Below, piece by piece: positions 1 to 64,000 of a stretch of 64,000 bases of DNA. Within the stretch, counting starts at the first letter, position 1; every line of letters begins with the position of its first letter. Under the pieces are notes generated by a model. It was given only the letters and a program-made list of their open reading frames with translations, had not been told where the DNA came from and searched no databases. The position numbers and the translations under genes are program-made. The DNA comes from Actinobacillus indolicus (GTDB lineage Bacteria; Pseudomonadota; Gammaproteobacteria; Enterobacterales; Pasteurellaceae): assembly GCF_901764975.1 (NCBI RefSeq), contig NZ_CABFKH010000009.1, positions 1 to 64,000 of the forward strand, in the 5' to 3' direction.

Positions 1-112
1 AAACAAAGTCAATCAACAAGTGCCCACACAGATTGTCTGATAAATTGTTAAAGAGCAAAAAAGAACGACGCACTGTCAAATTTAACTACTCACAACAGCG
101 CGTCGTTGTGTG
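1..112 (-). ncRNA. 16S rRNA precursor leader with boxB/boxA antitermination signals
   Basis: Read on the minus strand this is the start of an rRNA operon transcript whose 16S gene lies beyond the left edge. The boxA element TGCTCTTTAACAA is at 45-57, identical to the classical E. coli rrn boxA that loads NusB/S10. Upstream of it is a boxB-like hairpin with arms at 64-76 and 95-107 (8 bp AACGACGC/GCGTCGTT, one mismatch, then 4 more pairs). After boxA comes the conserved stretch ending CTTGTTGATTGACTTTG, typical of Pasteurellaceae 16S leaders. The mature 16S sequence is not in the window, so only the leader is called. Confidence 0.88.
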
Positions 113-118
113 CGGTGC

Positions 119-146
119 ATTATAGAGAAATCTCAATCCAACGCAA
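119..146 (-). promoter_or_regulatory. rRNA operon promoter
   Basis: On the minus strand a -35 TTGCGT (141-146) and a perfect -10 TATAAT (119-124) are separated by 16 bp, followed by a GC-rich discriminator (GCACCGC), as expected for a stringently controlled, growth-rate-regulated rrn promoter. The upstream DNA (about 150-180) is A/T-tract rich and could be an UP element. The short spacer is also typical of rrn P1 promoters. Only one promoter is evident. Confidence 0.85.
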
Positions 147-280
147 GTACTTTTTGCAAAAAATTTGAAAAAAATGATCTTTTGATGAAATAAAGATCGA
201 AAAGAGCGGATAAAATACAAAAAGTGGCGATCTTTTATATTTGCAAAATATTTTAAAGATCTCACCGCTTGTATCATAAC

Positions 281-1153
281 TTATTTAGCAATTTGTCCAA
301 ATTTACCTTCTTGAACATCGCGCATAGCTTGAAGAATCTCAGAATCCGTATTCATCACGAACGGACCATATCCGACAATCGGCTCATTGATCGGCTCGCC
401 GGTAAGAATCAACAATTTTGATTCGTTGTTTGACTCGATTCGGACATCTGCTCCACCTCTTTCAAAAGTGACCAACTCACCACGGCACGCAATCTCTTCA
501 CCATTGATTTGCACTGTACCGTCTAATACTAAAATCACGAGATTATGGCTTTCCGGCACGGCAAAAGTGTGCGTTTTACCAGCATTCATTACGACATCCC
601 ACATATTAATCGGTGTGAATGTACTCGCTGCACCGGATATACTTGCCAGTTCTCCCGCAATAATACGAGCAATACCAGCATTATCACCAAGTTGCACGAC
701 TGGAATATCTGCCGATTTAATCGCTTGATATTTTGGTGTTGTCATTTTGTGAGCTTTAGGCAAATTCACCCAAAGTTGTACCATCTCAAACATTCCGCCT
801 TCTCTTGAGAAACGTTCTGAGTGAAACTCTTCGTGCATCACGCCCGAACCAGCAGTCATCCATTGCACATCACCTGTCCCAATGGTACCACCACCGCCAT
901 AAGAGTCGGCATGTGCCACTTCGCCCTGATACGCAATCGTAACGGTTTCAAAACCACGATGCGGATGCTCGCCGACACCACGGAAATCCGATTTACGTCC
1001 ACCGTCAAAATGACGAGACGGGTTGTAGTCCATCATTAAAAACGGATCTAAATTTTTATCCGTATCGTTGTAAGTAAACATAGATTGTACGTGAAAACCA
1101 TTACCCACCCAGTGTTTTGCCGGTGCGGTATAAACATTTGCGACTTTTTTCAT
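281..1153 (-). CDS. pirin family protein (first of two)
   Basis: A 290-residue bicupin of the pirin family. The N-terminal cupin carries the metal-binding set: H63 and H65 in GEHPHRGFET, H107 and E109 in SGVMHEEF, matching the His/His/His/Glu iron site of pirins. Some bacterial pirins have quercetin 2,3-dioxygenase activity and others act as redox-sensing regulators, so the substrate is not predictable. It lies alone between the gor terminator and the rRNA operon leader, pointing in the same direction as both. A second, more distant pirin is at 36587-37408. Family assignment is firm and physiological role unknown. Confidence 0.9.
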   Translation of the reverse strand: MKKVANVYTAPAKHWVGNGFHVQSMFTYNDTDKNLDPFLMMDYNPSRHFDGGRKSDFRGVGEHPHRGFETVTIAYQGEVAHADSYGGGGTIGTGDVQWMTAGSGVMHEEFHSERFSREGGMFEMVQLWVNLPKAHKMTTPKYQAIKSADIPVVQLGDNAGIARIIAGELASISGAASTFTPINMWDVVMNAGKTHTFAVPESHNLVILVLDGTVQINGEEIACRGELVTFERGGADVRIESNNESKLLILTGEPINEPIVGYGPFVMNTDSEILQAMRDVQEGKFGQIAK

Positions 1154-1300
1154 ATTGTTATCCTTTTGTTCTTAGTTAGACATTGCGAGTTATTTATCAC
1201 ATCGCTCTTGATGGCGTGCATTATACTATCTCCATTAAATTGATAAATATACATTTTATCAATTAACTATTTTATTTTAGTAAACAATAAACTTAAAACA

Positions 1301-1321
1301 AAGGGCGCTATTCACGCCCTT
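1301..1321 (-). terminator. terminator after gor
   Basis: Perfect 7-bp inverted repeat AAGGGCG/CGCCCTT with a 7-base loop, 15 bases past the gor stop. On the minus strand it is followed by TTGTTTTAAG, a modest U tract. Likely a Rho-independent terminator. Confidence 0.6.
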
Positions 1322-1335
1322 GATTATCTTGATTG

Positions 1336-2706
1336 TTATCTCATTGTCACAAACTCTTCCGAGCCAGTTGGGTGAATGGCGACTGTGTTATCAAAATCAG
1401 CTTTAGTTGCCCCCATTTTGATCGCAACGGCAAAACCTTGAATCATTTCATCCACGCCAAAGCCAATGCCGTGTAAGCCGACAATTTTTTCTTCTTTGCC
1501 GACACAAACTAATTTCATTCGGCAAGGTTGGCGATGTTGTGTTACTGCGCTGTACATTGGAGTGAAAGAAGATTTATAGACTTTCACATTCTCCGCACCA
1601 TATTGCTCAACCGCTTTTGGCTCTGTTAAACCAATAGTACCAATCGGCGGATGGCTGAAAACCACGGTTGGAACAAGGTTGTAATCTAAATATTCATTAG
1701 GTTTGTTATTGAATAAACGCTCTGATAAACGACGACCTGCCGCCACGGCAACAGGGGTTAATTCAATTCCGCCTTCAATAATATCGCCTACCGCATAGAT
1801 GCCTTCGACATTGGTATTTTGGAATTTATCCACCTTCACAAAGCCACGTTCATTGGTTGCCACACCTGCGGCTTCAAGGTTAATCACATCTGTTGCCGGT
1901 TCACGACCAATCGCCCATACCAAACAATCTACGCTTTGTTCTTCGCCATTTTCCAATTTTAACGTTAAAGAGCCGTCCGCATTTTTAACAACTTCTTGCG
2001 GAATCGCGTGAGTATGAAGTTGAATACCATCTTGGTTCATCACTTCTAATAAGGTTTCTACAATCAGCGGATCGAAATTACGTAAAGGAGCGTGTTGGCG
2101 AACAAATAAATGGGTTTCAGCCCCTAAGCTGTTTAATACGCCGGCAAGTTCCACTGCAATGTAACCTGCCCCCACAACTGCCACACGTTTTGGCACATCA
2201 TTTAAGGCAAATACACCATCGGAATCAATACCATACTCTGCCCCTTTAATCGCAGGACGACTTGGACGACCGCCCGTTGCAATTAAAATATGATCAGCCG
2301 TAACTTGCTCTACGCCACCGTCTGCCAACGCAACTTCAACAGTATTCTTATTCACGAATTTCGCAAACCCACGAATAACATCCACATTATTCTTTGCCAA
2401 TACATTGTTGTAAGAGGTATGAATACGTCCAATATAGGCTTGACGGCTTTCAACCAGCTTACTGTAATCAAAATGATTAACCGTCACATCAAAGCCATAA
2501 TCTGGTGCATAGCTGTTGATCGCTTCAGCAATTTGAGCGCCATAGAACATCACTTTTTTCGGCACACAGCCTACATTTACACAAGTTCCACCTAAGTGTT
2601 TTACTTCAATAATGGCACACTTTTTGCCATAACTTGCTGCTCGGTTAATTGAAGCAATACCGCCACTACCGCCACCGATGGCGATGTAATCATAATGTTT
2701 AGTCAT
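1336..2706 (-). CDS. gor: glutathione-disulfide reductase
   Basis: Cytosolic FAD flavoenzyme of 456 residues that reduces oxidised glutathione with NADPH. The N-terminal FAD-binding fold has GGGSGGIAS, followed by the redox-active disulfide C42/C47 in [14 protein letters not shown] central NAD(P) fold ([11 protein letters not shown]) is followed by [11 protein letters not shown], whose arginines give NADPH preference in E. coli Gor. The C-terminal dimerisation domain ends with the catalytic HPTGSEE motif (H445). Length is close to the E. coli enzyme (450). Monocistronic by appearance, with a terminator just downstream. Mercury and trypanothione reductase paralogues are less likely given the NADPH loop and C-terminus. 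Confidence 0.96.
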
Positions 2707-2762
2707 AAAAAAGATTCCTTCATAAATACAAGCGGTGAGATTACCGCTATGTTTTGCAAAAA

Positions 2763-3302
2763 TTAGTGTTTAGCGTGAGCAACACTATTTAATAATTTAT
2801 CTGTGTAAGCGACACCAATAGCCGATAAAATAAAGCCAATATGAATTAATAACTGCCACATCATTGTTTCAGGACTTAGTTTTGAGGCATTGATAAAGGT
2901 TTGAAGTAAATGAATTGATGAAATACTGATAATTGCCATCGATAATTTCACTTTCAACACAGAAGCATTTACATGATCGAGCCATTCAGGCTGATCTGGA
3001 TGATGATCGACATTTAAGCGAGAGACAAAAGTCTCATAGCCACCAACCACTACCATGATCAATAAATTCGCAATCATCACCACATCAATCAGGTTTAATA
3101 CTGCTAACATAATCGTATTTTCATCCATGACGCCTAAGTTAACAACCAAATTCCATAGTGATTTTAAGAATTTATATGCGTAAATTCCCTGCACAACAAT
3201 TAACCCTAAATAAATGGGTAATTGCAACCAACGGCTAGCAAAAATAATTTTACTAAAAATATTTTGCTTTAATTGAAGATTGGTTTGTGGATCCATATTC
3301 AC
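2763..3302 (-). CDS. UPF0114 / YqhA family inner-membrane protein
   Basis: A 179-residue membrane protein related to E. coli YqhA (TIGR00645). Hydrophobic segments lie near residues 26-44 ([20 protein letters not shown]), 65-87, 115-132 and 142-160, separated by a polar loop rich in His, Asp and Pro ([16 protein letters not shown]). The function of the family is not established. It is transcribed towards gor, 56 bases away, and is divergent from the yeeZ-like gene. An uptake-signal core lies in the gap (2728-2736). Confidence 0.82.
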
Positions 3303-3375
3303 CTTTATAATAAATTGAACTCAAAAATAGTGGAATTCTATCAACTTTTTTCGATAATATGTAGCAATTCCATAG

Positions 3376-4185
3376 ATGAATATAGACAAACAAAACATGA
3401 ATACCATCTCTATTATTGGATTAGGCTGGTTAGGATTACCCCTTGCACAACACTTAAAAACCTTAGGCTGGAACATAAGAGGAACAAAGCAGACATCCGA
3501 AGGCGTGCAGCAAATGCATCATTTGGGGCTAGACTGCTCGTTATTTGATTTATCTTCTTGCCATATTCCAGCAGAAATCTCAACAAGTGCGAAGCTAATT
3601 ATTAATATCCCACCATCAACATCGGCTGATCACTACGTTAACGGGATCAAGCGGTTAGTTTCTCTTGGGATTTTGCAAAATCTAGAACACGTTATTTTCG
3701 TAAGTTCTACCTCTGTCTTTCCTAATACTCAAGGCATATTTGATGAGGAAAGTCCAACAGAAATCACATCCCCTACAACTCAAAAGCTCATTGAAGTTGA
3801 ACAATGGCTACTGGCCCTTGATATTCATTGCGATATTTTGAGACTTGGTGGACTCATTGGGAAAAATCGACATCCGATTTATTATTTAGCTGGAAAAAGC
3901 AATTTGTCTGGCGCCAATCAACCTGTTAATTTAGTTCACCTTAATGATTGTATTCGGGCTATTCAACTACTTTTGGAAACACCTCAAAAACAACGAATTT
4001 ATCATTTATGCTCACCTTTACATCCAACTCGAGCAGAATACTATGGCGAAATAGCCAAGCAATTCCAATTAACGCCCCCACATTTTTTACCTGATAATCA
4101 ACCGATGAAGAGGATTATTGCCGCAAATAAAATATGCCAGCAACTTGGCTTTGATTACCAATATGCTGACATATTTAAAATATAG
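3376..4185 (+). CDS. YeeZ-like NAD(P)-binding SDR-family protein
   Basis: A 269-residue Rossmann-fold protein resembling E. coli YeeZ. The nucleotide-binding motif IIGLGWLGLPLAQ is near the N-terminus, followed by the family-typical GTKQTSEGVQQM. Further on are VSSTSVFPNTQG and a C-terminal region typical of extended short-chain dehydrogenase/epimerase proteins. Substrate is unknown. Two starts are possible: the ATG at 3376, or the ATG at 3397 (MNTISIIGLG), which fits the family N-terminus better. No strong ribosome site separates them. It converges with the nitroreductase gene, 14 bases away, with no obvious terminator between. Confidence 0.82.
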   Translation: MNIDKQNMNTISIIGLGWLGLPLAQHLKTLGWNIRGTKQTSEGVQQMHHLGLDCSLFDLSSCHIPAEISTSAKLIINIPPSTSADHYVNGIKRLVSLGILQNLEHVIFVSSTSVFPNTQGIFDEESPTEITSPTTQKLIEVEQWLLALDIHCDILRLGGLIGKNRHPIYYLAGKSNLSGANQPVNLVHLNDCIRAIQLLLETPQKQRIYHLCSPLHPTRAEYYGEIAKQFQLTPPHFLPDNQPMKRIIAANKICQQLGFDYQYADIFKI

Positions 4186-4199
4186 AATCATCCTAAGTT

Positions 4200-4838
4200 T
4201 TATTTTTTAAAACCCTGTCCATTGTTCCATGAGACCGTATAGTCCGTTGAAAGCCTTGCACTTGGCAATGCAGGAACTGCTGCTTTACCAACAGCGAGTA
4301 ACATGACAGGGGCATAACGTTCAGGATCAATTTCTAATACATTCAATACAGCATGGCGATCGAAAATACCAATGGCATGGCTATCATAGCCTTTTTCTTT
4401 CACTGCTAACATAAGCTGCATGGCAGCCAAACTGGTATCAATAAAAATTTGATCACGAATTTCCTGTGGTGTTAAGCTATTATGAACTCCCATGAGGAAA
4501 TTAAAGGAATTTTCGCGAAAATTGGGATGTAAACAACCGCTTGTGATTGCACTCTCTAAAATATCATCAAGCAATTTTTCATAATGTAGGTCCGCTAAAA
4601 TAAAAATAATCGCTGAAGCACTTTCACAAGGTGGTCCATTAAAAGCGACTTTATCTAGAAGCAGTTTCTTCTTTTCATTTTCATCAATCACGACAAATCG
4701 CCAAGGCTGTAAATTCGCTTTAGACGGTGCTAACTGTGCCAATTCCAACATTTCAAGAATCTCTTCACGAGGAATTTGTACACCACTTTGAAACATTTTA
4801 ATTGTTTTACGTTGTTTAATTGCATCAATCAGTTGCAT
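4200..4838 (-). CDS. nitroreductase family protein
   Basis: FMN-dependent NAD(P)H oxidoreductase fold, 212 residues from the chosen start. The N-terminal AIKQRKTIKMF and LAQLAPSKANLQPWRFVVID are the FMN-phosphate-binding arginine motif and the following Ser/Asn/Gln-Pro-Trp segment of the family, and the C-terminal MLLAVGKAA is also typical. The frame continues upstream to 4868 with an ATG, but the ATG at 4838 has GGAG nine bases ahead of it and avoids overlapping sapF, so I prefer it. It follows sapF by 17 bases and is probably co-transcribed. Substrate is unknown. One of three nitroreductase-fold genes in the window. Confidence 0.85.
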   Translation of the reverse strand: MQLIDAIKQRKTIKMFQSGVQIPREEILEMLELAQLAPSKANLQPWRFVVIDENEKKKLLLDKVAFNGPPCESASAIIFILADLHYEKLLDDILESAITSGCLHPNFRENSFNFLMGVHNSLTPQEIRDQIFIDTSLAAMQLMLAVKEKGYDSHAIGIFDRHAVLNVLEIDPERYAPVMLLAVGKAAVPALPSARLSTDYTVSWNNGQGFKK

Positions 4839-4855
4839 AGTATCTCCATTTATTT

Positions 4856-5656
4856 TTAACTTGCCCAAGCATCTTCCGTTAGGCGTTGCCCAAAATGGCT
4901 CTCAATTAATCGAATCGTAATAGGATGTTGCGGGTTCAATAATATCTCTTTGGTGTTACCATACTCCACAACTTCACCTTTATCCATCACCATCAATTTA
5001 TCTGCAATGTGTTTAATCAACCCTAAATTTTGCCCAACATAAATATAAGACAGACCTAGTCGCTCTTGTAACGTTAACATCAAATTGGTCAGCTGTGTTT
5101 TCAACGAAAAATCTAAGGCACTCAAGGTGTCATCAATGATGATCACTTCAGGATTTAGGATCAACGCTCTTGCCAGCGCAATACGCTGTTTTTGACTACT
5201 TGATGTCTCTTTGATATGCACTAAAGCATGCTCAGGATACATCCCCACTAATTTCAAGGTACGAAAAATCCTTTCATTACGTTTTTCTTCTGAAAGGTTG
5301 GTCGCAAGTTTCAGTGGCGAATCTAAAATCTGCCCGATATTGTAATTGGGATCAAAGGCATCGTTCGGATCTTGGAAAATCATTCGGATCTTCTTCGCTC
5401 GAAAAGCGTAGTCTCCGTAGGTCAATTCGTGATCTTTTAAAAACATTTTACCCGATGTCGGTTCTGTAATGCCGACAAGCATTTTGGCTAAGGTAGATTT
5501 CCCCGCTCCGTTCGCCCCGATGATCGCAAGAGTTTCTTGGTGATATAAGCTAAAGGAAACATTTTTTACCGCATAAAAATCTTGCTTACGGAAAATGCCA
5601 ATGCGATCAGTAAAGCGTTTGCTGACGGACTGAATATCGAGAAGTGGAAGTGCCAT
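4856..5656 (-). CDS. sapF: SapF-like ABC transporter ATP-binding protein (isolated)
   Basis: A 266-residue ATPase matching SapF, one of the two ATP-binding subunits of the Sap peptide/haem uptake system linked to antimicrobial-peptide resistance. Walker A is GANGAGKST (about residues 43-51) and the Q-loop is in IRMIFQDPNDAFDPNYN, like E. coli SapF. The signature motif is degenerate (SSSQKQR instead of LSGGQ), Walker B reads IIIDDTLSALD (Asp in place of the catalytic Glu), and the H-loop reads YVGQNLG (Asn in place of the switch His). The usual partners sapABCD are absent here: fba lies upstream beyond a terminator and a nitroreductase gene downstream. No strong promoter is visible in the short gap. 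Confidence 0.85.
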   Translation of the reverse strand: MALPLLDIQSVSKRFTDRIGIFRKQDFYAVKNVSFSLYHQETLAIIGANGAGKSTLAKMLVGITEPTSGKMFLKDHELTYGDYAFRAKKIRMIFQDPNDAFDPNYNIGQILDSPLKLATNLSEEKRNERIFRTLKLVGMYPEHALVHIKETSSSQKQRIALARALILNPEVIIIDDTLSALDFSLKTQLTNLMLTLQERLGLSYIYVGQNLGLIKHIADKLMVMDKGEVVEYGNTKEILLNPQHPITIRLIESHFGQRLTEDAWAS

Positions 5657-5673
5657 AATCTTTATCTATAAAG

Positions 5674-5699
5674 AAAGACCGCTTTTGCAAGCGGTCTTT
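5674..5699 (-). terminator. terminator after fba built from uptake-signal-like arms
   Basis: 11-bp perfect stem AAAGACCGCTT/AAGCGGTCTTT with a 4-base loop, 20 bases past the fba stop, followed on the minus strand by CTTTATAG. The arms contain the AAGCGGT heart of the uptake signal without the full 9-mer. It separates fba from sapF. Confidence 0.8.
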
Positions 5700-5719
5700 T
5701 TAGTTAGATTTTTTGCAAA

Positions 5720-6799
5720 TTACAATACATCTACACAGTTTAAGTCAATGAAAGATTGCTCTAAGCGTTTAGACATAGACTCTTCCATTTTGCGTAACCA
5801 AACACGTGGATCGTAGTATTTTTTGTTTGGTGAATCAGGACCTTCTGGGTTACCTAATTGACCTTGTAAGTAATCTTTGTTTGCATTGTAGTAATCTAAG
5901 ATACCAGCCCAAGATGCCCATTGTGTATCTGTGTCGATATTCATTTTGATTGCACCGTAGCCGATTGCTTCACGGATCTCTTCTTGTGAAGAACCTGAAC
6001 CGCCGTGGAATACGAAGTCGATTGATTTCGCTGGTAAGCCACGTTCTTTAGAAACGAACTCTTGTGATGCACCTAAGATAGATGGTTTTAATTTTACATT
6101 ACCTGGTTTGTAAACACCGTGTACGTTACCGAACGCTGCAGCAACAGTGAAACGTGGGCTAACTGGGTTTAATGAATCGTAAACGAATAACACATCTTCT
6201 GGTTGTGTATATAAACGTGACTCATCAACATCGCTGTTATCTACGCCATCTTCTTCACCACCCGTGATACCGATTTCGATTTCAAGGGTCATACCAATTT
6301 TGCTCATACGCTCTAGGTATTTTTTACAGATTTCCATATTTTCTTCGATTGGCTCTTCTGAAAGGTCAATCATGTGTGAAGAGAATAATGGACGACCTGT
6401 TTCAGCGAAGTGTTTTTCACCAGCATCTAACATACCGTCAATCCACGGAAGTAATTTTTTCGCAGCGTGGTCTGTGTGAAGAATTACTGGCACACCGTAT
6501 TCTTTCGCTAATTCGTGAACGTGTTTTGCACCTGCGATTGCACCTAATACATCTGCACGAGCGCCGCTTGCTGGTTTGATACCTTTACCTGCATAGAATT
6601 GTGCTCCACCGTTTGAGAATTGCACGATAACTGGCGCTTTAACACGTGCAGCAGTTTCTAATACTGCGTTTACAGAGTCTGAACCTACGCAGTTTACCGC
6701 AGGAAGTGCGAAGTTGTGTTCTTTTGCATATGCAAAGATTTTTTGTACGTCATCACCTGTTACAACGCCTGGTTTTACAATGTCTAATAATTTTGCCAT
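5720..6799 (-). CDS. fba: class II fructose-bisphosphate aldolase
   Basis: Zinc-dependent aldolase of glycolysis and gluconeogenesis, cleaving fructose 1,6-bisphosphate to dihydroxyacetone phosphate and glyceraldehyde 3-phosphate. At 359 residues it equals the E. coli FbaA length. The catalytic Asp D110 and zinc ligand H111 lie in VILHTDHAAKK. Other conserved blocks are EIEIGITGGEEDG, FGNVHGVYKPG and DFVFHGGSGSS (zinc His and phosphate-binding glycines). It follows pgk by about 100 bases and the two are probably one glycolytic unit, although a palindromic repeat lies between them. A hairpin terminator follows. Confidence 0.97.
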   Translation of the reverse strand: MAKLLDIVKPGVVTGDDVQKIFAYAKEHNFALPAVNCVGSDSVNAVLETAARVKAPVIVQFSNGGAQFYAGKGIKPASGARADVLGAIAGAKHVHELAKEYGVPVILHTDHAAKKLLPWIDGMLDAGEKHFAETGRPLFSSHMIDLSEEPIEENMEICKKYLERMSKIGMTLEIEIGITGGEEDGVDNSDVDESRLYTQPEDVLFVYDSLNPVSPRFTVAAAFGNVHGVYKPGNVKLKPSILGASQEFVSKERGLPAKSIDFVFHGGSGSSQEEIREAIGYGAIKMNIDTDTQWASWAGILDYYNANKDYLQGQLGNPEGPDSPNKKYYDPRVWLRKMEESMSKRLEQSFIDLNCVDVL

Positions 6800-6828
6800 T
6801 TTGATTTACCCTCAATAATTCACAATTT

Positions 6829-6891
6829 GTAGGGACACACTGCGTGTGTCCATCAGGATTTAAGTAGCGGACACACTCAGTGTGTCCCTAC
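6829..6891. repeat. palindromic GTAGGGACAC element, copy 1 (nearly intact)
   Basis: A 63-bp element with two 23-bp inverted arms (6829-6851 and 6869-6891) differing at one position, around a 17-bp centre. Each arm starts GTAGGGACACAC at its outer end and is itself a small palindrome (GGACACAC...GTGTGTCC). Related copies lie at 42776-42835 and 58813-58890. It sits between pgk and fba and could fold in the transcript as an mRNA-stabilising or attenuating hairpin. Resembles REP- or MITE-type dispersed palindromes, but the family is not identified. Confidence 0.8.
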
Positions 6892-6903
6892 GAGAACGTT
6901 TAA

Positions 6904-8079
6904 TTAACCGTTCGCACGTTTCTCTAAAATTTCAACCGCTGGTAAAACTTTGCCTTCTACAAATTCTAAGAACGCACCACCACCTGTCGAGATGTAAGAG
7001 ATTTTATCTGCGATACCAAACATATCAATTGCTGCTAATGTATCACCACCACCAGCGATTGAGAATGCACCGTTTGCTGTCGCATCAACAATAGCTTGAG
7101 CAACCACTTCTGTACCTTTACGGAAGTTAGGGAACTCAAATACACCTACTGGACCGTTCCAAAGGATGGTTTTTGCATTACGGATAATTTCTGCTAACTC
7201 TTCCGCTGATTTATCACCGATGTCAAAGATTGATTCCTCTGCAGACACTTCGTTTACAGCTTTATGCGTTGCCGCTGCAGCGTCAGAGAATTCTAAGCCC
7301 ACACGCACATCAACTGGAACAGGAATGTTTGTTGCTTTAGATAAACGTTGTGCTTCAGGGATTAAATCTGCTTCGTATAATGATTTACCTACATTGTGGC
7401 CTTCTGCCGCAATGAATGTATTTGCGATACCGCCACCTACGATTAATTGGTCAGCGATTTTTGATAAGCTGTCTAATACAGTTAATTTAGTTGAAACTTT
7501 TGAACCACCTACAATCGCTAACATTGGACGTTGTGGCTCTTTTAATGCTTTACCTAATGCATCTAATTCTGCTGCAAGTAATGGACCTGCACAAGCAACT
7601 GGTGCATATTCTGCTACGCCGTAAGTCGAACCTTCCGCACGGTGAGCCGTACCGAATGCGTCCATTACGAATACATCACAAAGTGCTGCATATTTTTTCG
7701 CTAACTCAGGATCATTTTTCTTCTCACCTTTGTTAATACGTACGTTTTCAAGTACCACGATTTCGTTTTCTTTGACATCAACGCCATCTAAGTAATCACG
7801 TACTAAGCGAACAGGAACACCTAAATCTGAAGCATTTAAGTAATCGACAACAGGCTGTAAAGAGTTTGCTTCTTCAAACACACCTTCAGTTGGACGACCT
7901 AAGTGCGATGTCACCATCACTTTAGCGCCTTTTTGTAAGGCTAATTTTAAGGTTGGGATTGTTGCACGGATACGAGCGTCTGATGTGACTTTGCCATCTT
8001 TAACTGGCACGTTAAGGTCTGCACGAATGAAAAGGCGTTTACCTGCTAGGTCAAGATCTGCCATTTTTTTTACGGACAT
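6904..8079 (-). CDS. pgk: phosphoglycerate kinase
   Basis: Cytosolic glycolytic enzyme transferring phosphate from 1,3-bisphosphoglycerate to ADP; 391 residues against 387 in E. coli. The N-terminus ([20 protein letters not shown]) carries the substrate-binding RADLNVP motif. The hinge and nucleotide domain show [22 protein letters not shown] and the C-terminal GGGDTLAAI phosphate loop. Transcribed ahead of fba. The start is supported by GAGGAAC upstream and by conservation of the first residues. An extended -10 promoter is visible at 8122-8130. Confidence 0.97.
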
Positions 8080-8121
8080 AGTTAGTTCCTCTTTTGATTT
8101 TCAAAAATAAAAAACAGGGTG

Positions 8122-8130
8122 ATTATATCA
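8122..8130 (-). promoter_or_regulatory. probable pgk promoter (extended -10)
   Basis: On the minus strand the sequence reads TGATATAAT, a perfect -10 hexamer preceded by TG (extended -10), 43 bases before the pgk start codon. No good -35 is present at the standard spacing, which is acceptable for extended -10 promoters. About 30 bp upstream is a dyad AGATCAA-N8-TTGATCT (8156-8177) that might be an operator. Confidence 0.5.
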
Positions 8131-8319
8131 GTTTCAATGACATTTTGGGTAATGTAGATCAAATTATTCGTTGATCTTATGAATTTCTTCATAAAATAAA
8201 GTAATTATGTTCTTTGACATAACCTTCTCAAAAACATTCACATCAAGCCAATATCATTTCTTCCTTAATATGCAAAAAGCAGCCACAAAGTGACCGCTTG
8301 TAATGCATAGAAATAGGGA

Positions 8320-9720
8320 TTACAACCAGAATAAATAACCTACGGTAGCAATCACAAAGATACAAATAATATTGAGCCAGAAACCTGCTTTCACCATCTC
8401 GCTTTGTTTAATTTGCCCTGTACCAAATACAATCGCATTTGGTGGTGTTGCAACTGGTAACATAAAGGCACAAGATGCACCTAAGCCGATGATTAATGCA
8501 AGCCCTACTGGCGGCATATTTAAGGCTTGAGCAATAGAGATAAAGATAGGAACTAATAGTGCCGCACTCGCTGTATTTGATGTAAATTCGGTTAGAAAAA
8601 TAATAAAGGCTGCCACAATTAAACCAATTAAGTAAAAGTGTCCCCCTTCAATCATAAAGACAATACCATCAGCCATAACTTTACTTGCCCCAGTTTTACC
8701 TAATACTGCACTTAAAGTTAAGCCGCCACCGAAAAGCATTAATACACCCCACTCGGTATTGTTTTGAATATCTTCCCAAGTCGCAACTCTGGTAATACAA
8801 ATTAAGACTGCAGCAAATAGTGCAACAATACTATCAAAGCTGGCAATTTTGCCCTCTATTCCTAACAGTCCAGAAAGAGCCGAATTTACTTTATCACCGA
8901 AAACCCAACAAAATGCAATGAATGCAAAAATAGCTAATGTGATAATACGATCACGATTTAATTCAATTTTTTCAAAGCTGTGTTCAAAGTCCACGTTAAA
9001 TTTTGGTTTAAATATGACATAAAGCACACCAATCATTAACGGCATTAAAATAATCATGATTGGTAAGCCATATTTTAACCAATCTGCAAAAGTCAAATTT
9101 AACTGAGAAGCAACAATTGCATTTGGAGGGCTACCTACAAGGGTCCCCATTCCACCGATACTTGCACTATAAGCAATTCCTAATAATACGAATATATAGG
9201 TATTATGGTTTGTGTTTTTATCTAGCTTACTCAAAATTCCCATTGCAAGCGGTAACATCATCGCAGCCGTTGCAGTATTGCTCATCCACATAGATAAAAA
9301 TGCAGTAACTGAAAATAGATAAATAACGGCAACAGACAACTTACCACGGGCCATTGCCATGATTTTATTCGCAATTAAACGGTCAAGTTGCTGAATATGT
9401 AAAGCGGTTGCTAATGCAAAGCCACCAAAGAACAGGAAAATCGTAGGATCAGCAAAAGCACTTAATGCTTCTTTTGATTTTACTAATCCAAGCCCAATAG
9501 CAAGAATAGGAATAAGTAATGCGGTAATAGTGACATGTAATGCTTCTGTTAACCATAACACGGCAACAAATACTAATAATGCCAATCCTTTAGTTGCGGC
9601 AGGGTCAAATGGTAATGTGTTTAACAAAACAAAAAATAAGATAATATCAAAAATGAGGATTACCCCATTTCTTATCGCTTTATTATCTGTTGTAGAGGGC
9701 TGCTGAATTGTTGCTGACAT
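8320..9720 (-). CDS. DASS family (SLC13) sodium:dicarboxylate-type symporter
   Basis: Inner-membrane transporter of 466 residues with many hydrophobic segments. It carries the two Ser-Asn-Thr substrate/sodium motifs that define the divalent anion:sodium symporters: SMWMSNTATAAMMLP in the first half and TEFTSNTASAALLVP in the second, as in Vibrio cholerae VcINDY. Likely substrates are C4-dicarboxylates such as succinate or malate, but sulfate or citrate cannot be excluded from sequence. It stands alone between pgk and the ccm genes, with an upstream gap that contains the ccm terminator. Confidence 0.9.
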   Translation of the reverse strand: MSATIQQPSTTDNKAIRNGVILIFDIILFFVLLNTLPFDPAATKGLALLVFVAVLWLTEALHVTITALLIPILAIGLGLVKSKEALSAFADPTIFLFFGGFALATALHIQQLDRLIANKIMAMARGKLSVAVIYLFSVTAFLSMWMSNTATAAMMLPLAMGILSKLDKNTNHNTYIFVLLGIAYSASIGGMGTLVGSPPNAIVASQLNLTFADWLKYGLPIMIILMPLMIGVLYVIFKPKFNVDFEHSFEKIELNRDRIITLAIFAFIAFCWVFGDKVNSALSGLLGIEGKIASFDSIVALFAAVLICITRVATWEDIQNNTEWGVLMLFGGGLTLSAVLGKTGASKVMADGIVFMIEGGHFYLIGLIVAAFIIFLTEFTSNTASAALLVPIFISIAQALNMPPVGLALIIGLGASCAFMLPVATPPNAIVFGTGQIKQSEMVKAGFWLNIICIFVIATVGYLFWL

Positions 9721-9831
9721 AACTTACCTCCCAAAGAATGAACAAACCACAATCACTATAACAAAATGAATTTCGAAGAAAATAAATAAGCACTAAATTT
9801 ATGAGCCATATCAAAATTTTACTAACAAAAT

Positions 9832-9860
9832 AAAAGGTAGGCGAATATGCCTACCTTTTT
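9832..9860 (-). terminator. terminator after ccmABCD
   Basis: Stem AAAAGGTAGGC/GCCTACCTTTT with a 6-base loop, 30 bases after the ccmD stop, with T-rich flank on both sides so it could work in either direction. It ends the ccm run right after ccmD, so ccmE-H are not part of this operon. Confidence 0.85.
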
Positions 9861-9889
9861 GTAAATTTTTAGCTCAATCTCACCGCTTG

Positions 9890-10087
9890 TTATTCACTAT
9901 TTTTCTTTAGCTGTGTTTCTCTAGATTGTTCTTTCTTTACTAGTTGCAACGTCTGACGAATTTCACGTTTACTTTGCCAAACCAACAGACCAACAGAAAG
10001 AAAAGTAATCCCATAAGAGAGCCATACATAGAAGCCGTAACCGCCCATTGAGAAAAAATCACTAAGTGATGCAAATTGAAAGGTCAT
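9890..10087 (-). CDS. ccmD: heme exporter protein CcmD
   Basis: A 65-residue protein with one membrane segment (about residues 15-37) followed by a highly charged cytoplasmic tail (KREIRQTLQLVKKEQSRE). This is the size and layout of CcmD, which helps release haem-loaded CcmE from the CcmABC complex in System I cytochrome c maturation. It follows ccmC by 8 bases and is the last gene before the terminator. Identification rests mainly on size, topology and position. Confidence 0.88.
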   Translation of the reverse strand: MTFQFASLSDFFSMGGYGFYVWLSYGITFLSVGLLVWQSKREIRQTLQLVKKEQSRETQLKKNSE

Positions 10088-10095
10088 ATTCTCTC

Positions 10096-10836
10096 CTATT
10101 TACTTAATTTTGCGAGTTCACGCACCCAAGGGCGTTTGCGTTCGTCTTGAAGTAAAGCACTGCGATAACGCACTATGCTTAACCAAATCATAAAGATCAT
10201 TGAGCCGAAAATCGCCAACAATAATGGGATTAACATTTCGGTTGCCATTGAAGGTTTATCAAATTTAGTGATGGTTGCCCCTTGATGTAGCGTGTTCCAC
10301 CACTCTACTGAGAAGTGGATAATCGGCAAGTTGATGACTCCTACCATTGAAAGTACACCAGCCGCTTTTGCCCCTGTATTTTTATCTTGGAAAGCAGAAT
10401 AAAGTGCCATTACGCCAAGATAGAGGAAAAATAACACTAAGGCTGAGGTTAAACGTGCGTCCCATACCCACCAAGTTCCCCACATCGGCTTGCCCCAGAT
10501 TGCCCCTGTCACAAGAGAAAGAAAGGCAAAAACCATGCCAATCGGTGCCATTGAGATCATTGCCAGGTGTGCTTGACGAATTTGCCATACAGCTGCAATT
10601 AATGCAGCAACGGCCATAGAGCCATAAACGCCCATCGACCAGATTGCGGATGGAACGTGAATGAAAATAATGCGATAACTATCGCCTTGTTGATAATCTT
10701 TTGGGGCAAAACCCAATCCAATAATAAATGCAGCTAAAAGTAGCAAAAAACTTATGCCACCTAGCCAAGACTGCACTTTCCCTAGCAAGTGGTACTGTGT
10801 TTCAGACTTTGCATAAGGGTGTAACCATTTCCACAT
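10096..10836 (-). CDS. ccmC: heme exporter protein CcmC
   Basis: Inner-membrane haem-handling protein, 246 residues, about six membrane segments. It has the tryptophan-rich WWD motif (WGTWWVWDARLTS, near residues 119-131) and flanking histidines H60 (IFIHVPSA) and H184 (NTLHQG), the haem ligands of the family at the same numbers as in E. coli CcmC. It passes haem to CcmE. Positioned between ccmB and ccmD in the standard order. Confidence 0.96.
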   Translation of the reverse strand: MWKWLHPYAKSETQYHLLGKVQSWLGGISFLLLLAAFIIGLGFAPKDYQQGDSYRIIFIHVPSAIWSMGVYGSMAVAALIAAVWQIRQAHLAMISMAPIGMVFAFLSLVTGAIWGKPMWGTWWVWDARLTSALVLFFLYLGVMALYSAFQDKNTGAKAAGVLSMVGVINLPIIHFSVEWWNTLHQGATITKFDKPSMATEMLIPLLLAIFGSMIFMIWLSIVRYRSALLQDERKRPWVRELAKLSK

Positions 10837-10882
10837 AAAAACTCCAAGTTATTACAAAAAATAGGGTTCAAATTACCGCTTG

Positions 10883-11545
10883 TTACTGTAAGCTAACCCT
10901 TAACGCCCCTGCGATTGCAAAAGGTGAAAAGGTTAATGCAAGAGCTAACATTGCCCCTAAAATAGCAAGTTGCCCTGTATAGCCCATATTTAAGGTTGAA
11001 GCTTCTAACACCGCTGCGGCGAAGATCAACACAGGTAGAAAGAGCGGTAAAATCAATAAACTGAGTAGCGTACCGCCTTTTCTTAGTCCAACGGTTAATG
11101 CAACCCCGATTGCCCCAAGGCAACTTAAAATCGGTGTACCTAACAATAGGGTTAAAACCAATGCCCACCACACTTCTGTTTCAAGCGAAAGCAAAATCGC
11201 CGTAATCGGCGAAAGCAGAATTAAAGGCAAGCCAGTTAATAGCCAATGAGCAATCACTTTCGCTAACGCCACTTGCGGCAAGCCGACGGGTAGCAACATC
11301 AACTGCTCTAATGAACCGTCTAAATAATCATCACGAAATAGTCGTTCAAAAGAGAGCAAGGCTGAAAGCACCGCCGCAACCCACGCAGTTCCAGACGCTA
11401 TTTTAGCGAGTAATTCAGGATTAGGGCCCATTAAAAGCGGAAACATTGTGATAATAATCAAGAAAAACCATAAAGGGTTTAAAATTTCCGCAGGTTTACG
11501 AAAAGCTATGGTTAATTCTCGTTGGATAATAGTCAGTAAAATCAT
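10883..11545 (-). CDS. ccmB: heme exporter protein CcmB
   Basis: Membrane subunit of the CcmAB transporter-like complex, 220 residues with six hydrophobic segments. Diagnostic stretches include LTIIQRELTIAFRKPAEILNP at the N-terminus and FERLFRDDYLDGSLEQL. With CcmA it hydrolyses ATP to release holo-CcmE from CcmC. It follows ccmA by 9 bases. The 46-base gap to ccmC carries an uptake-signal core (10875-10883) that overlaps the end of ccmB. Confidence 0.95.
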   Translation of the reverse strand: MILLTIIQRELTIAFRKPAEILNPLWFFLIIITMFPLLMGPNPELLAKIASGTAWVAAVLSALLSFERLFRDDYLDGSLEQLMLLPVGLPQVALAKVIAHWLLTGLPLILLSPITAILLSLETEVWWALVLTLLLGTPILSCLGAIGVALTVGLRKGGTLLSLLILPLFLPVLIFAAAVLEASTLNMGYTGQLAILGAMLALALTFSPFAIAGALRVSLQ

Positions 11546-11554
11546 AGGGTTATT

Positions 11555-12181
11555 TTATACTTTAAATGGATCTAACGATAACACTTGGACTTTGTCGCTT
11601 TCTGCGGTTTGATGGCTGGTAAAAATCACCATTCCCCCTTGCTCACAATGCTGTTCAATATGAGCGATCAGTTCCGCAACCCCTTTTTTATCAATTGCAG
11701 TGAAAGGTTCATCTAAAATCCATAACGTCGCTTTGGTCAGCCATAATTTTGCCAGTGCCACTCGACGTTGTTGCCCAGCCGACAAATGCGAGCAAGGCAA
11801 ATCTTCTCGCCCAATCAACGACACTTTTCCTAACGCATTCCAAAGGGCTTCATCATCTAAAGGCAATCCTTGAATTTTTTGGAAAAAACGCAAATTTTCC
11901 CAAGCGGTCAATTCAGGCTTAACTCCTGCGTGATGCCCTAAGTAAAAGAGATTAGCGTAGTATTGATCTCGTTGTTGCTGAATTTTAACACCATTCCACT
12001 GCACCTCGCCTTCTGCCGCCACCGCAAGCCCTGCTAAAATCCGCAATAGACTGGTTTTTCCAATGCCATTATGCCCTTCGATTTGCCACCATTGACCACT
12101 CGAAATAGTCAATGAACAGCCTTCAAACAAGCGAGTTTCACCACGTTCACAGGCAATATTAATGAGCGAAAGTTGATCCAT
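11555..12181 (-). CDS. ccmA: heme exporter ATP-binding protein CcmA
   Basis: ABC-type ATPase of cytochrome c maturation, 208 residues. Walker A is GHNGIGKT (residues 36-43), the signature LSAGQ (133-137), Walker B LWILDEP with intact catalytic Glu (D157/E158), and the H-loop FTSHQ. Start ATG at 12181 abuts the hda stop at 12182, so hda and ccmA are head to tail with no gap and probably read on one message. Works with CcmB. Confidence 0.95.
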   Translation of the reverse strand: MDQLSLINIACERGETRLFEGCSLTISSGQWWQIEGHNGIGKTSLLRILAGLAVAAEGEVQWNGVKIQQQRDQYYANLFYLGHHAGVKPELTAWENLRFFQKIQGLPLDDEALWNALGKVSLIGREDLPCSHLSAGQQRRVALAKLWLTKATLWILDEPFTAIDKKGVAELIAHIEQHCEQGGMVIFTSHQTAESDKVQVLSLDPFKV

Positions 12182-12892
12182 TTATAGTCCTAAAATTTCT
12201 TTGACAAAAGGAAGTGTGAGCTTACGTTGAGCCTGTAACGAAGCATGATCGAGAATGTCCAATTTAGTCATTAATACTTGTAAATCTCTATCCAAACGTT
12301 TTAATAGAAAACTCGCCACTTCATCTGAAAGTTCTAAACCTTTATTTAGGGCATTTCTCTGCAAAATAATCTGCTTTTGATCGTCACTTAAATCATTTAA
12401 CTGATAGACCTCTCCCCAAGTTAAACGAGATCGAAGATCAGGTAATTTAATCGCCAGTTGATTCGGTGGACAATCTGCACTAATTAATAATAGCGTTTTC
12501 TTACCTTGGCTAAATAACCCTTGCTGCTCACGTATTTGATTAAAGAGATCAAAAATTGCTAATTCCCACTCTTCATCACCAGCCACAGCTTGTAAATCGT
12601 CCAAGCAAATCACATCTAATTGTTCTGCATTATCTAATACCGTTGGTGCAAAATAGTGTGATTTATCCAAAGGAATATAAGTTGCGGAAAGCTGATTCAT
12701 CAAATAGTGATTGCTCACCGCTTTAAGCAGATGGCTTTTACCACTACTTTTTCCACCCCAGATATAGAAAAATGGTTGCTGTACGTTGTCAAAATTTTGA
12801 CGTAACGAATCCAATAGCAATAAGCTATTTTCTGCATAAAAATTATCTAGCGTTTCATCATCTATTTGATGAATGGGTAAAGTCAGTTGCAA
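12182..12892 (-). CDS. hda: DnaA inactivator Hda (TTG start proposed)
   Basis: Hda joins the DNA-loaded sliding clamp and triggers hydrolysis of DnaA-bound ATP, preventing over-initiation. The clamp-binding motif is QLTLPI, equivalent to QLSLPL at the extreme N-terminus of E. coli Hda. It is followed by a DnaA-like AAA+ region with Walker A GGKSSGKSHLL, Walker B VICLDDLQ and arginine-finger region LRSRLTWGEVY, ending RKLTLPFVKEILGL. The frame is open to 12958, but that first codon lies inside the pnuC terminator hairpin. I prefer the TTG at 12892, giving MQLTLPIHQ and 236 residues (E. coli 233). No clear ribosome site supports it, so the start is tentative. Confidence 0.88.
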   Translation of the reverse strand: MQLTLPIHQIDDETLDNFYAENSLLLLDSLRQNFDNVQQPFFYIWGGKSSGKSHLLKAVSNHYLMNQLSATYIPLDKSHYFAPTVLDNAEQLDVICLDDLQAVAGDEEWELAIFDLFNQIREQQGLFSQGKKTLLLISADCPPNQLAIKLPDLRSRLTWGEVYQLNDLSDDQKQIILQRNALNKGLELSDEVASFLLKRLDRDLQVLMTKLDILDHASLQAQRKLTLPFVKEILGL

Positions 12893-12930
12893 AGTATTAT
12901 CTGAGAGAAAAAATTTGCGTAAAGGATAAC

Positions 12931-12963
12931 GGAAAAAAGAAAGGTTGAGAAGTCTCAACCTTT
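12931..12963 (-). terminator. terminator after pnuC
   Basis: 11-bp stem AAAGGTTGAGA/TCTCAACCTTT followed on the minus strand by CTTTTTTCC, 21 bases past the pnuC stop. A strong Rho-independent terminator. hda begins just beyond it. Confidence 0.85.
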
Positions 12964-12983
12964 GATTTATAAGTGATTTTTCT

Positions 12984-13667
12984 TTAAGCTTTTTGTAATT
13001 TCGTCCAGTTATAATAACCGTATAGTGAATTCAATAAATACGCTGAATACATAATGTACATAGACGGATTTTCTGCCCACAGAACGATAGAGAGGATATT
13101 CAACGCAATCCAAAGCAACCATTGCTCACGGTAGCGTAATAACATCAAGCCTTGTGCAGCGACCACAATAATCGTGGTTAAGCCGTCTAATCCGGTCGAG
13201 CTTCCGCCTGCGGCATTTAACGCCTGAACAAGTAATAATGTGCCTACGGTAATAAATACGGCAAGGAAAATCCAGCCTTTTAGAGTCAACGATTTGGCTA
13301 TAACCGCATCAGCTCCTTCTGCTTTTTGCATATTCTGTTTCCAAAGGAAATAACCGATAAACTGCGCTGGAATATAAACATAGAGGGTCGTGTTCATTTC
13401 GCCTAAAAAATTTGCCCCCCAAGCCACATAGAAATAGGTGTAAGCAAAAATTAAGCCGAAGAAATAGTTACTGATTTTTCCTTTACTGACAAAGACAACG
13501 CAGATTAAGCCAGAAATCCCTGCAATCATGCCTAATAGGGAATCTGGAGAGTGGATATAAACGCCAACTTGGGCAGCAATAAAGAGAAAGAGCCAAATAA
13601 CTTCAAAGGGTTTCCAACCACTAAATAGCTCTTCTTTGATTTGACTCAGCAATAATGAATAGTTCAT
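12984..13667 (-). CDS. pnuC: nicotinamide riboside transporter PnuC
   Basis: Inner-membrane facilitator for nicotinamide riboside, 227 residues with about seven hydrophobic segments. Family signatures include YFYVAWGANFLGEMNTTLYV and FIGYFLWKQNM. Pasteurellaceae such as H. influenzae cannot make NAD de novo and depend on imported riboside, so this gene is central to V-factor use. The start ATG has GAGG six bases upstream. Its promoter (13701-13730) overlaps a 20-bp palindrome that could be an NAD-responsive operator. A strong terminator follows. Confidence 0.95.
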   Translation of the reverse strand: MNYSLLLSQIKEELFSGWKPFEVIWLFLFIAAQVGVYIHSPDSLLGMIAGISGLICVVFVSKGKISNYFFGLIFAYTYFYVAWGANFLGEMNTTLYVYIPAQFIGYFLWKQNMQKAEGADAVIAKSLTLKGWIFLAVFITVGTLLLVQALNAAGGSSTGLDGLTTIIVVAAQGLMLLRYREQWLLWIALNILSIVLWAENPSMYIMYSAYLLNSLYGYYNWTKLQKA

Positions 13668-13700
13668 ACAGACCTCATAAATGTGATATTAGATAGACCT

Positions 13701-13743
13701 ATTTTACGCCTCATTAACTAAAAATGTAAAATATAAATTACAT
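13701..13743 (-). promoter_or_regulatory. pnuC promoter with overlapping palindrome
   Basis: On the minus strand: -35 TTTACA (13725-13730), 18-bp spacer, -10 TAAAAT (13701-13706), 34 bases before the pnuC start. A palindrome ATGTAA-N8-TTACAT (13724-13743) covers the -35 region, the expected position for a repressor. The regulator (NadR- or NrtR-like) is inference only. Confidence 0.5.
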
Positions 13744-13761
13744 TTATGCGATCTAGTTCAC

Positions 13762-13787
13762 AAAAAAGGGATTGCTAAGCAATCCCC
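13762..13787 (-). terminator. terminator after yfgM
   Basis: Stem GGGATTGCT/AGCAATCCC (13768-13786) with only one unpaired base in the centre, followed on the minus strand by TTTTTTG. It lies 9 bases past the yfgM stop and ends the rodZ-to-yfgM run. Confidence 0.85.
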
Positions 13788-13795
13788 TTATCATA

Positions 13796-14416
13796 TTACA
13801 GATTATTTAATCGAATATCGATTAACATTTTATCGCCATCACCTGCTTTTTCTTTCGCTTGCTCATAAGCACTTTTCGCAGCCGCCTTGTCACCTTTTGC
13901 AGCTAACAGATCACCTGTTAATAACTGCTTACGGAAATCCCAAGCGGTATCTTTGATTTGAGCAAGTGTTGCTAATGCTGCATCAAACTCTTTTAGCTGA
14001 TAATCCACTGCGGCAAGACGAAAACGGATCACATTTTGTAATGTTGCATCCGTTGTCGAACCTAACGCCTGTGTTAATAACGTTTTTGTTATCGCAAAAT
14101 CACCTTTACCTGCCGCTTGTTTTGCTTCTTCGAGTTGAGCAAATACCGCGTAGCTTGAATCTTTATTCTCCGCAATAAATTTTTGTACAAGCGGTGCGTT
14201 TTTCTCAGGATTTTGCAAATAGCTTTCCATCAGTTGTTGATAGCTTGCTGATGTGGTTTGAGCTACTTCAACTTGATGTTTTTGCCAGTAGTTCCAGCCA
14301 AATGTTGCAGCTGCAACTAGAAAAATTGCCACCATAATCGGTGTGCCATTTTCTTTAAACCAGCTTTTTGCTTCTTCAAACTGCTGTTCTTCGGTTTTAT
14401 TAAGATAATCGCTCAT
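13796..14416 (-). CDS. yfgM: YfgM family ancillary SecYEG translocon protein
   Basis: A 206-residue single-span inner-membrane protein. A short cytoplasmic N-terminus (EEQQFEEAKSWFKENG) precedes one membrane helix at about residues 26-46, then a periplasmic tetratricopeptide-like helical domain. In E. coli YfgM pairs with PpiD at the Sec translocon and helps hand secreted proteins to periplasmic chaperones. It follows hisS by 9 bases, as in E. coli. The next E. coli genes bamB and der are missing here and a terminator follows instead. Confidence 0.93.
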   Translation of the reverse strand: MSDYLNKTEEQQFEEAKSWFKENGTPIMVAIFLVAAATFGWNYWQKHQVEVAQTTSASYQQLMESYLQNPEKNAPLVQKFIAENKDSSYAVFAQLEEAKQAAGKGDFAITKTLLTQALGSTTDATLQNVIRFRLAAVDYQLKEFDAALATLAQIKDTAWDFRKQLLTGDLLAAKGDKAAAKSAYEQAKEKAGDGDKMLIDIRLNNL

Positions 14417-14425
14417 TTCTGCTCC

Positions 14426-15715
14426 CTATGCAAAACGCGTTGTTAATTCATTGATTAAATCAGCTTGGGCAACGGTTATTTGCTCCGCTTCGCCAAATAG
14501 GTCTTTTACGACCACTTTCTGCTCGGCGACTTCACTTTCACCTAATACTAAAGCGATTTTTGCCCCTGATTTATCGGCTCGTTTGAATTGTTTTTTGAAA
14601 TTCCCGCCGCTTGTATGTAGCATTGTGCGAAGTTGTGGGAACGCATTACGCAAGGTCTCAGCCAAGCGGAATGCCACCGCCATTGTCCCTTCGCCTGAAT
14701 GCACCACATAAATATCAACCGCTCTTGGTAATTGCACATTCGGGTTCACTTCTTGCACTAATAAGACTAAACGCTCCAAGCCCATAGCAAAGCCAACACC
14801 TTCCGTTGCGTGTCCGCCTAGTTGTGCGACTAAGCCATCATAACGACCACCGCCACAAACTGTGCCTTGTGCGCCCAATGCTGTGGTGACCCACTCAAAT
14901 ACGGTTTTATTGTAGTAATCCAAACCACGCACTAATTTTTGATTGACTTCGTAGGCAATACCCATTTCATCAAGGATTGCACAAAGTCTTGCAAAATGTG
15001 CTTTCGATTCATCATCTAAGAAATCGTGAAGTTTTGGTGCATCGTTTAATACTGCTTGTAACGCTTGATTTTTGGTATCCAAAATGCGTAATGGATTGGT
15101 CGTTAAACGGCGTTCACTGTCAGGATCTTGCTTTAATACGTCTAAATGATTTTGCAAGAAAGCAACTAGAGCTTCACGGTATCGAGTACGCACTTCTAAT
15201 CCGCCGATTGAGTTAAGCTGTAAAGTAACGTGTTCACGGATACCTAATTTTTCCCATAAGCGAGCGGTTAGCACAATTAATTCCGCATCCGCTTCAGCAT
15301 TTGGAATCCCGAAAATTTCAACGCCAGCTTGGTGGAATTGACGATAACGACCTTTTTGCGGACGCTCATAGCGGAACATCGGACCGATATACCATAGGCG
15401 TTGTTCTTGGTTGTAAATCCAACCATGTTCAATCGCCGCACGCACACAACCTGCCGTACCTTCAGGGCGAAGGGTAAAACTCTCGCCCGCTTCTTCGCTA
15501 CGGGTAAAGGTAAACATCTCTTTCTCGACAATATCTGTCGCTTCACCGACACCACGTTTAAATAAGTCGGTGGATTCCATAATCGGACTACGCATTTCTG
15601 TGTAGCCATAACTTGCGAAAGTATCACGGATATTACTTTCAACCCACTGCCATAATGGTGTTTCAGTTGGGGAAAGATCATTCATTCCGCGTAAAGCTTG
15701 AATTGTTTTTGACAC
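14426..15715 (-). CDS. hisS: histidine-tRNA ligase
   Basis: Class II aminoacyl-tRNA synthetase, 429 residues, charging tRNA-His. Motif 2 ([14 protein letters not shown] ... [19 protein letters not shown]), the histidine-specific [16 protein letters not shown] and the motif 3 region [14 protein letters not shown] are all present, followed by the C-terminal anticodon-binding domain. It lies between ldhA and yfgM. In E. coli ispG is directly upstream; here ldhA intervenes. Confidence 0.97.
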
Positions 15716-15775
15716 GTTATTATTCCTAATTATTTTTCAATATTTGCAAAATTTTCGCTCAAACTGACCGCTTGT

Positions 15776-16768
15776 TTATGAATTTACTGCATTCTCACAA
15801 ACGATATTTTTCTGTAAGCAGTCAATATTATGTAAAGTCACATCTGAGATATTCATCAAAGCTTCTTCTGTTAAAAACGCTTGATGCCCTGTTAAAAGCA
15901 CGTTATGGCAAGAAGACAAATGACGGAAAACATCGTCTAAAATCACTTCGTTTGATTTATCTTCAAAGAAAAGATCACGCTCGTTTTCATAAACGTCCAT
16001 ACCTAAAGCCCCGATTTTACGGCGTTTTAATGCTTCAATCGCTTCAGGGGTATCAATTAATGAACCACGGCTGGTATTGATGATCATCACGCCGTCTTTC
16101 ATTTTGTCAAAGGCTGCTTTGTTCAATAAGTGATAATTTTCAGGGGTCGCAGGGCAGTGTAGCGTAATCACATGAGAGCGAGCATAAAGTTCATCCAGCG
16201 TTACATACTCTGCCCCAAGCTCTTCTGCCACAGGGTTTTTAAACGGATCGTAAGCCAAAATATGCATACCGAAACCTTTTAAAATACGCATGGTTGCAAT
16301 ACCGATTTTACCCGTTCCGATAACCCCCACGGTACGATTATGCATATTAAATCCAGTTAAGCCTTCCAGTGAGAAGTTCGCTTCTCGAGTACGTTGATAG
16401 GCACGATGAATACGGCGATTTAAGGTCAGCATCAAACCAACTGTGTGTTCCGCAACTGCTTCTGGTGAATAAGCTGGTACACGTACTACCTGAATTCCAA
16501 GCTCTTTTGCCGCCTGAATATCCACGTTATTAAAACCAGCACAACGTAAAGCGATCATTTTTACGCCCACTTTTGCCAACTTTTCAAGCACAGTTCGGCT
16601 ACCGTCATCATTCACAAAGATACAAACGACATCACAACCTTCCGCCATTTTAGCGGTACGCTCATTGAGCATAAAATCAAAAAATTCAATCTGAAAATGG
16701 TATTTCACATTGACTAATTCGAGGTATTTTCGATCATAATTTTTGGTGCTAAAAACGGCGACTTTCAT
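15776..16768 (-). CDS. ldhA: D-lactate dehydrogenase (fermentative)
   Basis: NADH-dependent enzyme reducing pyruvate to D-lactate during fermentation, 330 residues. The sequence follows E. coli LdhA closely: EFFDFMLNERTAKMAEGCD, RCAGFNNVDI, the NAD-binding GVIGTGKIGIATMRILKGFG, then the catalytic Arg in NTSRGSLIDT, Glu in DVYENERDLFFED and His in LLTGHQAFLT. It sits between ispG and hisS with 22- and 60-base gaps, an unusual position inside a conserved cluster. The last codon overlaps an uptake-signal core (15767-15775 lies just past the stop). Confidence 0.96.
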   Translation of the reverse strand: MKVAVFSTKNYDRKYLELVNVKYHFQIEFFDFMLNERTAKMAEGCDVVCIFVNDDGSRTVLEKLAKVGVKMIALRCAGFNNVDIQAAKELGIQVVRVPAYSPEAVAEHTVGLMLTLNRRIHRAYQRTREANFSLEGLTGFNMHNRTVGVIGTGKIGIATMRILKGFGMHILAYDPFKNPVAEELGAEYVTLDELYARSHVITLHCPATPENYHLLNKAAFDKMKDGVMIINTSRGSLIDTPEAIEALKRRKIGALGMDVYENERDLFFEDKSNEVILDDVFRHLSSCHNVLLTGHQAFLTEEALMNISDVTLHNIDCLQKNIVCENAVNS

Positions 16769-16790
16769 TGTGCTTTCCTAAAAATAAAAA

Positions 16791-17900
16791 TTAAATTTGA
16801 GTAATATCAATGCGATGATGCTGTTCTGCCACTCTTGCTCGAATTTTCGCTTCGAGTTGATCGATCAATTTATCATTGTCAAAACGCTCTTTTTGACGAA
16901 CGCCATCAAGATAAAAACCGCTCATTTTATTTGAGCCTGTCACACCAAGATCTGACACTAACGCTTCACCTGGACCATTCACCACACAGCCGATAATGGA
17001 CACGTCCATCGGTGTAATAATATCTTCTAAACGTTGTTCAAGGGCATTGACCGTGCCGATCACATCAAACTCTTGACGCGAGCATGTTGGGCAAGCAATA
17101 AAATTGATCCCACGAGAACGGATACGCAAGGATTTTAGAATATCAAAGCCGACTTTAACTTCTTCAACAGGATCTGCAGCAAGCGAAATACGTAATGTAT
17201 CCCCAATCCCTTCTGAAAGTAGTAAACCTAAACCGATTGCGGATTTTACTGATCCAGCTCTCGCACCACCTGCTTCCGTAATACCTAAATGGATCGGTTG
17301 TTTGATCGCTTTAGCTAACAAGCGGTAGGATTCGACGGCTAAAAAGACATCGGAGGCTTTCACGCTCACTTTAAATTGATCGAAATTAAGGCGATCTAAG
17401 ATCTCAACGTGACGAAGTGCTGACTCTAACAAAGCTTCTGGCGTTGGCTCGCCGAATTTCTCTTGAATATCTTTTTCAAGAGAGCCTGCATTCACCCCGA
17501 TACGAATAGGAATATTTTTATCTCTCGCACAATCCACCACCGCACGAATACGCTCTTCCTTGCCGATATTACCCGGATTGATACGCAAGCAGTCCACGCC
17601 ATATTCCGCCACTTTCAACGCAATACGGTAGTCAAAATGAATATCCGCCACAAGCGGTACTTTTACCTGCTGTTTTATCAATTTAAAGGCTTCAGCTGCG
17701 TCCATTGTTGGCACAGACACACGCACTATATCAGCCCCAACACGCTCTAGAGCTTTAATTTGTGCCACAGTTGCTTCCACATCTGTGGTTCTTGTGTTCG
17801 TCATTGATTGAACAGCAATCGGTGCATCGCCCCCCACAGGCACATTACCGACATAAATTTTGGTCGATTGACGACGCTTAATAGGTGGTTCTTTTAACAT
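16791..17900 (-). CDS. ispG: 4-hydroxy-3-methylbut-2-en-1-yl diphosphate synthase
   Basis: Iron-sulfur enzyme of the MEP isoprenoid pathway (GcpE), 369 residues. The N-terminal TIM barrel binds substrate. The C-terminal cluster-binding cysteines C270, C273 (IACPTCSRQ) and C305 ([12 protein letters not shown]), plus E312, fall at the same numbers as in E. coli IspG. The start is 2 bases after the rodZ stop, a conserved pairing. It contains two uptake-signal cores in coding sequence (17318 and 17650). Confidence 0.97.
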
Positions 17901-17902
17901 AT

Positions 17903-18898
17903 TTAGTTCGCTAAAGGTAATTTGAAACGTGCAACTCGTCCATCTACTTTCAATGGAACAACTTGCCCTTTGTAATAAATTTTGACGTTAGCAGGCGCCC
18001 CCACAGTTAAACGATATTGTTCATTATCGTTAAAACTTAATACTTCACCTGACTTGTACAGTTTTTCTGCAAGGCGTTTATTTTTTGCCCCACGAACGGT
18101 AATCCAGCTTTCAGCACCTGTAATTTCAATACGTAATTCTTCGTTAATTGCTGCTTGTGGCTGTTCAACTGGCACCTCAGTGAGTTCTGTTGCTGCAGGT
18201 TGTTGCAATACATTGACGGCTTGATCTACTTGAGCAGTTGTTTCTACCGTAGGTGTTGCAGGCACTTCAACTTTTACGTCTTCCGTTTTAGCTGGCTCTA
18301 CCACTGGATTTGCTTGAACTGGCGTTGATGTAGCTTCTACATTAGACGTTGTAGGCTCTGCCACTACTGGCGCAGTTGTTGTAGTATCCGTCGTTGGCGC
18401 TGGCGTAGTTGCAGGTAATGTCAATGCACCACTATTTTCAGCTGTCGTAGTAGCCACACTATTTTCTGATGTATTAACAATCAACTGCTCACGGCTAGCT
18501 TGATCTTTTTGATGCTCTTGCCACCACCAAGCTAATGTCATACCTGCAGCACCAAGTAAAATTAACCATGTCAAACCTTTCACCCAACGGGTTTGCGATT
18601 TTTGGTTTTTAACCGGAATTGGTGCGGCTTTTTTCACTTCTTTTGGAATGGTTACTTCACCATAATTTACTGAACCAATCAGCTCTTCAGGTAAACGCAA
18701 AAAGCGTACATAGTTTCTTACATAGCCACGAACAAACGCTGGCGGTACGTTTTGTAAAATAAAAATATCATTCTCAAGAGATTCAATATGATTTTTCTTA
18801 AGATTTGTTTTTTGAGCCACGTCATCAATCGTTAAATTTAACGCTTCACGAGCATTTTTAAGCTGTTGTCCTAAAGAAAGGCTTGTTGTTTCAATCAT
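17903..18898 (-). CDS. rodZ: cytoskeletal protein RodZ
   Basis: Bitopic inner-membrane protein that links MreB to the rod-shape elongation complex; 331 residues. An N-terminal helix-turn-helix domain ([20 protein letters not shown] ... IESLEND) is followed by a basic juxtamembrane stretch, one membrane helix near residues 108-126, a long Thr/Pro/Ala/Val-rich periplasmic linker (about 140-250), and a C-terminal beta domain ([19 protein letters not shown] ... [17 protein letters not shown]). In E. coli it likewise heads the cluster with ispG and hisS. Confidence 0.95.
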
Positions 18899-18984
18899 CG
18901 TCGTTACTTTTGGAAATAAAAAATTAGTTGAGAAGTTTAAAGAGGTAAAGCCTGTTTTGCAATCCTCAATCTTGGAAAAGATGT

Positions 18985-19020
18985 ATTTTATAGGACACTA
19001 CATTATGTGTCCTATAAAAT
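18985..19020 (-). terminator. perfect inverted repeat after sppA (probable terminator)
   Basis: 14-bp perfect arms ATTTTATAGGACAC/GTGTCCTATAAAAT with an 8-base loop, 31 bases past the sppA stop. The A/T ends supply a short U run, but the downstream U tract is weak. The TAGGACAC/GTGTCCTA arms echo the GTAGGGACAC repeat family, so it may be a diverged member serving as terminator. Confidence 0.6.
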
Positions 19021-19051
19021 TTGTAAAAAAGTGGGAAAATCTACCCGCTTG

Positions 19052-20917
19052 TTAATTTACTGTTCCACAATTTAAGCAGTAAAGATAGCTCTGTTTTGGA
19101 TCATTAAATCGAGAAAGCATTCCTAACTGCGCTTTGGCTTGTTGTGCAAAAGGTAAATCTAACCAAGTGATTAAACTCGTTTTTAGGTTGAGTTTAAAAT
19201 CTCGCATCACTTGGCTAAGCAGATCATCAGGTTGATCGATAAACCATTGTGTTTTAAAGGCTTCGATTTCATTTTTACCTTGCGCTTTACGTTTCTGATT
19301 GATTAAATCACTCGTCGCAATATAAGCTGTATTAAAGTCACCCAATTGATCCACAAGCCCTTTCTCTAAGGCTGTTTCACCTAGCCATACTTGACCTTGC
19401 GCAACTTTATCTACATCAGCTTTTTCCATTTTTCGCCCTTTGCTGACTAAATCAAGAAAGCGATCATATCCATGCTCAATGCTGATTTGGATCATCTCAG
19501 CCTGCTCTTTTGATAAAGGCTTTAAGTTACTCTGTTGTGCAAAAGGCGATGTGGTAATGCTGTCTTCATTAACCCCTACATTTTTCGCCGATTTTTCAAA
19601 GCTGACCGATAAGCCGAAAATCCCAATAGAACCTGTTAGCGTTGTCGGACTTGCAATGATTTTATCGCTTGTTGCTGCAATCCAATATCCGCCAGATGCC
19701 GCCATTCCACCCATAGATGCGACAACAGGTTTACCTGACTGCTGTAAATCTTCCACTTCTTGTCGAATAAGCTCTGATGCCATCGCACTTCCACCTGGGC
19801 TATTAATGCGGAGGATAACACCCTCCACAGAGCTATCCTCCCGTGCATCTCGCAACAGTTTAATGATGGTATCACTGCCAGCAACTTCTTCGTCGCTTTC
19901 GCCAAGTACAATAGCGCCTTCCACATTAATCACGGCAATTTTATTCTCACCTGAAACATTAAAGCGATCTGATAGCATTGAAGCATAATCCACGAAGTCA
20001 ATACTGTTATAATTTCCTTCAAGATCTTCACCAAACTGGGCAATTAACATCTCTCGGATTTGCTTGTAGGTTGCCAATTCAGTTACCCATTTTTGCTTCA
20101 AAGCATATTGCGCATCATCGCCCTTTATCTCTTTATATTGCTGTAATAAACGGCTAGGCTCTGGCACGATCTCTTTTGCTTGAATACCACGATTTTTAGC
20201 AATATCTTCACTAAAGCGTTCCCACAATTTTCCTAGCCAAAGCTGTGCATTGTCTCGAGCTTCTTGTGACATATCATCTCTTAAAAATGGCTCTACTGCG
20301 GACTTATAAGTCCCCACACGGAAAACATGCGGTACGGCTTCAATTTTATCTAATAACGATTTGAAATAGAGATTGGAATAGCTGAGCCCATGTAAATCCA
20401 CAAATCCAGCTTTGTTTAAATAGATTTTATCGGCATAACTCGCCAAGTAATACTGTTTCTGGCTGTATGCTTCACCAATTGCGATCACAGGCTTACCTGA
20501 TTGTTTAAAACGCTCAATTTCTTTACCTACAAATTCCAGAGAAGGAATATCTCCCCCAATAAAATAGGTCAAATCAAGTACTAAACCCGTGATTTTCTCA
20601 TCATATTGCGCTTTGCTAATTGCTCTAACCACATCAAAGGTTGAAATCTTCATTGGCTCATCTGTTCCGCCTAATTCAGAACGAAGCAAGCGTCTAAAAT
20701 CGGTAAACTCATCATGATTATCCGCCAAATAGCCGTCTAAATTGAGTGTTAATGCCCCTTTTTCAAAAGGAATCATCTCTTTTTGCCCTTTAGGATCGCT
20801 ACCTAATAATGCTGTTAATGCCAAACAGACTAAAACAAATAAGATAAAAAAGATGCTTAAAACCAACTCTCGAATACATTTAAAGACCCGATAAATACCT
20901 TTTAAAACACTCAACAT
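19052..20917 (-). CDS. sppA: signal peptide peptidase SppA (protease IV), 67K type
   Basis: Inner-membrane serine protease that degrades cleaved signal peptides; 621 residues against 618 in E. coli. One N-terminal membrane helix (about residues 18-39) anchors two tandem ClpP-like domains. The catalytic Lys K205 is in VGTYKSAVEPF and the nucleophile S408 in GGMAASGGYW, spaced as in E. coli (K209/S409). INSPGGSAMASE is conserved. It is divergent from ydjA, the same neighbour as in E. coli. Confidence 0.95.
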   Translation of the reverse strand: MLSVLKGIYRVFKCIRELVLSIFFILFVLVCLALTALLGSDPKGQKEMIPFEKGALTLNLDGYLADNHDEFTDFRRLLRSELGGTDEPMKISTFDVVRAISKAQYDEKITGLVLDLTYFIGGDIPSLEFVGKEIERFKQSGKPVIAIGEAYSQKQYYLASYADKIYLNKAGFVDLHGLSYSNLYFKSLLDKIEAVPHVFRVGTYKSAVEPFLRDDMSQEARDNAQLWLGKLWERFSEDIAKNRGIQAKEIVPEPSRLLQQYKEIKGDDAQYALKQKWVTELATYKQIREMLIAQFGEDLEGNYNSIDFVDYASMLSDRFNVSGENKIAVINVEGAIVLGESDEEVAGSDTIIKLLRDAREDSSVEGVILRINSPGGSAMASELIRQEVEDLQQSGKPVVASMGGMAASGGYWIAATSDKIIASPTTLTGSIGIFGLSVSFEKSAKNVGVNEDSITTSPFAQQSNLKPLSKEQAEMIQISIEHGYDRFLDLVSKGRKMEKADVDKVAQGQVWLGETALEKGLVDQLGDFNTAYIATSDLINQKRKAQGKNEIEAFKTQWFIDQPDDLLSQVMRDFKLNLKTSLITWLDLPFAQQAKAQLGMLSRFNDPKQSYLYCLNCGTVN

Positions 20918-21026
20918 ACGGTTTCCTTGATTAATGAAATTGGTCGCTAAGCTACCATAAAATCAGGTAAAACTTAATAAAATATGCTATTCTTCCCCAT
21001 AAATTTTTATCTAGAGGAGCACTTAA

Positions 21027-21590
21027 ATGGATGCGTTAGATCTACTACAACGTCGCCGTTCAAGTAAGAAATTTGGGCAAATTGCACCCAATGCAGAACA
21101 ATTAGAAAATATCTTAAAAGCTGCAGTACGAGCACCCGATCATGGTCGCTTGAAGCCTTATCATTTTGTTGTGATTGAACAAGCTGGCATGGCTCAATTT
21201 CGTCAATACTTATTAGATGCTGCGAGCGAATTATCCCTTGGGGAAGAAGGTAATGTAAAAGCGGAGAAATTAGCGACAAGAGCGCCAATGGTCATTGCCG
21301 TTATTGCTAAAATTGAAAAAGATTTACCTAAAGTACCCGCTTGGGAGCAGATGATCACCGCAGGTTGTGCCACCTATGCGATGCAACTTGCCGCTAATGC
21401 TCAAGGCTTTGAAACCTGTTGGATTACAAATAAATGGATTAATGGTTCATCAATGAGAAAAGCGTTTGATTGCCGTGAACAAGATCAGATTGTTGCACTA
21501 ATCATGATCGGATCTCCCATTGAATCCGATGAAATTACCATGGCAAGCCAAACGGAAGATATTACCCCTTTTGTGACCTATATAAAGTGA
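21027..21590 (+). CDS. ydjA: YdjA-like nitroreductase
   Basis: Small FMN oxidoreductase of 187 residues resembling E. coli YdjA. MDALDLLQRRRSSKKF gives the FMN-phosphate-binding arginines, AVRAPDHGRLKPYHFVVIE is the family motif, followed by AGCATYAMQLAANAQGFETCW and FDCREQDQIVALIMIG. YdjA lacks the long helical excursion of the NfsA/NfsB enzymes and its natural substrate is unknown. The start has GAGGAG ahead of it. It heads an operon with epmC and kdsB and is divergent from sppA. Confidence 0.9.
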   Translation: MDALDLLQRRRSSKKFGQIAPNAEQLENILKAAVRAPDHGRLKPYHFVVIEQAGMAQFRQYLLDAASELSLGEEGNVKAEKLATRAPMVIAVIAKIEKDLPKVPAWEQMITAGCATYAMQLAANAQGFETCWITNKWINGSSMRKAFDCREQDQIVALIMIGSPIESDEITMASQTEDITPFVTYIK

Positions 21591-21592
21591 AT

Positions 21593-22162
21593 ATGATGAA
21601 TCAACATGAACATCACTACGAAGATTTAATTCGTATTTTCGATAGTTGCTTTTCCGAAAGCTATAACACCCGTTTAGAACGTGGCAGTGACTATCCCATT
21701 TATCTACCTGCATTTATTGATGAAGGCAACGTAGTAAGCAAACGTCCTTACAATGTCATTTTATTTGCCCATGGTTTTTACAGTAGTGGATTGCATGAAG
21801 TTGCGCATTGGTTAGTTGCAGGCACAGAACGCCGTAAATTAGAAGACTTCGGCTATTGGTATGAACCTGATGGACGTTCTGCAGAACGTCAACGAGAGTT
21901 TGAACAAGTCGAAGTTAAACCACAAGCGATTGAATGGATACTGGCAACCGCTGCAAATTTCCGCTATTTCGCCAGTGCTGATAATTTAACAGGCGATGCT
22001 GGAGATAATTCTGCTTTTAAGCAAGCGGTTTATGATCAAGTAAAAATCTATGCAGAAAAAGGATTGCCAAAACGCGCAGAACAGCTACGTCAAGCGCTCT
22101 GTGAATTTTATGGCACGCCTAATCTGATTGATTTAGCTAAATTTGATATTTCGAGAATCTAG
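21593..22162 (+). CDS. epmC: elongation factor P hydroxylase EpmC (YfcM)
   Basis: About 190 residues, matching E. coli YfcM/EpmC, which hydroxylates the beta-lysylated lysine of elongation factor P. Conserved landmarks are [41 protein letters not shown] (HExxH metal site), [14 protein letters not shown] and [11 protein letters not shown]. Possible starts are a GTG at 21587 overlapping the ydjA stop and ATGs at 21593 and 21596; an ATG is more likely. Tight coupling to ydjA suggests an operon. The partner epmA/epmB/efp genes are not here. Confidence 0.92.
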
Positions 22163-22170
22163 GAGTTTTT

Positions 22171-22926
22171 ATGCGTTTTACTGTCATTATTCCCGCCCGT
22201 TATGCATCAACTCGCTTACCCCGCAAGCCCTTGTTAGATATCGTAGGTAAACCAATGATTCAACATGTTTGGGAAAAAACACAACAAGCGGGGGCAAGCC
22301 GTGTTATTGTTGCCACAGATCACCCTGAAATTGAGCAAGTCGTCAAAAATTTTGGTGGAGAAGTCTGCTTAACGTCGGATAAACATAACTCAGGCACAGA
22401 ACGATTAGCGGAAGTCATTGAGAAAATGGCAATTGCTGATGATGAAATTATTGTGAACGTCCAAGGCGATGAACCGCTGATTCCACCTGTGATTGTCTCT
22501 CAAGTGGCAGAAAACTTGGATAAACATCAAGTTAATATGGCAACCCTTGCCGTGAAACTGACTACTCGTGAAGAGCTATTTAATCCGAATGTGGTCAAAA
22601 CATTGACCGATAAAAACGGAATGGCGCTCTATTTCTCTCGTGCAACCATTCCATTTGGACGAGACCATTTTCCAAATTGTGATGATACTTTTGTTCAACA
22701 ACAAAATTACCTCCGCCATATTGGTATTTATGCTTACAAGGCTGGCTTTATTAAGCAATATGTGGCTTGGGAGCCAACAGCATTAGAGCAACTCGAATCT
22801 CTCGAGCAATTAAGAGCCTTATGGCATGGTGAAAAGATTCATTTAGAACTTGCCAAAGAAGCGCCACAAGTAGGCGTAGATACCGCTGAAGATTTAGAAC
22901 GTGTTCGACAGATTTTGTCTCAATAA
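22171..22926 (+). CDS. kdsB: 3-deoxy-manno-octulosonate cytidylyltransferase
   Basis: Cytosolic enzyme activating Kdo with CTP to CMP-Kdo for lipopolysaccharide inner core; 251 residues. The N-terminal nucleotide-binding [30 protein letters not shown], and [15 protein letters not shown] with [12 protein letters not shown] are all diagnostic. AGGAG lies 7 bases before the ATG. Last gene of the ydjA-epmC-kdsB run, followed by a paired uptake-signal hairpin. Confidence 0.97.
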
Positions 22927-22933
22927 GTCATAC

Positions 22934-22991
22934 ACAAGCGGTCAGATCTCAACGATTTTTTGCAAAATTTTGTTCTGATCTCACCGCTTGT
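22934..22991 (+). terminator. inverted uptake-signal pair after kdsB
   Basis: Two full 9-mer cores face each other (22934-22942 ACAAGCGGT and 22983-22991 ACCGCTTGT). Pairing extends inwards through about 17 of 20 bases, and the loop contains TTTTTTGCAAAATTTT, the AT-rich arm of the extended signal. Placed 8 bases past the kdsB stop, so it likely terminates kdsB as well as serving DNA uptake. Confidence 0.7.
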
Positions 22992-23001
22992 AGCCAAGAA
23001 A

Positions 23002-23030
23002 AAAGCCCAGAATTTAACATTCTGGGCTTT
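23002..23030 (-). terminator. terminator after mlaA
   Basis: 12-bp stem AAAGCCCAGAAT/ATTCTGGGCTTT with a 5-base loop. On the minus strand it runs into TTTCTTGG, 4 bases past the mlaA stop. Confidence 0.85.
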
Positions 23031-23033
23031 CTA

Positions 23034-23783
23034 TTAATCGATATTTTTTAATTCTTCTTCAGATAAAGTTTCTTTCCCATCTGAATTTGCTTTTCCATCT
23101 TTCACTTTAAATTCAAGATTTTGGAAATAGGCTTCCCTAAAGGTTGCGTAAGGATCCTGAGATTGTTTTAACAAAGCCTCTTGTCCCAAGAAATTTGCAC
23201 GAGAATCAATGCCTTGCACCACATATTTTGTTAATGCCCATGGGGTCGTCAATAATGATAATGTTGGATAAGTCATATCCGCTAAACGACCTAAGTCTTG
23301 GCGAGGTGTTGCTGGCCCATAAGCTGGTAACATCACATAAGGCCCTGTCGGAACATTATAAGATCCTAATGTATGACCAAATTCACGACGACCGTCATCG
23401 ATTTTCAAGTCATTTGTCATACTTGCAAAATCAATCAAACCACCTAAGCCAAATACGGTATTAAACCAGAAACGTGTAAAGTGAATCATCGCTTTTTCAC
23501 CCTCACCTTCAAGTAGGCGGTTGATAAAACTTGCAGGTTCATCAAGGTTGTTCGCCACATTGACTAAGCCTGTTTTAATTGGACTAGGAACATAATCTTT
23601 CCAGCCTTTGGCTACAGGTTCGAGAACATAAGGGTCAAGGTATTCGTAGTTCACTTTCCACATTGCACGGTTAAATCCTTCTAAAGGATCTTTACGCACA
23701 CCTGTTTCAGGATCAATACTAGAGGAACAAGCTGCTAAAAGGAGGGTTGTTCCGACAATAAGTAGTTGTTTAATTTTTTTCAT
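23034..23783 (-). CDS. mlaA: outer-membrane lipoprotein MlaA (VacJ)
   Basis: Lipoprotein of 249 residues with signal peptide and lipobox LLAAC (Cys19). MlaA forms a ring in the outer membrane with porins and extracts surface phospholipids for retrograde Mla transport. Conserved DPLEGFNRAMWKVNYEYLD, FWFNTVFGLGGLIDFAS, EFGHTLGSYNVPTGPYV and LPAYGPATPRQDLG identify it. The stop is followed at once by a terminator. The gloC gene ends 1 base upstream of its start, so the mepK-gloC-mlaA run may be co-transcribed. Confidence 0.95.
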   Translation of the reverse strand: MKKIKQLLIVGTTLLLAACSSSIDPETGVRKDPLEGFNRAMWKVNYEYLDPYVLEPVAKGWKDYVPSPIKTGLVNVANNLDEPASFINRLLEGEGEKAMIHFTRFWFNTVFGLGGLIDFASMTNDLKIDDGRREFGHTLGSYNVPTGPYVMLPAYGPATPRQDLGRLADMTYPTLSLLTTPWALTKYVVQGIDSRANFLGQEALLKQSQDPYATFREAYFQNLEFKVKDGKANSDGKETLSEEELKNID

Positions 23784-23784
23784 A

Positions 23785-24414
23785 CTATTTTAAAAATGGG
23801 TTACTTTTCTTTTCACGCCCAATGGTTGTGTGTGAACCATGCCCAGGAATAATAATAAAATCATCATCTAAATCAAATAATTGTGTTTGAATAGAATGAA
23901 TCAGTTGTTCAAAATTTCCTTTATATAAATCTGTACGTCCAATACTATTTTGGAATAACACATCGCCGCTAAATGCAACTTTATTTTGAAAATCAAAAAA
24001 ACCAATATGACCTGGCGCATGACCTGGTAAATGGCGAATATCAAAAATTAACTGTCCAACAGAAACGCGATCGCCTGCATTTAACCAGTGATCAGGTAAA
24101 AACGCAGGCACTTCAGGAAAACCATATTGACGACAAATATCTGGCAGCTGTTCAAAGAGTTCTTTATCATCTACGTGTGAGCCAAATACCTCCACATCGA
24201 AATGCTTTCTTAACTTATCTACCGCCATAATATGATCTAGATGACCGTGAGTGATCAATAATTTCTGCACGTTTAACTTTTGTTCTTCGACAAACTGGAT
24301 AATCGTCTCAGCATTATCCCCAGCATCAATAATTGCTGCATTTTTATTTTCATCCCAGATAATAGAGCAATTTTGCTGAAAGGCGCTCACGGGGATGATT
24401 TGCAAATTAAACAT
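23785..24414 (-). CDS. gloC: type II glyoxalase II-like MBL-fold hydrolase GloC (YcbL)
   Basis: Metallo-beta-lactamase-fold protein, 209 residues, resembling E. coli YcbL/GloC, which hydrolyses S-lactoylglutathione. The metal motif THGHLDH is followed by HLPGHAPGHIGFF, FSGDVLF and IIPGHGSHTTIGREKKSNPFL. It lies directly downstream of mepK and the L,D-transpeptidase gene, the same ycbB-ycbK-ycbL order as in E. coli. A general MBL hydrolase role cannot be excluded. Confidence 0.9.
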   Translation of the reverse strand: MFNLQIIPVSAFQQNCSIIWDENKNAAIIDAGDNAETIIQFVEEQKLNVQKLLITHGHLDHIMAVDKLRKHFDVEVFGSHVDDKELFEQLPDICRQYGFPEVPAFLPDHWLNAGDRVSVGQLIFDIRHLPGHAPGHIGFFDFQNKVAFSGDVLFQNSIGRTDLYKGNFEQLIHSIQTQLFDLDDDFIIIPGHGSHTTIGREKKSNPFLK

Positions 24415-24429
24415 ATAAACTAACCGCTA

Positions 24430-24984
24430 TTAACCACGCCAAGTTCTTACTGGGCCTGTATCTACGTGTACAAAGTTGCTACGAGGATAATATCCTACAC
24501 CGCCATTCGATAAGCTTTCAGCTGCATTACGCACTTTAGCTAATGGAATACCCTCAATATGGAAATCAATTGCTTTGCCTAAAATATGGTAGCTATTACT
24601 TGCAACCCCACGACTACGACGACGTAACCTTGCATTCGTTTGAGCAGAACGATAACCACTTAAAATCGTAATTTCTGCATTACGTGCACCAAGGCGGGAT
24701 TGGATTTGGGTCAATTTCACAAATAGTTGTGGGTCAATATTTTTTACACGATCAACATGTACATCACGCATAATATAATTTAGGCGAGATCTATCCTTCG
24801 CAGCAAAGCTACCTGCCGAATATCCCGCTGATAATGTTTCCCCTGTACTTGCTCTACGTAAACGTAAAACCATCGGTTTTGGGGTTGATACAATCGCGCT
24901 TGCCAAATTAGGTAGTAAACTAGCGCCAAGTATGATGCCTCCTAGCGATAACCACTTACGTCGTTGTAAATTTGTTTGTTCCAT
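24430..24984 (-). CDS. mepK: murein endopeptidase MepK-like (YcbK, DUF882)
   Basis: 184 residues, related to E. coli MepK, a zinc peptidase that cleaves mDAP-mDAP (3-3) crosslinks. The N-terminus has a twin-arginine-type signal (QRRKWLSLGG, then a hydrophobic stretch ending ASA). The peptidase domain shows ISGYRSAQTNARL as LSGYRSAQTN, SYHILGKAIDFHIEG (His and Asp metal ligands) and GVGYYPRSNFVHVDTGPVRTW (final His). It stands just downstream of an L,D-transpeptidase, the enzyme that makes the crosslinks it would cut. Confidence 0.9.
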   Translation of the reverse strand: MEQTNLQRRKWLSLGGIILGASLLPNLASAIVSTPKPMVLRLRRASTGETLSAGYSAGSFAAKDRSRLNYIMRDVHVDRVKNIDPQLFVKLTQIQSRLGARNAEITILSGYRSAQTNARLRRRSRGVASNSYHILGKAIDFHIEGIPLAKVRNAAESLSNGGVGYYPRSNFVHVDTGPVRTWRG

Positions 24985-25090
24985 TTAATTGTCCTCATTA
25001 TTTTGAATAATGATTTATCGTCAATATTCTCCTTAATTTTATTGACGATAAACTACTTCGTGATGCTAAAGTCACTAAAATAAATAAAAA

Positions 25091-25121
25091 GTTCCGAGAA
25101 ACCTATCAAAATTTCTCGGAA
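25091..25121 (-). terminator. terminator after the L,D-transpeptidase gene
   Basis: 10-bp stem TTCCGAGAAA/TTTCTCGGAA with a 10-base loop, 18 bases past the stop, followed on the minus strand by CTTTTTATTTATTTT. It separates this gene from mepK, so mepK probably has its own promoter. Confidence 0.85.
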
Positions 25122-25138
25122 TTTTCCTATTTTGAGAA

Positions 25139-26758
25139 TTAAATCACATTTTTCACTTTGGCCCAATCAACAGATACCTTAGGAATATTGCTATCTAACT
25201 TATAGATATCCGGTAAAGTATAGACTTTACCACCCTCTACCCAAGACGTGACATAATAAAGATAAACAGGGTTGTCAGAACGAATTGGAGCAGAAGTTGT
25301 TTTGTTACTTGCTAATACACTTTGTTTTTTACTATCAGACCAACCAGCCTCTTTTAATAATAGAGTAGCGAGTTCATCAGCTTTTGCCACACGCACACAT
25401 CCTGAACTTAATGCTCTATCTGTACGACTAAATAATCCACGATTTGGCGTATCATGCAAATAAATTGCATCAGAACTTGGCATATTAAATTTATAGCGTC
25501 CTAAAGCACTATCATCACCTGCTTTTTGACGAATATGGTATGGGAAGTTATTTTTACCTTCATAAGCAGCCCAGTTAATACTTCTTGGATTGACTTTATT
25601 ACCACTACCATCAATGATTTCATAGCCAAGTCTATCTGCTAATCCTGGATCTCGACGTAACTTAGGCACTAAGTCTTTATTCTTAATTGTCGCAGGTACA
25701 TTCCAAGGTGGATTAACCACCACATTGCTTAATTTGCTATACATCACAGGCGTACGACGATCATCTCGACCCACGATAACTTTTGATTGTAATGCCAATT
25801 TACCATCTCTGAAATAATATAGCTGGTAACTTGGAATATTCACAAATAAGCCATTATTAAAACTTGGAATTAAACGTAAACGCTGTGCATTTAGAGCCAA
25901 TTTTGCAAAAGAACTACTACCAACAGAAGCCTGAGGTGCTACTGTATCAGTATTTGCATTTGTGGCTTTCTTGCCTTTAGCTGATTTTTTCGCATTGCCT
26001 GTCGAACCGTTTGGAGACATTGCAAATAAACGTTGAACCGTTTCTTGATAAATATGATTACGAGGGACTAAATTCGCAATAAATTGCCCCGCAGAACCAT
26101 TTTTGGCCGCTCTTGCCCAAGCAACAATTTGAGCATCTGTAGGCGATTTTGGAGAATAACTGCCTAAATTATATAACCATTGATTAGCATTTTTACCTAC
26201 ATTTTTATTGTAATATAGGTAATCTAAGAAACTATCCGTTAATAAAATATCGCGAGCCAAACCAGCATTACTATTTAAAATTTGTTGTAATGCTCTTGCC
26301 GATTTCGATGAGACGCCACTAGCAGCAAACGCAGCATATTCTTTTAAAAAGATTTTTTCTGCCTGTTTATCATTCCACAAAGGCACAAACCCACTTTCCA
26401 AATACGCTTTCGCTGTTGCGGTACTTAATAAAAGCTGATTAGCACCCACTTCATGTTTAACACGGCTTTCCGCATCTGCTAATTTCTGGGCTGCAATACG
26501 CTTTTCTTCCTCTTGTTGAAGAATATATTCGGCTTTTTTAGCCATTTCTGCGGCACGAGCTTGCTGTGCTTCAAAACTCAGTTGAGGTAAAACAGGCTCA
26601 CTTATCTCTGGAGTAGGAACCGTAGCAGGCATAGAAATAACCTCAGTCGTCACCGATGTAGGCACTGAAGTTGCTTCAACCACAGCTGGTGGAGTAGTCT
26701 CTGCAATAGCCATACTCGAAAATACGACCAAAGGTAAAAGCTTGAATGTTTTCATCAT
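25139..26758 (-). CDS. ldtD: L,D-transpeptidase, YcbB/LdtD type
   Basis: Periplasmic enzyme of 539 residues that forms 3-3 peptidoglycan crosslinks. A signal peptide (about residues 1-19, SMAIA) precedes a Thr/Pro/Val-rich linker and an Ala/Glu/Lys-rich helical stretch (62-100), then a scaffold domain. The YkuD catalytic domain has H435 in IYLHDTPNR and the nucleophile C454 in LSSGCVRV. A Lys/Ala/Ser-rich insert (about 250-285) sits where YcbB proteins carry a peptidoglycan-binding domain, which is not recognisable here. Symbol by analogy with E. coli ycbB; function likely conserved. Confidence 0.88.
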   Translation of the reverse strand: MMKTFKLLPLVVFSSMAIAETTPPAVVEATSVPTSVTTEVISMPATVPTPEISEPVLPQLSFEAQQARAAEMAKKAEYILQQEEEKRIAAQKLADAESRVKHEVGANQLLLSTATAKAYLESGFVPLWNDKQAEKIFLKEYAAFAASGVSSKSARALQQILNSNAGLARDILLTDSFLDYLYYNKNVGKNANQWLYNLGSYSPKSPTDAQIVAWARAAKNGSAGQFIANLVPRNHIYQETVQRLFAMSPNGSTGNAKKSAKGKKATNANTDTVAPQASVGSSSFAKLALNAQRLRLIPSFNNGLFVNIPSYQLYYFRDGKLALQSKVIVGRDDRRTPVMYSKLSNVVVNPPWNVPATIKNKDLVPKLRRDPGLADRLGYEIIDGSGNKVNPRSINWAAYEGKNNFPYHIRQKAGDDSALGRYKFNMPSSDAIYLHDTPNRGLFSRTDRALSSGCVRVAKADELATLLLKEAGWSDSKKQSVLASNKTTSAPIRSDNPVYLYYVTSWVEGGKVYTLPDIYKLDSNIPKVSVDWAKVKNVI

Positions 26759-26792
26759 TTAAAATCCAATTTGAAAAACGTTTAATAAAACA

Positions 26793-26811
26793 GACCGCTT
26801 GTGATGCGGTC
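26793..26811 (-). terminator. terminator after prc containing an uptake-signal core
   Basis: Stem GACCGC/GCGGTC with a 7-base loop, followed on the minus strand by TGTTTTATT. The core ACCGCTTGT (26794-26802) forms one arm and loop. Lies about 26 bases past the prc stop. Confidence 0.7.
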
Positions 26812-26837
26812 CGTAAGTTGAAGTATTATAACCGAGA

Positions 26838-28850
26838 TTATTGTTTTTTATCAAATTGTAACCAATCAACCATCATTTTCTCTGTTTCTTTTAAGAAGAA
26901 ATCTGGAGCCTCGTAGTCTTTTGGCAACTGCTCAATATCCTTGATCTGCTTTTTACCTTCACGTTTGAAACGTGCATTTAAATCTTTCAAACGCTTAGCT
27001 TCATCCGCTTTATTCTCAGCAAGACGCTCTTCTAAATTTAGTGAGGTAAATTTGCGATCATCACGTTCTTTTCGAATTGCAATATCCTCATTTAAAGTAA
27101 TAAACTCTGGATCTTTGGCAATACGCTCTTCATGTTTCTCAGTTAATTGTGAAACCGCAGCGCGTGCTGTTCCTGTTTCACTATAGGTTGCTGCAGGAAT
27201 CTTATCCCAAGGTAACGCATTATCTTCAAAGCTTTCACCTGTTTTCTCTGCATTAATAATTGCAGGGAAATTAATATCTGCATCCACCCCTTTTAATTGG
27301 GTACTGCCACCATTAATTCGATAGAATTTTTGGATGGTATATTGAATAAAGCCCAATGGTTCCTGATCCAAATCATAAACCATATTTAATGAACGACTTT
27401 GTTGAACAGTCCCCTTACCGAAGGTTGTCTGCCCCACAATAATTGCACGATTATAATCTTGCATTGCGGCTGCAAAAATTTCAGAAGCAGAAGCACTATG
27501 ACGGTTTATCATTACCATAATGTCACCATCATATTCAGTCATATTACTTGGGTCTTCATGAACTTTAATACGGTTAAATGCATCGCGGACTTGAACAACT
27601 GGACCTTCTTTAATAAATAATCCTGTCAATTCAACAACTTCTGTTAAAGAGCCACCACCATTTTCACGTAAATCAATAATTAGACCATCCGCTTTTTTGG
27701 TTTTCATTTCAGCTAATAGTTTACGAACATCTTTGGTTAAGCCGATATAGAATCCAGGGATTTTAATCACAGCAATGTTCTTACCCTCGACTTTATTCAT
27801 CGTCAATTTCGCAGCACTATCTTCCAAGCGAACAGTATCTCGAACCAAAGTGATAATTTGTGTTTTTCCACCTTTTTCAGGTTCAATTTCCAAATAAACT
27901 TTAGAGCCTTTTTTACCTTTAATTTTGTCAACGACATCATCAAGACGCCAGCCAATCACATCTTCAATTTTATCTGCAGACTGACCAACACCAACAATTT
28001 TATCTCCAGCGCTGATCTTTTTACTTCTTGCCGCAGGCGCACCAGGCACTAAAGATTTAATTTTGGTAACATCATCTTCCATCTCAAGCGTTGCACCAAT
28101 ACCTTCTAAAGAAAGATTCATGCTTTCTTGGAAGCGTTTAGCTGCTCTTGGTGAAAGATAACTGGTATGCGGATCAATTTCACGAGCGAAGGCATTCAAG
28201 TACACTTGTAAAATATCATCGGCTTTATTTTGTGTTAAACGACGAATCGCTAAGTTATAGCGTTTAATTAACGTTTTCTTTATTTCAGGCCACTTTTTAT
28301 CTTTTAAATAAAGGCTGATGATGTCGTTTTTAACACGTTGTTTCCATAACTCATCCGCTTCGGCTGTTGTTTTTGGAAAAGGTGCTTTCTCACGATCATT
28401 TTCAATTTGATCGTTTCCTGTTAGATATGGCTCTTTGTCTAATAATGAAAGTGCATATTTATAACGTTCATAGCGACGCTTTGTCATTAAATCATACATT
28501 TCAAATGGGATATCTAGCTTACCTTCATACAAAGCATCATCTAACTGCGTTGCATATTTTGCCTTCATCGCATCAATATCTGATTGTAAAAAAGTATTAT
28601 GGGCACCATCTAGCCAATCCACGTAACGATTAAAAATTTTCTCTGAAAACGCATCATCTAATTTAAACTTATGATAGTGAGACTGTGTTAAACGTGCAGT
28701 TACTCTTTTGGTGGAAAGACTGTGCTGTGCTGTTGGCTGTGGAATAATCAACTCACTTTCTTTCATTTCTGGCTCGATAGCGAATACGCTATGAGTAACA
28801 AAAGCGCTCAACCATAAACCTAAAACAGCAGATAATTTACTCTTTTTCAT
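26838..28850 (-). CDS. prc: carboxy-terminal processing protease Prc (Tsp)
   Basis: Periplasmic serine protease of 670 residues (E. coli 682). A signal peptide (residues 1-24, ending VFA) and a helical N-terminal domain precede a PDZ domain (about 245-325, NLSLEGIGATLEMEDD). The catalytic domain has the likely Ser/Lys dyad S454 (RHSASASEIF) and K479 (TTFGKGTVQQ), spaced 25 apart as in E. coli Tsp. It degrades tagged periplasmic proteins and, in E. coli, murein endopeptidase MepS. It follows proQ, the same order as in E. coli. Confidence 0.95.
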   Translation of the reverse strand: MKKSKLSAVLGLWLSAFVTHSVFAIEPEMKESELIIPQPTAQHSLSTKRVTARLTQSHYHKFKLDDAFSEKIFNRYVDWLDGAHNTFLQSDIDAMKAKYATQLDDALYEGKLDIPFEMYDLMTKRRYERYKYALSLLDKEPYLTGNDQIENDREKAPFPKTTAEADELWKQRVKNDIISLYLKDKKWPEIKKTLIKRYNLAIRRLTQNKADDILQVYLNAFAREIDPHTSYLSPRAAKRFQESMNLSLEGIGATLEMEDDVTKIKSLVPGAPAARSKKISAGDKIVGVGQSADKIEDVIGWRLDDVVDKIKGKKGSKVYLEIEPEKGGKTQIITLVRDTVRLEDSAAKLTMNKVEGKNIAVIKIPGFYIGLTKDVRKLLAEMKTKKADGLIIDLRENGGGSLTEVVELTGLFIKEGPVVQVRDAFNRIKVHEDPSNMTEYDGDIMVMINRHSASASEIFAAAMQDYNRAIIVGQTTFGKGTVQQSRSLNMVYDLDQEPLGFIQYTIQKFYRINGGSTQLKGVDADINFPAIINAEKTGESFEDNALPWDKIPAATYSETGTARAAVSQLTEKHEERIAKDPEFITLNEDIAIRKERDDRKFTSLNLEERLAENKADEAKRLKDLNARFKREGKKQIKDIEQLPKDYEAPDFFLKETEKMMVDWLQFDKKQ

Positions 28851-28879
28851 ACTATTCCTATTACCCAGGATTTATATTA

Positions 28880-29413
28880 CTATCGTTTGCCTTTACTAAA
28901 TTTGCTTTCTAAAGCGGCTAAACTTTCTAATGAAGCTTTTGGTGCTTCTTGTTTTCTTGCATCTGTACGTTTTTTCGCATTTTCTTCACGCGCTTTTTGT
29001 TTGAAGAAAGCTTTACGCTCTTCTTTACGTTTTTCTTTCATTTGCTGCGCACGACGCTCTGAATAAGCGGCTTTTGCCTCAGCTAAAGATTGTGCGGCAT
29101 GAGCAGCTTGAGTAGCATCTACAGTTCCAGCATCTTCACCTAGTAATCCAACACGTACAGCACCTTCTTTACAAGCATGTAAATAACGCCAACTCATGGT
29201 ATAAGCTCGTAATGTCTGACGTAATACGGTTTTACTTACTTTATCATTCTCTAAGGCTATTGCAAGGTCTTGAAACAACCCAATTTTGAGCGGTTTTGCT
29301 TCCCCCTCTAAACTAAAACAAAGAGGGAATTTTTCAGCCAAATAAGCAATGGCATCTTTGATTGGAAGGGCTGTTTTTTGATTTTGAACGTTTTCTAGTT
29401 GTTGTTCAGACAT
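28880..29413 (-). CDS. proQ: RNA chaperone ProQ
   Basis: FinO-domain RNA-binding protein, 177 residues from the chosen start. The FinO domain (about residues 20-115) has [55 protein letters not shown]; a Lys/Arg/Ala-rich linker follows. The C-terminal Tudor-like domain of E. coli ProQ (232 residues) is missing, as in other short Pasteurellaceae-type forms. An in-frame ATG lies at 29425, but the one at 29413 has GGAA 8 bases upstream and is preferred. It binds structured sRNAs and mRNA 3' ends. Upstream of prc. Confidence 0.9.
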
Positions 29414-29670
29414 AGTATTTTCCATATTTAAATGAAGAGTTCGCAGTTTAACTTAGTCCCAAAACAATGGGCATAAAATGTTGCCTACTATATTTTATTT
29501 ACTATAAGTAGTCCATAGGCTTTCCAATAAGTTCATCTATTATCACTGAAATTTTTTTATTCCTACATATAGCAAAATAATATTTGCCTTCCATTTAGAG
29601 AAATGCTCTAATGTCAAGGCGTTGAAATTTTCAACATTTTTAGTACTATCTCGTAATACAAGGACAACTT

Positions 29671-29883
29671 ATGTCAAAATTAACAGGAACAGTTAAGTGG
29701 TTTAATTCTGTGAAAGGATTCGGTTTCATCGCGCCAGAACAAGGCGGTGATGATGTATTCGTACATTTTTCAGCAATTATTAGTGAAAACTCTTATCGTA
29801 ATTTAAAAGATGGCGATAAAGTAGAATTTGAAGTCCAATCATCTGAACGCGGTCCATCTGCCACAAATGTTAAGGTAATCTAA
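29671..29883 (+). CDS. cold-shock domain protein (CspA family)
   Basis: A 70-residue single OB-fold protein with RNA-binding motifs RNP1 (KGFGFI) and RNP2 (VFVHF), and the N-terminal [15 protein letters not shown] of CspA-type proteins. It binds single-stranded RNA and acts as an RNA chaperone. The 245-base gap before it includes an AT-rich leader with a small dyad GTTGAAATTTTCAAC (29624-29638) and the ribosome site AAGGA. A long leader fits the thermosensing 5' UTR of csp mRNAs, but no cold box can be claimed. The exact paralogue (CspA, C, D or E) is not resolved. Confidence 0.92.
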
Positions 29884-29905
29884 TAATCTCGCCTAGTTAA
29901 ATGAT

Positions 29906-29935
29906 AAAGCCATTTGTCTGTTTACAAATGGCTTT
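29906..29935. terminator. bidirectional terminator between csp gene and trxB
   Basis: 12-bp perfect stem AAAGCCATTTGT/ACAAATGGCTTT with a 6-base loop, lying between the convergent csp gene and trxB, close to both stops. Confidence 0.75.
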
Positions 29936-29942
29936 CAGTTCA

Positions 29943-30956
<1,014 letters not shown>

Positions 30957-30960
30957 TCAA

Positions 30961-31809
30961 TTAATATAATAGGGAATAGAGTTGTCGACGATATTTTGCC
31001 ACTAACGGATCTGCATTTCCCATCGCTGAAAGGATAGCTAAAAATTGAGTCTTTATCTCGCCATTCCCCGCACTAAGATCTTTTTTCAACCATTCAAATA
31101 GCAAATTTAACGCCTCTTCATTTTTTCCAACTTGATGAAGTTGGTTCGCTAATTTAACGGCAATATCAGGTTTTTGCGTCTTTGCATACTCCGCTTGAAG
31201 TTGCTGAATTTCTGGTGAATCTGCGGCTTGTTCTAATAAACGAATTTGATCTTGTAAGCCTTGCCAACGACTGTCTCTATCTTGAATCGGGATCTGCGCT
31301 AAAATGTCTCTGGCCGGTTCAATCTGCTTCATCGCAATATAAGTTTCTGCGTACAGTAACCCAAAATCGCTATTTTTCTTCTCTGTTAATTCCCATGCAT
31401 TTTTTAATAAGGGAAGCGCTAAGTCATATTGGCTTACTTCTAAAAATTCAAGCGCCTGAGCAAACTTTAACTCTTCTTCTTTCGGAAGAATATTACTCAA
31501 ACGAATACGTAGTTCCTGTTCACTCACGACGCCTTGAATCGCATCGACAGGCTGACCATCTGCAAAAAAATAGCTCGTTGGTACCGCTTGTACGCGGAAC
31601 TGTGATGCAATCATAGGATGCTCATCACAATTAATAATCGCTAATAAAAATTGCTTTGGATATTCATCGGATAAACGTCGAAAAAGCGATTCCATCTCTA
31701 ATGAACGAGGTTCACGTGGTGAAATAAAATGAAAAACTACAGGCACTTCGGCTGTTGCATTAACTATTTCACTGAAGTTGGTTTCATTAACATTAATAAT
31801 ATAATCCAT
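30961..31809 (-). CDS. cnoX: chaperedoxin CnoX (YbbN) homologue
   Basis: 282 residues from the chosen start: an N-terminal thioredoxin fold (1-110) and C-terminal TPR-like helices ending in KYRRQLYSLLY, the conserved GroEL-interacting tail. E. coli CnoX is a holdase that passes substrates to GroEL and DnaK after bleach stress. The CxxC-position cysteine of E. coli (SQHC) is Ser here (SPREPRS), so no thioredoxin active site remains, but the Cys equivalent to E. coli C63 is kept (C61, INCDEH). The frame is open to 31836, but AAGGA falls inside that extension, 6 bases before the ATG at 31809. Confidence 0.9.
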   Translation of the reverse strand: MDYIINVNETNFSEIVNATAEVPVVFHFISPREPRSLEMESLFRRLSDEYPKQFLLAIINCDEHPMIASQFRVQAVPTSYFFADGQPVDAIQGVVSEQELRIRLSNILPKEEELKFAQALEFLEVSQYDLALPLLKNAWELTEKKNSDFGLLYAETYIAMKQIEPARDILAQIPIQDRDSRWQGLQDQIRLLEQAADSPEIQQLQAEYAKTQKPDIAVKLANQLHQVGKNEEALNLLFEWLKKDLSAGNGEIKTQFLAILSAMGNADPLVAKYRRQLYSLLY

Positions 31810-31852
31810 AAGATCCTTAATAATTAAAAGAGACATCCCCCACTTGAAATAT

Positions 31853-32128
31853 TTATTCAGAATGGTAACGGTTAATCACCGTAGATGCGCCACCATTTCC
31901 TAAACAAGCCGAACCATCTGTTGCCGTTGAATAACTCCCATCTCGACAAATCGCAGTCACATTAGAGGGTAAATTTGTAGGAATCTGAGTTTGAGAACCC
32001 ACTGATGTTGATGGAATAATGTTTGAAGATGAATTTATTGCCTTCACCACTTCAACTTTTTTTCCTGAGCTACAAGCAATTAACGCCATCGTCATCATAG
32101 AAAGTGCAATAAAATTGTATTTTTTCAT
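31853..32128 (-). CDS. small lipoprotein with DUF3761-like C-terminus
   Basis: 91 residues from the ATG at 32128. A signal peptide ends in a lipobox (ALIAC) so it is a predicted lipoprotein. A Ser/Thr/Val-rich linker follows. The C-terminal motif CRDGSYSTATDGSACLGNGG has two Cys and glycines in the pattern of small DUF3761 periplasmic proteins. The function is unknown. It lies between mdh and cnoX, 43 bases before the cnoX start, and could share a transcript with it. Confidence 0.75.
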   Translation of the reverse strand: MKKYNFIALSMMTMALIACSSGKKVEVVKAINSSSNIIPSTSVGSQTQIPTNLPSNVTAICRDGSYSTATDGSACLGNGGASTVINRYHSE

Positions 32129-32167
32129 AACTAAGTCCAAGAAAATTTTATTATAAGTAAGATATAA

Positions 32168-32201
32168 ATAAAAAGCCGAAAACAGTGACTGTCTTCGGCT
32201 T
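32168..32201 (-). terminator. terminator after mdh
   Basis: About 14-bp stem (AAGCCGAAAACAGT against ACTGTCTTCGGCTT, one mismatch) followed on the minus strand by TTTATTTATATC, 35 bases past the mdh stop. Confidence 0.85.
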
Positions 32202-32235
32202 ACATAATGACGATTTTATCGTGAAATTTCAAGGA

Positions 32236-33180
32236 TTAACCGTTGACAAATTTCTCGCCTAATTCAATATCTGCTTTTAGCGTTGGGATCATGCCTTGAA
32301 TTGCGGCTTCTTCATAAGTACTAATTTCACCAATTGGTAATAATTCTTCCACACCATTTAAGCCTAAAACCACAGGTTGTGCAAAGAAACGTGCATATTC
32401 ACCGTTGCCTTCAACATAGGCATATTCAACCACTTTTTCGCCAGTTAAGCCTTTCAAGACTGAATTTGCAAAACGAGCTGCAGCTTGTGCCATAGATAGC
32501 GTTGCAGATCCGCCACCTGCTTTTGCTTCAACCACTTCAGTACCTGCATTTTGAATTCGTTTTGTTAACGCTTCAACTTCTTCTGCGGTAAAGTCTAATT
32601 TATCTTCTTCATGGGCTTGTGAAAGCAATGGAAGAATAGTAACACCAGAGTGACCGCCAATCACAGGCACTTTCACACGGCTCACATCTTTACCTTTTAA
32701 TTCAGCAACAAAAGTCTCTGAACGTAAAACGTCTAGCGATGTCACACCGAATAATTTACGTTTGTCGTAAACACCGGCTTTTTTCAATACTTCTGCAGCG
32801 ATTGCAACTGTTGTGTTTACCGGATTTGTAATGATGCCTACACAAGCTGTTGGGCAAACTGTCGCCACTTTTTCAATTAAGTTGCGAACAATACCTGCAT
32901 TGATATTAAATAAATCTGAACGATCCATGCCAGGCTTGCGTGCTACACCCGCAGAAATTAATACTAAATTCGTCCCTTCTAATGCTGGGGTTGGATCTTC
33001 ACCTGCATAACCAATGGCTTTTACCGCGGTTGGAATATGGCTTACATCCACAGCGACTCCAGGAGTCACTGGAGCAATGTCATAAAGAGCAAGACTTGAG
33101 CCTGCTGGAAGCTGTAACTTTAAGAGTAAAGCTAGTGCTTGACCGATACCACCTGCTGCGCCTAATACTGCAACTTTCAT
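32236..33180 (-). CDS. mdh: malate dehydrogenase
   Basis: NAD-dependent tricarboxylic acid cycle enzyme, 314 residues, close to the E. coli 312. N-terminal [19 protein letters not shown] binds [23 protein letters not shown] contains substrate-binding arginines; the catalytic His lies in [12 protein letters not shown]. In Pasteurellaceae with an incomplete cycle it often serves the reductive branch to fumarate. It is divergent from argR, as in E. coli. Confidence 0.97.
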
Positions 33181-33314
33181 AGATTTCTCCTTATAGGTTA
33201 TGTAAATTTAATACTCGAAGTGTATGTAAAATAGTATAGATTTTCAAATAGCAAAGTGTAATTTTGCGACTTAGCGCAAATTTTCGAGAAAAAAAGCCAG
33301 ATTAGATTGTTTTT

Positions 33315-33353
33315 TCTGAATAAATACGCAATAATTTTGCATATTTAATAAAT
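33315..33353. promoter_or_regulatory. candidate paired ARG boxes upstream of argR
   Basis: Two degenerate matches to the ArgR consensus TGAAT-N4-ATTCA start at 33317 (TGAATAAATACGCA) and 33338 (TGCATATTTAATAA), 21 bp apart. This is the centre spacing of tandem 18-bp ARG boxes separated by 3 bp. They lie just upstream of argR and suggest autoregulation, with possible effect on mdh. Matches are 8/10 and 7/10, so this is tentative. Confidence 0.4.
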
Positions 33354-33375
33354 TTTTGAATAAAAAGGATGCGCT

Positions 33376-33837
33376 GTGGAAAAAATTGACTCGCTAAATG
33401 AAGCCTTCAAATCCCTTCTAAAAGAAGAAAAATTTAGCTCTCAAAGTGAAATTGTGACAGCATTGCAAGAGCTTGGATTTGATCATATCAATCAATCCAA
33501 AGTCTCTCGTATGCTCTCAAAATTTGGCGCAGTTCGCACCCGTAATACCAAGATGGAAATGGTTTACCAACTCCCCGCTGAATTAAGTGTTCCAACAACA
33601 TCCAGTCCGCTAAAAAATTTGGTGATTGATATCGACCATAACGATGTATTAATCGTGGTTCGGACAAGCCCTGGTGCAGCCCAATTAATTGCTCGCTTAC
33701 TCGATTCTATGGGGAAAGCTGAAGGCATACTGGGGACGATTGCAGGGGATGATACCATTTTTATCACCCCAACCCGTGAGATGACAATTCCTATCTTAAT
33801 AGAACATATTACAGAGCTTTTTGAGACATCATTCTAA
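33376..33837 (+). CDS. argR: arginine repressor
   Basis: 153-residue transcription factor that, with arginine bound, represses arginine genes and helps resolve ColE1-type multimers. The winged-helix DNA-binding half has [20 protein letters not shown] and [19 protein letters not shown]. The oligomerisation and arginine-binding half has [16 protein letters not shown] and [13 protein letters not shown] (Asp-Asp for arginine). The start is GTG with AAGGA upstream. yfcH starts in the last base of the argR stop (TAATG). Confidence 0.96.
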
Positions 33838-34718
33838 TGAACATTTTTATCACTGGCGGAACAGGTTTTATTGGCACTGCGTTATGTCAAGCACTCATTC
33901 AGCAAGGGCATCAATTAACCGTGCTGACCCGCCAACAAGAACCGTCTCAACAAGCGCTGACTTACTGCAAAGATCTTACAGATTTCAGTAATTTCAATCA
34001 GTTTGATGCAGTCGTTAATCTCGCTGGTGAACCTATTTTTGATAAAGCTTGGACAGCGAAACAAAAACAGGCATTACTACAAAGTCGGATTGACATCACA
34101 GAACAACTTGTCGAACGCATTCAAGCGAGTTCAAAACCACCTCATACCTTCATTTCAGGATCAGCAACGGGCTATTACGGCGATCTTCCTTTTGCAAAAA
34201 ATCATGATGAACTGACCGCTTGTGGCAAGGCATTTCCTGCTCAACTTTGCCAACAATGGGAAGCTAGTGCTTTAAAAGCACAGAGTGAAAAAACTCGTGT
34301 CTGTGTGATTCGTACAGGAATTGTATTAGATAAACAAGGCGGAGCATTAAAGCAGATGCTACCACTTTATCGTTTAGGGCTTGGTGGGAAATTAGGTTCA
34401 GGTAAACAACATTGGGCTTGGATTTCCTTAAATGATGAGATTCGAGCTATTTTATTTCTATTGAACAATGACAAATGCCAAGGTGCATTCAATTTAGTTG
34501 CACCGAAATTAACGACAAATGCAGACTTTAATCGAACACTGGCAAGAACATTAAATCGCCCTGCGTTTTTTAGCGTACCTGCTTTTATGTTAAAACTGCT
34601 ATTGGGAGAGCGTTCGCAATTATTACTCGATAACCAACCGCTTGTACCAAAACATTTAACGGATATGGGTTTTGTATTTGAAGATAGCTTAGAAAAAGCA
34701 CTCGAATTTCAGGGCTAG
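33837..34718 (+). CDS. yfcH: TIGR01777 family epimerase-like protein YfcH
   Basis: 293-residue NAD(P)-binding extended SDR protein related to E. coli YfcH. Nucleotide motif ITGGTGFIGTALCQAL, then NLAGEPIFDKAW, SGSATGYYGDL, VCVIRTGIVLD and LGLGGKLGSGKQHWAWI. Substrate is unknown. It overlaps argR by one base and is surely coupled to it. Two uptake-signal cores fall in coding sequence (34215 and 34637). The first, with its AT-rich arm, encodes FAKNHDELTAC, a segment that looks inserted relative to E. coli YfcH. Confidence 0.9.
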   Translation: MNIFITGGTGFIGTALCQALIQQGHQLTVLTRQQEPSQQALTYCKDLTDFSNFNQFDAVVNLAGEPIFDKAWTAKQKQALLQSRIDITEQLVERIQASSKPPHTFISGSATGYYGDLPFAKNHDELTACGKAFPAQLCQQWEASALKAQSEKTRVCVIRTGIVLDKQGGALKQMLPLYRLGLGGKLGSGKQHWAWISLNDEIRAILFLLNNDKCQGAFNLVAPKLTTNADFNRTLARTLNRPAFFSVPAFMLKLLLGERSQLLLDNQPLVPKHLTDMGFVFEDSLEKALEFQG

Positions 34719-34801
34719 ATTCACAAAGTATTTTGCTGTAAACTACGCTCCCGTCCTGATGGTTTATTCCATTCCGAATTTCAACTCTATTTATCACATA
34801 A

Positions 34802-36448
<1,647 letters not shown>

Positions 36449-36460
36449 TTCTTAATACTG

Positions 36461-36512
36461 CAAGCGGTCAGTTTAGTTGCAAATCTTGCAAACAAACTGA
36501 CCGCTTGTTTAT
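36461..36512 (+). terminator. terminator after pyrG built on an inverted uptake-signal pair
   Basis: 14-bp perfect stem CAAGCGGTCAGTTT/AAACTGACCGCTTG around a 19-base loop holding TTGCAAATCTTGCAAA, then TTTATC. The right arm is a full core (36500-36508); the left has G in place of the first A. 13 bases past the pyrG stop. Confidence 0.8.
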
Positions 36513-36586
36513 CTTTCCTCACTAACACATCCAAAGTAGCCATTGACCATAATGACGCTGAACACCGTTAGCATATCAAGCTATGT

Positions 36587-37408
36587 TTATTCTAGCGTTC
36601 CCATTTTACCACTGTGGTAGTCTTGATATGCTTGCAATAAACGCTCTTTAGTATCCATTACAAAAGGACCGTCAAAGAGAATGGGACCTTCTGCTTTTTC
36701 GCCTCCTAGGATGGCAAACTCTACAGGGTCGCTTCCTGAGTGTAGTTCGACTTCATCACCATCACTAAATACTGCCAATCCTTCCGAACCTAGCGTTGAA
36801 TTGTTTTCAAGAGGAAGTCTTCCCTTCGTCACATAAATACCTAATTCTTCTGCCTCAATATTTAAATGTAACACGCTGTTTGGGGATAATTTCACATAAA
36901 CCATAACTGTCTTACTTACAGTTTCCATTGGCCCTGTAATACCCTCAATAGTTCCCACCACGACACTAATTTGAGCCGTCTCGGTTTCAATCAATGGAAT
37001 ATCTTCTTTGTGGAAAGAACGATAACGAGGCTCTAACATTTTTTTGCTTGGAGGCAAACTCGTCCAAAGTTGCAAACCATGACGACCACCTGTAGGCTGT
37101 TCTGCATGAATAATGCCTCTCCCTGCACAGATCCATTGTGCATCTCCAACCCCTAATTTATCTCGAAATCCTGAACTGTCGCGATGTTCAACTCCGCCAC
37201 TTAAAATGTAGCTAATGACCTCAATACCAGCGTGAGGATGTGGACGATCGCCAATCCCTCGATTACTGTCGTGACGATAATGGTCAATAAAAACAAAAGG
37301 ACCGAGAGATTTTCTTTGAAAAAGAGGGAGTGCCCGCCATAACAACATATCACCATCATCAATTGCTTTATTTGCTGGATAAATTGTGGTTAATTTTCTT
37401 ACTGTCAT
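36587..37408 (-). CDS. pirin family protein (second copy)
   Basis: 273-residue bicupin pirin with the full metal site: H57 and H59 (DRPHPHAGIE), H101 and E103 (IIHAEQP). It is only distantly similar to the pirin at 281-1153. It is grouped with an NfsB-like nitroreductase and an MFS transporter, all on the minus strand, suggesting a small detoxification or redox set, although gaps of 174 and 36 bases separate them. Activity (quercetinase or regulator) cannot be told from sequence. Confidence 0.9.
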   Translation of the reverse strand: MTVRKLTTIYPANKAIDDGDMLLWRALPLFQRKSLGPFVFIDHYRHDSNRGIGDRPHPHAGIEVISYILSGGVEHRDSSGFRDKLGVGDAQWICAGRGIIHAEQPTGGRHGLQLWTSLPPSKKMLEPRYRSFHKEDIPLIETETAQISVVVGTIEGITGPMETVSKTVMVYVKLSPNSVLHLNIEAEELGIYVTKGRLPLENNSTLGSEGLAVFSDGDEVELHSGSDPVEFAILGGEKAEGPILFDGPFVMDTKERLLQAYQDYHSGKMGTLE

Positions 37409-37582
37409 ACAAAACTCCTTATTTCATATTTTTATAAATTATTGTGTTATCCATAAATTCAATGATTAGGAAACAAGAAGATCATAAACCAAGACATATC
37501 CTTTGTCTTGATATCATGAAGAAAAAGACTTTTGACAATAATGAAATAATTCACTCAATTTAAACCAAATATTTTTAGCCTC

Positions 37583-38245
37583 TTATTCAACCCATTGCAC
37601 AATTTCCTCAATTGGCTTACGGTACTTAGACTTAATTTCCTTCGCTCGATAGCCAAAAGTCACCATCACAGAAACGCCCCATTCTGTCGGATCAAATATC
37701 CCTTCTTCAGCTAAAATACGATTGACTTCCGCATAGTTAAATCCTTCTATTGGACAACTGTCAATTCCAACGAGAGCTGCGCCGGTCATCATATTCGCAA
37801 GCGCAATGTAAGTTTGCTTACTCGTCCAATCAAACAGAGCTTGTTGACTGTCAGCAATCGGCATATCTTCTTGTTGGAATTTTTTATAAACCGCTAAGGC
37901 TCTACTCATCTGTTCCTCAGTTAATCCGCGTTTTTCAAGGGATGTTCTAAAAAATTCAGAATCATAACGAGCATTTTTCTTCGCTAAAATCACCACTAAG
38001 TAACTGGCATCATCAAGCTGTGTCGCCATTCCCCAGCTTACAGGTTTAAGCTTTTGGCGAATTTCCGCTTTCTGAATCACTAAAAACTTCCAAGGTTCAG
38101 AACCTACAGAACTTGGTGAAAGACGAGCAAGTTCTAGCAGATATTGCATATCTTCACGAGATACTTTACGTTCGGGATCATAATAACGTGTTGCGGCACG
38201 ATATTTAAATGCTCCGAGTACTTGTTCTTTTGAAATACTTTCCAT
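37583..38245 (-). CDS. NfsB-like NAD(P)H nitroreductase / oxidoreductase
   Basis: FMN enzyme of 220 residues with the NfsB layout (E. coli 217): YRAATRYYDPERKVS and LARLSPSSVGSEPWKFLVI bind FMN phosphate and ring, followed by a long helical excursion (about 95-135), then IDSCPIEGFNYAEVNRIL and VMVTFGYRA. It probably reduces nitro or quinone compounds with NAD(P)H. It follows the MFS gene by 36 bases and probably shares its transcript. Confidence 0.88.
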   Translation of the reverse strand: MESISKEQVLGAFKYRAATRYYDPERKVSREDMQYLLELARLSPSSVGSEPWKFLVIQKAEIRQKLKPVSWGMATQLDDASYLVVILAKKNARYDSEFFRTSLEKRGLTEEQMSRALAVYKKFQQEDMPIADSQQALFDWTSKQTYIALANMMTGAALVGIDSCPIEGFNYAEVNRILAEEGIFDPTEWGVSVMVTFGYRAKEIKSKYRKPIEEIVQWVE

Positions 38246-38281
38246 TATTTTTCCTTATTTATTTGCAAAAAATGAATAAAA

Positions 38282-39502
38282 TCAGACCGCTTGCATACGC
38301 ACAATTTTTTCTTCTTTAAGCGGTAAATTCAACACAGCGGCTAAAAATGCCAAGAACATATCGGCATACCACATCCATTGGTAATCCCCGAAAGTGGTAA
38401 TCGCAAGTCCACCTAAATATGCCCCCAAGAATCCGCCAATTTGGTGGCTTAATAAGACTAAGCCAAATAAGGTTGCAAGATAGCGCACACCAAATAATTT
38501 GCCGATAGCTGCGGCAGTCGGTGGCACCGTTGCTAACCAAGTTAATCCAAGAGCAATCGCAAAAATGAAGAAAGTCATTGGAGTTTGTGGCATGAATAAA
38601 TAAATACCGATTAAAATCGTTCGGCTGAGATACATCCAAAATAAGATATATTTGCTACGGAAATGCCCGACACACCAACCGATAAATAAACTTCCTACCA
38701 CATTCGATAGTCCAATTAAAGCCAATGACCAAGAAGCAACGCTAGATTTTAAGCCTGCTAACGTAATTTCGCTCGGTAAATGAGTAACTAAAAAAGCGAT
38801 ATGAAATCCACAGGTGAAAAAGCCAATATGAAGGAGCCAATAATTTGTATTTTTTAAAGCAGATCCGACCGCTTGTCCTAGGGTCTGCTCTGGCTGTGAT
38901 ACGGCTGAAGTTTGAGAAACAATCGGTGGATTACGCGTTAAATAATAGCCAAGAGGGATACAAACCAAGCAAATCGCCGCTAAGAAGTACATTGCCCCAC
39001 TCCACCCAACTGCAGGCATTACAATCAAACTTTGTAAAATAGGTGCAAAGGCAAATTGCCCAAACGAGCTACCCGCATTAATAATACCTGAGGCTGTTCC
39101 TCGATGCTGAGCGGGGATTTTATTGGCAACCTGCCCCATCAACACGGAAAAACTGCCAGCGCCAGTTCCAAAAGCGACTAAAAAACCTAATGTAAAGACG
39201 AGTCCCCAAGCAGAAAGTAAATAGGGCATTAAGGCACAGCCAATAGCAAGTAATAGGGTTCCACCTAGTATCACCCACCAAGCGCCAAAACGATCCGCCA
39301 ATGCGCCAGTAATCGGCTGAGAAACGCCCCACATTAACTGGGTAACCGCAAGTGCAAAGCTCATCTGCACAATAGTAATTTCTGTTGTTGATGAAATTGG
39401 CTGAACAAAAAGTCCCAAAGAAAGCCTCACACCTGACGTAACAAGAAGAATCGTTGCGGCAATAAATACAAATGTCCACGCACTTTGTCTAGCTGTCATC
39501 AT
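38282..39502 (-). CDS. MFS transporter
   Basis: 406-residue permease of the major facilitator superfamily with about 12 hydrophobic segments. The loop 2-3 motif GALADRFGAWWVI is a good match to the MFS A motif. NAGSSFGQFAFAPILQS and the monocarboxylate-type N-terminus (RLSLGLFVQPISS) suggest the YbfB/OFA-type subgroup, but the substrate is not predictable. The first two codons are both ATG. It heads a run with the nitroreductase and the second pirin, which might suggest export of an aromatic or toxic compound (inference). Confidence 0.88.
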   Translation of the reverse strand: MMTARQSAWTFVFIAATILLVTSGVRLSLGLFVQPISSTTEITIVQMSFALAVTQLMWGVSQPITGALADRFGAWWVILGGTLLLAIGCALMPYLLSAWGLVFTLGFLVAFGTGAGSFSVLMGQVANKIPAQHRGTASGIINAGSSFGQFAFAPILQSLIVMPAVGWSGAMYFLAAICLVCIPLGYYLTRNPPIVSQTSAVSQPEQTLGQAVGSALKNTNYWLLHIGFFTCGFHIAFLVTHLPSEITLAGLKSSVASWSLALIGLSNVVGSLFIGWCVGHFRSKYILFWMYLSRTILIGIYLFMPQTPMTFFIFAIALGLTWLATVPPTAAAIGKLFGVRYLATLFGLVLLSHQIGGFLGAYLGGLAITTFGDYQWMWYADMFLAFLAAVLNLPLKEEKIVRMQAV

Positions 39503-39676
39503 GATATCCTGTAAGTAAAATAAGCTGAGATTATAGTCTGTTATCTTAAAACGGTCGATTTCCTTACTGATTTAACACACTATTCAAAAAATGTTAAAAT
39601 ATTCCAATAGGATAAAAGTGCTTTATAATACATCTATTGTTTGTATTTTCATCAACTGGAAAGAATAGGAGATATT

Positions 39677-41626
39677 TTGACACAAAAACTAAGCTTATCA
39701 CAGGAAGAAATTCTCACCTTTATTCAAGAGAAGCTCGCTCAAGATGATATATTTTCCCTCTTAAATGGATTTTGTGATTGGCTACGCCAACATGATGCAC
39801 ATGAACAACAACTTTACTTTCTCATTAAAACGTTAAAAACCGATCAAACCTTATTACAAGCCCTTTCTTCTCAATTATGCCGATGGTTATGTAACATGCG
39901 TCTATACCCATTACTTATCAGTAACGGTATATTAGGTAGGGAAGGTTTTGGTAAAGAATTCAGTAAACGGCTATATGAAAAAATTAACCCTGCATACCGT
40001 GATGTGAAAGATTTGCGTGATATTTTTTTCTTACTCTTTAATGGTGAAAATGATTCAGAGTGGTTAAGCCGTATTCCGCTACATTATTGGGGTAGCCTAC
40101 TTAAGCTTTTAAGTCGCAATACTTCAGAACAAGAAAAAGAGCGACTCCGTCAACATTTACGCTCAGAAGGCTTATTCGCGATAAAAATGCTTTCTATTTG
40201 GCTTGCAGCAGAAGAAATGGATCCGAAATTAATGCGGTTAGATCCAAGTTTATTGGATGCAGATAGTCCTTTTGTTGCTCTACAGAAGGAAATCGCTTAC
40301 TGGATTGAAGCCCGTCAAATAAACAAAACTTTTGACGACGCTCATCTACAAGTGATGTTCAGCCAAAGTAAAGCATTAATTGAGAAGTTGAAAAAGAAAG
40401 GGGCAACAATGGGTTCTTCGCTTAGTGTTGCCTATCTATTAGAACGTTTAGAACAAACCCTTTCTCGCTTAGCGATGTTAATGGATGTTTTTAATACTAA
40501 TCGCTTCTTATCTCTGCGTATTTTGATATTGACAGGCAACCTGGCTGTTGCTTCTGCTAATCAACATAGTATTTCAACACTTTGGAAACAAAGTATTAAA
40601 ATGCTATCTCGTAGTATCACACAAAACACGAGTGATCATGGGGAACACTATATCACACGCTCAAAAAGTGAATTTATCACAATGTTTTACTCTGCAGCAG
40701 GTGGCGGTATTCTTATTGCCTTTATGGCGTTATTAAAGATTTATCTCGGAGAAACGATAGAAGATAAAGTTTGGAAAGGCATTGCGGAAGGCTTGAATTA
40801 TGGCTTAGGCTTCACCTTAATCTTTATGCTCCATTTTACTGTTGCAACAAAGCAGCCTGCAATGACCGCTGCTCGATTTGCTGATTTTGTTGGTAAAAAT
40901 CCTCAAGGGCGGACAGTCAATATGCAGTTAGCTCAATTACTCGTTGATGTGTTTCGTTCGCAAAGTATTGCAGTATTAGGCAACGTAATTATGGCTGTGA
41001 GTATTGCCTCATTGATTGCACTTGGCTATCAATGGCTATGTGATAAACCGTTACTTACATTATCGCAAGTGGAATACCAACTACATAGCATCGATCCCTT
41101 TGGTGCGACACTTTGGTATGCTGCTATTGCAGGTGTATGGTTATTTTTAGCAGGCTTAATTTCTGGATATTTTGATAATCGTTGTAACTACCTAAATATG
41201 CGTATGCGTTTACAGCACCATCCATCGCTACGTAAACTCTCTGAAGAAAAACGTATTCGGTTTGCAAATTATGTTCACCAAAACTACGGTTCTATCATGG
41301 GTAATCTCTGTTTTGGAATGCTATTAGGGTTAACTGGCGTAGCTGGTTATTTGTTAGATTTACCCTTAGATATCCGCCACATCGCCTTTTCCTCTGCGAA
41401 TGTGGGGTATGCAACAGTAAGTAGTGAGTTAACATCAGGTATTTTTATACAGAGTATATTTTTTGTATTATTAATTGGTTTAGTTAACTTAGCCGTAAGT
41501 TTTTCCTTAACACTCACACTTGCATTACGTTCTTTAGGTACAGAAGTCGATAGTTGGAAAAATATCGCAAAATGCGTATGGATGATTATTAAACAAAAAC
41601 CACTAAGCCTAATTTGGCCAGTTTAA
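39677..41626 (+). CDS. membrane protein of the Gcr 'site-specific recombinase' family (PF10136-like)
   Basis: 649 residues from a TTG start at 39677, chosen because AGGAG lies 5 bases upstream; the frame is open from 39641. The N-terminal half (to about 330) is soluble, helical and charged. The C-terminal half has about six hydrophobic segments (near residues 340, 375, 435, 485, 550 and 605), with GSIMGNLCFGMLLGL typical of the family. Databases label such proteins site-specific recombinases, but I see no tyrosine or serine recombinase catalytic motif, and the membrane topology argues against it. True function unknown. Stands alone, converging with ychF. Confidence 0.75.
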   Translation: MTQKLSLSQEEILTFIQEKLAQDDIFSLLNGFCDWLRQHDAHEQQLYFLIKTLKTDQTLLQALSSQLCRWLCNMRLYPLLISNGILGREGFGKEFSKRLYEKINPAYRDVKDLRDIFFLLFNGENDSEWLSRIPLHYWGSLLKLLSRNTSEQEKERLRQHLRSEGLFAIKMLSIWLAAEEMDPKLMRLDPSLLDADSPFVALQKEIAYWIEARQINKTFDDAHLQVMFSQSKALIEKLKKKGATMGSSLSVAYLLERLEQTLSRLAMLMDVFNTNRFLSLRILILTGNLAVASANQHSISTLWKQSIKMLSRSITQNTSDHGEHYITRSKSEFITMFYSAAGGGILIAFMALLKIYLGETIEDKVWKGIAEGLNYGLGFTLIFMLHFTVATKQPAMTAARFADFVGKNPQGRTVNMQLAQLLVDVFRSQSIAVLGNVIMAVSIASLIALGYQWLCDKPLLTLSQVEYQLHSIDPFGATLWYAAIAGVWLFLAGLISGYFDNRCNYLNMRMRLQHHPSLRKLSEEKRIRFANYVHQNYGSIMGNLCFGMLLGLTGVAGYLLDLPLDIRHIAFSSANVGYATVSSELTSGIFIQSIFFVLLIGLVNLAVSFSLTLTLALRSLGTEVDSWKNIAKCVWMIIKQKPLSLIWPV

Positions 41627-41631
41627 AAAAA

Positions 41632-41657
41632 TAAGGGAGTGACAAATCACTCCCTTA
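41632..41657. terminator. bidirectional terminator before ychF stop
   Basis: 11-bp perfect stem TAAGGGAGTGA/TCACTCCCTTA with a 4-base loop between two convergent genes; A/T-rich flanks give TTATTTTTTT on the minus strand for ychF. Confidence 0.9.
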
Positions 41658-41667
41658 ACACTATTTA

Positions 41668-42759
41668 TTACACATTAAAGCGGAAATGCATTACATCACC
41701 ATCTTGAACGATATATTCTTTCCCTTCTAAACGCCATTTACCTGCTTCTTTCGCACCATTCTCTCCTTTGTATTGAATAAAATCGTCATAGGCAATCACT
41801 TCCGCACGGATAAAACCACGCTCAAAGTCGGTATGAATTACCGCAGCGGCTTTTGGTGCCGTTGCGCCAATAGATACTGTCCAAGCACGTACTTCTTTCA
41901 CGCCGGCGGTGAAGTAAGTTTGTAAATTCAACAGTTTATAGCCAGCACGAATGACACGGTTTAAGCCCGGCTCTTCAATGCCTAAATCTTGTAAAAACTC
42001 GATTTTTTCATCATCGTCAAGCTCAGCAATTTCAGCTTCAATCGCTGCACAAACAGGCACAACTACGGCATTTTCTTTTGCCGCAATTTCACGCACTTGG
42101 TCTAAATAAGGGTTGTTTTCAAAGCCATCTTCATTCACGTTGGCAATGTACATGGTTGGCTTTAAGGTTAAGAAGTTATAGCCTTTGATAGCGTGAAGTT
42201 CATCTTTATCCAACGCAACAGAGCGGATCATACCGCCTGCTTCTAAGGTCGGTAGGATTTTTTCCATAATAGACAGCTCAAATTTCGCGTCTTTGTCACC
42301 ACCTTTAGCACGTTTTTGTAAACGTTGGATAGCACGTTCACAGCTATCTAAATCCGCTAAAGCTAATTCCGTATTGATCACTTCAATATCATCAAGCGGG
42401 CTGATTTTGCCTGCAACGTGCACAATGTCATCGTTCTCAAAACAGCGAACCACGTGACCAATCGCATCGGTTTCACGGATATTCGCTAAGAATTTATTGC
42501 CTAAACCTTCGCCTTTACTTGCCCCTGCTACTAAGCCAGCAATATCCACGAATTCCATTGTGGTTGGCAATACACGTTCTGGCTTAACGATTTCCGCTAA
42601 CGCATCTAAACGTGGGTCTGGCATAGGCACAACGCCTGTATTTGGTTCAATGGTACAGAACGGATAGTTTGCCGCTTCGATACCTGCTTTGGTTAATGCA
42701 TTAAAAAGAGTTGATTTACCCACATTTGGTAAACCGACAATACCACACTTAAATCCCAT
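41668..42759 (-). CDS. ychF: redox-regulated ATPase YchF
   Basis: Obg-family P-loop protein, 363 residues, that hydrolyses ATP and binds ribosomes; a negative regulator of the oxidative stress response in E. coli. G1 motif [14 protein letters not shown], switch region [17 protein letters not shown], an NVNEDG motif in place of NKxD (the change that gives ATP preference), and the C-terminal TGS domain (KEVRAWTV ... [13 protein letters not shown]). Downstream of pth with a degraded palindromic repeat between, the usual pth-ychF order. Confidence 0.96.
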
Positions 42760-42775
42760 TTTATTTTCCTATTAT

Positions 42776-42835
42776 GTTGAGACACATAACCTGTGTCCGA
42801 AAAAATAGATACGGACACACGCAGTGTGTCCCTAC
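42776..42835. repeat. palindromic GTAGGGACAC element, copy 2 (left arm decayed)
   Basis: The right arm (42813-42835, ending GTGTGTCCCTAC) differs at one base from the right arm of copy 1. The left arm (42776-42798) keeps 17 of 23 bases of the expected complement. The centre is 14 bp. It lies between pth and ychF. Confidence 0.75.
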
Positions 42836-42854
42836 CATCATTATTCAATCAATT

Positions 42855-43439
42855 TTACGCTTTAAACGCATTCAAGCGATTAGTCGCTTTGACAATCCCT
42901 TCTTTAAACAACAATTCAACGCAACGGCTGGCTTCATCAACTGCTGCGTTAATTAAAGGTTGATCCGTTGGCGAAGGTTTACCTAATACATAACTTGCCA
43001 CTAAGTCTTTATGCCCCGGATGACCAATTCCGATACGCACACGGTAGAAATTATTGCTGTTACCAAGGGCTGCAATAATGTCTTTTAAACCGTTGTGTCC
43101 GCCGTGTCCGCCACCTTGCTTGATTTTGGCAACACCTGGGGGGAGATCCAATTCATCGTGAGCCACTAAAATCTCTTCCGGCTTAATACGATAAAAATTC
43201 GCTAATGCGCCAACAGCCTTGCCACTTAAATTCATAAAAGTGGTTGGCACAAGCAAACGAACCTCGCCTTGTGGCGTGTTAATTTTGGCGACTTTGCCGA
43301 AGTATTTTGCTTCCTCTTTTAAGGTGACACTAAACATACGAGCAAGCTCGTTCACTAGCCATTCGCCTGCATTGTGGCGAGTTTCTTCATATTTTGCGCC
43401 AGGGTTAGCCAACCCGACAATCAATTTAATCTGTGACAT
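42855..43439 (-). CDS. pth: peptidyl-tRNA hydrolase
   Basis: Essential enzyme of 194 residues that frees tRNA from peptidyl-tRNAs dropped during translation. Active-site residues are visible: N12 (GLANPG), H22 ([10 protein letters not shown]) and D95 ([12 protein letters not shown]), equivalent to E. coli N10, H20 and D93. FMNLSGKAV and [12 protein letters not shown] are also conserved. Upstream of ychF on the same strand. Confidence 0.97.
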
Positions 43440-43552
43440 CGTTTTTGTTCAAGAAATAAAAGGCAGTATTGTAGGCAAAAAGGGGATTTTCCACAATGAT
43501 TATCCCCTTGATTCATGACATTTCTAAACAATAAGAGTTTACTACGTTTCGT

Positions 43553-45475
<1,923 letters not shown>

Positions 45476-45542
45476 TCAATTAATGTAAATAAAAACAGGG
45501 GAGGATTTTAACGAATTTCTGCCAATGGCTCAACTTAAAACA

Positions 45543-45600
45543 ACAAGCGGGTAGTTTCAGTGACTTTTTTGCAAAAAATAACACAAATCCTACCGCTTGT
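45543..45600. repeat. inverted uptake-signal pair after cueR
   Basis: A near-core (ACAAGCGGG, 45543-45551) faces a full core ACCGCTTGT (45592-45600), with TTTTTTGCAAAAAA in the loop. The right core overlaps the first base of the cueR stop. It may terminate cueR before parE, but the stem is imperfect. Confidence 0.6.
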
Positions 45601-45986
45601 TACTGCTGTAACCCTTTCAAAATCGCACATTCTGATTTTTCATTACCACAACAAGAACGATTCCAACTTTGCAATAAATTCAACATTGCTTGTAAATCAG
45701 CAATTTTATTTTGTAATTCAATAATGTGCTGTTCTGTTAATTTTTTCACATCACGACTTGCCCGATTTGGATCGTCATTTAACTTTAATAATTCACCGAT
45801 TTGTTGAAGGGAAAAGCCAACTTTACGGGCATTGCTAATAAAATGTAACCGTTCTATGTCTTTTTCCGAATAAAGACGGTAGCCCGATTCACTGCGTTGA
45901 GCGTGCGGTAACAATCCCGCTTTTTCGTAATCCCGAATCTGTTTGGCGGTTAGCCCCGATAATTTTGCTGCTTGGCTGATATTCAT
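45600..45986 (-). CDS. cueR: copper-responsive MerR-family regulator CueR
   Basis: 128-residue activator. The N-terminal winged helix has MNISQAAKLSGLTAKQIRDYE and GYRLYSEKDIERLHFI, then a long dimerisation helix. The metal loop is C112-C113-G-N-E-K-S-E-C120: the two Cu(I) ligands C112 and C120 fall at the same numbers as in E. coli CueR. It is divergent from copZ-copA, and its probable operator (45992-46022) lies in the 71-base shared gap. It senses cytosolic Cu(I) (or Ag, Au) at very low levels. Confidence 0.94.
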   Translation of the reverse strand: MNISQAAKLSGLTAKQIRDYEKAGLLPHAQRSESGYRLYSEKDIERLHFISNARKVGFSLQQIGELLKLNDDPNRASRDVKKLTEQHIIELQNKIADLQAMLNLLQSWNRSCCGNEKSECAILKGLQQ

Positions 45987-45991
45987 AATGC

Positions 45992-46022
45992 TTGACCTTC
46001 ACCTAGGGTAAAGGTTTATTAT
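45992..46022 (+). promoter_or_regulatory. CueR-controlled copZA promoter
   Basis: -35 TTGACC (45992-45997) and -10 TATTAT (46017-46022) are separated by 19 bp, the overlong spacer that is the hallmark of MerR-family-activated promoters. The spacer holds the dyad ACCTTCACC...GGGTAAAGGT (45995-46015), close to the CueR consensus ACCTTCC-N-GGAAGGT type. It points towards copZ, which starts 36 bases downstream. Confidence 0.85.
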
Positions 46023-46057
46023 GCACTTAATTTATTCAAACTCAAAAGGAAAATAAA

Positions 46058-46261
46058 ATGACAACAATCACATTACAACTGGACGGCTTACATTGCGGCA
46101 ACTGCGTGAAAAGTGTGGATAAAGCATTACGAGAATTACCAACAGTAAGCGATGTACAAATTGATTTAGCAACTCAAATAGCTACGATTGAAAGTGAAGA
46201 AGATGCAAAAACCTTGGTTGATGCCATTGTTGATATTGGCTTTGAGGCAAAAGAGGCATAG
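46058..46261 (+). CDS. copZ: copper chaperone CopZ
   Basis: 67-residue heavy-metal-associated domain protein with the metal loop [11 protein letters not shown] (CxxC). It carries Cu(I) in the cytosol to the CopA pump and possibly to CueR. AAGGAAA lies ahead of the ATG. copA follows after 2 bases, so they are translated from one message. Confidence 0.93.
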
Positions 46262-46263
46262 CC

Positions 46264-48411
46264 ATGGCACAAGAGCAACAATTTCTGCTCAACGGCTTGC
46301 ATTGTGCGGCTTGTGTACGCCGTGTGGAAACGGTTATCGGACGATTGGCAAACGTGGAATATGTGTCGGTTAATTTAGCCGATCAAACCGCTTTTGTACA
46401 AGGTGATGTTGCGGCAGATTCCGTGGTACAAGCGGTGACGAAAATCGGTTTCGGTGCAGAATTGTTAGAAAGTGAAGAAATTCGTCGAGCCAAGCAGCAA
46501 GCCCAAACGTTAGTGACTTTAACCCAAAAACGTCGTCAGTTTATTGTCGCATTATTGGTGGGTGGCTTATTGATGGCATACGGTATGGTATTCGGTATGT
46601 CGCCGACCGTAGAAAATCGTCCTATTTGGTTAGCTTGGGCATTCGTGACACTCGGCACGATGTTTTTTAGTGGTAAGCACTTCTTTATCGGGGCGTGGAC
46701 AAGCCTGAAACATCGTGTAGCCACAATGGACACTTTAATTGCCATTAGCACAGGCGTTGCCTTTCTTTATTCGCTGTATTTGACGCTGTTCCCTCAACCT
46801 CATTCCCACTTGTACTACGAAGCCAGCGTGATGATTATCGGCTTTCTCAATTTGGGCAAATATCTGGAATTGAAAGCGAAGCAGCGTTCCTCGCTCGCCT
46901 TAGAAAAATTGCTGGATTTAGCCCCACAACAAGCGGTCGTTTTTGACGGAGAAATTACAAAAACTATTTCGACCAAAGGTATCAAACCACAGATGCGGAT
47001 TCAGGCTCTGACAGGAGACAGATTTGCGGTGGACGGCGTATTACAAAGTGGTTCATTGTGGGTGGATGAATCCATGCTCACAGGTGAAGCGTTACCTGTT
47101 GAAAAACGAGTAGGCGATAAAGTGCGGGCGGGAACTATTGTTCAAGATGGTGCGGGAATTTATCTTGCTGAGCAAGTCGGATCTCAAACTGCACTGGCTC
47201 GGATTATTTCTGCAGTCCGTCACGCACAATCATCTAAACCACCATTAGCTCAATGGGTCGATAAGGTTGCAGCGGTGTTTGTGCCTATTGTGGTGAGTAT
47301 TGCCCTGTTAAGTGCATTCGTTTGGTTAGCATTAGGTCAGGATTTTGCCTTTGCATTATCCATTTTCACAACAGTTTTAATCATTGCTTGCCCTTGTGCC
47401 TTAGGATTGGCTATTCCACTTTCCACCATTGCAGGCGTTGCTCATTCGGCTGAATGGGGTGTATTAGTTAGAAATATTGAAGCACTACAAGCGAGCAGTG
47501 AAATTGACACCTTGGTTTTTGACAAAACAGGGACGCTGACCACTGGAGAAATGCAGGTTACACAAATTAAAGTTTTTGGAAATGTATCCGCTGACGAAGT
47601 ACTACGTTTAGCTAAAAGCCTTGAACAGCAGGCTGCCCATCCGATTGCTAAAGCAATTGTAAAATATCGCCCTGATCTGACCGCTTATCCTGCGAGTAAC
47701 ATAAAAGTTGCCAAAGGTTTAGGGATTTCAGCTCAAGTGGGTGAAGATAATGTAAAAGTCGGTAATCGGCAATTTGTTGCTTCTGACCTTTGTGAAGAGC
47801 AAGATTTGGCTACGCAGGTTTTTGTTTCACTCAATGAACAGGTTATTGGCGTGATCTATTTGCAAGATCAACTTCGTCCTGAAAGCCAAGCGGTTATTAC
47901 ACAATTTAAACAGCAGGGCTATCGCTGCATAATGCTCACAGGCGACCGCCAAGCCACAGCAAACTATTATGCCAAAACATTGGGCTTAGATGAAGTAATT
48001 GCAGAAGTGTTGCCAGAACAGAAAGCTGAACAAATAACAAAGCTACAGCAGCAAGGACGAAAAGTGGCAATGATCGGTGACGGAATTAATGACTCCCCTG
48101 CATTAGCTCAAGCGAATGTCGGTGTTGCAATGTACAATGGTAGTGAAATTGCGATAGAAACTGCGGATCTCTCATTAATGCAATCGGGATTACACCCACT
48201 AGCAGCAATTTTGCCCTTTTCAAAACAGGTGGTACAAAATATGAAACAGAGCCTGTTTGGTGCCTTTATTTACAATATGATAGCCATTCCAATCGCTTGC
48301 GGTGTGCTTTATCCCTTTACTGGCTGGTTATTAAACCCAATGATTGCAGCAGTAGCTATGGCATTGTCGTCTGTGACTGTCGTGTTAAACAGCCAACGGT
48401 TGTTAAAATAA
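46264..48411 (+). CDS. copA: copper-exporting P-type ATPase CopA
   Basis: P1B-type ATPase of 715 residues pumping Cu(I) out of the cytoplasm. One N-terminal metal domain (GLHCAACV, C14 and C17); E. coli CopA has two. Then eight membrane segments, actuator motif [11 protein letters not shown], metal channel CPC (IIACPCALG, about residue 376), phosphorylation site [11 protein letters not shown] (Asp about 420), AAHPIAKA nucleotide-binding HP, and hinge [12 protein letters not shown]. Two uptake-signal cores lie in the N-terminal part. Together with copZ and cueR it forms a self-contained copper module. Confidence 0.96.
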
Positions 48412-48414
48412 CAA

Positions 48415-48447
48415 AAAGGCTTAAAATCTATCTGATTTTAAGCCTTT
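48415..48447. terminator. bidirectional terminator between copA and lpxC
   Basis: 14-bp perfect stem AAAGGCTTAAAATC/GATTTTAAGCCTTT with a 5-base loop, lying between the convergent copA and lpxC genes, 3 bases after the copA stop and 16 before the lpxC stop. Confidence 0.85.
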
Positions 48448-48463
48448 CATTCGATCATTTCGA

Positions 48464-49384
48464 TTAAATAAATACTTGTTCTGTAACTTGGTAACCTTGT
48501 GGCACTTCTGCTTTATCTTCAAAGGTGACAAATTCCCAAGCATTTTCATTCGCTAAGACAGCACGTAGTAACTTATTATTTAAACCATGACCTGATTTAT
48601 AGGCTTTGAAGTCGCCTAAAATATTGTAGCCACACATAAATAAATCACCGACAGCATCTAACATTTTATGGCGAACAAGTTCGTCTTTAAAACGTAAGCC
48701 TTCTTCATTCAAAATGCGGTATTCATCTAAAACAATCGCATTGTCAAGGCTACCGCCTAACGCTAAACCAATGGATTGAAGATATTCAACATCTTTCATA
48801 AAGGTAAAGGTTCTAGCACGGCTTAACTGCTGAATAAAGTGCTGTGCTGAAAATTCCATTTTGTAATTACGTACTTCTTTGGTGATCATTGGGTGCGTAA
48901 AATCAATGGTAAAATCTAATTTAAGACCGTGATTGTATGGTTTAAATTCAGCCCATTTATCGCCTTCTTCAACTCGTACATTTTCTTTAATACGAATAAA
49001 TTTCTTCGGCGCATCTTGCTCTTCAATGCCTGCATCTAATAAGAGATAGATAAAAGGACTTGAGCTACCATCCATAATTGGAATTTCAGGTGCATCGACT
49101 TCTACAATTAAGTTATCTAAACCTAACGCAGACATTGCAGCGTTTAAGTGTTCTACTGTTGAAATACGTACACCTTCGTCGTTGATCATACAAGTACAAA
49201 GGGTTGTATCGCGAATAGAATCAGCACTTGCAGGGAAATAAACGACAGGATCAAGATCTGTTCTTGCGTAAATAATCCCTGTATGTGCAGGTGCTGGACG
49301 TAACGTTAAGGTGACTTTCTTGCCACTGTGCAAGCCAATACCTGTTACTTTTGCTGCTTGTTTAAGGGTTCTTTGTTTAATCAT
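48464..49384 (-). CDS. lpxC: UDP-3-O-acyl-N-acetylglucosamine deacetylase
   Basis: Zinc enzyme for the first committed step of lipid A synthesis; 306 residues against 305 in E. coli. Zinc ligands H79 ([13 protein letters not shown]), H239 and D243 ([13 protein letters not shown]) match E. coli H79, H238 and D242, and the catalytic KSGHGLNN block is near the C-terminus. Last gene of the division cluster, 25 bases after ftsZ. The secA gene that often follows is absent; the copper module lies beyond the terminator. Confidence 0.97.
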
Positions 49385-49409
49385 ATCGTTTCCTTATTTC
49401 CCGAAATGG

Positions 49410-50639
49410 TTATTGACCATTTCTCATAAACCCTGGGATTGAGTTCGGCGAAAAGACCTGAGCTGTATCTACTTGCTGTGGTCTTGGCGCTGTTTGCTGA
49501 ACCTGTTGTGGTTGCTGATGCATTTGCTGAGCTGCATATTGGTTTTGATTTGGATAACCACCCATATTATTCATAAACTCAGGCTGACGACCGCCAACAA
49601 ATCCGTTATTAACTACAGGTTGCTGAGGAATATCAGCTCGTCCTTGTACACTTGGAATTTTTGGCATTTCTTCTGGTTGACCAATACCTGTTGCAACTAA
49701 TGTTACACGGATTTGACCTTCCATTTCTGGATAGAATGCAGAACCGAAAATGATAGCTGCATCTGGATCAGCAAAGCTTGTTACATATTCCATGATGGTA
49801 TTGACTTCAGCAAGTTCAATATCATATCCAGAAGAAATGTTAACAAGGATACCTTTAGCTCCAGACAAATCCACATCTTCTAATAATGGACTTGCAACTG
49901 CTTCTTTCGCTGCATTCTCAGCACGGTTTTCACCATCTGCAATCCCCGTTCCCATCATCGCTCTGCCCATCTCAGACATCACTTTTTTCACGTCAGCAAA
50001 GTCAACGTTTACTAAGCCTTCAGAAGTGATCATATCCGTGATACCTAATACAGCATTACGTAATACATCATTTGCAACACCAAAAGCTTCATTAAACTTC
50101 ACATTTTTTGGTAAAACTTTTAGTAATTTGTCATTTTGGATAATAATGAGAGAATCTACATGTTTTGCAAGTTCACGGATACCCTGTTCTGCATATCCTG
50201 AACGTTTTTTACCTTCAAAAGAGAAAGGTTTTGTGACGATACCAACCGTTAAAGCCCCTTTACTTTTTGCAATTTCAGCAATAACAGGTGCAGCACCAGT
50301 ACCTGAACCACCACCCATACCAGCTGCAATAAAGACCATATCAGCACCATCAATCATATTGCTTAGTGCTTCACGATCTTCTTCTGCTGCTTGATGACCT
50401 ACATTTGGATCACCGCCAGCACCTAAACCTTTAGTTAGGGCGGCACCAATTTGAATTGTATTGCGTACAGAACTACTACGTAATACCTGAGCATCGGTAT
50501 TTACAGAAAAAAACTCTACACTACCAACATCAGATTGGGTGCTACTAACCATGTGATTTAATGCGTTACCGCCACCGCCACCGACACCGATAACTTTGAT
50601 GACCGCATCTTGCGTCGCTTCAAAAATAGGTTCAAACAT
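49410..50639 (-). CDS. ftsZ: cell division protein FtsZ
   Basis: Tubulin-like GTPase that forms the Z ring, 409 residues. GTP-binding signature MGGGSGTGAAPVIA and the T3-T7 loops (NTDAQVLRSS, NVDFADVKKVMSEMGRAMMG) are conserved. A Gln/Pro/Asn-rich linker (about 330-395) leads to the C-terminal peptide SIPGFMRNGQ, the docking site for FtsA and ZipA, with Gly-Phe-Met where E. coli has Ala-Phe-Leu. It follows ftsA by 42 bases. Confidence 0.98.
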   Translation of the reverse strand: MFEPIFEATQDAVIKVIGVGGGGGNALNHMVSSTQSDVGSVEFFSVNTDAQVLRSSSVRNTIQIGAALTKGLGAGGDPNVGHQAAEEDREALSNMIDGADMVFIAAGMGGGSGTGAAPVIAEIAKSKGALTVGIVTKPFSFEGKKRSGYAEQGIRELAKHVDSLIIIQNDKLLKVLPKNVKFNEAFGVANDVLRNAVLGITDMITSEGLVNVDFADVKKVMSEMGRAMMGTGIADGENRAENAAKEAVASPLLEDVDLSGAKGILVNISSGYDIELAEVNTIMEYVTSFADPDAAIIFGSAFYPEMEGQIRVTLVATGIGQPEEMPKIPSVQGRADIPQQPVVNNGFVGGRQPEFMNNMGGYPNQNQYAAQQMHQQPQQVQQTAPRPQQVDTAQVFSPNSIPGFMRNGQ

Positions 50640-50681
50640 TTGTGATTCTCCCTAAAGGCTTAATACCGTGATTAACGCCTA

Positions 50682-51959
50682 CTAAAAACTTGTTTTTATC
50701 CAATTATATGCTTTTTTAGCACCATTACTTACTATATCAATGATACCGCCAATACCACCATCTGGTTTACCGCTTGGGCTACTATCAGCATCATTGTAGT
50801 GACTATATTGTAATAATCCTAATACGGTGGCGTATGATGGCTTATTTACGTAGTCGGTTAATCCTGTAATATTCAACGGATAACCCACTCGAACTTGTGT
50901 TCCAAAGACAGATTTTGCACATTCTACAATATCTTCTATTTGAGAGCCACCACCTGTAAGCACAATTCCAGCAATTAATTCTTGTTTTATCCCTTTTTGA
51001 TATAATTCATTGCGTAATTGTGCTAATTCGTGAGATACCACCCCTAATAAATCCTGATAACATTGGGATGTGACTTTCGACAACTGTTCTTTAGTAAAAG
51101 TTCGTGATGTTCGTCCACCTAAACCCGCAAATTCAATTTTTTTCTCAGGAAAATGCGTTGGTGGTGAAATAGCACTACCATGATGAACTTTAATTGTTTC
51201 AGCTTCTGGACGAGAAGTGGCAAAAACTTGAGCAATATAGTCTGTCACATTATTTCCACCAAATGGAATTACCTTGCTAAAACGTAAAGCACCATCCGTG
51301 TAAACCAGTACATCCATTGTACCGCCACCAATGTCAATTAAACAAACGCCAAGCTCTCTTTCATCATCCGTTAATACCGAATAACTTGATGCAAGCCCTG
51401 AAAAGACAATTTGATCAATTTTTAATTTACTACGCTCTACTGCATTTTTTAAATTACGCAACCAATCATTATGACAAGCAATAAGATGAGCATGAGCTTG
51501 CAATCTCATCCCCGATAAACCAAGTGGATTTTTTGTAGCAGGCAATCTATCCACTTTATACTCTTGCGGAATGATATGTAATGTTTCTAAGCCATCTGGA
51601 AGTTTAATGGAACGCGCAATATGAATCGCATTATCTAAATCCTGATCACTTACTGCGCCAGAGAGCGGAACTGTTCCACTTTCATTAAACGCAGTAATAT
51701 GAGAGCCAGAAAGGGCTAACGTTACCCCCATAATTCGACACTCAGAAATAGATTCTGCTTCTTCAATCGCTCTTTGAATAGAGCTGACTACGGCATCTAA
51801 ATCAACAACACCGCCACCATAAACGCCTTTAGATTGGCTAACACCAGAACCAATCACATTAATCACACCATCAGGCAATACTTCACCCACGACGGCAACG
51901 ACTTTATGAGTGCCGATTTCTAAACCAACGATAACTTTTGAGTCTGCTACTTTTGTCAT
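50682..51959 (-). CDS. ftsA: cell division protein FtsA
   Basis: Actin-like ATPase that tethers FtsZ to the membrane, 425 residues. N-terminal VGLEIGTHKVVAVVGEV, phosphate-2 motif LIDIGGGTMDVLVY and adenosine motif IVLTGGGSQIEDI are conserved. The C-terminus ends in an amphipathic helix (NGAKKAYNWIKTSF) for membrane attachment. 26 bases after ftsQ. Confidence 0.97.
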   Translation of the reverse strand: MTKVADSKVIVGLEIGTHKVVAVVGEVLPDGVINVIGSGVSQSKGVYGGGVVDLDAVVSSIQRAIEEAESISECRIMGVTLALSGSHITAFNESGTVPLSGAVSDQDLDNAIHIARSIKLPDGLETLHIIPQEYKVDRLPATKNPLGLSGMRLQAHAHLIACHNDWLRNLKNAVERSKLKIDQIVFSGLASSYSVLTDDERELGVCLIDIGGGTMDVLVYTDGALRFSKVIPFGGNNVTDYIAQVFATSRPEAETIKVHHGSAISPPTHFPEKKIEFAGLGGRTSRTFTKEQLSKVTSQCYQDLLGVVSHELAQLRNELYQKGIKQELIAGIVLTGGGSQIEDIVECAKSVFGTQVRVGYPLNITGLTDYVNKPSYATVLGLLQYSHYNDADSSPSGKPDGGIGGIIDIVSNGAKKAYNWIKTSF

Positions 51960-51985
51960 ATTAATTATGTTTGCAAGTTAATAAA

Positions 51986-52765
51986 TTATTGATTACTAAA
52001 CCCTACGGATGCGCCATGTTCATAGCGTAAATCAACATAGGACAATCGTTTTCCTTCAGGAATTTCAATTTCAGGGAAAATTGTCACAAAACGATCAATC
52101 TTAGGCAACCAATCTCCTCGACCTAATCGAAGCTCTACGCCATTATCAAGACGAATTGTCCAAGACCCTCGATTATCCATGGAAATGGAAGATAACGCTA
52201 AATTTCTCGCTTTTAAATCATTTTTTATTTTGTTCCACGCATCTAGAACAACCTTACCTTCTGAATCTGGTCCATATAAAACAGGTAATCCCGTAGGATC
52301 AAAACGACCTGAAGGTAAGCTAAACACCACGCCTTGTTCTGAAAGATATTCGCTATTATTCCACAATGCAACGGGACGATGCTCTAATAGTGTGAGACTG
52401 AGTTTATCTGGATAAACTTTTCTCACAACAACATCTTTAATCCAAGAAAGCGATAAAAATTTATCTTTCACTTCTTGAATATCTTGTCCAAAATACCCTT
52501 TTAACACGGGTTCTTTTGATAATATTTCTCGAATATCATTATTCGTCGTAAATTGTGTTTTATGTGTCAGCGCATAAGAACGAATTGGGGTTTTATCCAA
52601 AGCCTGTAACCAAGTCGTCCAATTCGCATAGACAATATACGCTAAAATTAAACCAACGAATACTAAGGCAGGCTTAAAAAAATTCAACCAATTAATAGGT
52701 GCTTTCGGTTTACTTACATTCGTTCGTATCACCGATGTTGGCTTCTTACGAAAAACCGCAACCAT
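51986..52765 (-). CDS. ftsQ: cell division protein FtsQ
   Basis: Bitopic divisome protein of 259 residues that binds FtsB and FtsL. A basic N-terminal tail is followed by one membrane helix (about residues 30-49), a POTRA domain (TNNDIREILSKEPVLKGYFG ... WIKDVVVRKVYPDKLSLTL) and the FtsQ beta domain. Start overlaps the ddlB stop by one base, the standard ddlB-ftsQ coupling. Confidence 0.95.
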   Translation of the reverse strand: MVAVFRKKPTSVIRTNVSKPKAPINWLNFFKPALVFVGLILAYIVYANWTTWLQALDKTPIRSYALTHKTQFTTNNDIREILSKEPVLKGYFGQDIQEVKDKFLSLSWIKDVVVRKVYPDKLSLTLLEHRPVALWNNSEYLSEQGVVFSLPSGRFDPTGLPVLYGPDSEGKVVLDAWNKIKNDLKARNLALSSISMDNRGSWTIRLDNGVELRLGRGDWLPKIDRFVTIFPEIEIPEGKRLSYVDLRYEHGASVGFSNQ

Positions 52766-53676
52766 TACGCACTTAACTCCAATACACGCTCAACTAAACG
52801 CTCAAAACTATAACCCACAGTCGCTGCTGATTTTGGGAAAATACTGTGGCTAGTCATACCTGGGCAGGTATTCACTTCCACTAAACGGAAGTTTCCTTCG
52901 CCATCTTCCATCACATCAATTCGGCTCCAGCCACGGCATCCCACCACATCATAAGCCTGTTTCACTAATTTAGCGACTTCCGCTTGGCGATCCGCATTCA
53001 ACGCTGGCACAACATATTGAGTGTTGTCTGAAATGTATTTTGCATGGTAATCATAAAACTCGCCATCTGGAATAATTTGTACCGCTGGCAACACTTCGCC
53101 ATCAAGTACTGGCACAGAGTATTCCGCTCCCGCTAAGTTTTCTTCCACTAATACAATAGAATCATATTTTAATGCTTCTTCGATTGCAGGAAGTAACTGT
53201 TCTGCGGTTTTTACTTTGCTAACCCCCACACTTGAGCCTTCGCTCGCAGGTTTCACAAACAAAGGCAAACCTAATTTTGCAATAATTTCATCGGAATTGA
53301 CCGCTTGTCCACGGCGTACGACTTCCATTGCCGCCGTTGGTAAGCCTACTGCATTCCACAGTAATTTAGTACGGAATTTATCTAACGTAATCGCAGAAGC
53401 CATTACGCCACAGCCAGTATAAGGAATACCAAGCTGTTCTAGCGCTCCTTGAAGCACACCATTTTCACCGATACCACCGTGAAGAATATTGAATACACGC
53501 TGAATACCTTTTTCTTTTAATTTTTCAATCGGAAATTCTTTTGTATCAATCGCTTCAACGTTGTAGCCTAAACTTTGTAAGGCTTCAAAGACCGATTTGC
53601 CTGAATTGAGCGAAACCTCACGTTCTGCTGAAACGCCACCAAATAACACCGCAATTTTTTCGTTTTTTAAGCTCAT
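52765..53676 (-). CDS. ddlB: D-alanine-D-alanine ligase
   Basis: ATP-grasp enzyme making D-Ala-D-Ala for peptidoglycan, 303 residues (E. coli DdlB 306). N-terminal [20 protein letters not shown]-grasp [16 protein letters not shown], and [27 protein letters not shown] with metal-binding Glu and Asn. The Tyr in the omega loop (DYHAKYISD) indicates the D-Ala, not D-Lac, type. Between murC and ftsQ. Confidence 0.97.
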
Positions 53677-53711
53677 TATTTTTTACCTTATTTGGTTTAT
53701 AAATTTATCTA

Positions 53712-53736
53712 TTCCCCCCCTTTGAAAAAGGGGGAA
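53712..53736. repeat. C/G-run hairpin between murC and ddlB
   Basis: TTCCCCCCC, then TTTGAAAAAG, then GGGGAA: an imperfect palindrome with a two-base bulge in the C run. Such CCCCCTTTGAAAAAGGGGG blocks recur in bacterial intergenic regions, so it may be a short dispersed repeat or a weak attenuator inside the dcw message. The seven-C run could be slippage-prone. Confidence 0.5.
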
Positions 53737-53746
53737 ACTTATGTTC

Positions 53747-55174
53747 TTATGCCTTCCAACTTTCCGCCAAATCACGGGAAAGTTTACTCACATTCCCCGC
53801 ACCTTGTGCCAAAATTAAATCGCCATCTTGAATAATTTGATCTAACACTTCACCAAGTTGTGAAGTATCTGACACTAAAATCGGATCCACTTTGCCTAGT
53901 GTGCGAATTGAACGGCATAGATCTTTACTCTCAGCCCCCACAATTGGTGCTTCGCCTGCCGCATAGACATTGAGCATAATCAACGCATCAACCTGCGACA
54001 GCACTTGTACGAAATCGTCAAATAAATCACGGGTACGAGAATAACGGTGCGGTTGGAATACCATTACCACACGTTTATTCTCCCAACCTTGGCGAGCAGC
54101 TTTAATCGTTACATCCACTTCTGTTGGGTGATGACCGTAGTCATCAACTAACATCACTTTACCATTTGGACGAATAAATGAACCTAACTGGTCAAAACGA
54201 CGGCCGGCACCTTGGAAATCTGCAAGAGCGGCTAAAATCGCTTCATTCGCAATGCCTTCTTCTTTGGCAACCGCTAATGCAGCCGTTGCATTCAGCGCAT
54301 TGTGTCTGCCAGGCACGTTTAATAAGACATCAATACGCTCGCCTGTCGGGCAAACTACCGTATAATGCCCTTGGAAGCCTGTTTGTTGGTAATCTTCAAT
54401 ACGGTAATCGGCTTTTTCACTAAAACCATAGCTAATCACTTGGCGGCCCACTTTCGGAGCAATTTCCATGACCACATTATCATCCGCACACATGACGGCT
54501 AAACCATAAAATGGTAAGTTACGAAGAAAACGCACATAAGTATCTTTCATTTTTTCGAAATCGCCGCCATAAGTATCCATATGATCGGGTTCAATATTCG
54601 TAACAACAGATACCATCGGCTGTAAATGTAAGAATGACGCATCGCTCTCATCGGCTTCCGCAACTAAATAACGGCTTGCGCCTAAATGGGCATTTTTACC
54701 CGCCGACTTTACTAAACCACCATTTACAAAAGTTGGATCTAATCCAGCTTCGGTATAAATCATTGAAATCATTGCTGTTGTGGTAGTTTTACCGTGTGTC
54801 CCTGCAATCGCAATACCGTGACGGAAACGCATAATTTCCGCTAACATCTGCGCACGTTGAATCACAGGAATACGCGCTTCTTTTGCAGCTGCAACTTCTG
54901 GGTTTGTATCATCAATGGCACTTGAAGCCACTACAACACTTGCTCCCTCAATATTTTCAGCTTGATGCCCAATAAATACTTTTGCACCTGCTTTGGCTAA
55001 ACGTTGCGTTACTGCGCCATCCGCAATATCCGAGCCTGAAATTTGATAGCCTTCATTTAACAATACTTCAGCAATCCCCGACATACCTGCACCGCCAATC
55101 CCAATAAAGTGGATTTGGTTTACACGACGCATTTCAGGGATCAATTTTTTTACTTTATCTTGGAAATTTTTCAT
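53747..55174 (-). CDS. murC: UDP-N-acetylmuramate-L-alanine ligase
   Basis: Adds L-Ala to UDP-MurNAc, first of the Mur ligases; 475 residues. N-terminal UDP-binding [20 protein letters not shown] loop [25 protein letters not shown], then [10 protein letters not shown], and C-terminal [18 protein letters not shown] with [13 protein letters not shown]. Follows murG by about 50 bases in the dcw cluster. Confidence 0.97.
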
Positions 55175-55226
55175 TGTTATTCCTTATATTCGATCATTTT
55201 GCAAAAAATCTACAAAATCTGACCGC

Positions 55227-56282
55227 TTACAAACTATTTTCTACAATCACTTCCGCCACACGTTTTGCGGCTAATGGTGTGGCTTTCGCTCTTGCTTTGA
55301 CTGCCATTTCCGTGAGTTTTTGACGATCGGCAATTAAAGGCTCTAATGCTTTTAATAAACTTTCAGGGGTAAAATCCTGTTGTTCAATAATCACTGCCGC
55401 ACCTGCTTGGGCAAGATATTCTGCATTTAAAAATTGCTGACGGTCTTTATGTTGAAACGGTACAAAAATCGCCGGTAATCCTGCTGCGGCAATTTCACAT
55501 ACAGTTAAAGCACCCGAACGACAAATTACCAAATCTGCCCATTCATAAGCGGCTTTCATATCATCAATAAATTCGCTTGCGATGCCGTTACCCGTTGCTT
55601 GATAAACTTCTTCCACACCGGCTAATTTACCTTTACCAACTTGATGGCTAATAAACACATTCTGTCCTAAAACTTTCGCCACTTCTGGTACTGTTTTATT
55701 GATTACCAATGCCCCCTGACTACCGCCCATCACTAAAATATTGATCGGATAGCCCTTTTCAGCAAAACGTTGTTCAGGTGGGGCAATTTGAAACAGATCT
55801 TGGCGAACCGGATTTCCCACCACTTCCGCATTTGGAAACGCTGTTGGAAATGCTTGTAAAGTACGGCGAGCAATTTTAGAAAGCCATACATTGGTTAACC
55901 CTGCCACCGCATTTTGTTCGTGCAAAATCACAGGCACACCACATAATTTCGCCGCAATACCACCTGGACCTGACACATAACCACCCATCCCAAGTACCGC
56001 ATCAGGCTTGTACGCTTTAATAATTTTTTTCGCTTGAAGTACAGCTCTTAAGATCGCAAAAGGGGCAGTGAGTAATGCTTTAATCCCTTTGCCCTTTAAT
56101 CCTGAAATTTGGATAAACTCAATCGGAATACCATGTTTTGGCACAAGATCCGCTTCCATACGATCTTTGGTACCAAGCCAACGAATTTCCCAGCCCTGCT
56201 GTTGTAATTCTTTTGCTACAGCAATCGCAGGGAAAACATGCCCCCCGGTTCCACCAGCCATCACTAATAATTTTTTTGTCAT
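55227..56282 (-). CDS. murG: UDP-GlcNAc:lipid I N-acetylglucosaminyltransferase MurG
   Basis: Peripheral inner-membrane GT28 transferase forming lipid II; 351 residues. Glycine-rich loops [20 protein letters not shown] and [13 protein letters not shown], then [12 protein letters not shown] and the UDP-GlcNAc-binding [24 protein letters not shown] with [11 protein letters not shown]. 15 bases after ftsW. Confidence 0.97.
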
Positions 56283-56297
56283 TTTTTACCCTAAATA

Positions 56298-57479
56298 TTA
56301 ATCATCATTTAAATGAGCATGACCAATTCGCTCAAGACGATTCTCGTGATCTATTCTCAATAACACCGCAATAGCAATTGCCATAATAACGAGACTCGAT
56401 CCACCATAGCTCACTAATGGAAAAGTTAAACCTTTGGTTGGTAATAAACCAGATGCAACGCCTAAATTTACGAATCCTTGTAAGAAAATCCAAACACCAA
56501 TACCAAAAGCAAAGAACCCTTTAAATTTTTCTTCTAAAATAAGAGATTCACGGCTAATTTTTAATGCCCTTGCCGTTAAAGCGACTAATAGTAACACAAT
56601 CACGAGTATCCCTAATAGTCCAAATTCTTCTGCAACGACAGCCATCACAAAATCGGTATGTGCTTCAGGCAAATATTCCAATTTTTGAACAGAATTACCT
56701 AAGCCTCGTCCAAACCATTCGCCTTGACCAAATGCCATTTGCGAATTGGATAATTGGAATCCATCTCCATAAGCATCAGCAAAAGGATCCATAAAAGAAG
56801 TAACACGTTTAAGGCGATATTCTGACGTAAATACAAGAGCGCCAAAAACCAAAATTCCTGTGACACCAAGGAAAACGAATTGTAAAATTTTCGCCCCCAT
56901 AATAAAAAGCATACCAAAGGTTAATACGAAAATAACCACGATACTTCCTAAATCAGGCTGAGCTAGCAATAACACACTAAATAATGCCAAAATAGCCATA
57001 GGACGCCAGAAACTCATATTATGGCGACGGATCTCATTAAATTTACGCACATAAAAGCTTGAGAAATAACAGATGACAGCAAGTTTTGCTAACTCTGCTG
57101 GCTGAAAGTTAATTGGACCAATTGGAATCCAACGGGTTGAGCCATTTACATTTTTACCTATGACTAACGTAATCGCTAACAATACTAAGGCAGAGCAAAA
57201 GAGCCAAACATTGTATTTTTCCCAACTTTTACTCGGTATTTGAACAAAGAAAGCACATGCTAACATCGCCGCAATCACATAAAAGCCATCACGAATAGCA
57301 AAATGAAAAGGATCATCAAATAATCGGGTACTGACTGGAATAGACGCAGATGTCACCATGACAAATCCAATCATTAATAAACTGATAAATAGCCAAATTA
57401 ACGTTCTATCGTATAATGAATTTTGTGGCGTCAGTACAGTCCATTTTTGCCATTCATTCTTCAATGTTTCAAGCATCAA
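56298..57479 (-). CDS. ftsW: septal peptidoglycan glycosyltransferase FtsW
   Basis: SEDS-family polymerase acting with FtsI at the septum, 393 residues with about ten membrane segments. Conserved blocks: MVTSASIP near helix 1, NGSTRWIPIGPINFQPAELAKL, LAQPDLGSIVVI, and the catalytic-Asp loop region AHTDFVMAVVAEEFGLLGI, ending LPTKGLTFPLVSYGGSSLV. The start overlaps the murD stop by 4 bases (ATGA). Confidence 0.96.
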   Translation of the reverse strand: MMLETLKNEWQKWTVLTPQNSLYDRTLIWLFISLLMIGFVMVTSASIPVSTRLFDDPFHFAIRDGFYVIAAMLACAFFVQIPSKSWEKYNVWLFCSALVLLAITLVIGKNVNGSTRWIPIGPINFQPAELAKLAVICYFSSFYVRKFNEIRRHNMSFWRPMAILALFSVLLLAQPDLGSIVVIFVLTFGMLFIMGAKILQFVFLGVTGILVFGALVFTSEYRLKRVTSFMDPFADAYGDGFQLSNSQMAFGQGEWFGRGLGNSVQKLEYLPEAHTDFVMAVVAEEFGLLGILVIVLLLVALTARALKISRESLILEEKFKGFFAFGIGVWIFLQGFVNLGVASGLLPTKGLTFPLVSYGGSSLVIMAIAIAVLLRIDHENRLERIGHAHLNDD

Positions 57480-58777
57480 GCACTTACCCCTTGAGCCAAC
57501 GTCGCAAACTGTTTGCCACGTTCTTCAAAATTTTTAAACTGATCTAAACTGGCACAGGCTGGTGACAGTAGCACCATATCACCTGCTTTTAACAATACAC
57601 GAATTTGTGCGACAGCTTCTGCCATGGTATCCACTAAAACGCTATTTTGAGTTAAAGCGGCAAGTTCCGCCCCATCTTTTCCAAAGCAGTAACAGACTGT
57701 ATTTGGCTGATTAATAAAAGGTTTTAACTCAGAAAAATCAGCATCTTTCCCATCGCCACCCAACAACAGATAAAGCGTTCCTTCGACTTGCAAACCATTT
57801 AATGCCGCCACAGTACTGCCGACATTCGTTGCTTTTGAGTCGTTAATCCAGCGCACGCCATCATTCGTCGGTACTAGCTGGAAACGGTGATCTAATCCTG
57901 AATAGCTTTGTAGGGCTTTCACAATCCCTGAACGAGCAACGCCAGCCGCTTCCGCTAATGCCATTGAAGCTAAGGCATTCATCACATTGTGACGCCCCGT
58001 GATTTTCAGCTCATTAATCGCAACAACTGCTTCATTGCCTGAATAGAGTTCGCCATTACAAGCGGTATATTCTGCGTCTTTTTCTGCAAATTTTTTCAAA
58101 GATCTGACCGCTTGCTCAGGGAAGGTTTGAGGATCTTCGCCATTTACAATCACATTTTCTGCATTGTAATAAATTTTCAATTTCGCTTGGCGGTAATCTT
58201 CGATGCTATCATAGCGATCCATATGATCTTCACTGATATTTAAAATGGTTGCCGCTTTCGCTTTTAAGGAATAAGTTGTTTCCAACTGGAAGCTTGATAA
58301 TTCCAATACATAAAGTTCATAATCGCTTTTCAATAAGCTCAAGGCAGGCACGCCGATGTTACCGCCCATACCGACTTTTATGCCTGCTTGTTTTGCCATT
58401 TCCGTTGTCAAAGTCGTGACGGTACTTTTACCGTTCGAGCCTGTAATCGCAATAATCGGAGCTTTTGCTTCACGGCAGAACAACTCAATATCGCCAACCA
58501 CTTCCACGCCTGCTTGAATCGCTTGCTGAATTTCTGGCGTTGCTAAGGCTAGCCCTGGGCTAATCACAATTAAATCGGAGCTTAATAGCCATTCAAGGTT
58601 TAAACTGCCGATATGCAGTGGAATGTCTTTCGATAATTTATCCGCCCCAGCAGGATTAGCTCGGGTATCAATCACTCGCACTTGAGCCTGTTTGTCCGCA
58701 AAAAATTCGACACAAGATAAGCCTGTTGTGCCTAAGCCGATGATTGTGATGGTTTTGCCTTGATATTGATTTTGCAT
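57476..58777 (-). CDS. murD: UDP-N-acetylmuramoylalanine-D-glutamate ligase
   Basis: Adds D-Glu to the nucleotide precursor, 433 residues from the preferred ATG (E. coli 438). N-terminal YQGKTITIIGLGTTGLSCVEF, ATP loop IIAITGSNGKSTVTTLTT, ILNISEDHMDRY, then WINDSKATNVGST. The frame runs to 58825, but the extension is unlike the family and enters a palindromic repeat. An inverted uptake-signal pair inside the gene (58058-58115) encodes QAVRSLKKFAEKDAEYTAC. Confidence 0.96.
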   Translation of the reverse strand: MQNQYQGKTITIIGLGTTGLSCVEFFADKQAQVRVIDTRANPAGADKLSKDIPLHIGSLNLEWLLSSDLIVISPGLALATPEIQQAIQAGVEVVGDIELFCREAKAPIIAITGSNGKSTVTTLTTEMAKQAGIKVGMGGNIGVPALSLLKSDYELYVLELSSFQLETTYSLKAKAATILNISEDHMDRYDSIEDYRQAKLKIYYNAENVIVNGEDPQTFPEQAVRSLKKFAEKDAEYTACNGELYSGNEAVVAINELKITGRHNVMNALASMALAEAAGVARSGIVKALQSYSGLDHRFQLVPTNDGVRWINDSKATNVGSTVAALNGLQVEGTLYLLLGGDGKDADFSELKPFINQPNTVCYCFGKDGAELAALTQNSVLVDTMAEAVAQIRVLLKAGDMVLLSPACASLDQFKNFEERGKQFATLAQGVSA

Positions 58778-58812
58778 TTTGTTGTTCTCTAGAAACGGTA
58801 TATTTTTCATAT

Positions 58813-58890
58813 GTAGGGACACCACGCTTGGCGTCCAATATCAATGTATAATCAATGTGAATATCGGGACACGAAGCGTCGTGTCCCTAC
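58813..58890. repeat. palindromic GTAGGGACAC element, copy 3 (variant)
   Basis: Outer ends are GTAGGGACACCACGC (from 58813) and GCGTCGTGTCCCTAC (to 58890), with inner arms ending near 58836 and 58866 and a 29-bp AT-rich centre. The ends match copies 1 and 2 but the internal arm sequence differs (CGACGC in place of ACTGCG). It lies between mraY and murD inside the dcw cluster. Confidence 0.7.
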
Positions 58891-58899
58891 TTTTATTAA

Positions 58900-59982
58900 C
58901 TAACGTAATTTTAATGTTACCAATCCAATTAACACTAACATTAAGGTGATGATCCAGAAACGTACGATAACACGTGGCTCTGGCCAGCCTTTAAGTTCAA
59001 AATGGTGGTGGATTGGTGCCATACGGAAAATACGTTTTTGGCGAAGTTTGTACGATCCAACTTGTAAAATCACCGATAAGGCTTCAACCACAAACACACC
59101 GCCCATCACCACTAATAATAATTCTTGGCGAACTAACACGGCAATTACACCCAATGCACCGCCAAGTGACAATGAACCAACGTCACCCATAAAAACTTGT
59201 GCCGGATAAGTGTTAAACCATAAGAAACCTAAACCTGCCCCGACAATCGCCGTACATAAAATTACTAATTCACCGCTGTATTTGATATAAGGAATATGCA
59301 AATATTGTGCAAAATTATAGTTACCCGTTGCCCACGCAATTAACGCAAATGCCCCTGCGACCATAATGATCGGCACGATTGCCAAGCCATCTAAGCCGTC
59401 AGTTAAATTCACCGCATTACTGGTACCGACAATCACAAAATAGGTGAGAACAATATAGAATAAGCCAAGCTGTGGCATCACATCTTTAAAGAAAGGAACA
59501 ACTAACTGGGTGGCAGCGGTATCTTTACCAATCGCATACATACCAAAAGCAGATACTAAGGCAATCACCGATAGCCAAAAATATTTCCAACGGGCAATCA
59601 AGCCATCAGTATTTTTACGGGCGATTTTCCAATAATCATCTACAAAACCGACAACCCCATAACCAAATAAGATAAACAGCACAAACCAGACATAAGGGTT
59701 ACGCAGATCCGCCCATAACAACGTACTCACACCGATAGCGAATAAAATCATAATACCGCCCATCGTTGGTGTACCCCGTTTTTTGTAGTGGCTTTCAGGA
59801 CCATCGTGGCGAACTTCCTGTCCGAATTTGAGAATTTGTAAACGGCGAATGACCGTTGGTCCAATCCATAAGCCGATAATTAACGCTGTCAATAACGCCA
59901 TAATAGAACGGAAAGTAATGTACGACACCACGTTAAACGCTGTGTTGTATTGCACCAGATATTCAGCAAGCCACACTAACAT
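58900..59982 (-). CDS. mraY: phospho-N-acetylmuramoyl-pentapeptide transferase
   Basis: Integral membrane enzyme making lipid I from UDP-MurNAc-pentapeptide and undecaprenyl phosphate; 360 residues, the E. coli length. Ten hydrophobic segments. Catalytic aspartates in [12 protein letters not shown] and [10 protein letters not shown], and the histidine-rich loop [23 protein letters not shown] near the C-terminus, written here in part as [13 protein letters not shown]. 10 bases after murF. Confidence 0.97.
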
Positions 59983-59992
59983 AAGCTAATCC

Positions 59993-61387
59993 TTAAAAAG
60001 AAACATCAAAAGAACGACATAAGGAAGTAATTACTTCTTCCATTTTTTGGCTACGAGAGCCTTTTGCTAATAATACAAGCGGTTGGTTTTGTTCGATTTT
60101 TTGCAAAATAATCGGAAGCAAAAACGCCGCCATTGCGGTTTTGTCATTAAAGTGGTGAGCTGAATTACCGCTAATCACCTCACTCTCTTTGCCGAAGCTG
60201 ACCACTAAATCGAGCCTCGCCTGTTTAACGAAATCGGCGACCTCTTGGTGGCAAGCTGGGCTGTCTTTGCCAAGTTCTGCCATATCGCCCACCACAAAAA
60301 TGCGGAAAGCAGGATATTGTTTTAACACAGATACCGCAGATTTCATTGAACCTACATTCGCATTATAACTGTCATCAATAAACAGCACATTGTCTTTAAT
60401 TTCAATCGGATACAAACGCCCTTTAACCGCTGAACGCTGTTCTAATCCAGCTTTAACCGCAGTTAAATCCGCCCCGACTGCCATTGCGAGTGCTGTTGCT
60501 GCTAAGGCATTACTCACATTATGCTCGCCCAAATAAGGCAGGTTGATCTCAATTTCACCCTGTGGCGTATGCAAGGTAAAGCGTGAACCATTGAGCTGTA
60601 ACTCAACATTTTCCGCCCAAAAATCTGCATAGCTATCTTTATCTTCGCCTGTGTAGCAAAACGACTGTAGCTCGTGATCGCCAATCTCTTTCTGCCATTC
60701 AGGGTAGTAATGGGCTAAATTCACAATCGCTTTACCGCCCACTTTCAAACCACGATAAATTTCGCCTTTAGCTTGAGCCACACCTGCCAATGAGCCAAAT
60801 CCCTCAAGGTGAGCAGATGCCACGTTATTCACTAAACAGGCATCAGGTTGTGTAATCTCAGTAGTATAAGCAATTTCGCCGATATGGTTCGCCCCAAGTT
60901 CTACCACGGCAAATTGATGCTCAGGGGTTAAACGCAATAGGGTCAACGGCACACCTAAATCATTGTTTAAATTACCAAAGGTATAAAGTACTTGATCTTC
61001 ACAAGCGGTCACTTTTTGCAAAATTTTTGCAGTCATCTCTTTGACGGTGGTTTTGCCTGAAGAACCCGTCATTGCCACGGTTTTAGGGTTAATTTCCGCT
61101 TTTAGCCATTTCGCCAACTGCCCTAATGCCAAGCGGGTATCTTCCACAATAATTTGCGGTACATTCACAGCCAATTCACGCTCAACGACTAAAGCAACGC
61201 AGCCTTGTTCAATCGCTTTTTCCACATAATCGTGAGCATCAAATTTTTCGCCTTTTAATGCAAAAAATAAACCTTTTTCAACCGCTTGACGGGTGTCTGT
61301 ACTGACGTTTTCAACAATAATCTCGCTACTACCGAGTAGTTTACCCTTTAGAGTTTGGGCGAGTTGTTGGGTGCTTTGTTTTATCAT
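59993..61387 (-). CDS. murF: UDP-MurNAc-tripeptide D-alanyl-D-alanine ligase
   Basis: Adds D-Ala-D-Ala, the last cytosolic step of the precursor; 464 residues. Start MIKQSTQQLAQTLKGKLLG, ATP loop AMTGSSGKTTVKEMTAKIL, NNDLGVPLTLLRL, ANHIGEIAYTTEI, and IDDSYNANVGSMKSAV. Two uptake-signal cores lie in coding sequence (60075 and 61001). The first 70 bp of the gene are duplicated upstream at 61811-61880. Its ATG overlaps the stop of the preceding lipoprotein gene by 4 bases, so it is now translationally coupled to that gene, not to murE. Confidence 0.97.
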   Translation of the reverse strand: MIKQSTQQLAQTLKGKLLGSSEIIVENVSTDTRQAVEKGLFFALKGEKFDAHDYVEKAIEQGCVALVVERELAVNVPQIIVEDTRLALGQLAKWLKAEINPKTVAMTGSSGKTTVKEMTAKILQKVTACEDQVLYTFGNLNNDLGVPLTLLRLTPEHQFAVVELGANHIGEIAYTTEITQPDACLVNNVASAHLEGFGSLAGVAQAKGEIYRGLKVGGKAIVNLAHYYPEWQKEIGDHELQSFCYTGEDKDSYADFWAENVELQLNGSRFTLHTPQGEIEINLPYLGEHNVSNALAATALAMAVGADLTAVKAGLEQRSAVKGRLYPIEIKDNVLFIDDSYNANVGSMKSAVSVLKQYPAFRIFVVGDMAELGKDSPACHQEVADFVKQARLDLVVSFGKESEVISGNSAHHFNDKTAMAAFLLPIILQKIEQNQPLVLLAKGSRSQKMEEVITSLCRSFDVSF

Positions 61388-61764
61388 TTTAGTTTATATC
61401 CCTCATCAATTATTGCCTTTCCATTTAGCTCATAATAATGGTTAGCAAATAATTCGACTCTTTGCCCTTTTTTCAATACCAATTTTTCTGGGAATGTTAC
61501 ATTTGCATTAACCAATTTTCCTTGTGGAAAATATTCACAACGATCAAAAAAGCTAGCATTATTCTCTATTATAATTCCCTTTATACGAGCCGAATACCAA
61601 GTATATTTAGACCTGTTATTATTTAGGTCGATTTCTGTAGCTTCGTGCTCTTCTAACTTCGTATCCTCTAATAATTCAACGATGACCGAAGAACAGGAGT
61701 GACTTTTCAGTATAGAACAGCCGGTGAGTAAACATAGCAAACAGACTGATAACAGCAATTTCAT
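61384..61764 (-). CDS. putative lipoprotein inserted upstream of murF
   Basis: 126 residues from the ATG at 61764 (AGGAA ahead of it; the frame is open to 61785). A signal peptide ends in lipobox LLTGC. The mature part is polar, with a second Cys pair (HSCSS, DRCEY) and a C-terminal beta-like stretch (KKGQRVELFANHYYELNGKA). I do not recognise a family. It is flanked by the real murF start and by a partial copy of it, implying insertion with duplication. Base composition looks somewhat AT-richer than the neighbouring mur genes. Function unknown; not part of the standard dcw cluster. Confidence 0.72.
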   Translation of the reverse strand: MKLLLSVCLLCLLTGCSILKSHSCSSVIVELLEDTKLEEHEATEIDLNNNRSKYTWYSARIKGIIIENNASFFDRCEYFPQGKLVNANVTFPEKLVLKKGQRVELFANHYYELNGKAIIDEGYKLK

Positions 61765-61803
61765 AAGTTTTTCCTGACTATTCAACTATAAGATAGGGAC
61801 TCA

Positions 61804-61878
61804 TCACCCTATCTCGCCACTACCAAGTAGTTTACCCTTTAGGGTTTGAGCAAGTTGTTGGGTGGTTTGTTTTATCAT
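61804..61878 (-). pseudogene. truncated duplicate of the murF start
   Basis: Encodes MIKQTTQQLAQTLKGKLLGS then GEIG and a TGA stop: 24 codons matching the first residues of MurF. DNA at 61811-61880 aligns without gaps to 61320-61389 at 64 of 70 bases. It lies where murF would begin if the lipoprotein gene were absent. The small inverted repeat GATAGGG/CCCTATC (61792-61813) marks the break. Probably non-functional, although it could still be translated. Confidence 0.88.
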
Positions 61879-61895
61879 TTATTACCTTATTTGTA

Positions 61896-62345
61896 TTAAC
61901 CCACCATACTAGATATGGTTCGATAGAAATTAAAAGCATAGTTCATGCCATAGGTCATCACCATCATCACAGCGACGATATTAATGACGAAAAAGAACAT
62001 CACCACTTTAGCATTACCTTCTTGCCAAAATAACTTCACCGTTTGCCAAAAACTCAGCGGTGTGTTGACTTCTATATTCTGCAATTCTTGTAAAGCTTTT
62101 AATGCTTTCTTAGCAAATGAGGCGATATTAACCGCCATAGCGCTGATTGCAATAAAAAGCGATCCCAAAGAAAACAACACCATGCCTACTTTTTCAAGGC
62201 TCCAATTTGGATTCTCTAATTCAGGCAATCCAAAAAACGCCAAAGAAAGAAAAAGTACCGTTGGAGTAAGATTCCTTAAAAATCCTAAATAATCATCACC
62301 TAATTTAAAAATAAAGGCAGTAATCGTAATTCTTTGTTTATTCAT
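61896..62345 (-). CDS. uncharacterised membrane protein between murE and murF
   Basis: 149 residues with three or four hydrophobic segments (about 24-42, 54-73, 113-135). Between the second and third are a basic helix (SFAKKALKALQELQNIEV) and a tryptophan-containing loop (FWQTVKLFWQEGN). No family recognised. It starts 6 bases after the murE stop, so it is translated with murE, and is followed by the murF remnant. It is absent from the standard dcw order, where murE and murF abut, and may have entered together with the lipoprotein gene or earlier. Confidence 0.7.
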   Translation of the reverse strand: MNKQRITITAFIFKLGDDYLGFLRNLTPTVLFLSLAFFGLPELENPNWSLEKVGMVLFSLGSLFIAISAMAVNIASFAKKALKALQELQNIEVNTPLSFWQTVKLFWQEGNAKVVMFFFVINIVAVMMVMTYGMNYAFNFYRTISSMVG

Positions 62346-62351
62346 CGCTCC

Positions 62352-63854
62352 CTAGCCAAGAAATTTTTTCGCCCACTCTTGATCCGAAAAATGATATTTC
62401 TTCGTGCCGATAATTTGGTAATCTTCATGCCCTTTACCGGCAATTAAAATCACATCTTTTGGCTCGGCTTGGGCAATTGCTTGTTCAATCGCATATTGGC
62501 GAATATGCATAGACTGTACCGCTTTTGGTTTGCGGAAGCCTTTCATAATATCGTTAAAAATCACATCAGGATCTTCGGTACGTGGGTTGTCATCAGTTAC
62601 AATCACTCTGTCTGCTAACTGTTCGGCAATGCGTGCCATTAATGGGCGTTTACCGGTATCACGGTCACCGCCACAACCAAAGACACACCATAATTCGCCT
62701 TCGCAATGCAAACGTGCGGCATCTAAGGCTTTTTCTAAGGCATCGGGGGTATGGGCGTAATCGACAATCACCATCGGGCTTTCTTCTGGATTTTCTTCGC
62801 TGATTAAACATTCCATACGTCCGCATACACCGTTTAAGAGCGGTGCGGTTTCGACTAATTTTTGCAAATCGTAGCCCAAAGCCAATAAACCAGTGAAAGC
62901 GGTTAATAAGTTGCTCACATTAAACGCCCCGATTAAGCGGCTTTTAAGTTCGCCGTTGCCCCAACTACTTTCAAATTCGATAGTCGCACCTTGTAAGGTA
63001 AATTGTACCGCTTTTGCTTTGACCCAACGGGCTTGTTGTGGTTGGAATTGGCTGTCGGTGCTGACGGCGACGGCTTCTGGCAATTTTGCCAGCCATTCAT
63101 GCCCGATCTCATCATCGGCATTGATTACTTGTTGTTTTGATGAAAGCTCGCCAAATAAGCGGAATTTCGCTTGGGCGTATTCTTCCATTGTGTTGTGATA
63201 ATCAAGGTGATCACGGCTTAAGTTAGTGAAAATCGCCAAGTCGAAGTCTAACGCTTCAGCACGATATTGAGCCAAGCCGTGAGAAGAGACTTCCATTGCA
63301 CAGAAATCCGCCCCTAATTCGACAAAGTTCGCAAGGTTGCGTTGAATTTCAATGGCAGAACCTGTGGTGTTTACCGCTTCTTGTACTTGCCCGTATAGCC
63401 CGTTGCCGATGGTTCCCATCACTGCTGATTTACCGCCAAGCAAGTTTCGCCATTGTGCAAAAAGCTGTGCCGTAGTGGTTTTGCCGTTAGTGCCTGTAAT
63501 GCCCACAAGGGTTAATTTTTCTGACGGATTGCCATAGAATGCACCTGCAATTGCCGAAAGTTGCTTCGGTAAATTCGGCACTTCCAGCACACAAGCGGTC
63601 TGATTTTCATGATTTTTTGCAAATTTTTCTGCAAATCTTACCGCTTGCACATCGTCATCCGCTTCTGCTAAAACTAAAGAAGCTCCTTGCTCAATCGCTT
63701 TTTCAATAAACTGACGACCATCGACTTGATGTCCTTTTAATGCCACAAACAGATCGCCTTGCCCAACTTGACGGCTGTCCAAGGTCATTTGGTTTAATTC
63801 TTTTAATTCGCCCCAATAGTTAAGTTCAGGAAAAAAGGAAAATAAACGGTTCAT
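62352..63854 (-). CDS. murE: UDP-MurNAc-dipeptide:meso-diaminopimelate ligase
   Basis: Adds the third residue of the stem peptide, 500 residues. ATP loop [53 protein letters not shown], and the DDNPRTEDP motif whose Asn-Pro-Arg is specific for meso-diaminopimelate over lysine. An inverted uptake-signal pair (63591-63650) near the N-terminus encodes [19 protein letters not shown], longer than the loop expected there. 9 bases after the ftsI stop. Confidence 0.96.
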
Positions 63855-63863
63855 TATTGCCTC

Positions 63864-64000
63864 TTAGTTTGTCGAATTTATTTTAATTTCTCTCACTGCA
63901 CTTTTTGTGTCTTCAGTAAGATTATCTGGTTTAATATTTCTTGCTTTTAAAGTATAGCCCATAATACTTGAGAAGAGCGGCGCAGAAATCGCACCACCAT
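63864..64000 (-). CDS. ftsI: peptidoglycan D,D-transpeptidase FtsI (PBP3), 3' end only
   Basis: The last 45 codons of a gene entering from the right edge. The sequence GGAISAPLFSSIMGYTLKAR followed by NIKPDNL matches the C-terminus of FtsI (E. coli GG.VSAP.F..IMG...R..NI.PD.L), ending at TAA (63864-63866). This is the septal transpeptidase that pairs with FtsW. Position directly upstream of murE is standard for the dcw cluster. The catalytic region is outside the window. Confidence 0.88.
   Translation of the reverse strand, partial: GGAISAPLFSSIMGYTLKARNIKPDNLTEDTKSAVREIKINSTN

Follow-up and report, generated by a model that had tools for sequence, protein, structure and literature searches.

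The murE-murF junction of Actinobacillus indolicus, a pig-associated bacterium, contains a lipoprotein gene flanked by two copies of the start of murF. The question is how that gene came to lie in an essential operon directly ahead of murF, and which of the two starts was there before it. The window is a stretch of 64,000 nucleotides from one A. indolicus genome (G000; 22 contigs, 2,103,350 bases), and we compare it with a congener (G001), a member of another genus (G027), Actinobacillus minor NM305 (G112), Glaesserella australis (G002), Muribacter muris (G004) and the wider set of 140 Pasteurellaceae genomes.

Gene order and the repeated murF start

Read along the minus strand, on which all of these genes are encoded, the order is murE, gene X, a murF stub, the lipoprotein gene and murF. 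The two flanking genes are readily identified, murE (62352..63854) by NCBIfam PRK00139.1-1 at E = 1.6e-229 and the complete murF (59993..61387) by PRK10773.1 at E = 4.9e-177. Between them are gene X (61896..62345; 149 aa), the stub (61804..61878), a spacer of 39 nt (61765..61803) and the lipoprotein gene (61384..61764; 126 aa). A 70-bp direct repeat has its upstream copy at 61811..61880, over the stub, and its downstream copy at 61320..61389, where it forms the working murF start. The copies are identical at 64 of 70 positions (91%), ungapped, at a spacing of 491, and a local alignment of the murE-murF gap to the genome's own murF start scores 56, with 100 shuffles reaching at most 14. The stub frame opens with an ATG at 61878 and closes with a TGA whose last base is 61804, giving 24 sense codons and a stop, and the TGA of the lipoprotein gene overlaps the ATG of murF as ATGA. 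The initial annotation had described all of this, the ungapped 64/70 repeat of the murF 5' end, the 24-codon remnant with its stop in the upstream copy, and the lipoprotein gene between the copies with its stop overlapping murF, and each part is borne out, the repeat standing well above shuffles and the remnant agreeing with the frame count. Full-length murF gives a single match per genome at E <= 1e-60 in 140 of 140 Pasteurellaceae genomes, so the downstream copy belongs to the only full murF found. The congener has the same arrangement of stub, lipoprotein gene and murF.

By sequence reading the lipoprotein has MKLLLSVCLLCLLTGC, in which the lipobox-like LTGC is what we take to be a candidate lipobox. 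Of the six frames over its stretch, no other is open in either species. At E <= 0.001 the protein is found in 2 of 140 Pasteurellaceae genomes, A. indolicus and the congener, with 16 further family genomes giving weak matches only (E = 0.0057 to 1). Among 394 genomes of the order it finds only itself, G001 not being among the matches, and among 398 genomes of the phylum it finds itself and one weak match at E = 0.0056. No relatives appear in plasmids or phages at E <= 0.01, and 9 pattern matches in viral contigs yielded 0 confirmed. Pfam offers no family, NCBIfam only LvhB7 and IglE far below cut-off, and solved structures a single chance-level match at E = 1.5; a structure model built from the two sequences has a mean pLDDT of 37.9 and no usable fold. 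Following up the searches that the initial annotation had called for, we found no relative beyond the two species in the searches made. A transposon or insertion sequence was considered as an identity for the insert and rejected: there is one gene, with no Pfam family and NCBIfam scores far below cut-off. Searched against G000, the 507-bp stretch finds its own locus and the start of murF, along with five places at E = 0.04 to 0.93, and promoter-like sites are no more numerous than in shuffles.

Distribution of the insert and of gene X

Two relatives have the empty site. Both G027 and A. minor NM305 have murE-X-murF without the lipoprotein gene and without the duplicate, and their murE-murF region is near-identical to that of A. 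indolicus. In both, the start of murF with its leader lines up with the stub and its leader in A. indolicus and the congener, a 2-nt gap aside, and because the empty-site starts occupy the stub position, the stub is most simply the old murF start. The initial annotation's proposal that the lipoprotein gene was inserted is supported by these empty sites and by the gene's presence in 2 of 140 family genomes.

The junction was then compared in 139 of the 140 family genomes, G095 being left out. The murE-murF gap is 50 bp or less in 91 of them, 51-399 bp in 25 and at least 400 bp in 20, and murE was not found beside murF in 3. Fifty stretches, those with a gap of at least 30 bp or with murE not placed, were searched for a copy of the genome's own murF start. 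Clear copies are present in A. indolicus, the congener and M. muris, with scores of 56, 60 and 65 against shuffle maxima of 14; G025 scores 14 against a shuffle maximum of 13, one point over. When 45 junctions were searched for a duplicated murE end, only M. muris rose above its shuffles (17 versus 14). No donor form, a lipoprotein gene joined to murF without a stub, was found. Other Pasteurellaceae junctions carry different inserted genes, a point absent from the initial annotation. One of them is in G. australis (L079), which has between murE and murF a 140-aa gene detected in 1 of the 140 family genomes; the adjoining murF start differs from that of A. indolicus at 25 of 60 bases, with 3-13 differences in later blocks. 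Averaged over 595 clade pairs, however, variability is also highest in the first murF block, with 18.1 differences per 60 as compared with 12.3-17.5.

Gene X, absent from the initial annotation, is a second non-dcw gene, between murE and the stub, and has matches in 26 of 140 family genomes. It has no Pfam or NCBIfam family above cut-off and no match to solved structures up to E = 10; the model is helical with a mean pLDDT of 78.7, and the protein is probably a membrane protein. At the 7 loci viewed where X lies away from murE-murF, a different lipoprotein precedes it in 4 (L009, L011, L014, L020), and a glyQ-like gene is in view at 4 (L009, L010, L014, L019; names read from sequence). This X-associated lipoprotein has a relative on another A. 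indolicus contig (G000:C10), and because the companion of X lies elsewhere, X itself is probably a newcomer at murE-murF. In G014, the X-associated lipoprotein and X are found together between murE and murF.

Silent divergence and the probable course of the insertion

The comparison of silent sites between A. indolicus and the congener carries most of the argument, and it rests on two genomes, with small counts and overlapping control windows. The lipoprotein gene has 1 silent difference in 79 sites along with 10 replacements, and murF codons 1-23 have 0 in 15 with 3 replacements, so that the cassette made up of the two has 1 silent difference in about 93 sites. Around it, the stub has 4 in 16 (1 replacement), gene X 10 in 92 (2 replacements), the last 900 nt of murE 49 in 185 (13 replacements) and murF after codon 23 has 79 in 293. 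Fisher tests separate the cassette from the stub (p = 0.0015), from gene X (p = 0.0025, with 11 entered for X) and from the remainder of murF (p = 7e-10); the stub against the remainder of murF gives p = 1.0. As a control, 16 reading frames between 44.5 and 64 kb were divided into 398 overlapping windows, each with about 79 silent sites, and only one of them, lying on the lipoprotein gene, has 1 or fewer silent differences. Across the other 15 frames, silent differences per site range from 0.085 to 0.387. The lipoprotein frame being the sole open one, its low silent count is no frame error. Values of dN/dS for murE in the congener and A. minor were left out as apparently distorted by a length difference.

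The low silent divergence is confined to the lipoprotein gene together with the new murF start, which argues for one recently exchanged cassette, with the stub as the native start. The simplest reading of these sequences is that the lipoprotein gene and the new start were swapped between the lineages after their murE-murF alleles had diverged. Two proposals of the initial annotation, entry of the lipoprotein gene and murF start as one segment and transfer from a related strain, gain support here, the first from the silent-site divergence and the second in that a related-lineage transfer fits. Its reading of the 9% difference between the copies as the mark of an older event does not survive: nothing else in the region has so little silent divergence as the cassette, and the repeat copies differ at 3-6 of 68 sites both within and between species, which is the range of sister-species alleles. 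Judged by that same distance from the stubs, the new murF start is not foreign, and it may have arisen by duplication on the spot with homogenisation afterwards. The two working starts share AGC at codon 5, absent from both stubs and from the 8 further genomes whose starts come within 20 mismatches of that of A. indolicus.

The replaced codons in the lipoprotein are clustered, with 4 adjacent pairs (permutation p about 0.001), an arrangement that would suit exposed loops in the predicted protein and that neutral change also fits. Positive selection is not claimed, as 10 replacements among 11 differences fits neutrality (p = 0.30); at least 10 replacement differences occur in 46 of 398 control windows, and the lipoprotein's ten are not unusual.

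We think it reasonably probable that a segment with the lipoprotein gene and a murF start entered the murE-X-murF junction and was recently exchanged between A. indolicus and the congener. The lipoprotein gene, already joined to a murF start, would have come in as one DNA segment. On the murF side it would have recombined by homology, crossing over beyond codon 23 and probably ahead of codon 36; as this would lead one to expect, the low silent divergence runs on into murF, where codons 24-45 have 2 silent differences in 14 sites with the first at codon 36. Translation of host murF would thereafter begin at the incoming start. At its other end, the segment would have been joined without homology inside the native murF start near nt 70, and the first 23 native codons with one further codon and a stop would remain as a dead stub, keeping the old ribosome-binding region. 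At the empty sites, AAGGATAATAAATG stands ahead of murF and a similar leader stands ahead of the A. indolicus stub, and the working murF is directly preceded by the last codons of the lipoprotein gene. Because the AAGG-type leader stays with the stub, the translational coupling of murF to the lipoprotein gene that the initial annotation proposed is plausible, and murF may be translated after it through the ATGA overlap.

The vehicle was probably natural transformation. An uptake-type word, ACAAGCGGT, occurs in 29 copies in the window where 0.33 would be expected; no exact copy is within the insert, the nearest being at 61001 and 63591. Haemophilus (Glaesserella) parasuis has been described as transformable, with ACCGCTTGT as the uptake motif in the related A. 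pleuropneumoniae (PMC5809987). The direction of transfer can only be inferred. In 250-bp blocks, identity to G027 is 88-97% over roughly 60.0-63.75 kb, where the lipoprotein gene is absent from G027, and 86-97% over 52.75-56.25 kb, with 67-78% between 56.25 and 58.25 kb, and this alternation is a sign of inter-genus recombination across the dcw cluster. Over murF nt 71-370, G. australis is equally distant (44-46 of 300) from A. indolicus, the congener, G027 and A. minor, which suggests transfer of this segment out of the Glaesserella side and into that of A. minor.

The spacer complicates a purely recent arrival. Just past the repeat, A. indolicus and the congener differ at 6 of 13 bases, and a one-base gap follows farther along. 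One recent transfer into an empty site would not produce such a pattern, so part of the junction may predate the exchange. An alternative, which we regard as possible but doubtful, is that the lipoprotein gene was inserted once in the ancestor shared by the two species, with a long target duplication that put 70 bp of murF on either side of it, and that recombination later homogenised the cassette stretch. The upstream copy does stand in native upstream context and the downstream copy in native downstream context, as a duplicating insertion would leave them, both copies fall within one allele family, and a spacer that is diverged yet alignable in both species suggests an insertion older than the exchange. 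However, this history requires a second event for the silent-site drop over the lipoprotein gene and new start, and no recurring element was found in the insert. Duplication of a lipoprotein-murF-start unit in tandem, with the first of the two lipoprotein genes then being lost, we find scarcely credible: the tandem repeat in M. muris tells us that such events do occur here, but upstream of the stub there is X and a short leader almost identical to that of the empty sites, with no trace of a second lipoprotein.

The stub might instead be a functional leader peptide controlling the lipoprotein gene or murF, which we consider very improbable. Its start codon and open frame are present in both species, for 24 codons in A. 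indolicus and 31 in the congener by hand count, and 4 of its 5 differences are silent. A hairpin can form across its end from a perfect 8-bp inverted repeat at 61791-61814 (AGATAGGG/CCCTATCT), which extends into the spacer, is partly kept in the congener and has no other occurrence within G000. But divergence at a time when the stub was still the murF start would account for the silent changes equally well, the stop is not at the same position in the two species, the fold z-score is -0.77, no Rfam family matches at gathering score, and the leader ahead of the stub reads AAGA in the congener as against AAGG in A. indolicus. We retain the exchanged segment, with the stub as the remnant of the native start, as the preferred account.

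Meaning of the case and comparison with known systems

The case gives a readable instance of a foreign gene entering a conserved essential operon and leaving it intact, the insert bringing the start of the target gene. The direct repeat predicts clean loss of the insert, and the murE-murF junction appears as a site of gene gain in part of the Pasteurellaceae. A more general idea, to which we give little credence at this stage, is that the murF start serves as a landing pad, with rapidly changing envelope genes travelling among related Pasteurellaceae together with a ready-made murF start. If that were true, each insertion would keep essential murF alive. The lipoprotein of A. indolicus would then sit at the surface and evolve under diversifying selection, and the 140-aa gene of G. 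australis would be a second case. So far neither is significant: the replacement excess fits neutrality (p = 0.30), and across the clade the first murF block has the highest average variability in any case. No literature was found on murE/murF in Glaesserella or on dcw-cluster insertion in Pasteurellaceae, and on mosaicism or recombination in A. indolicus the accessible portions of the literature held only apparently unrelated work.

Insertion with long target duplication was reportedly first described by Nobusato et al. in 2000. The resemblance is that a gene absent in a relative is flanked by a long direct target repeat (70 bp, 64 identical), with related genomes, here G027 and A. minor, having a single target and no insert. 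In Helicobacter pylori such insertion is described as frequent with restriction-modification genes (PMC1643837, PMC4978471), and the present case differs in that the inserted gene encodes a lipoprotein and the operon is an essential one, and in that silent sites suggest separate histories for the two repeat copies. Homology-facilitated illegitimate recombination (PMC3240628) would be similar in having one end, here the murF end, probably made by homology and the other apparently made without extended homology, but here the event is inferred from genomes and the left junction is unreadable for microhomology. A counterpart within the family is M. muris, which has a 226-bp tandem duplication (L064, 3143-3582; 1.9 copies) including 93 nt of the murF start. 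Unlike in A. indolicus, no gene is recognised between its copies and both copies include repeat-rich upstream DNA, and yet the outcome is alike in that a truncated murF start lies ahead of a working murF.
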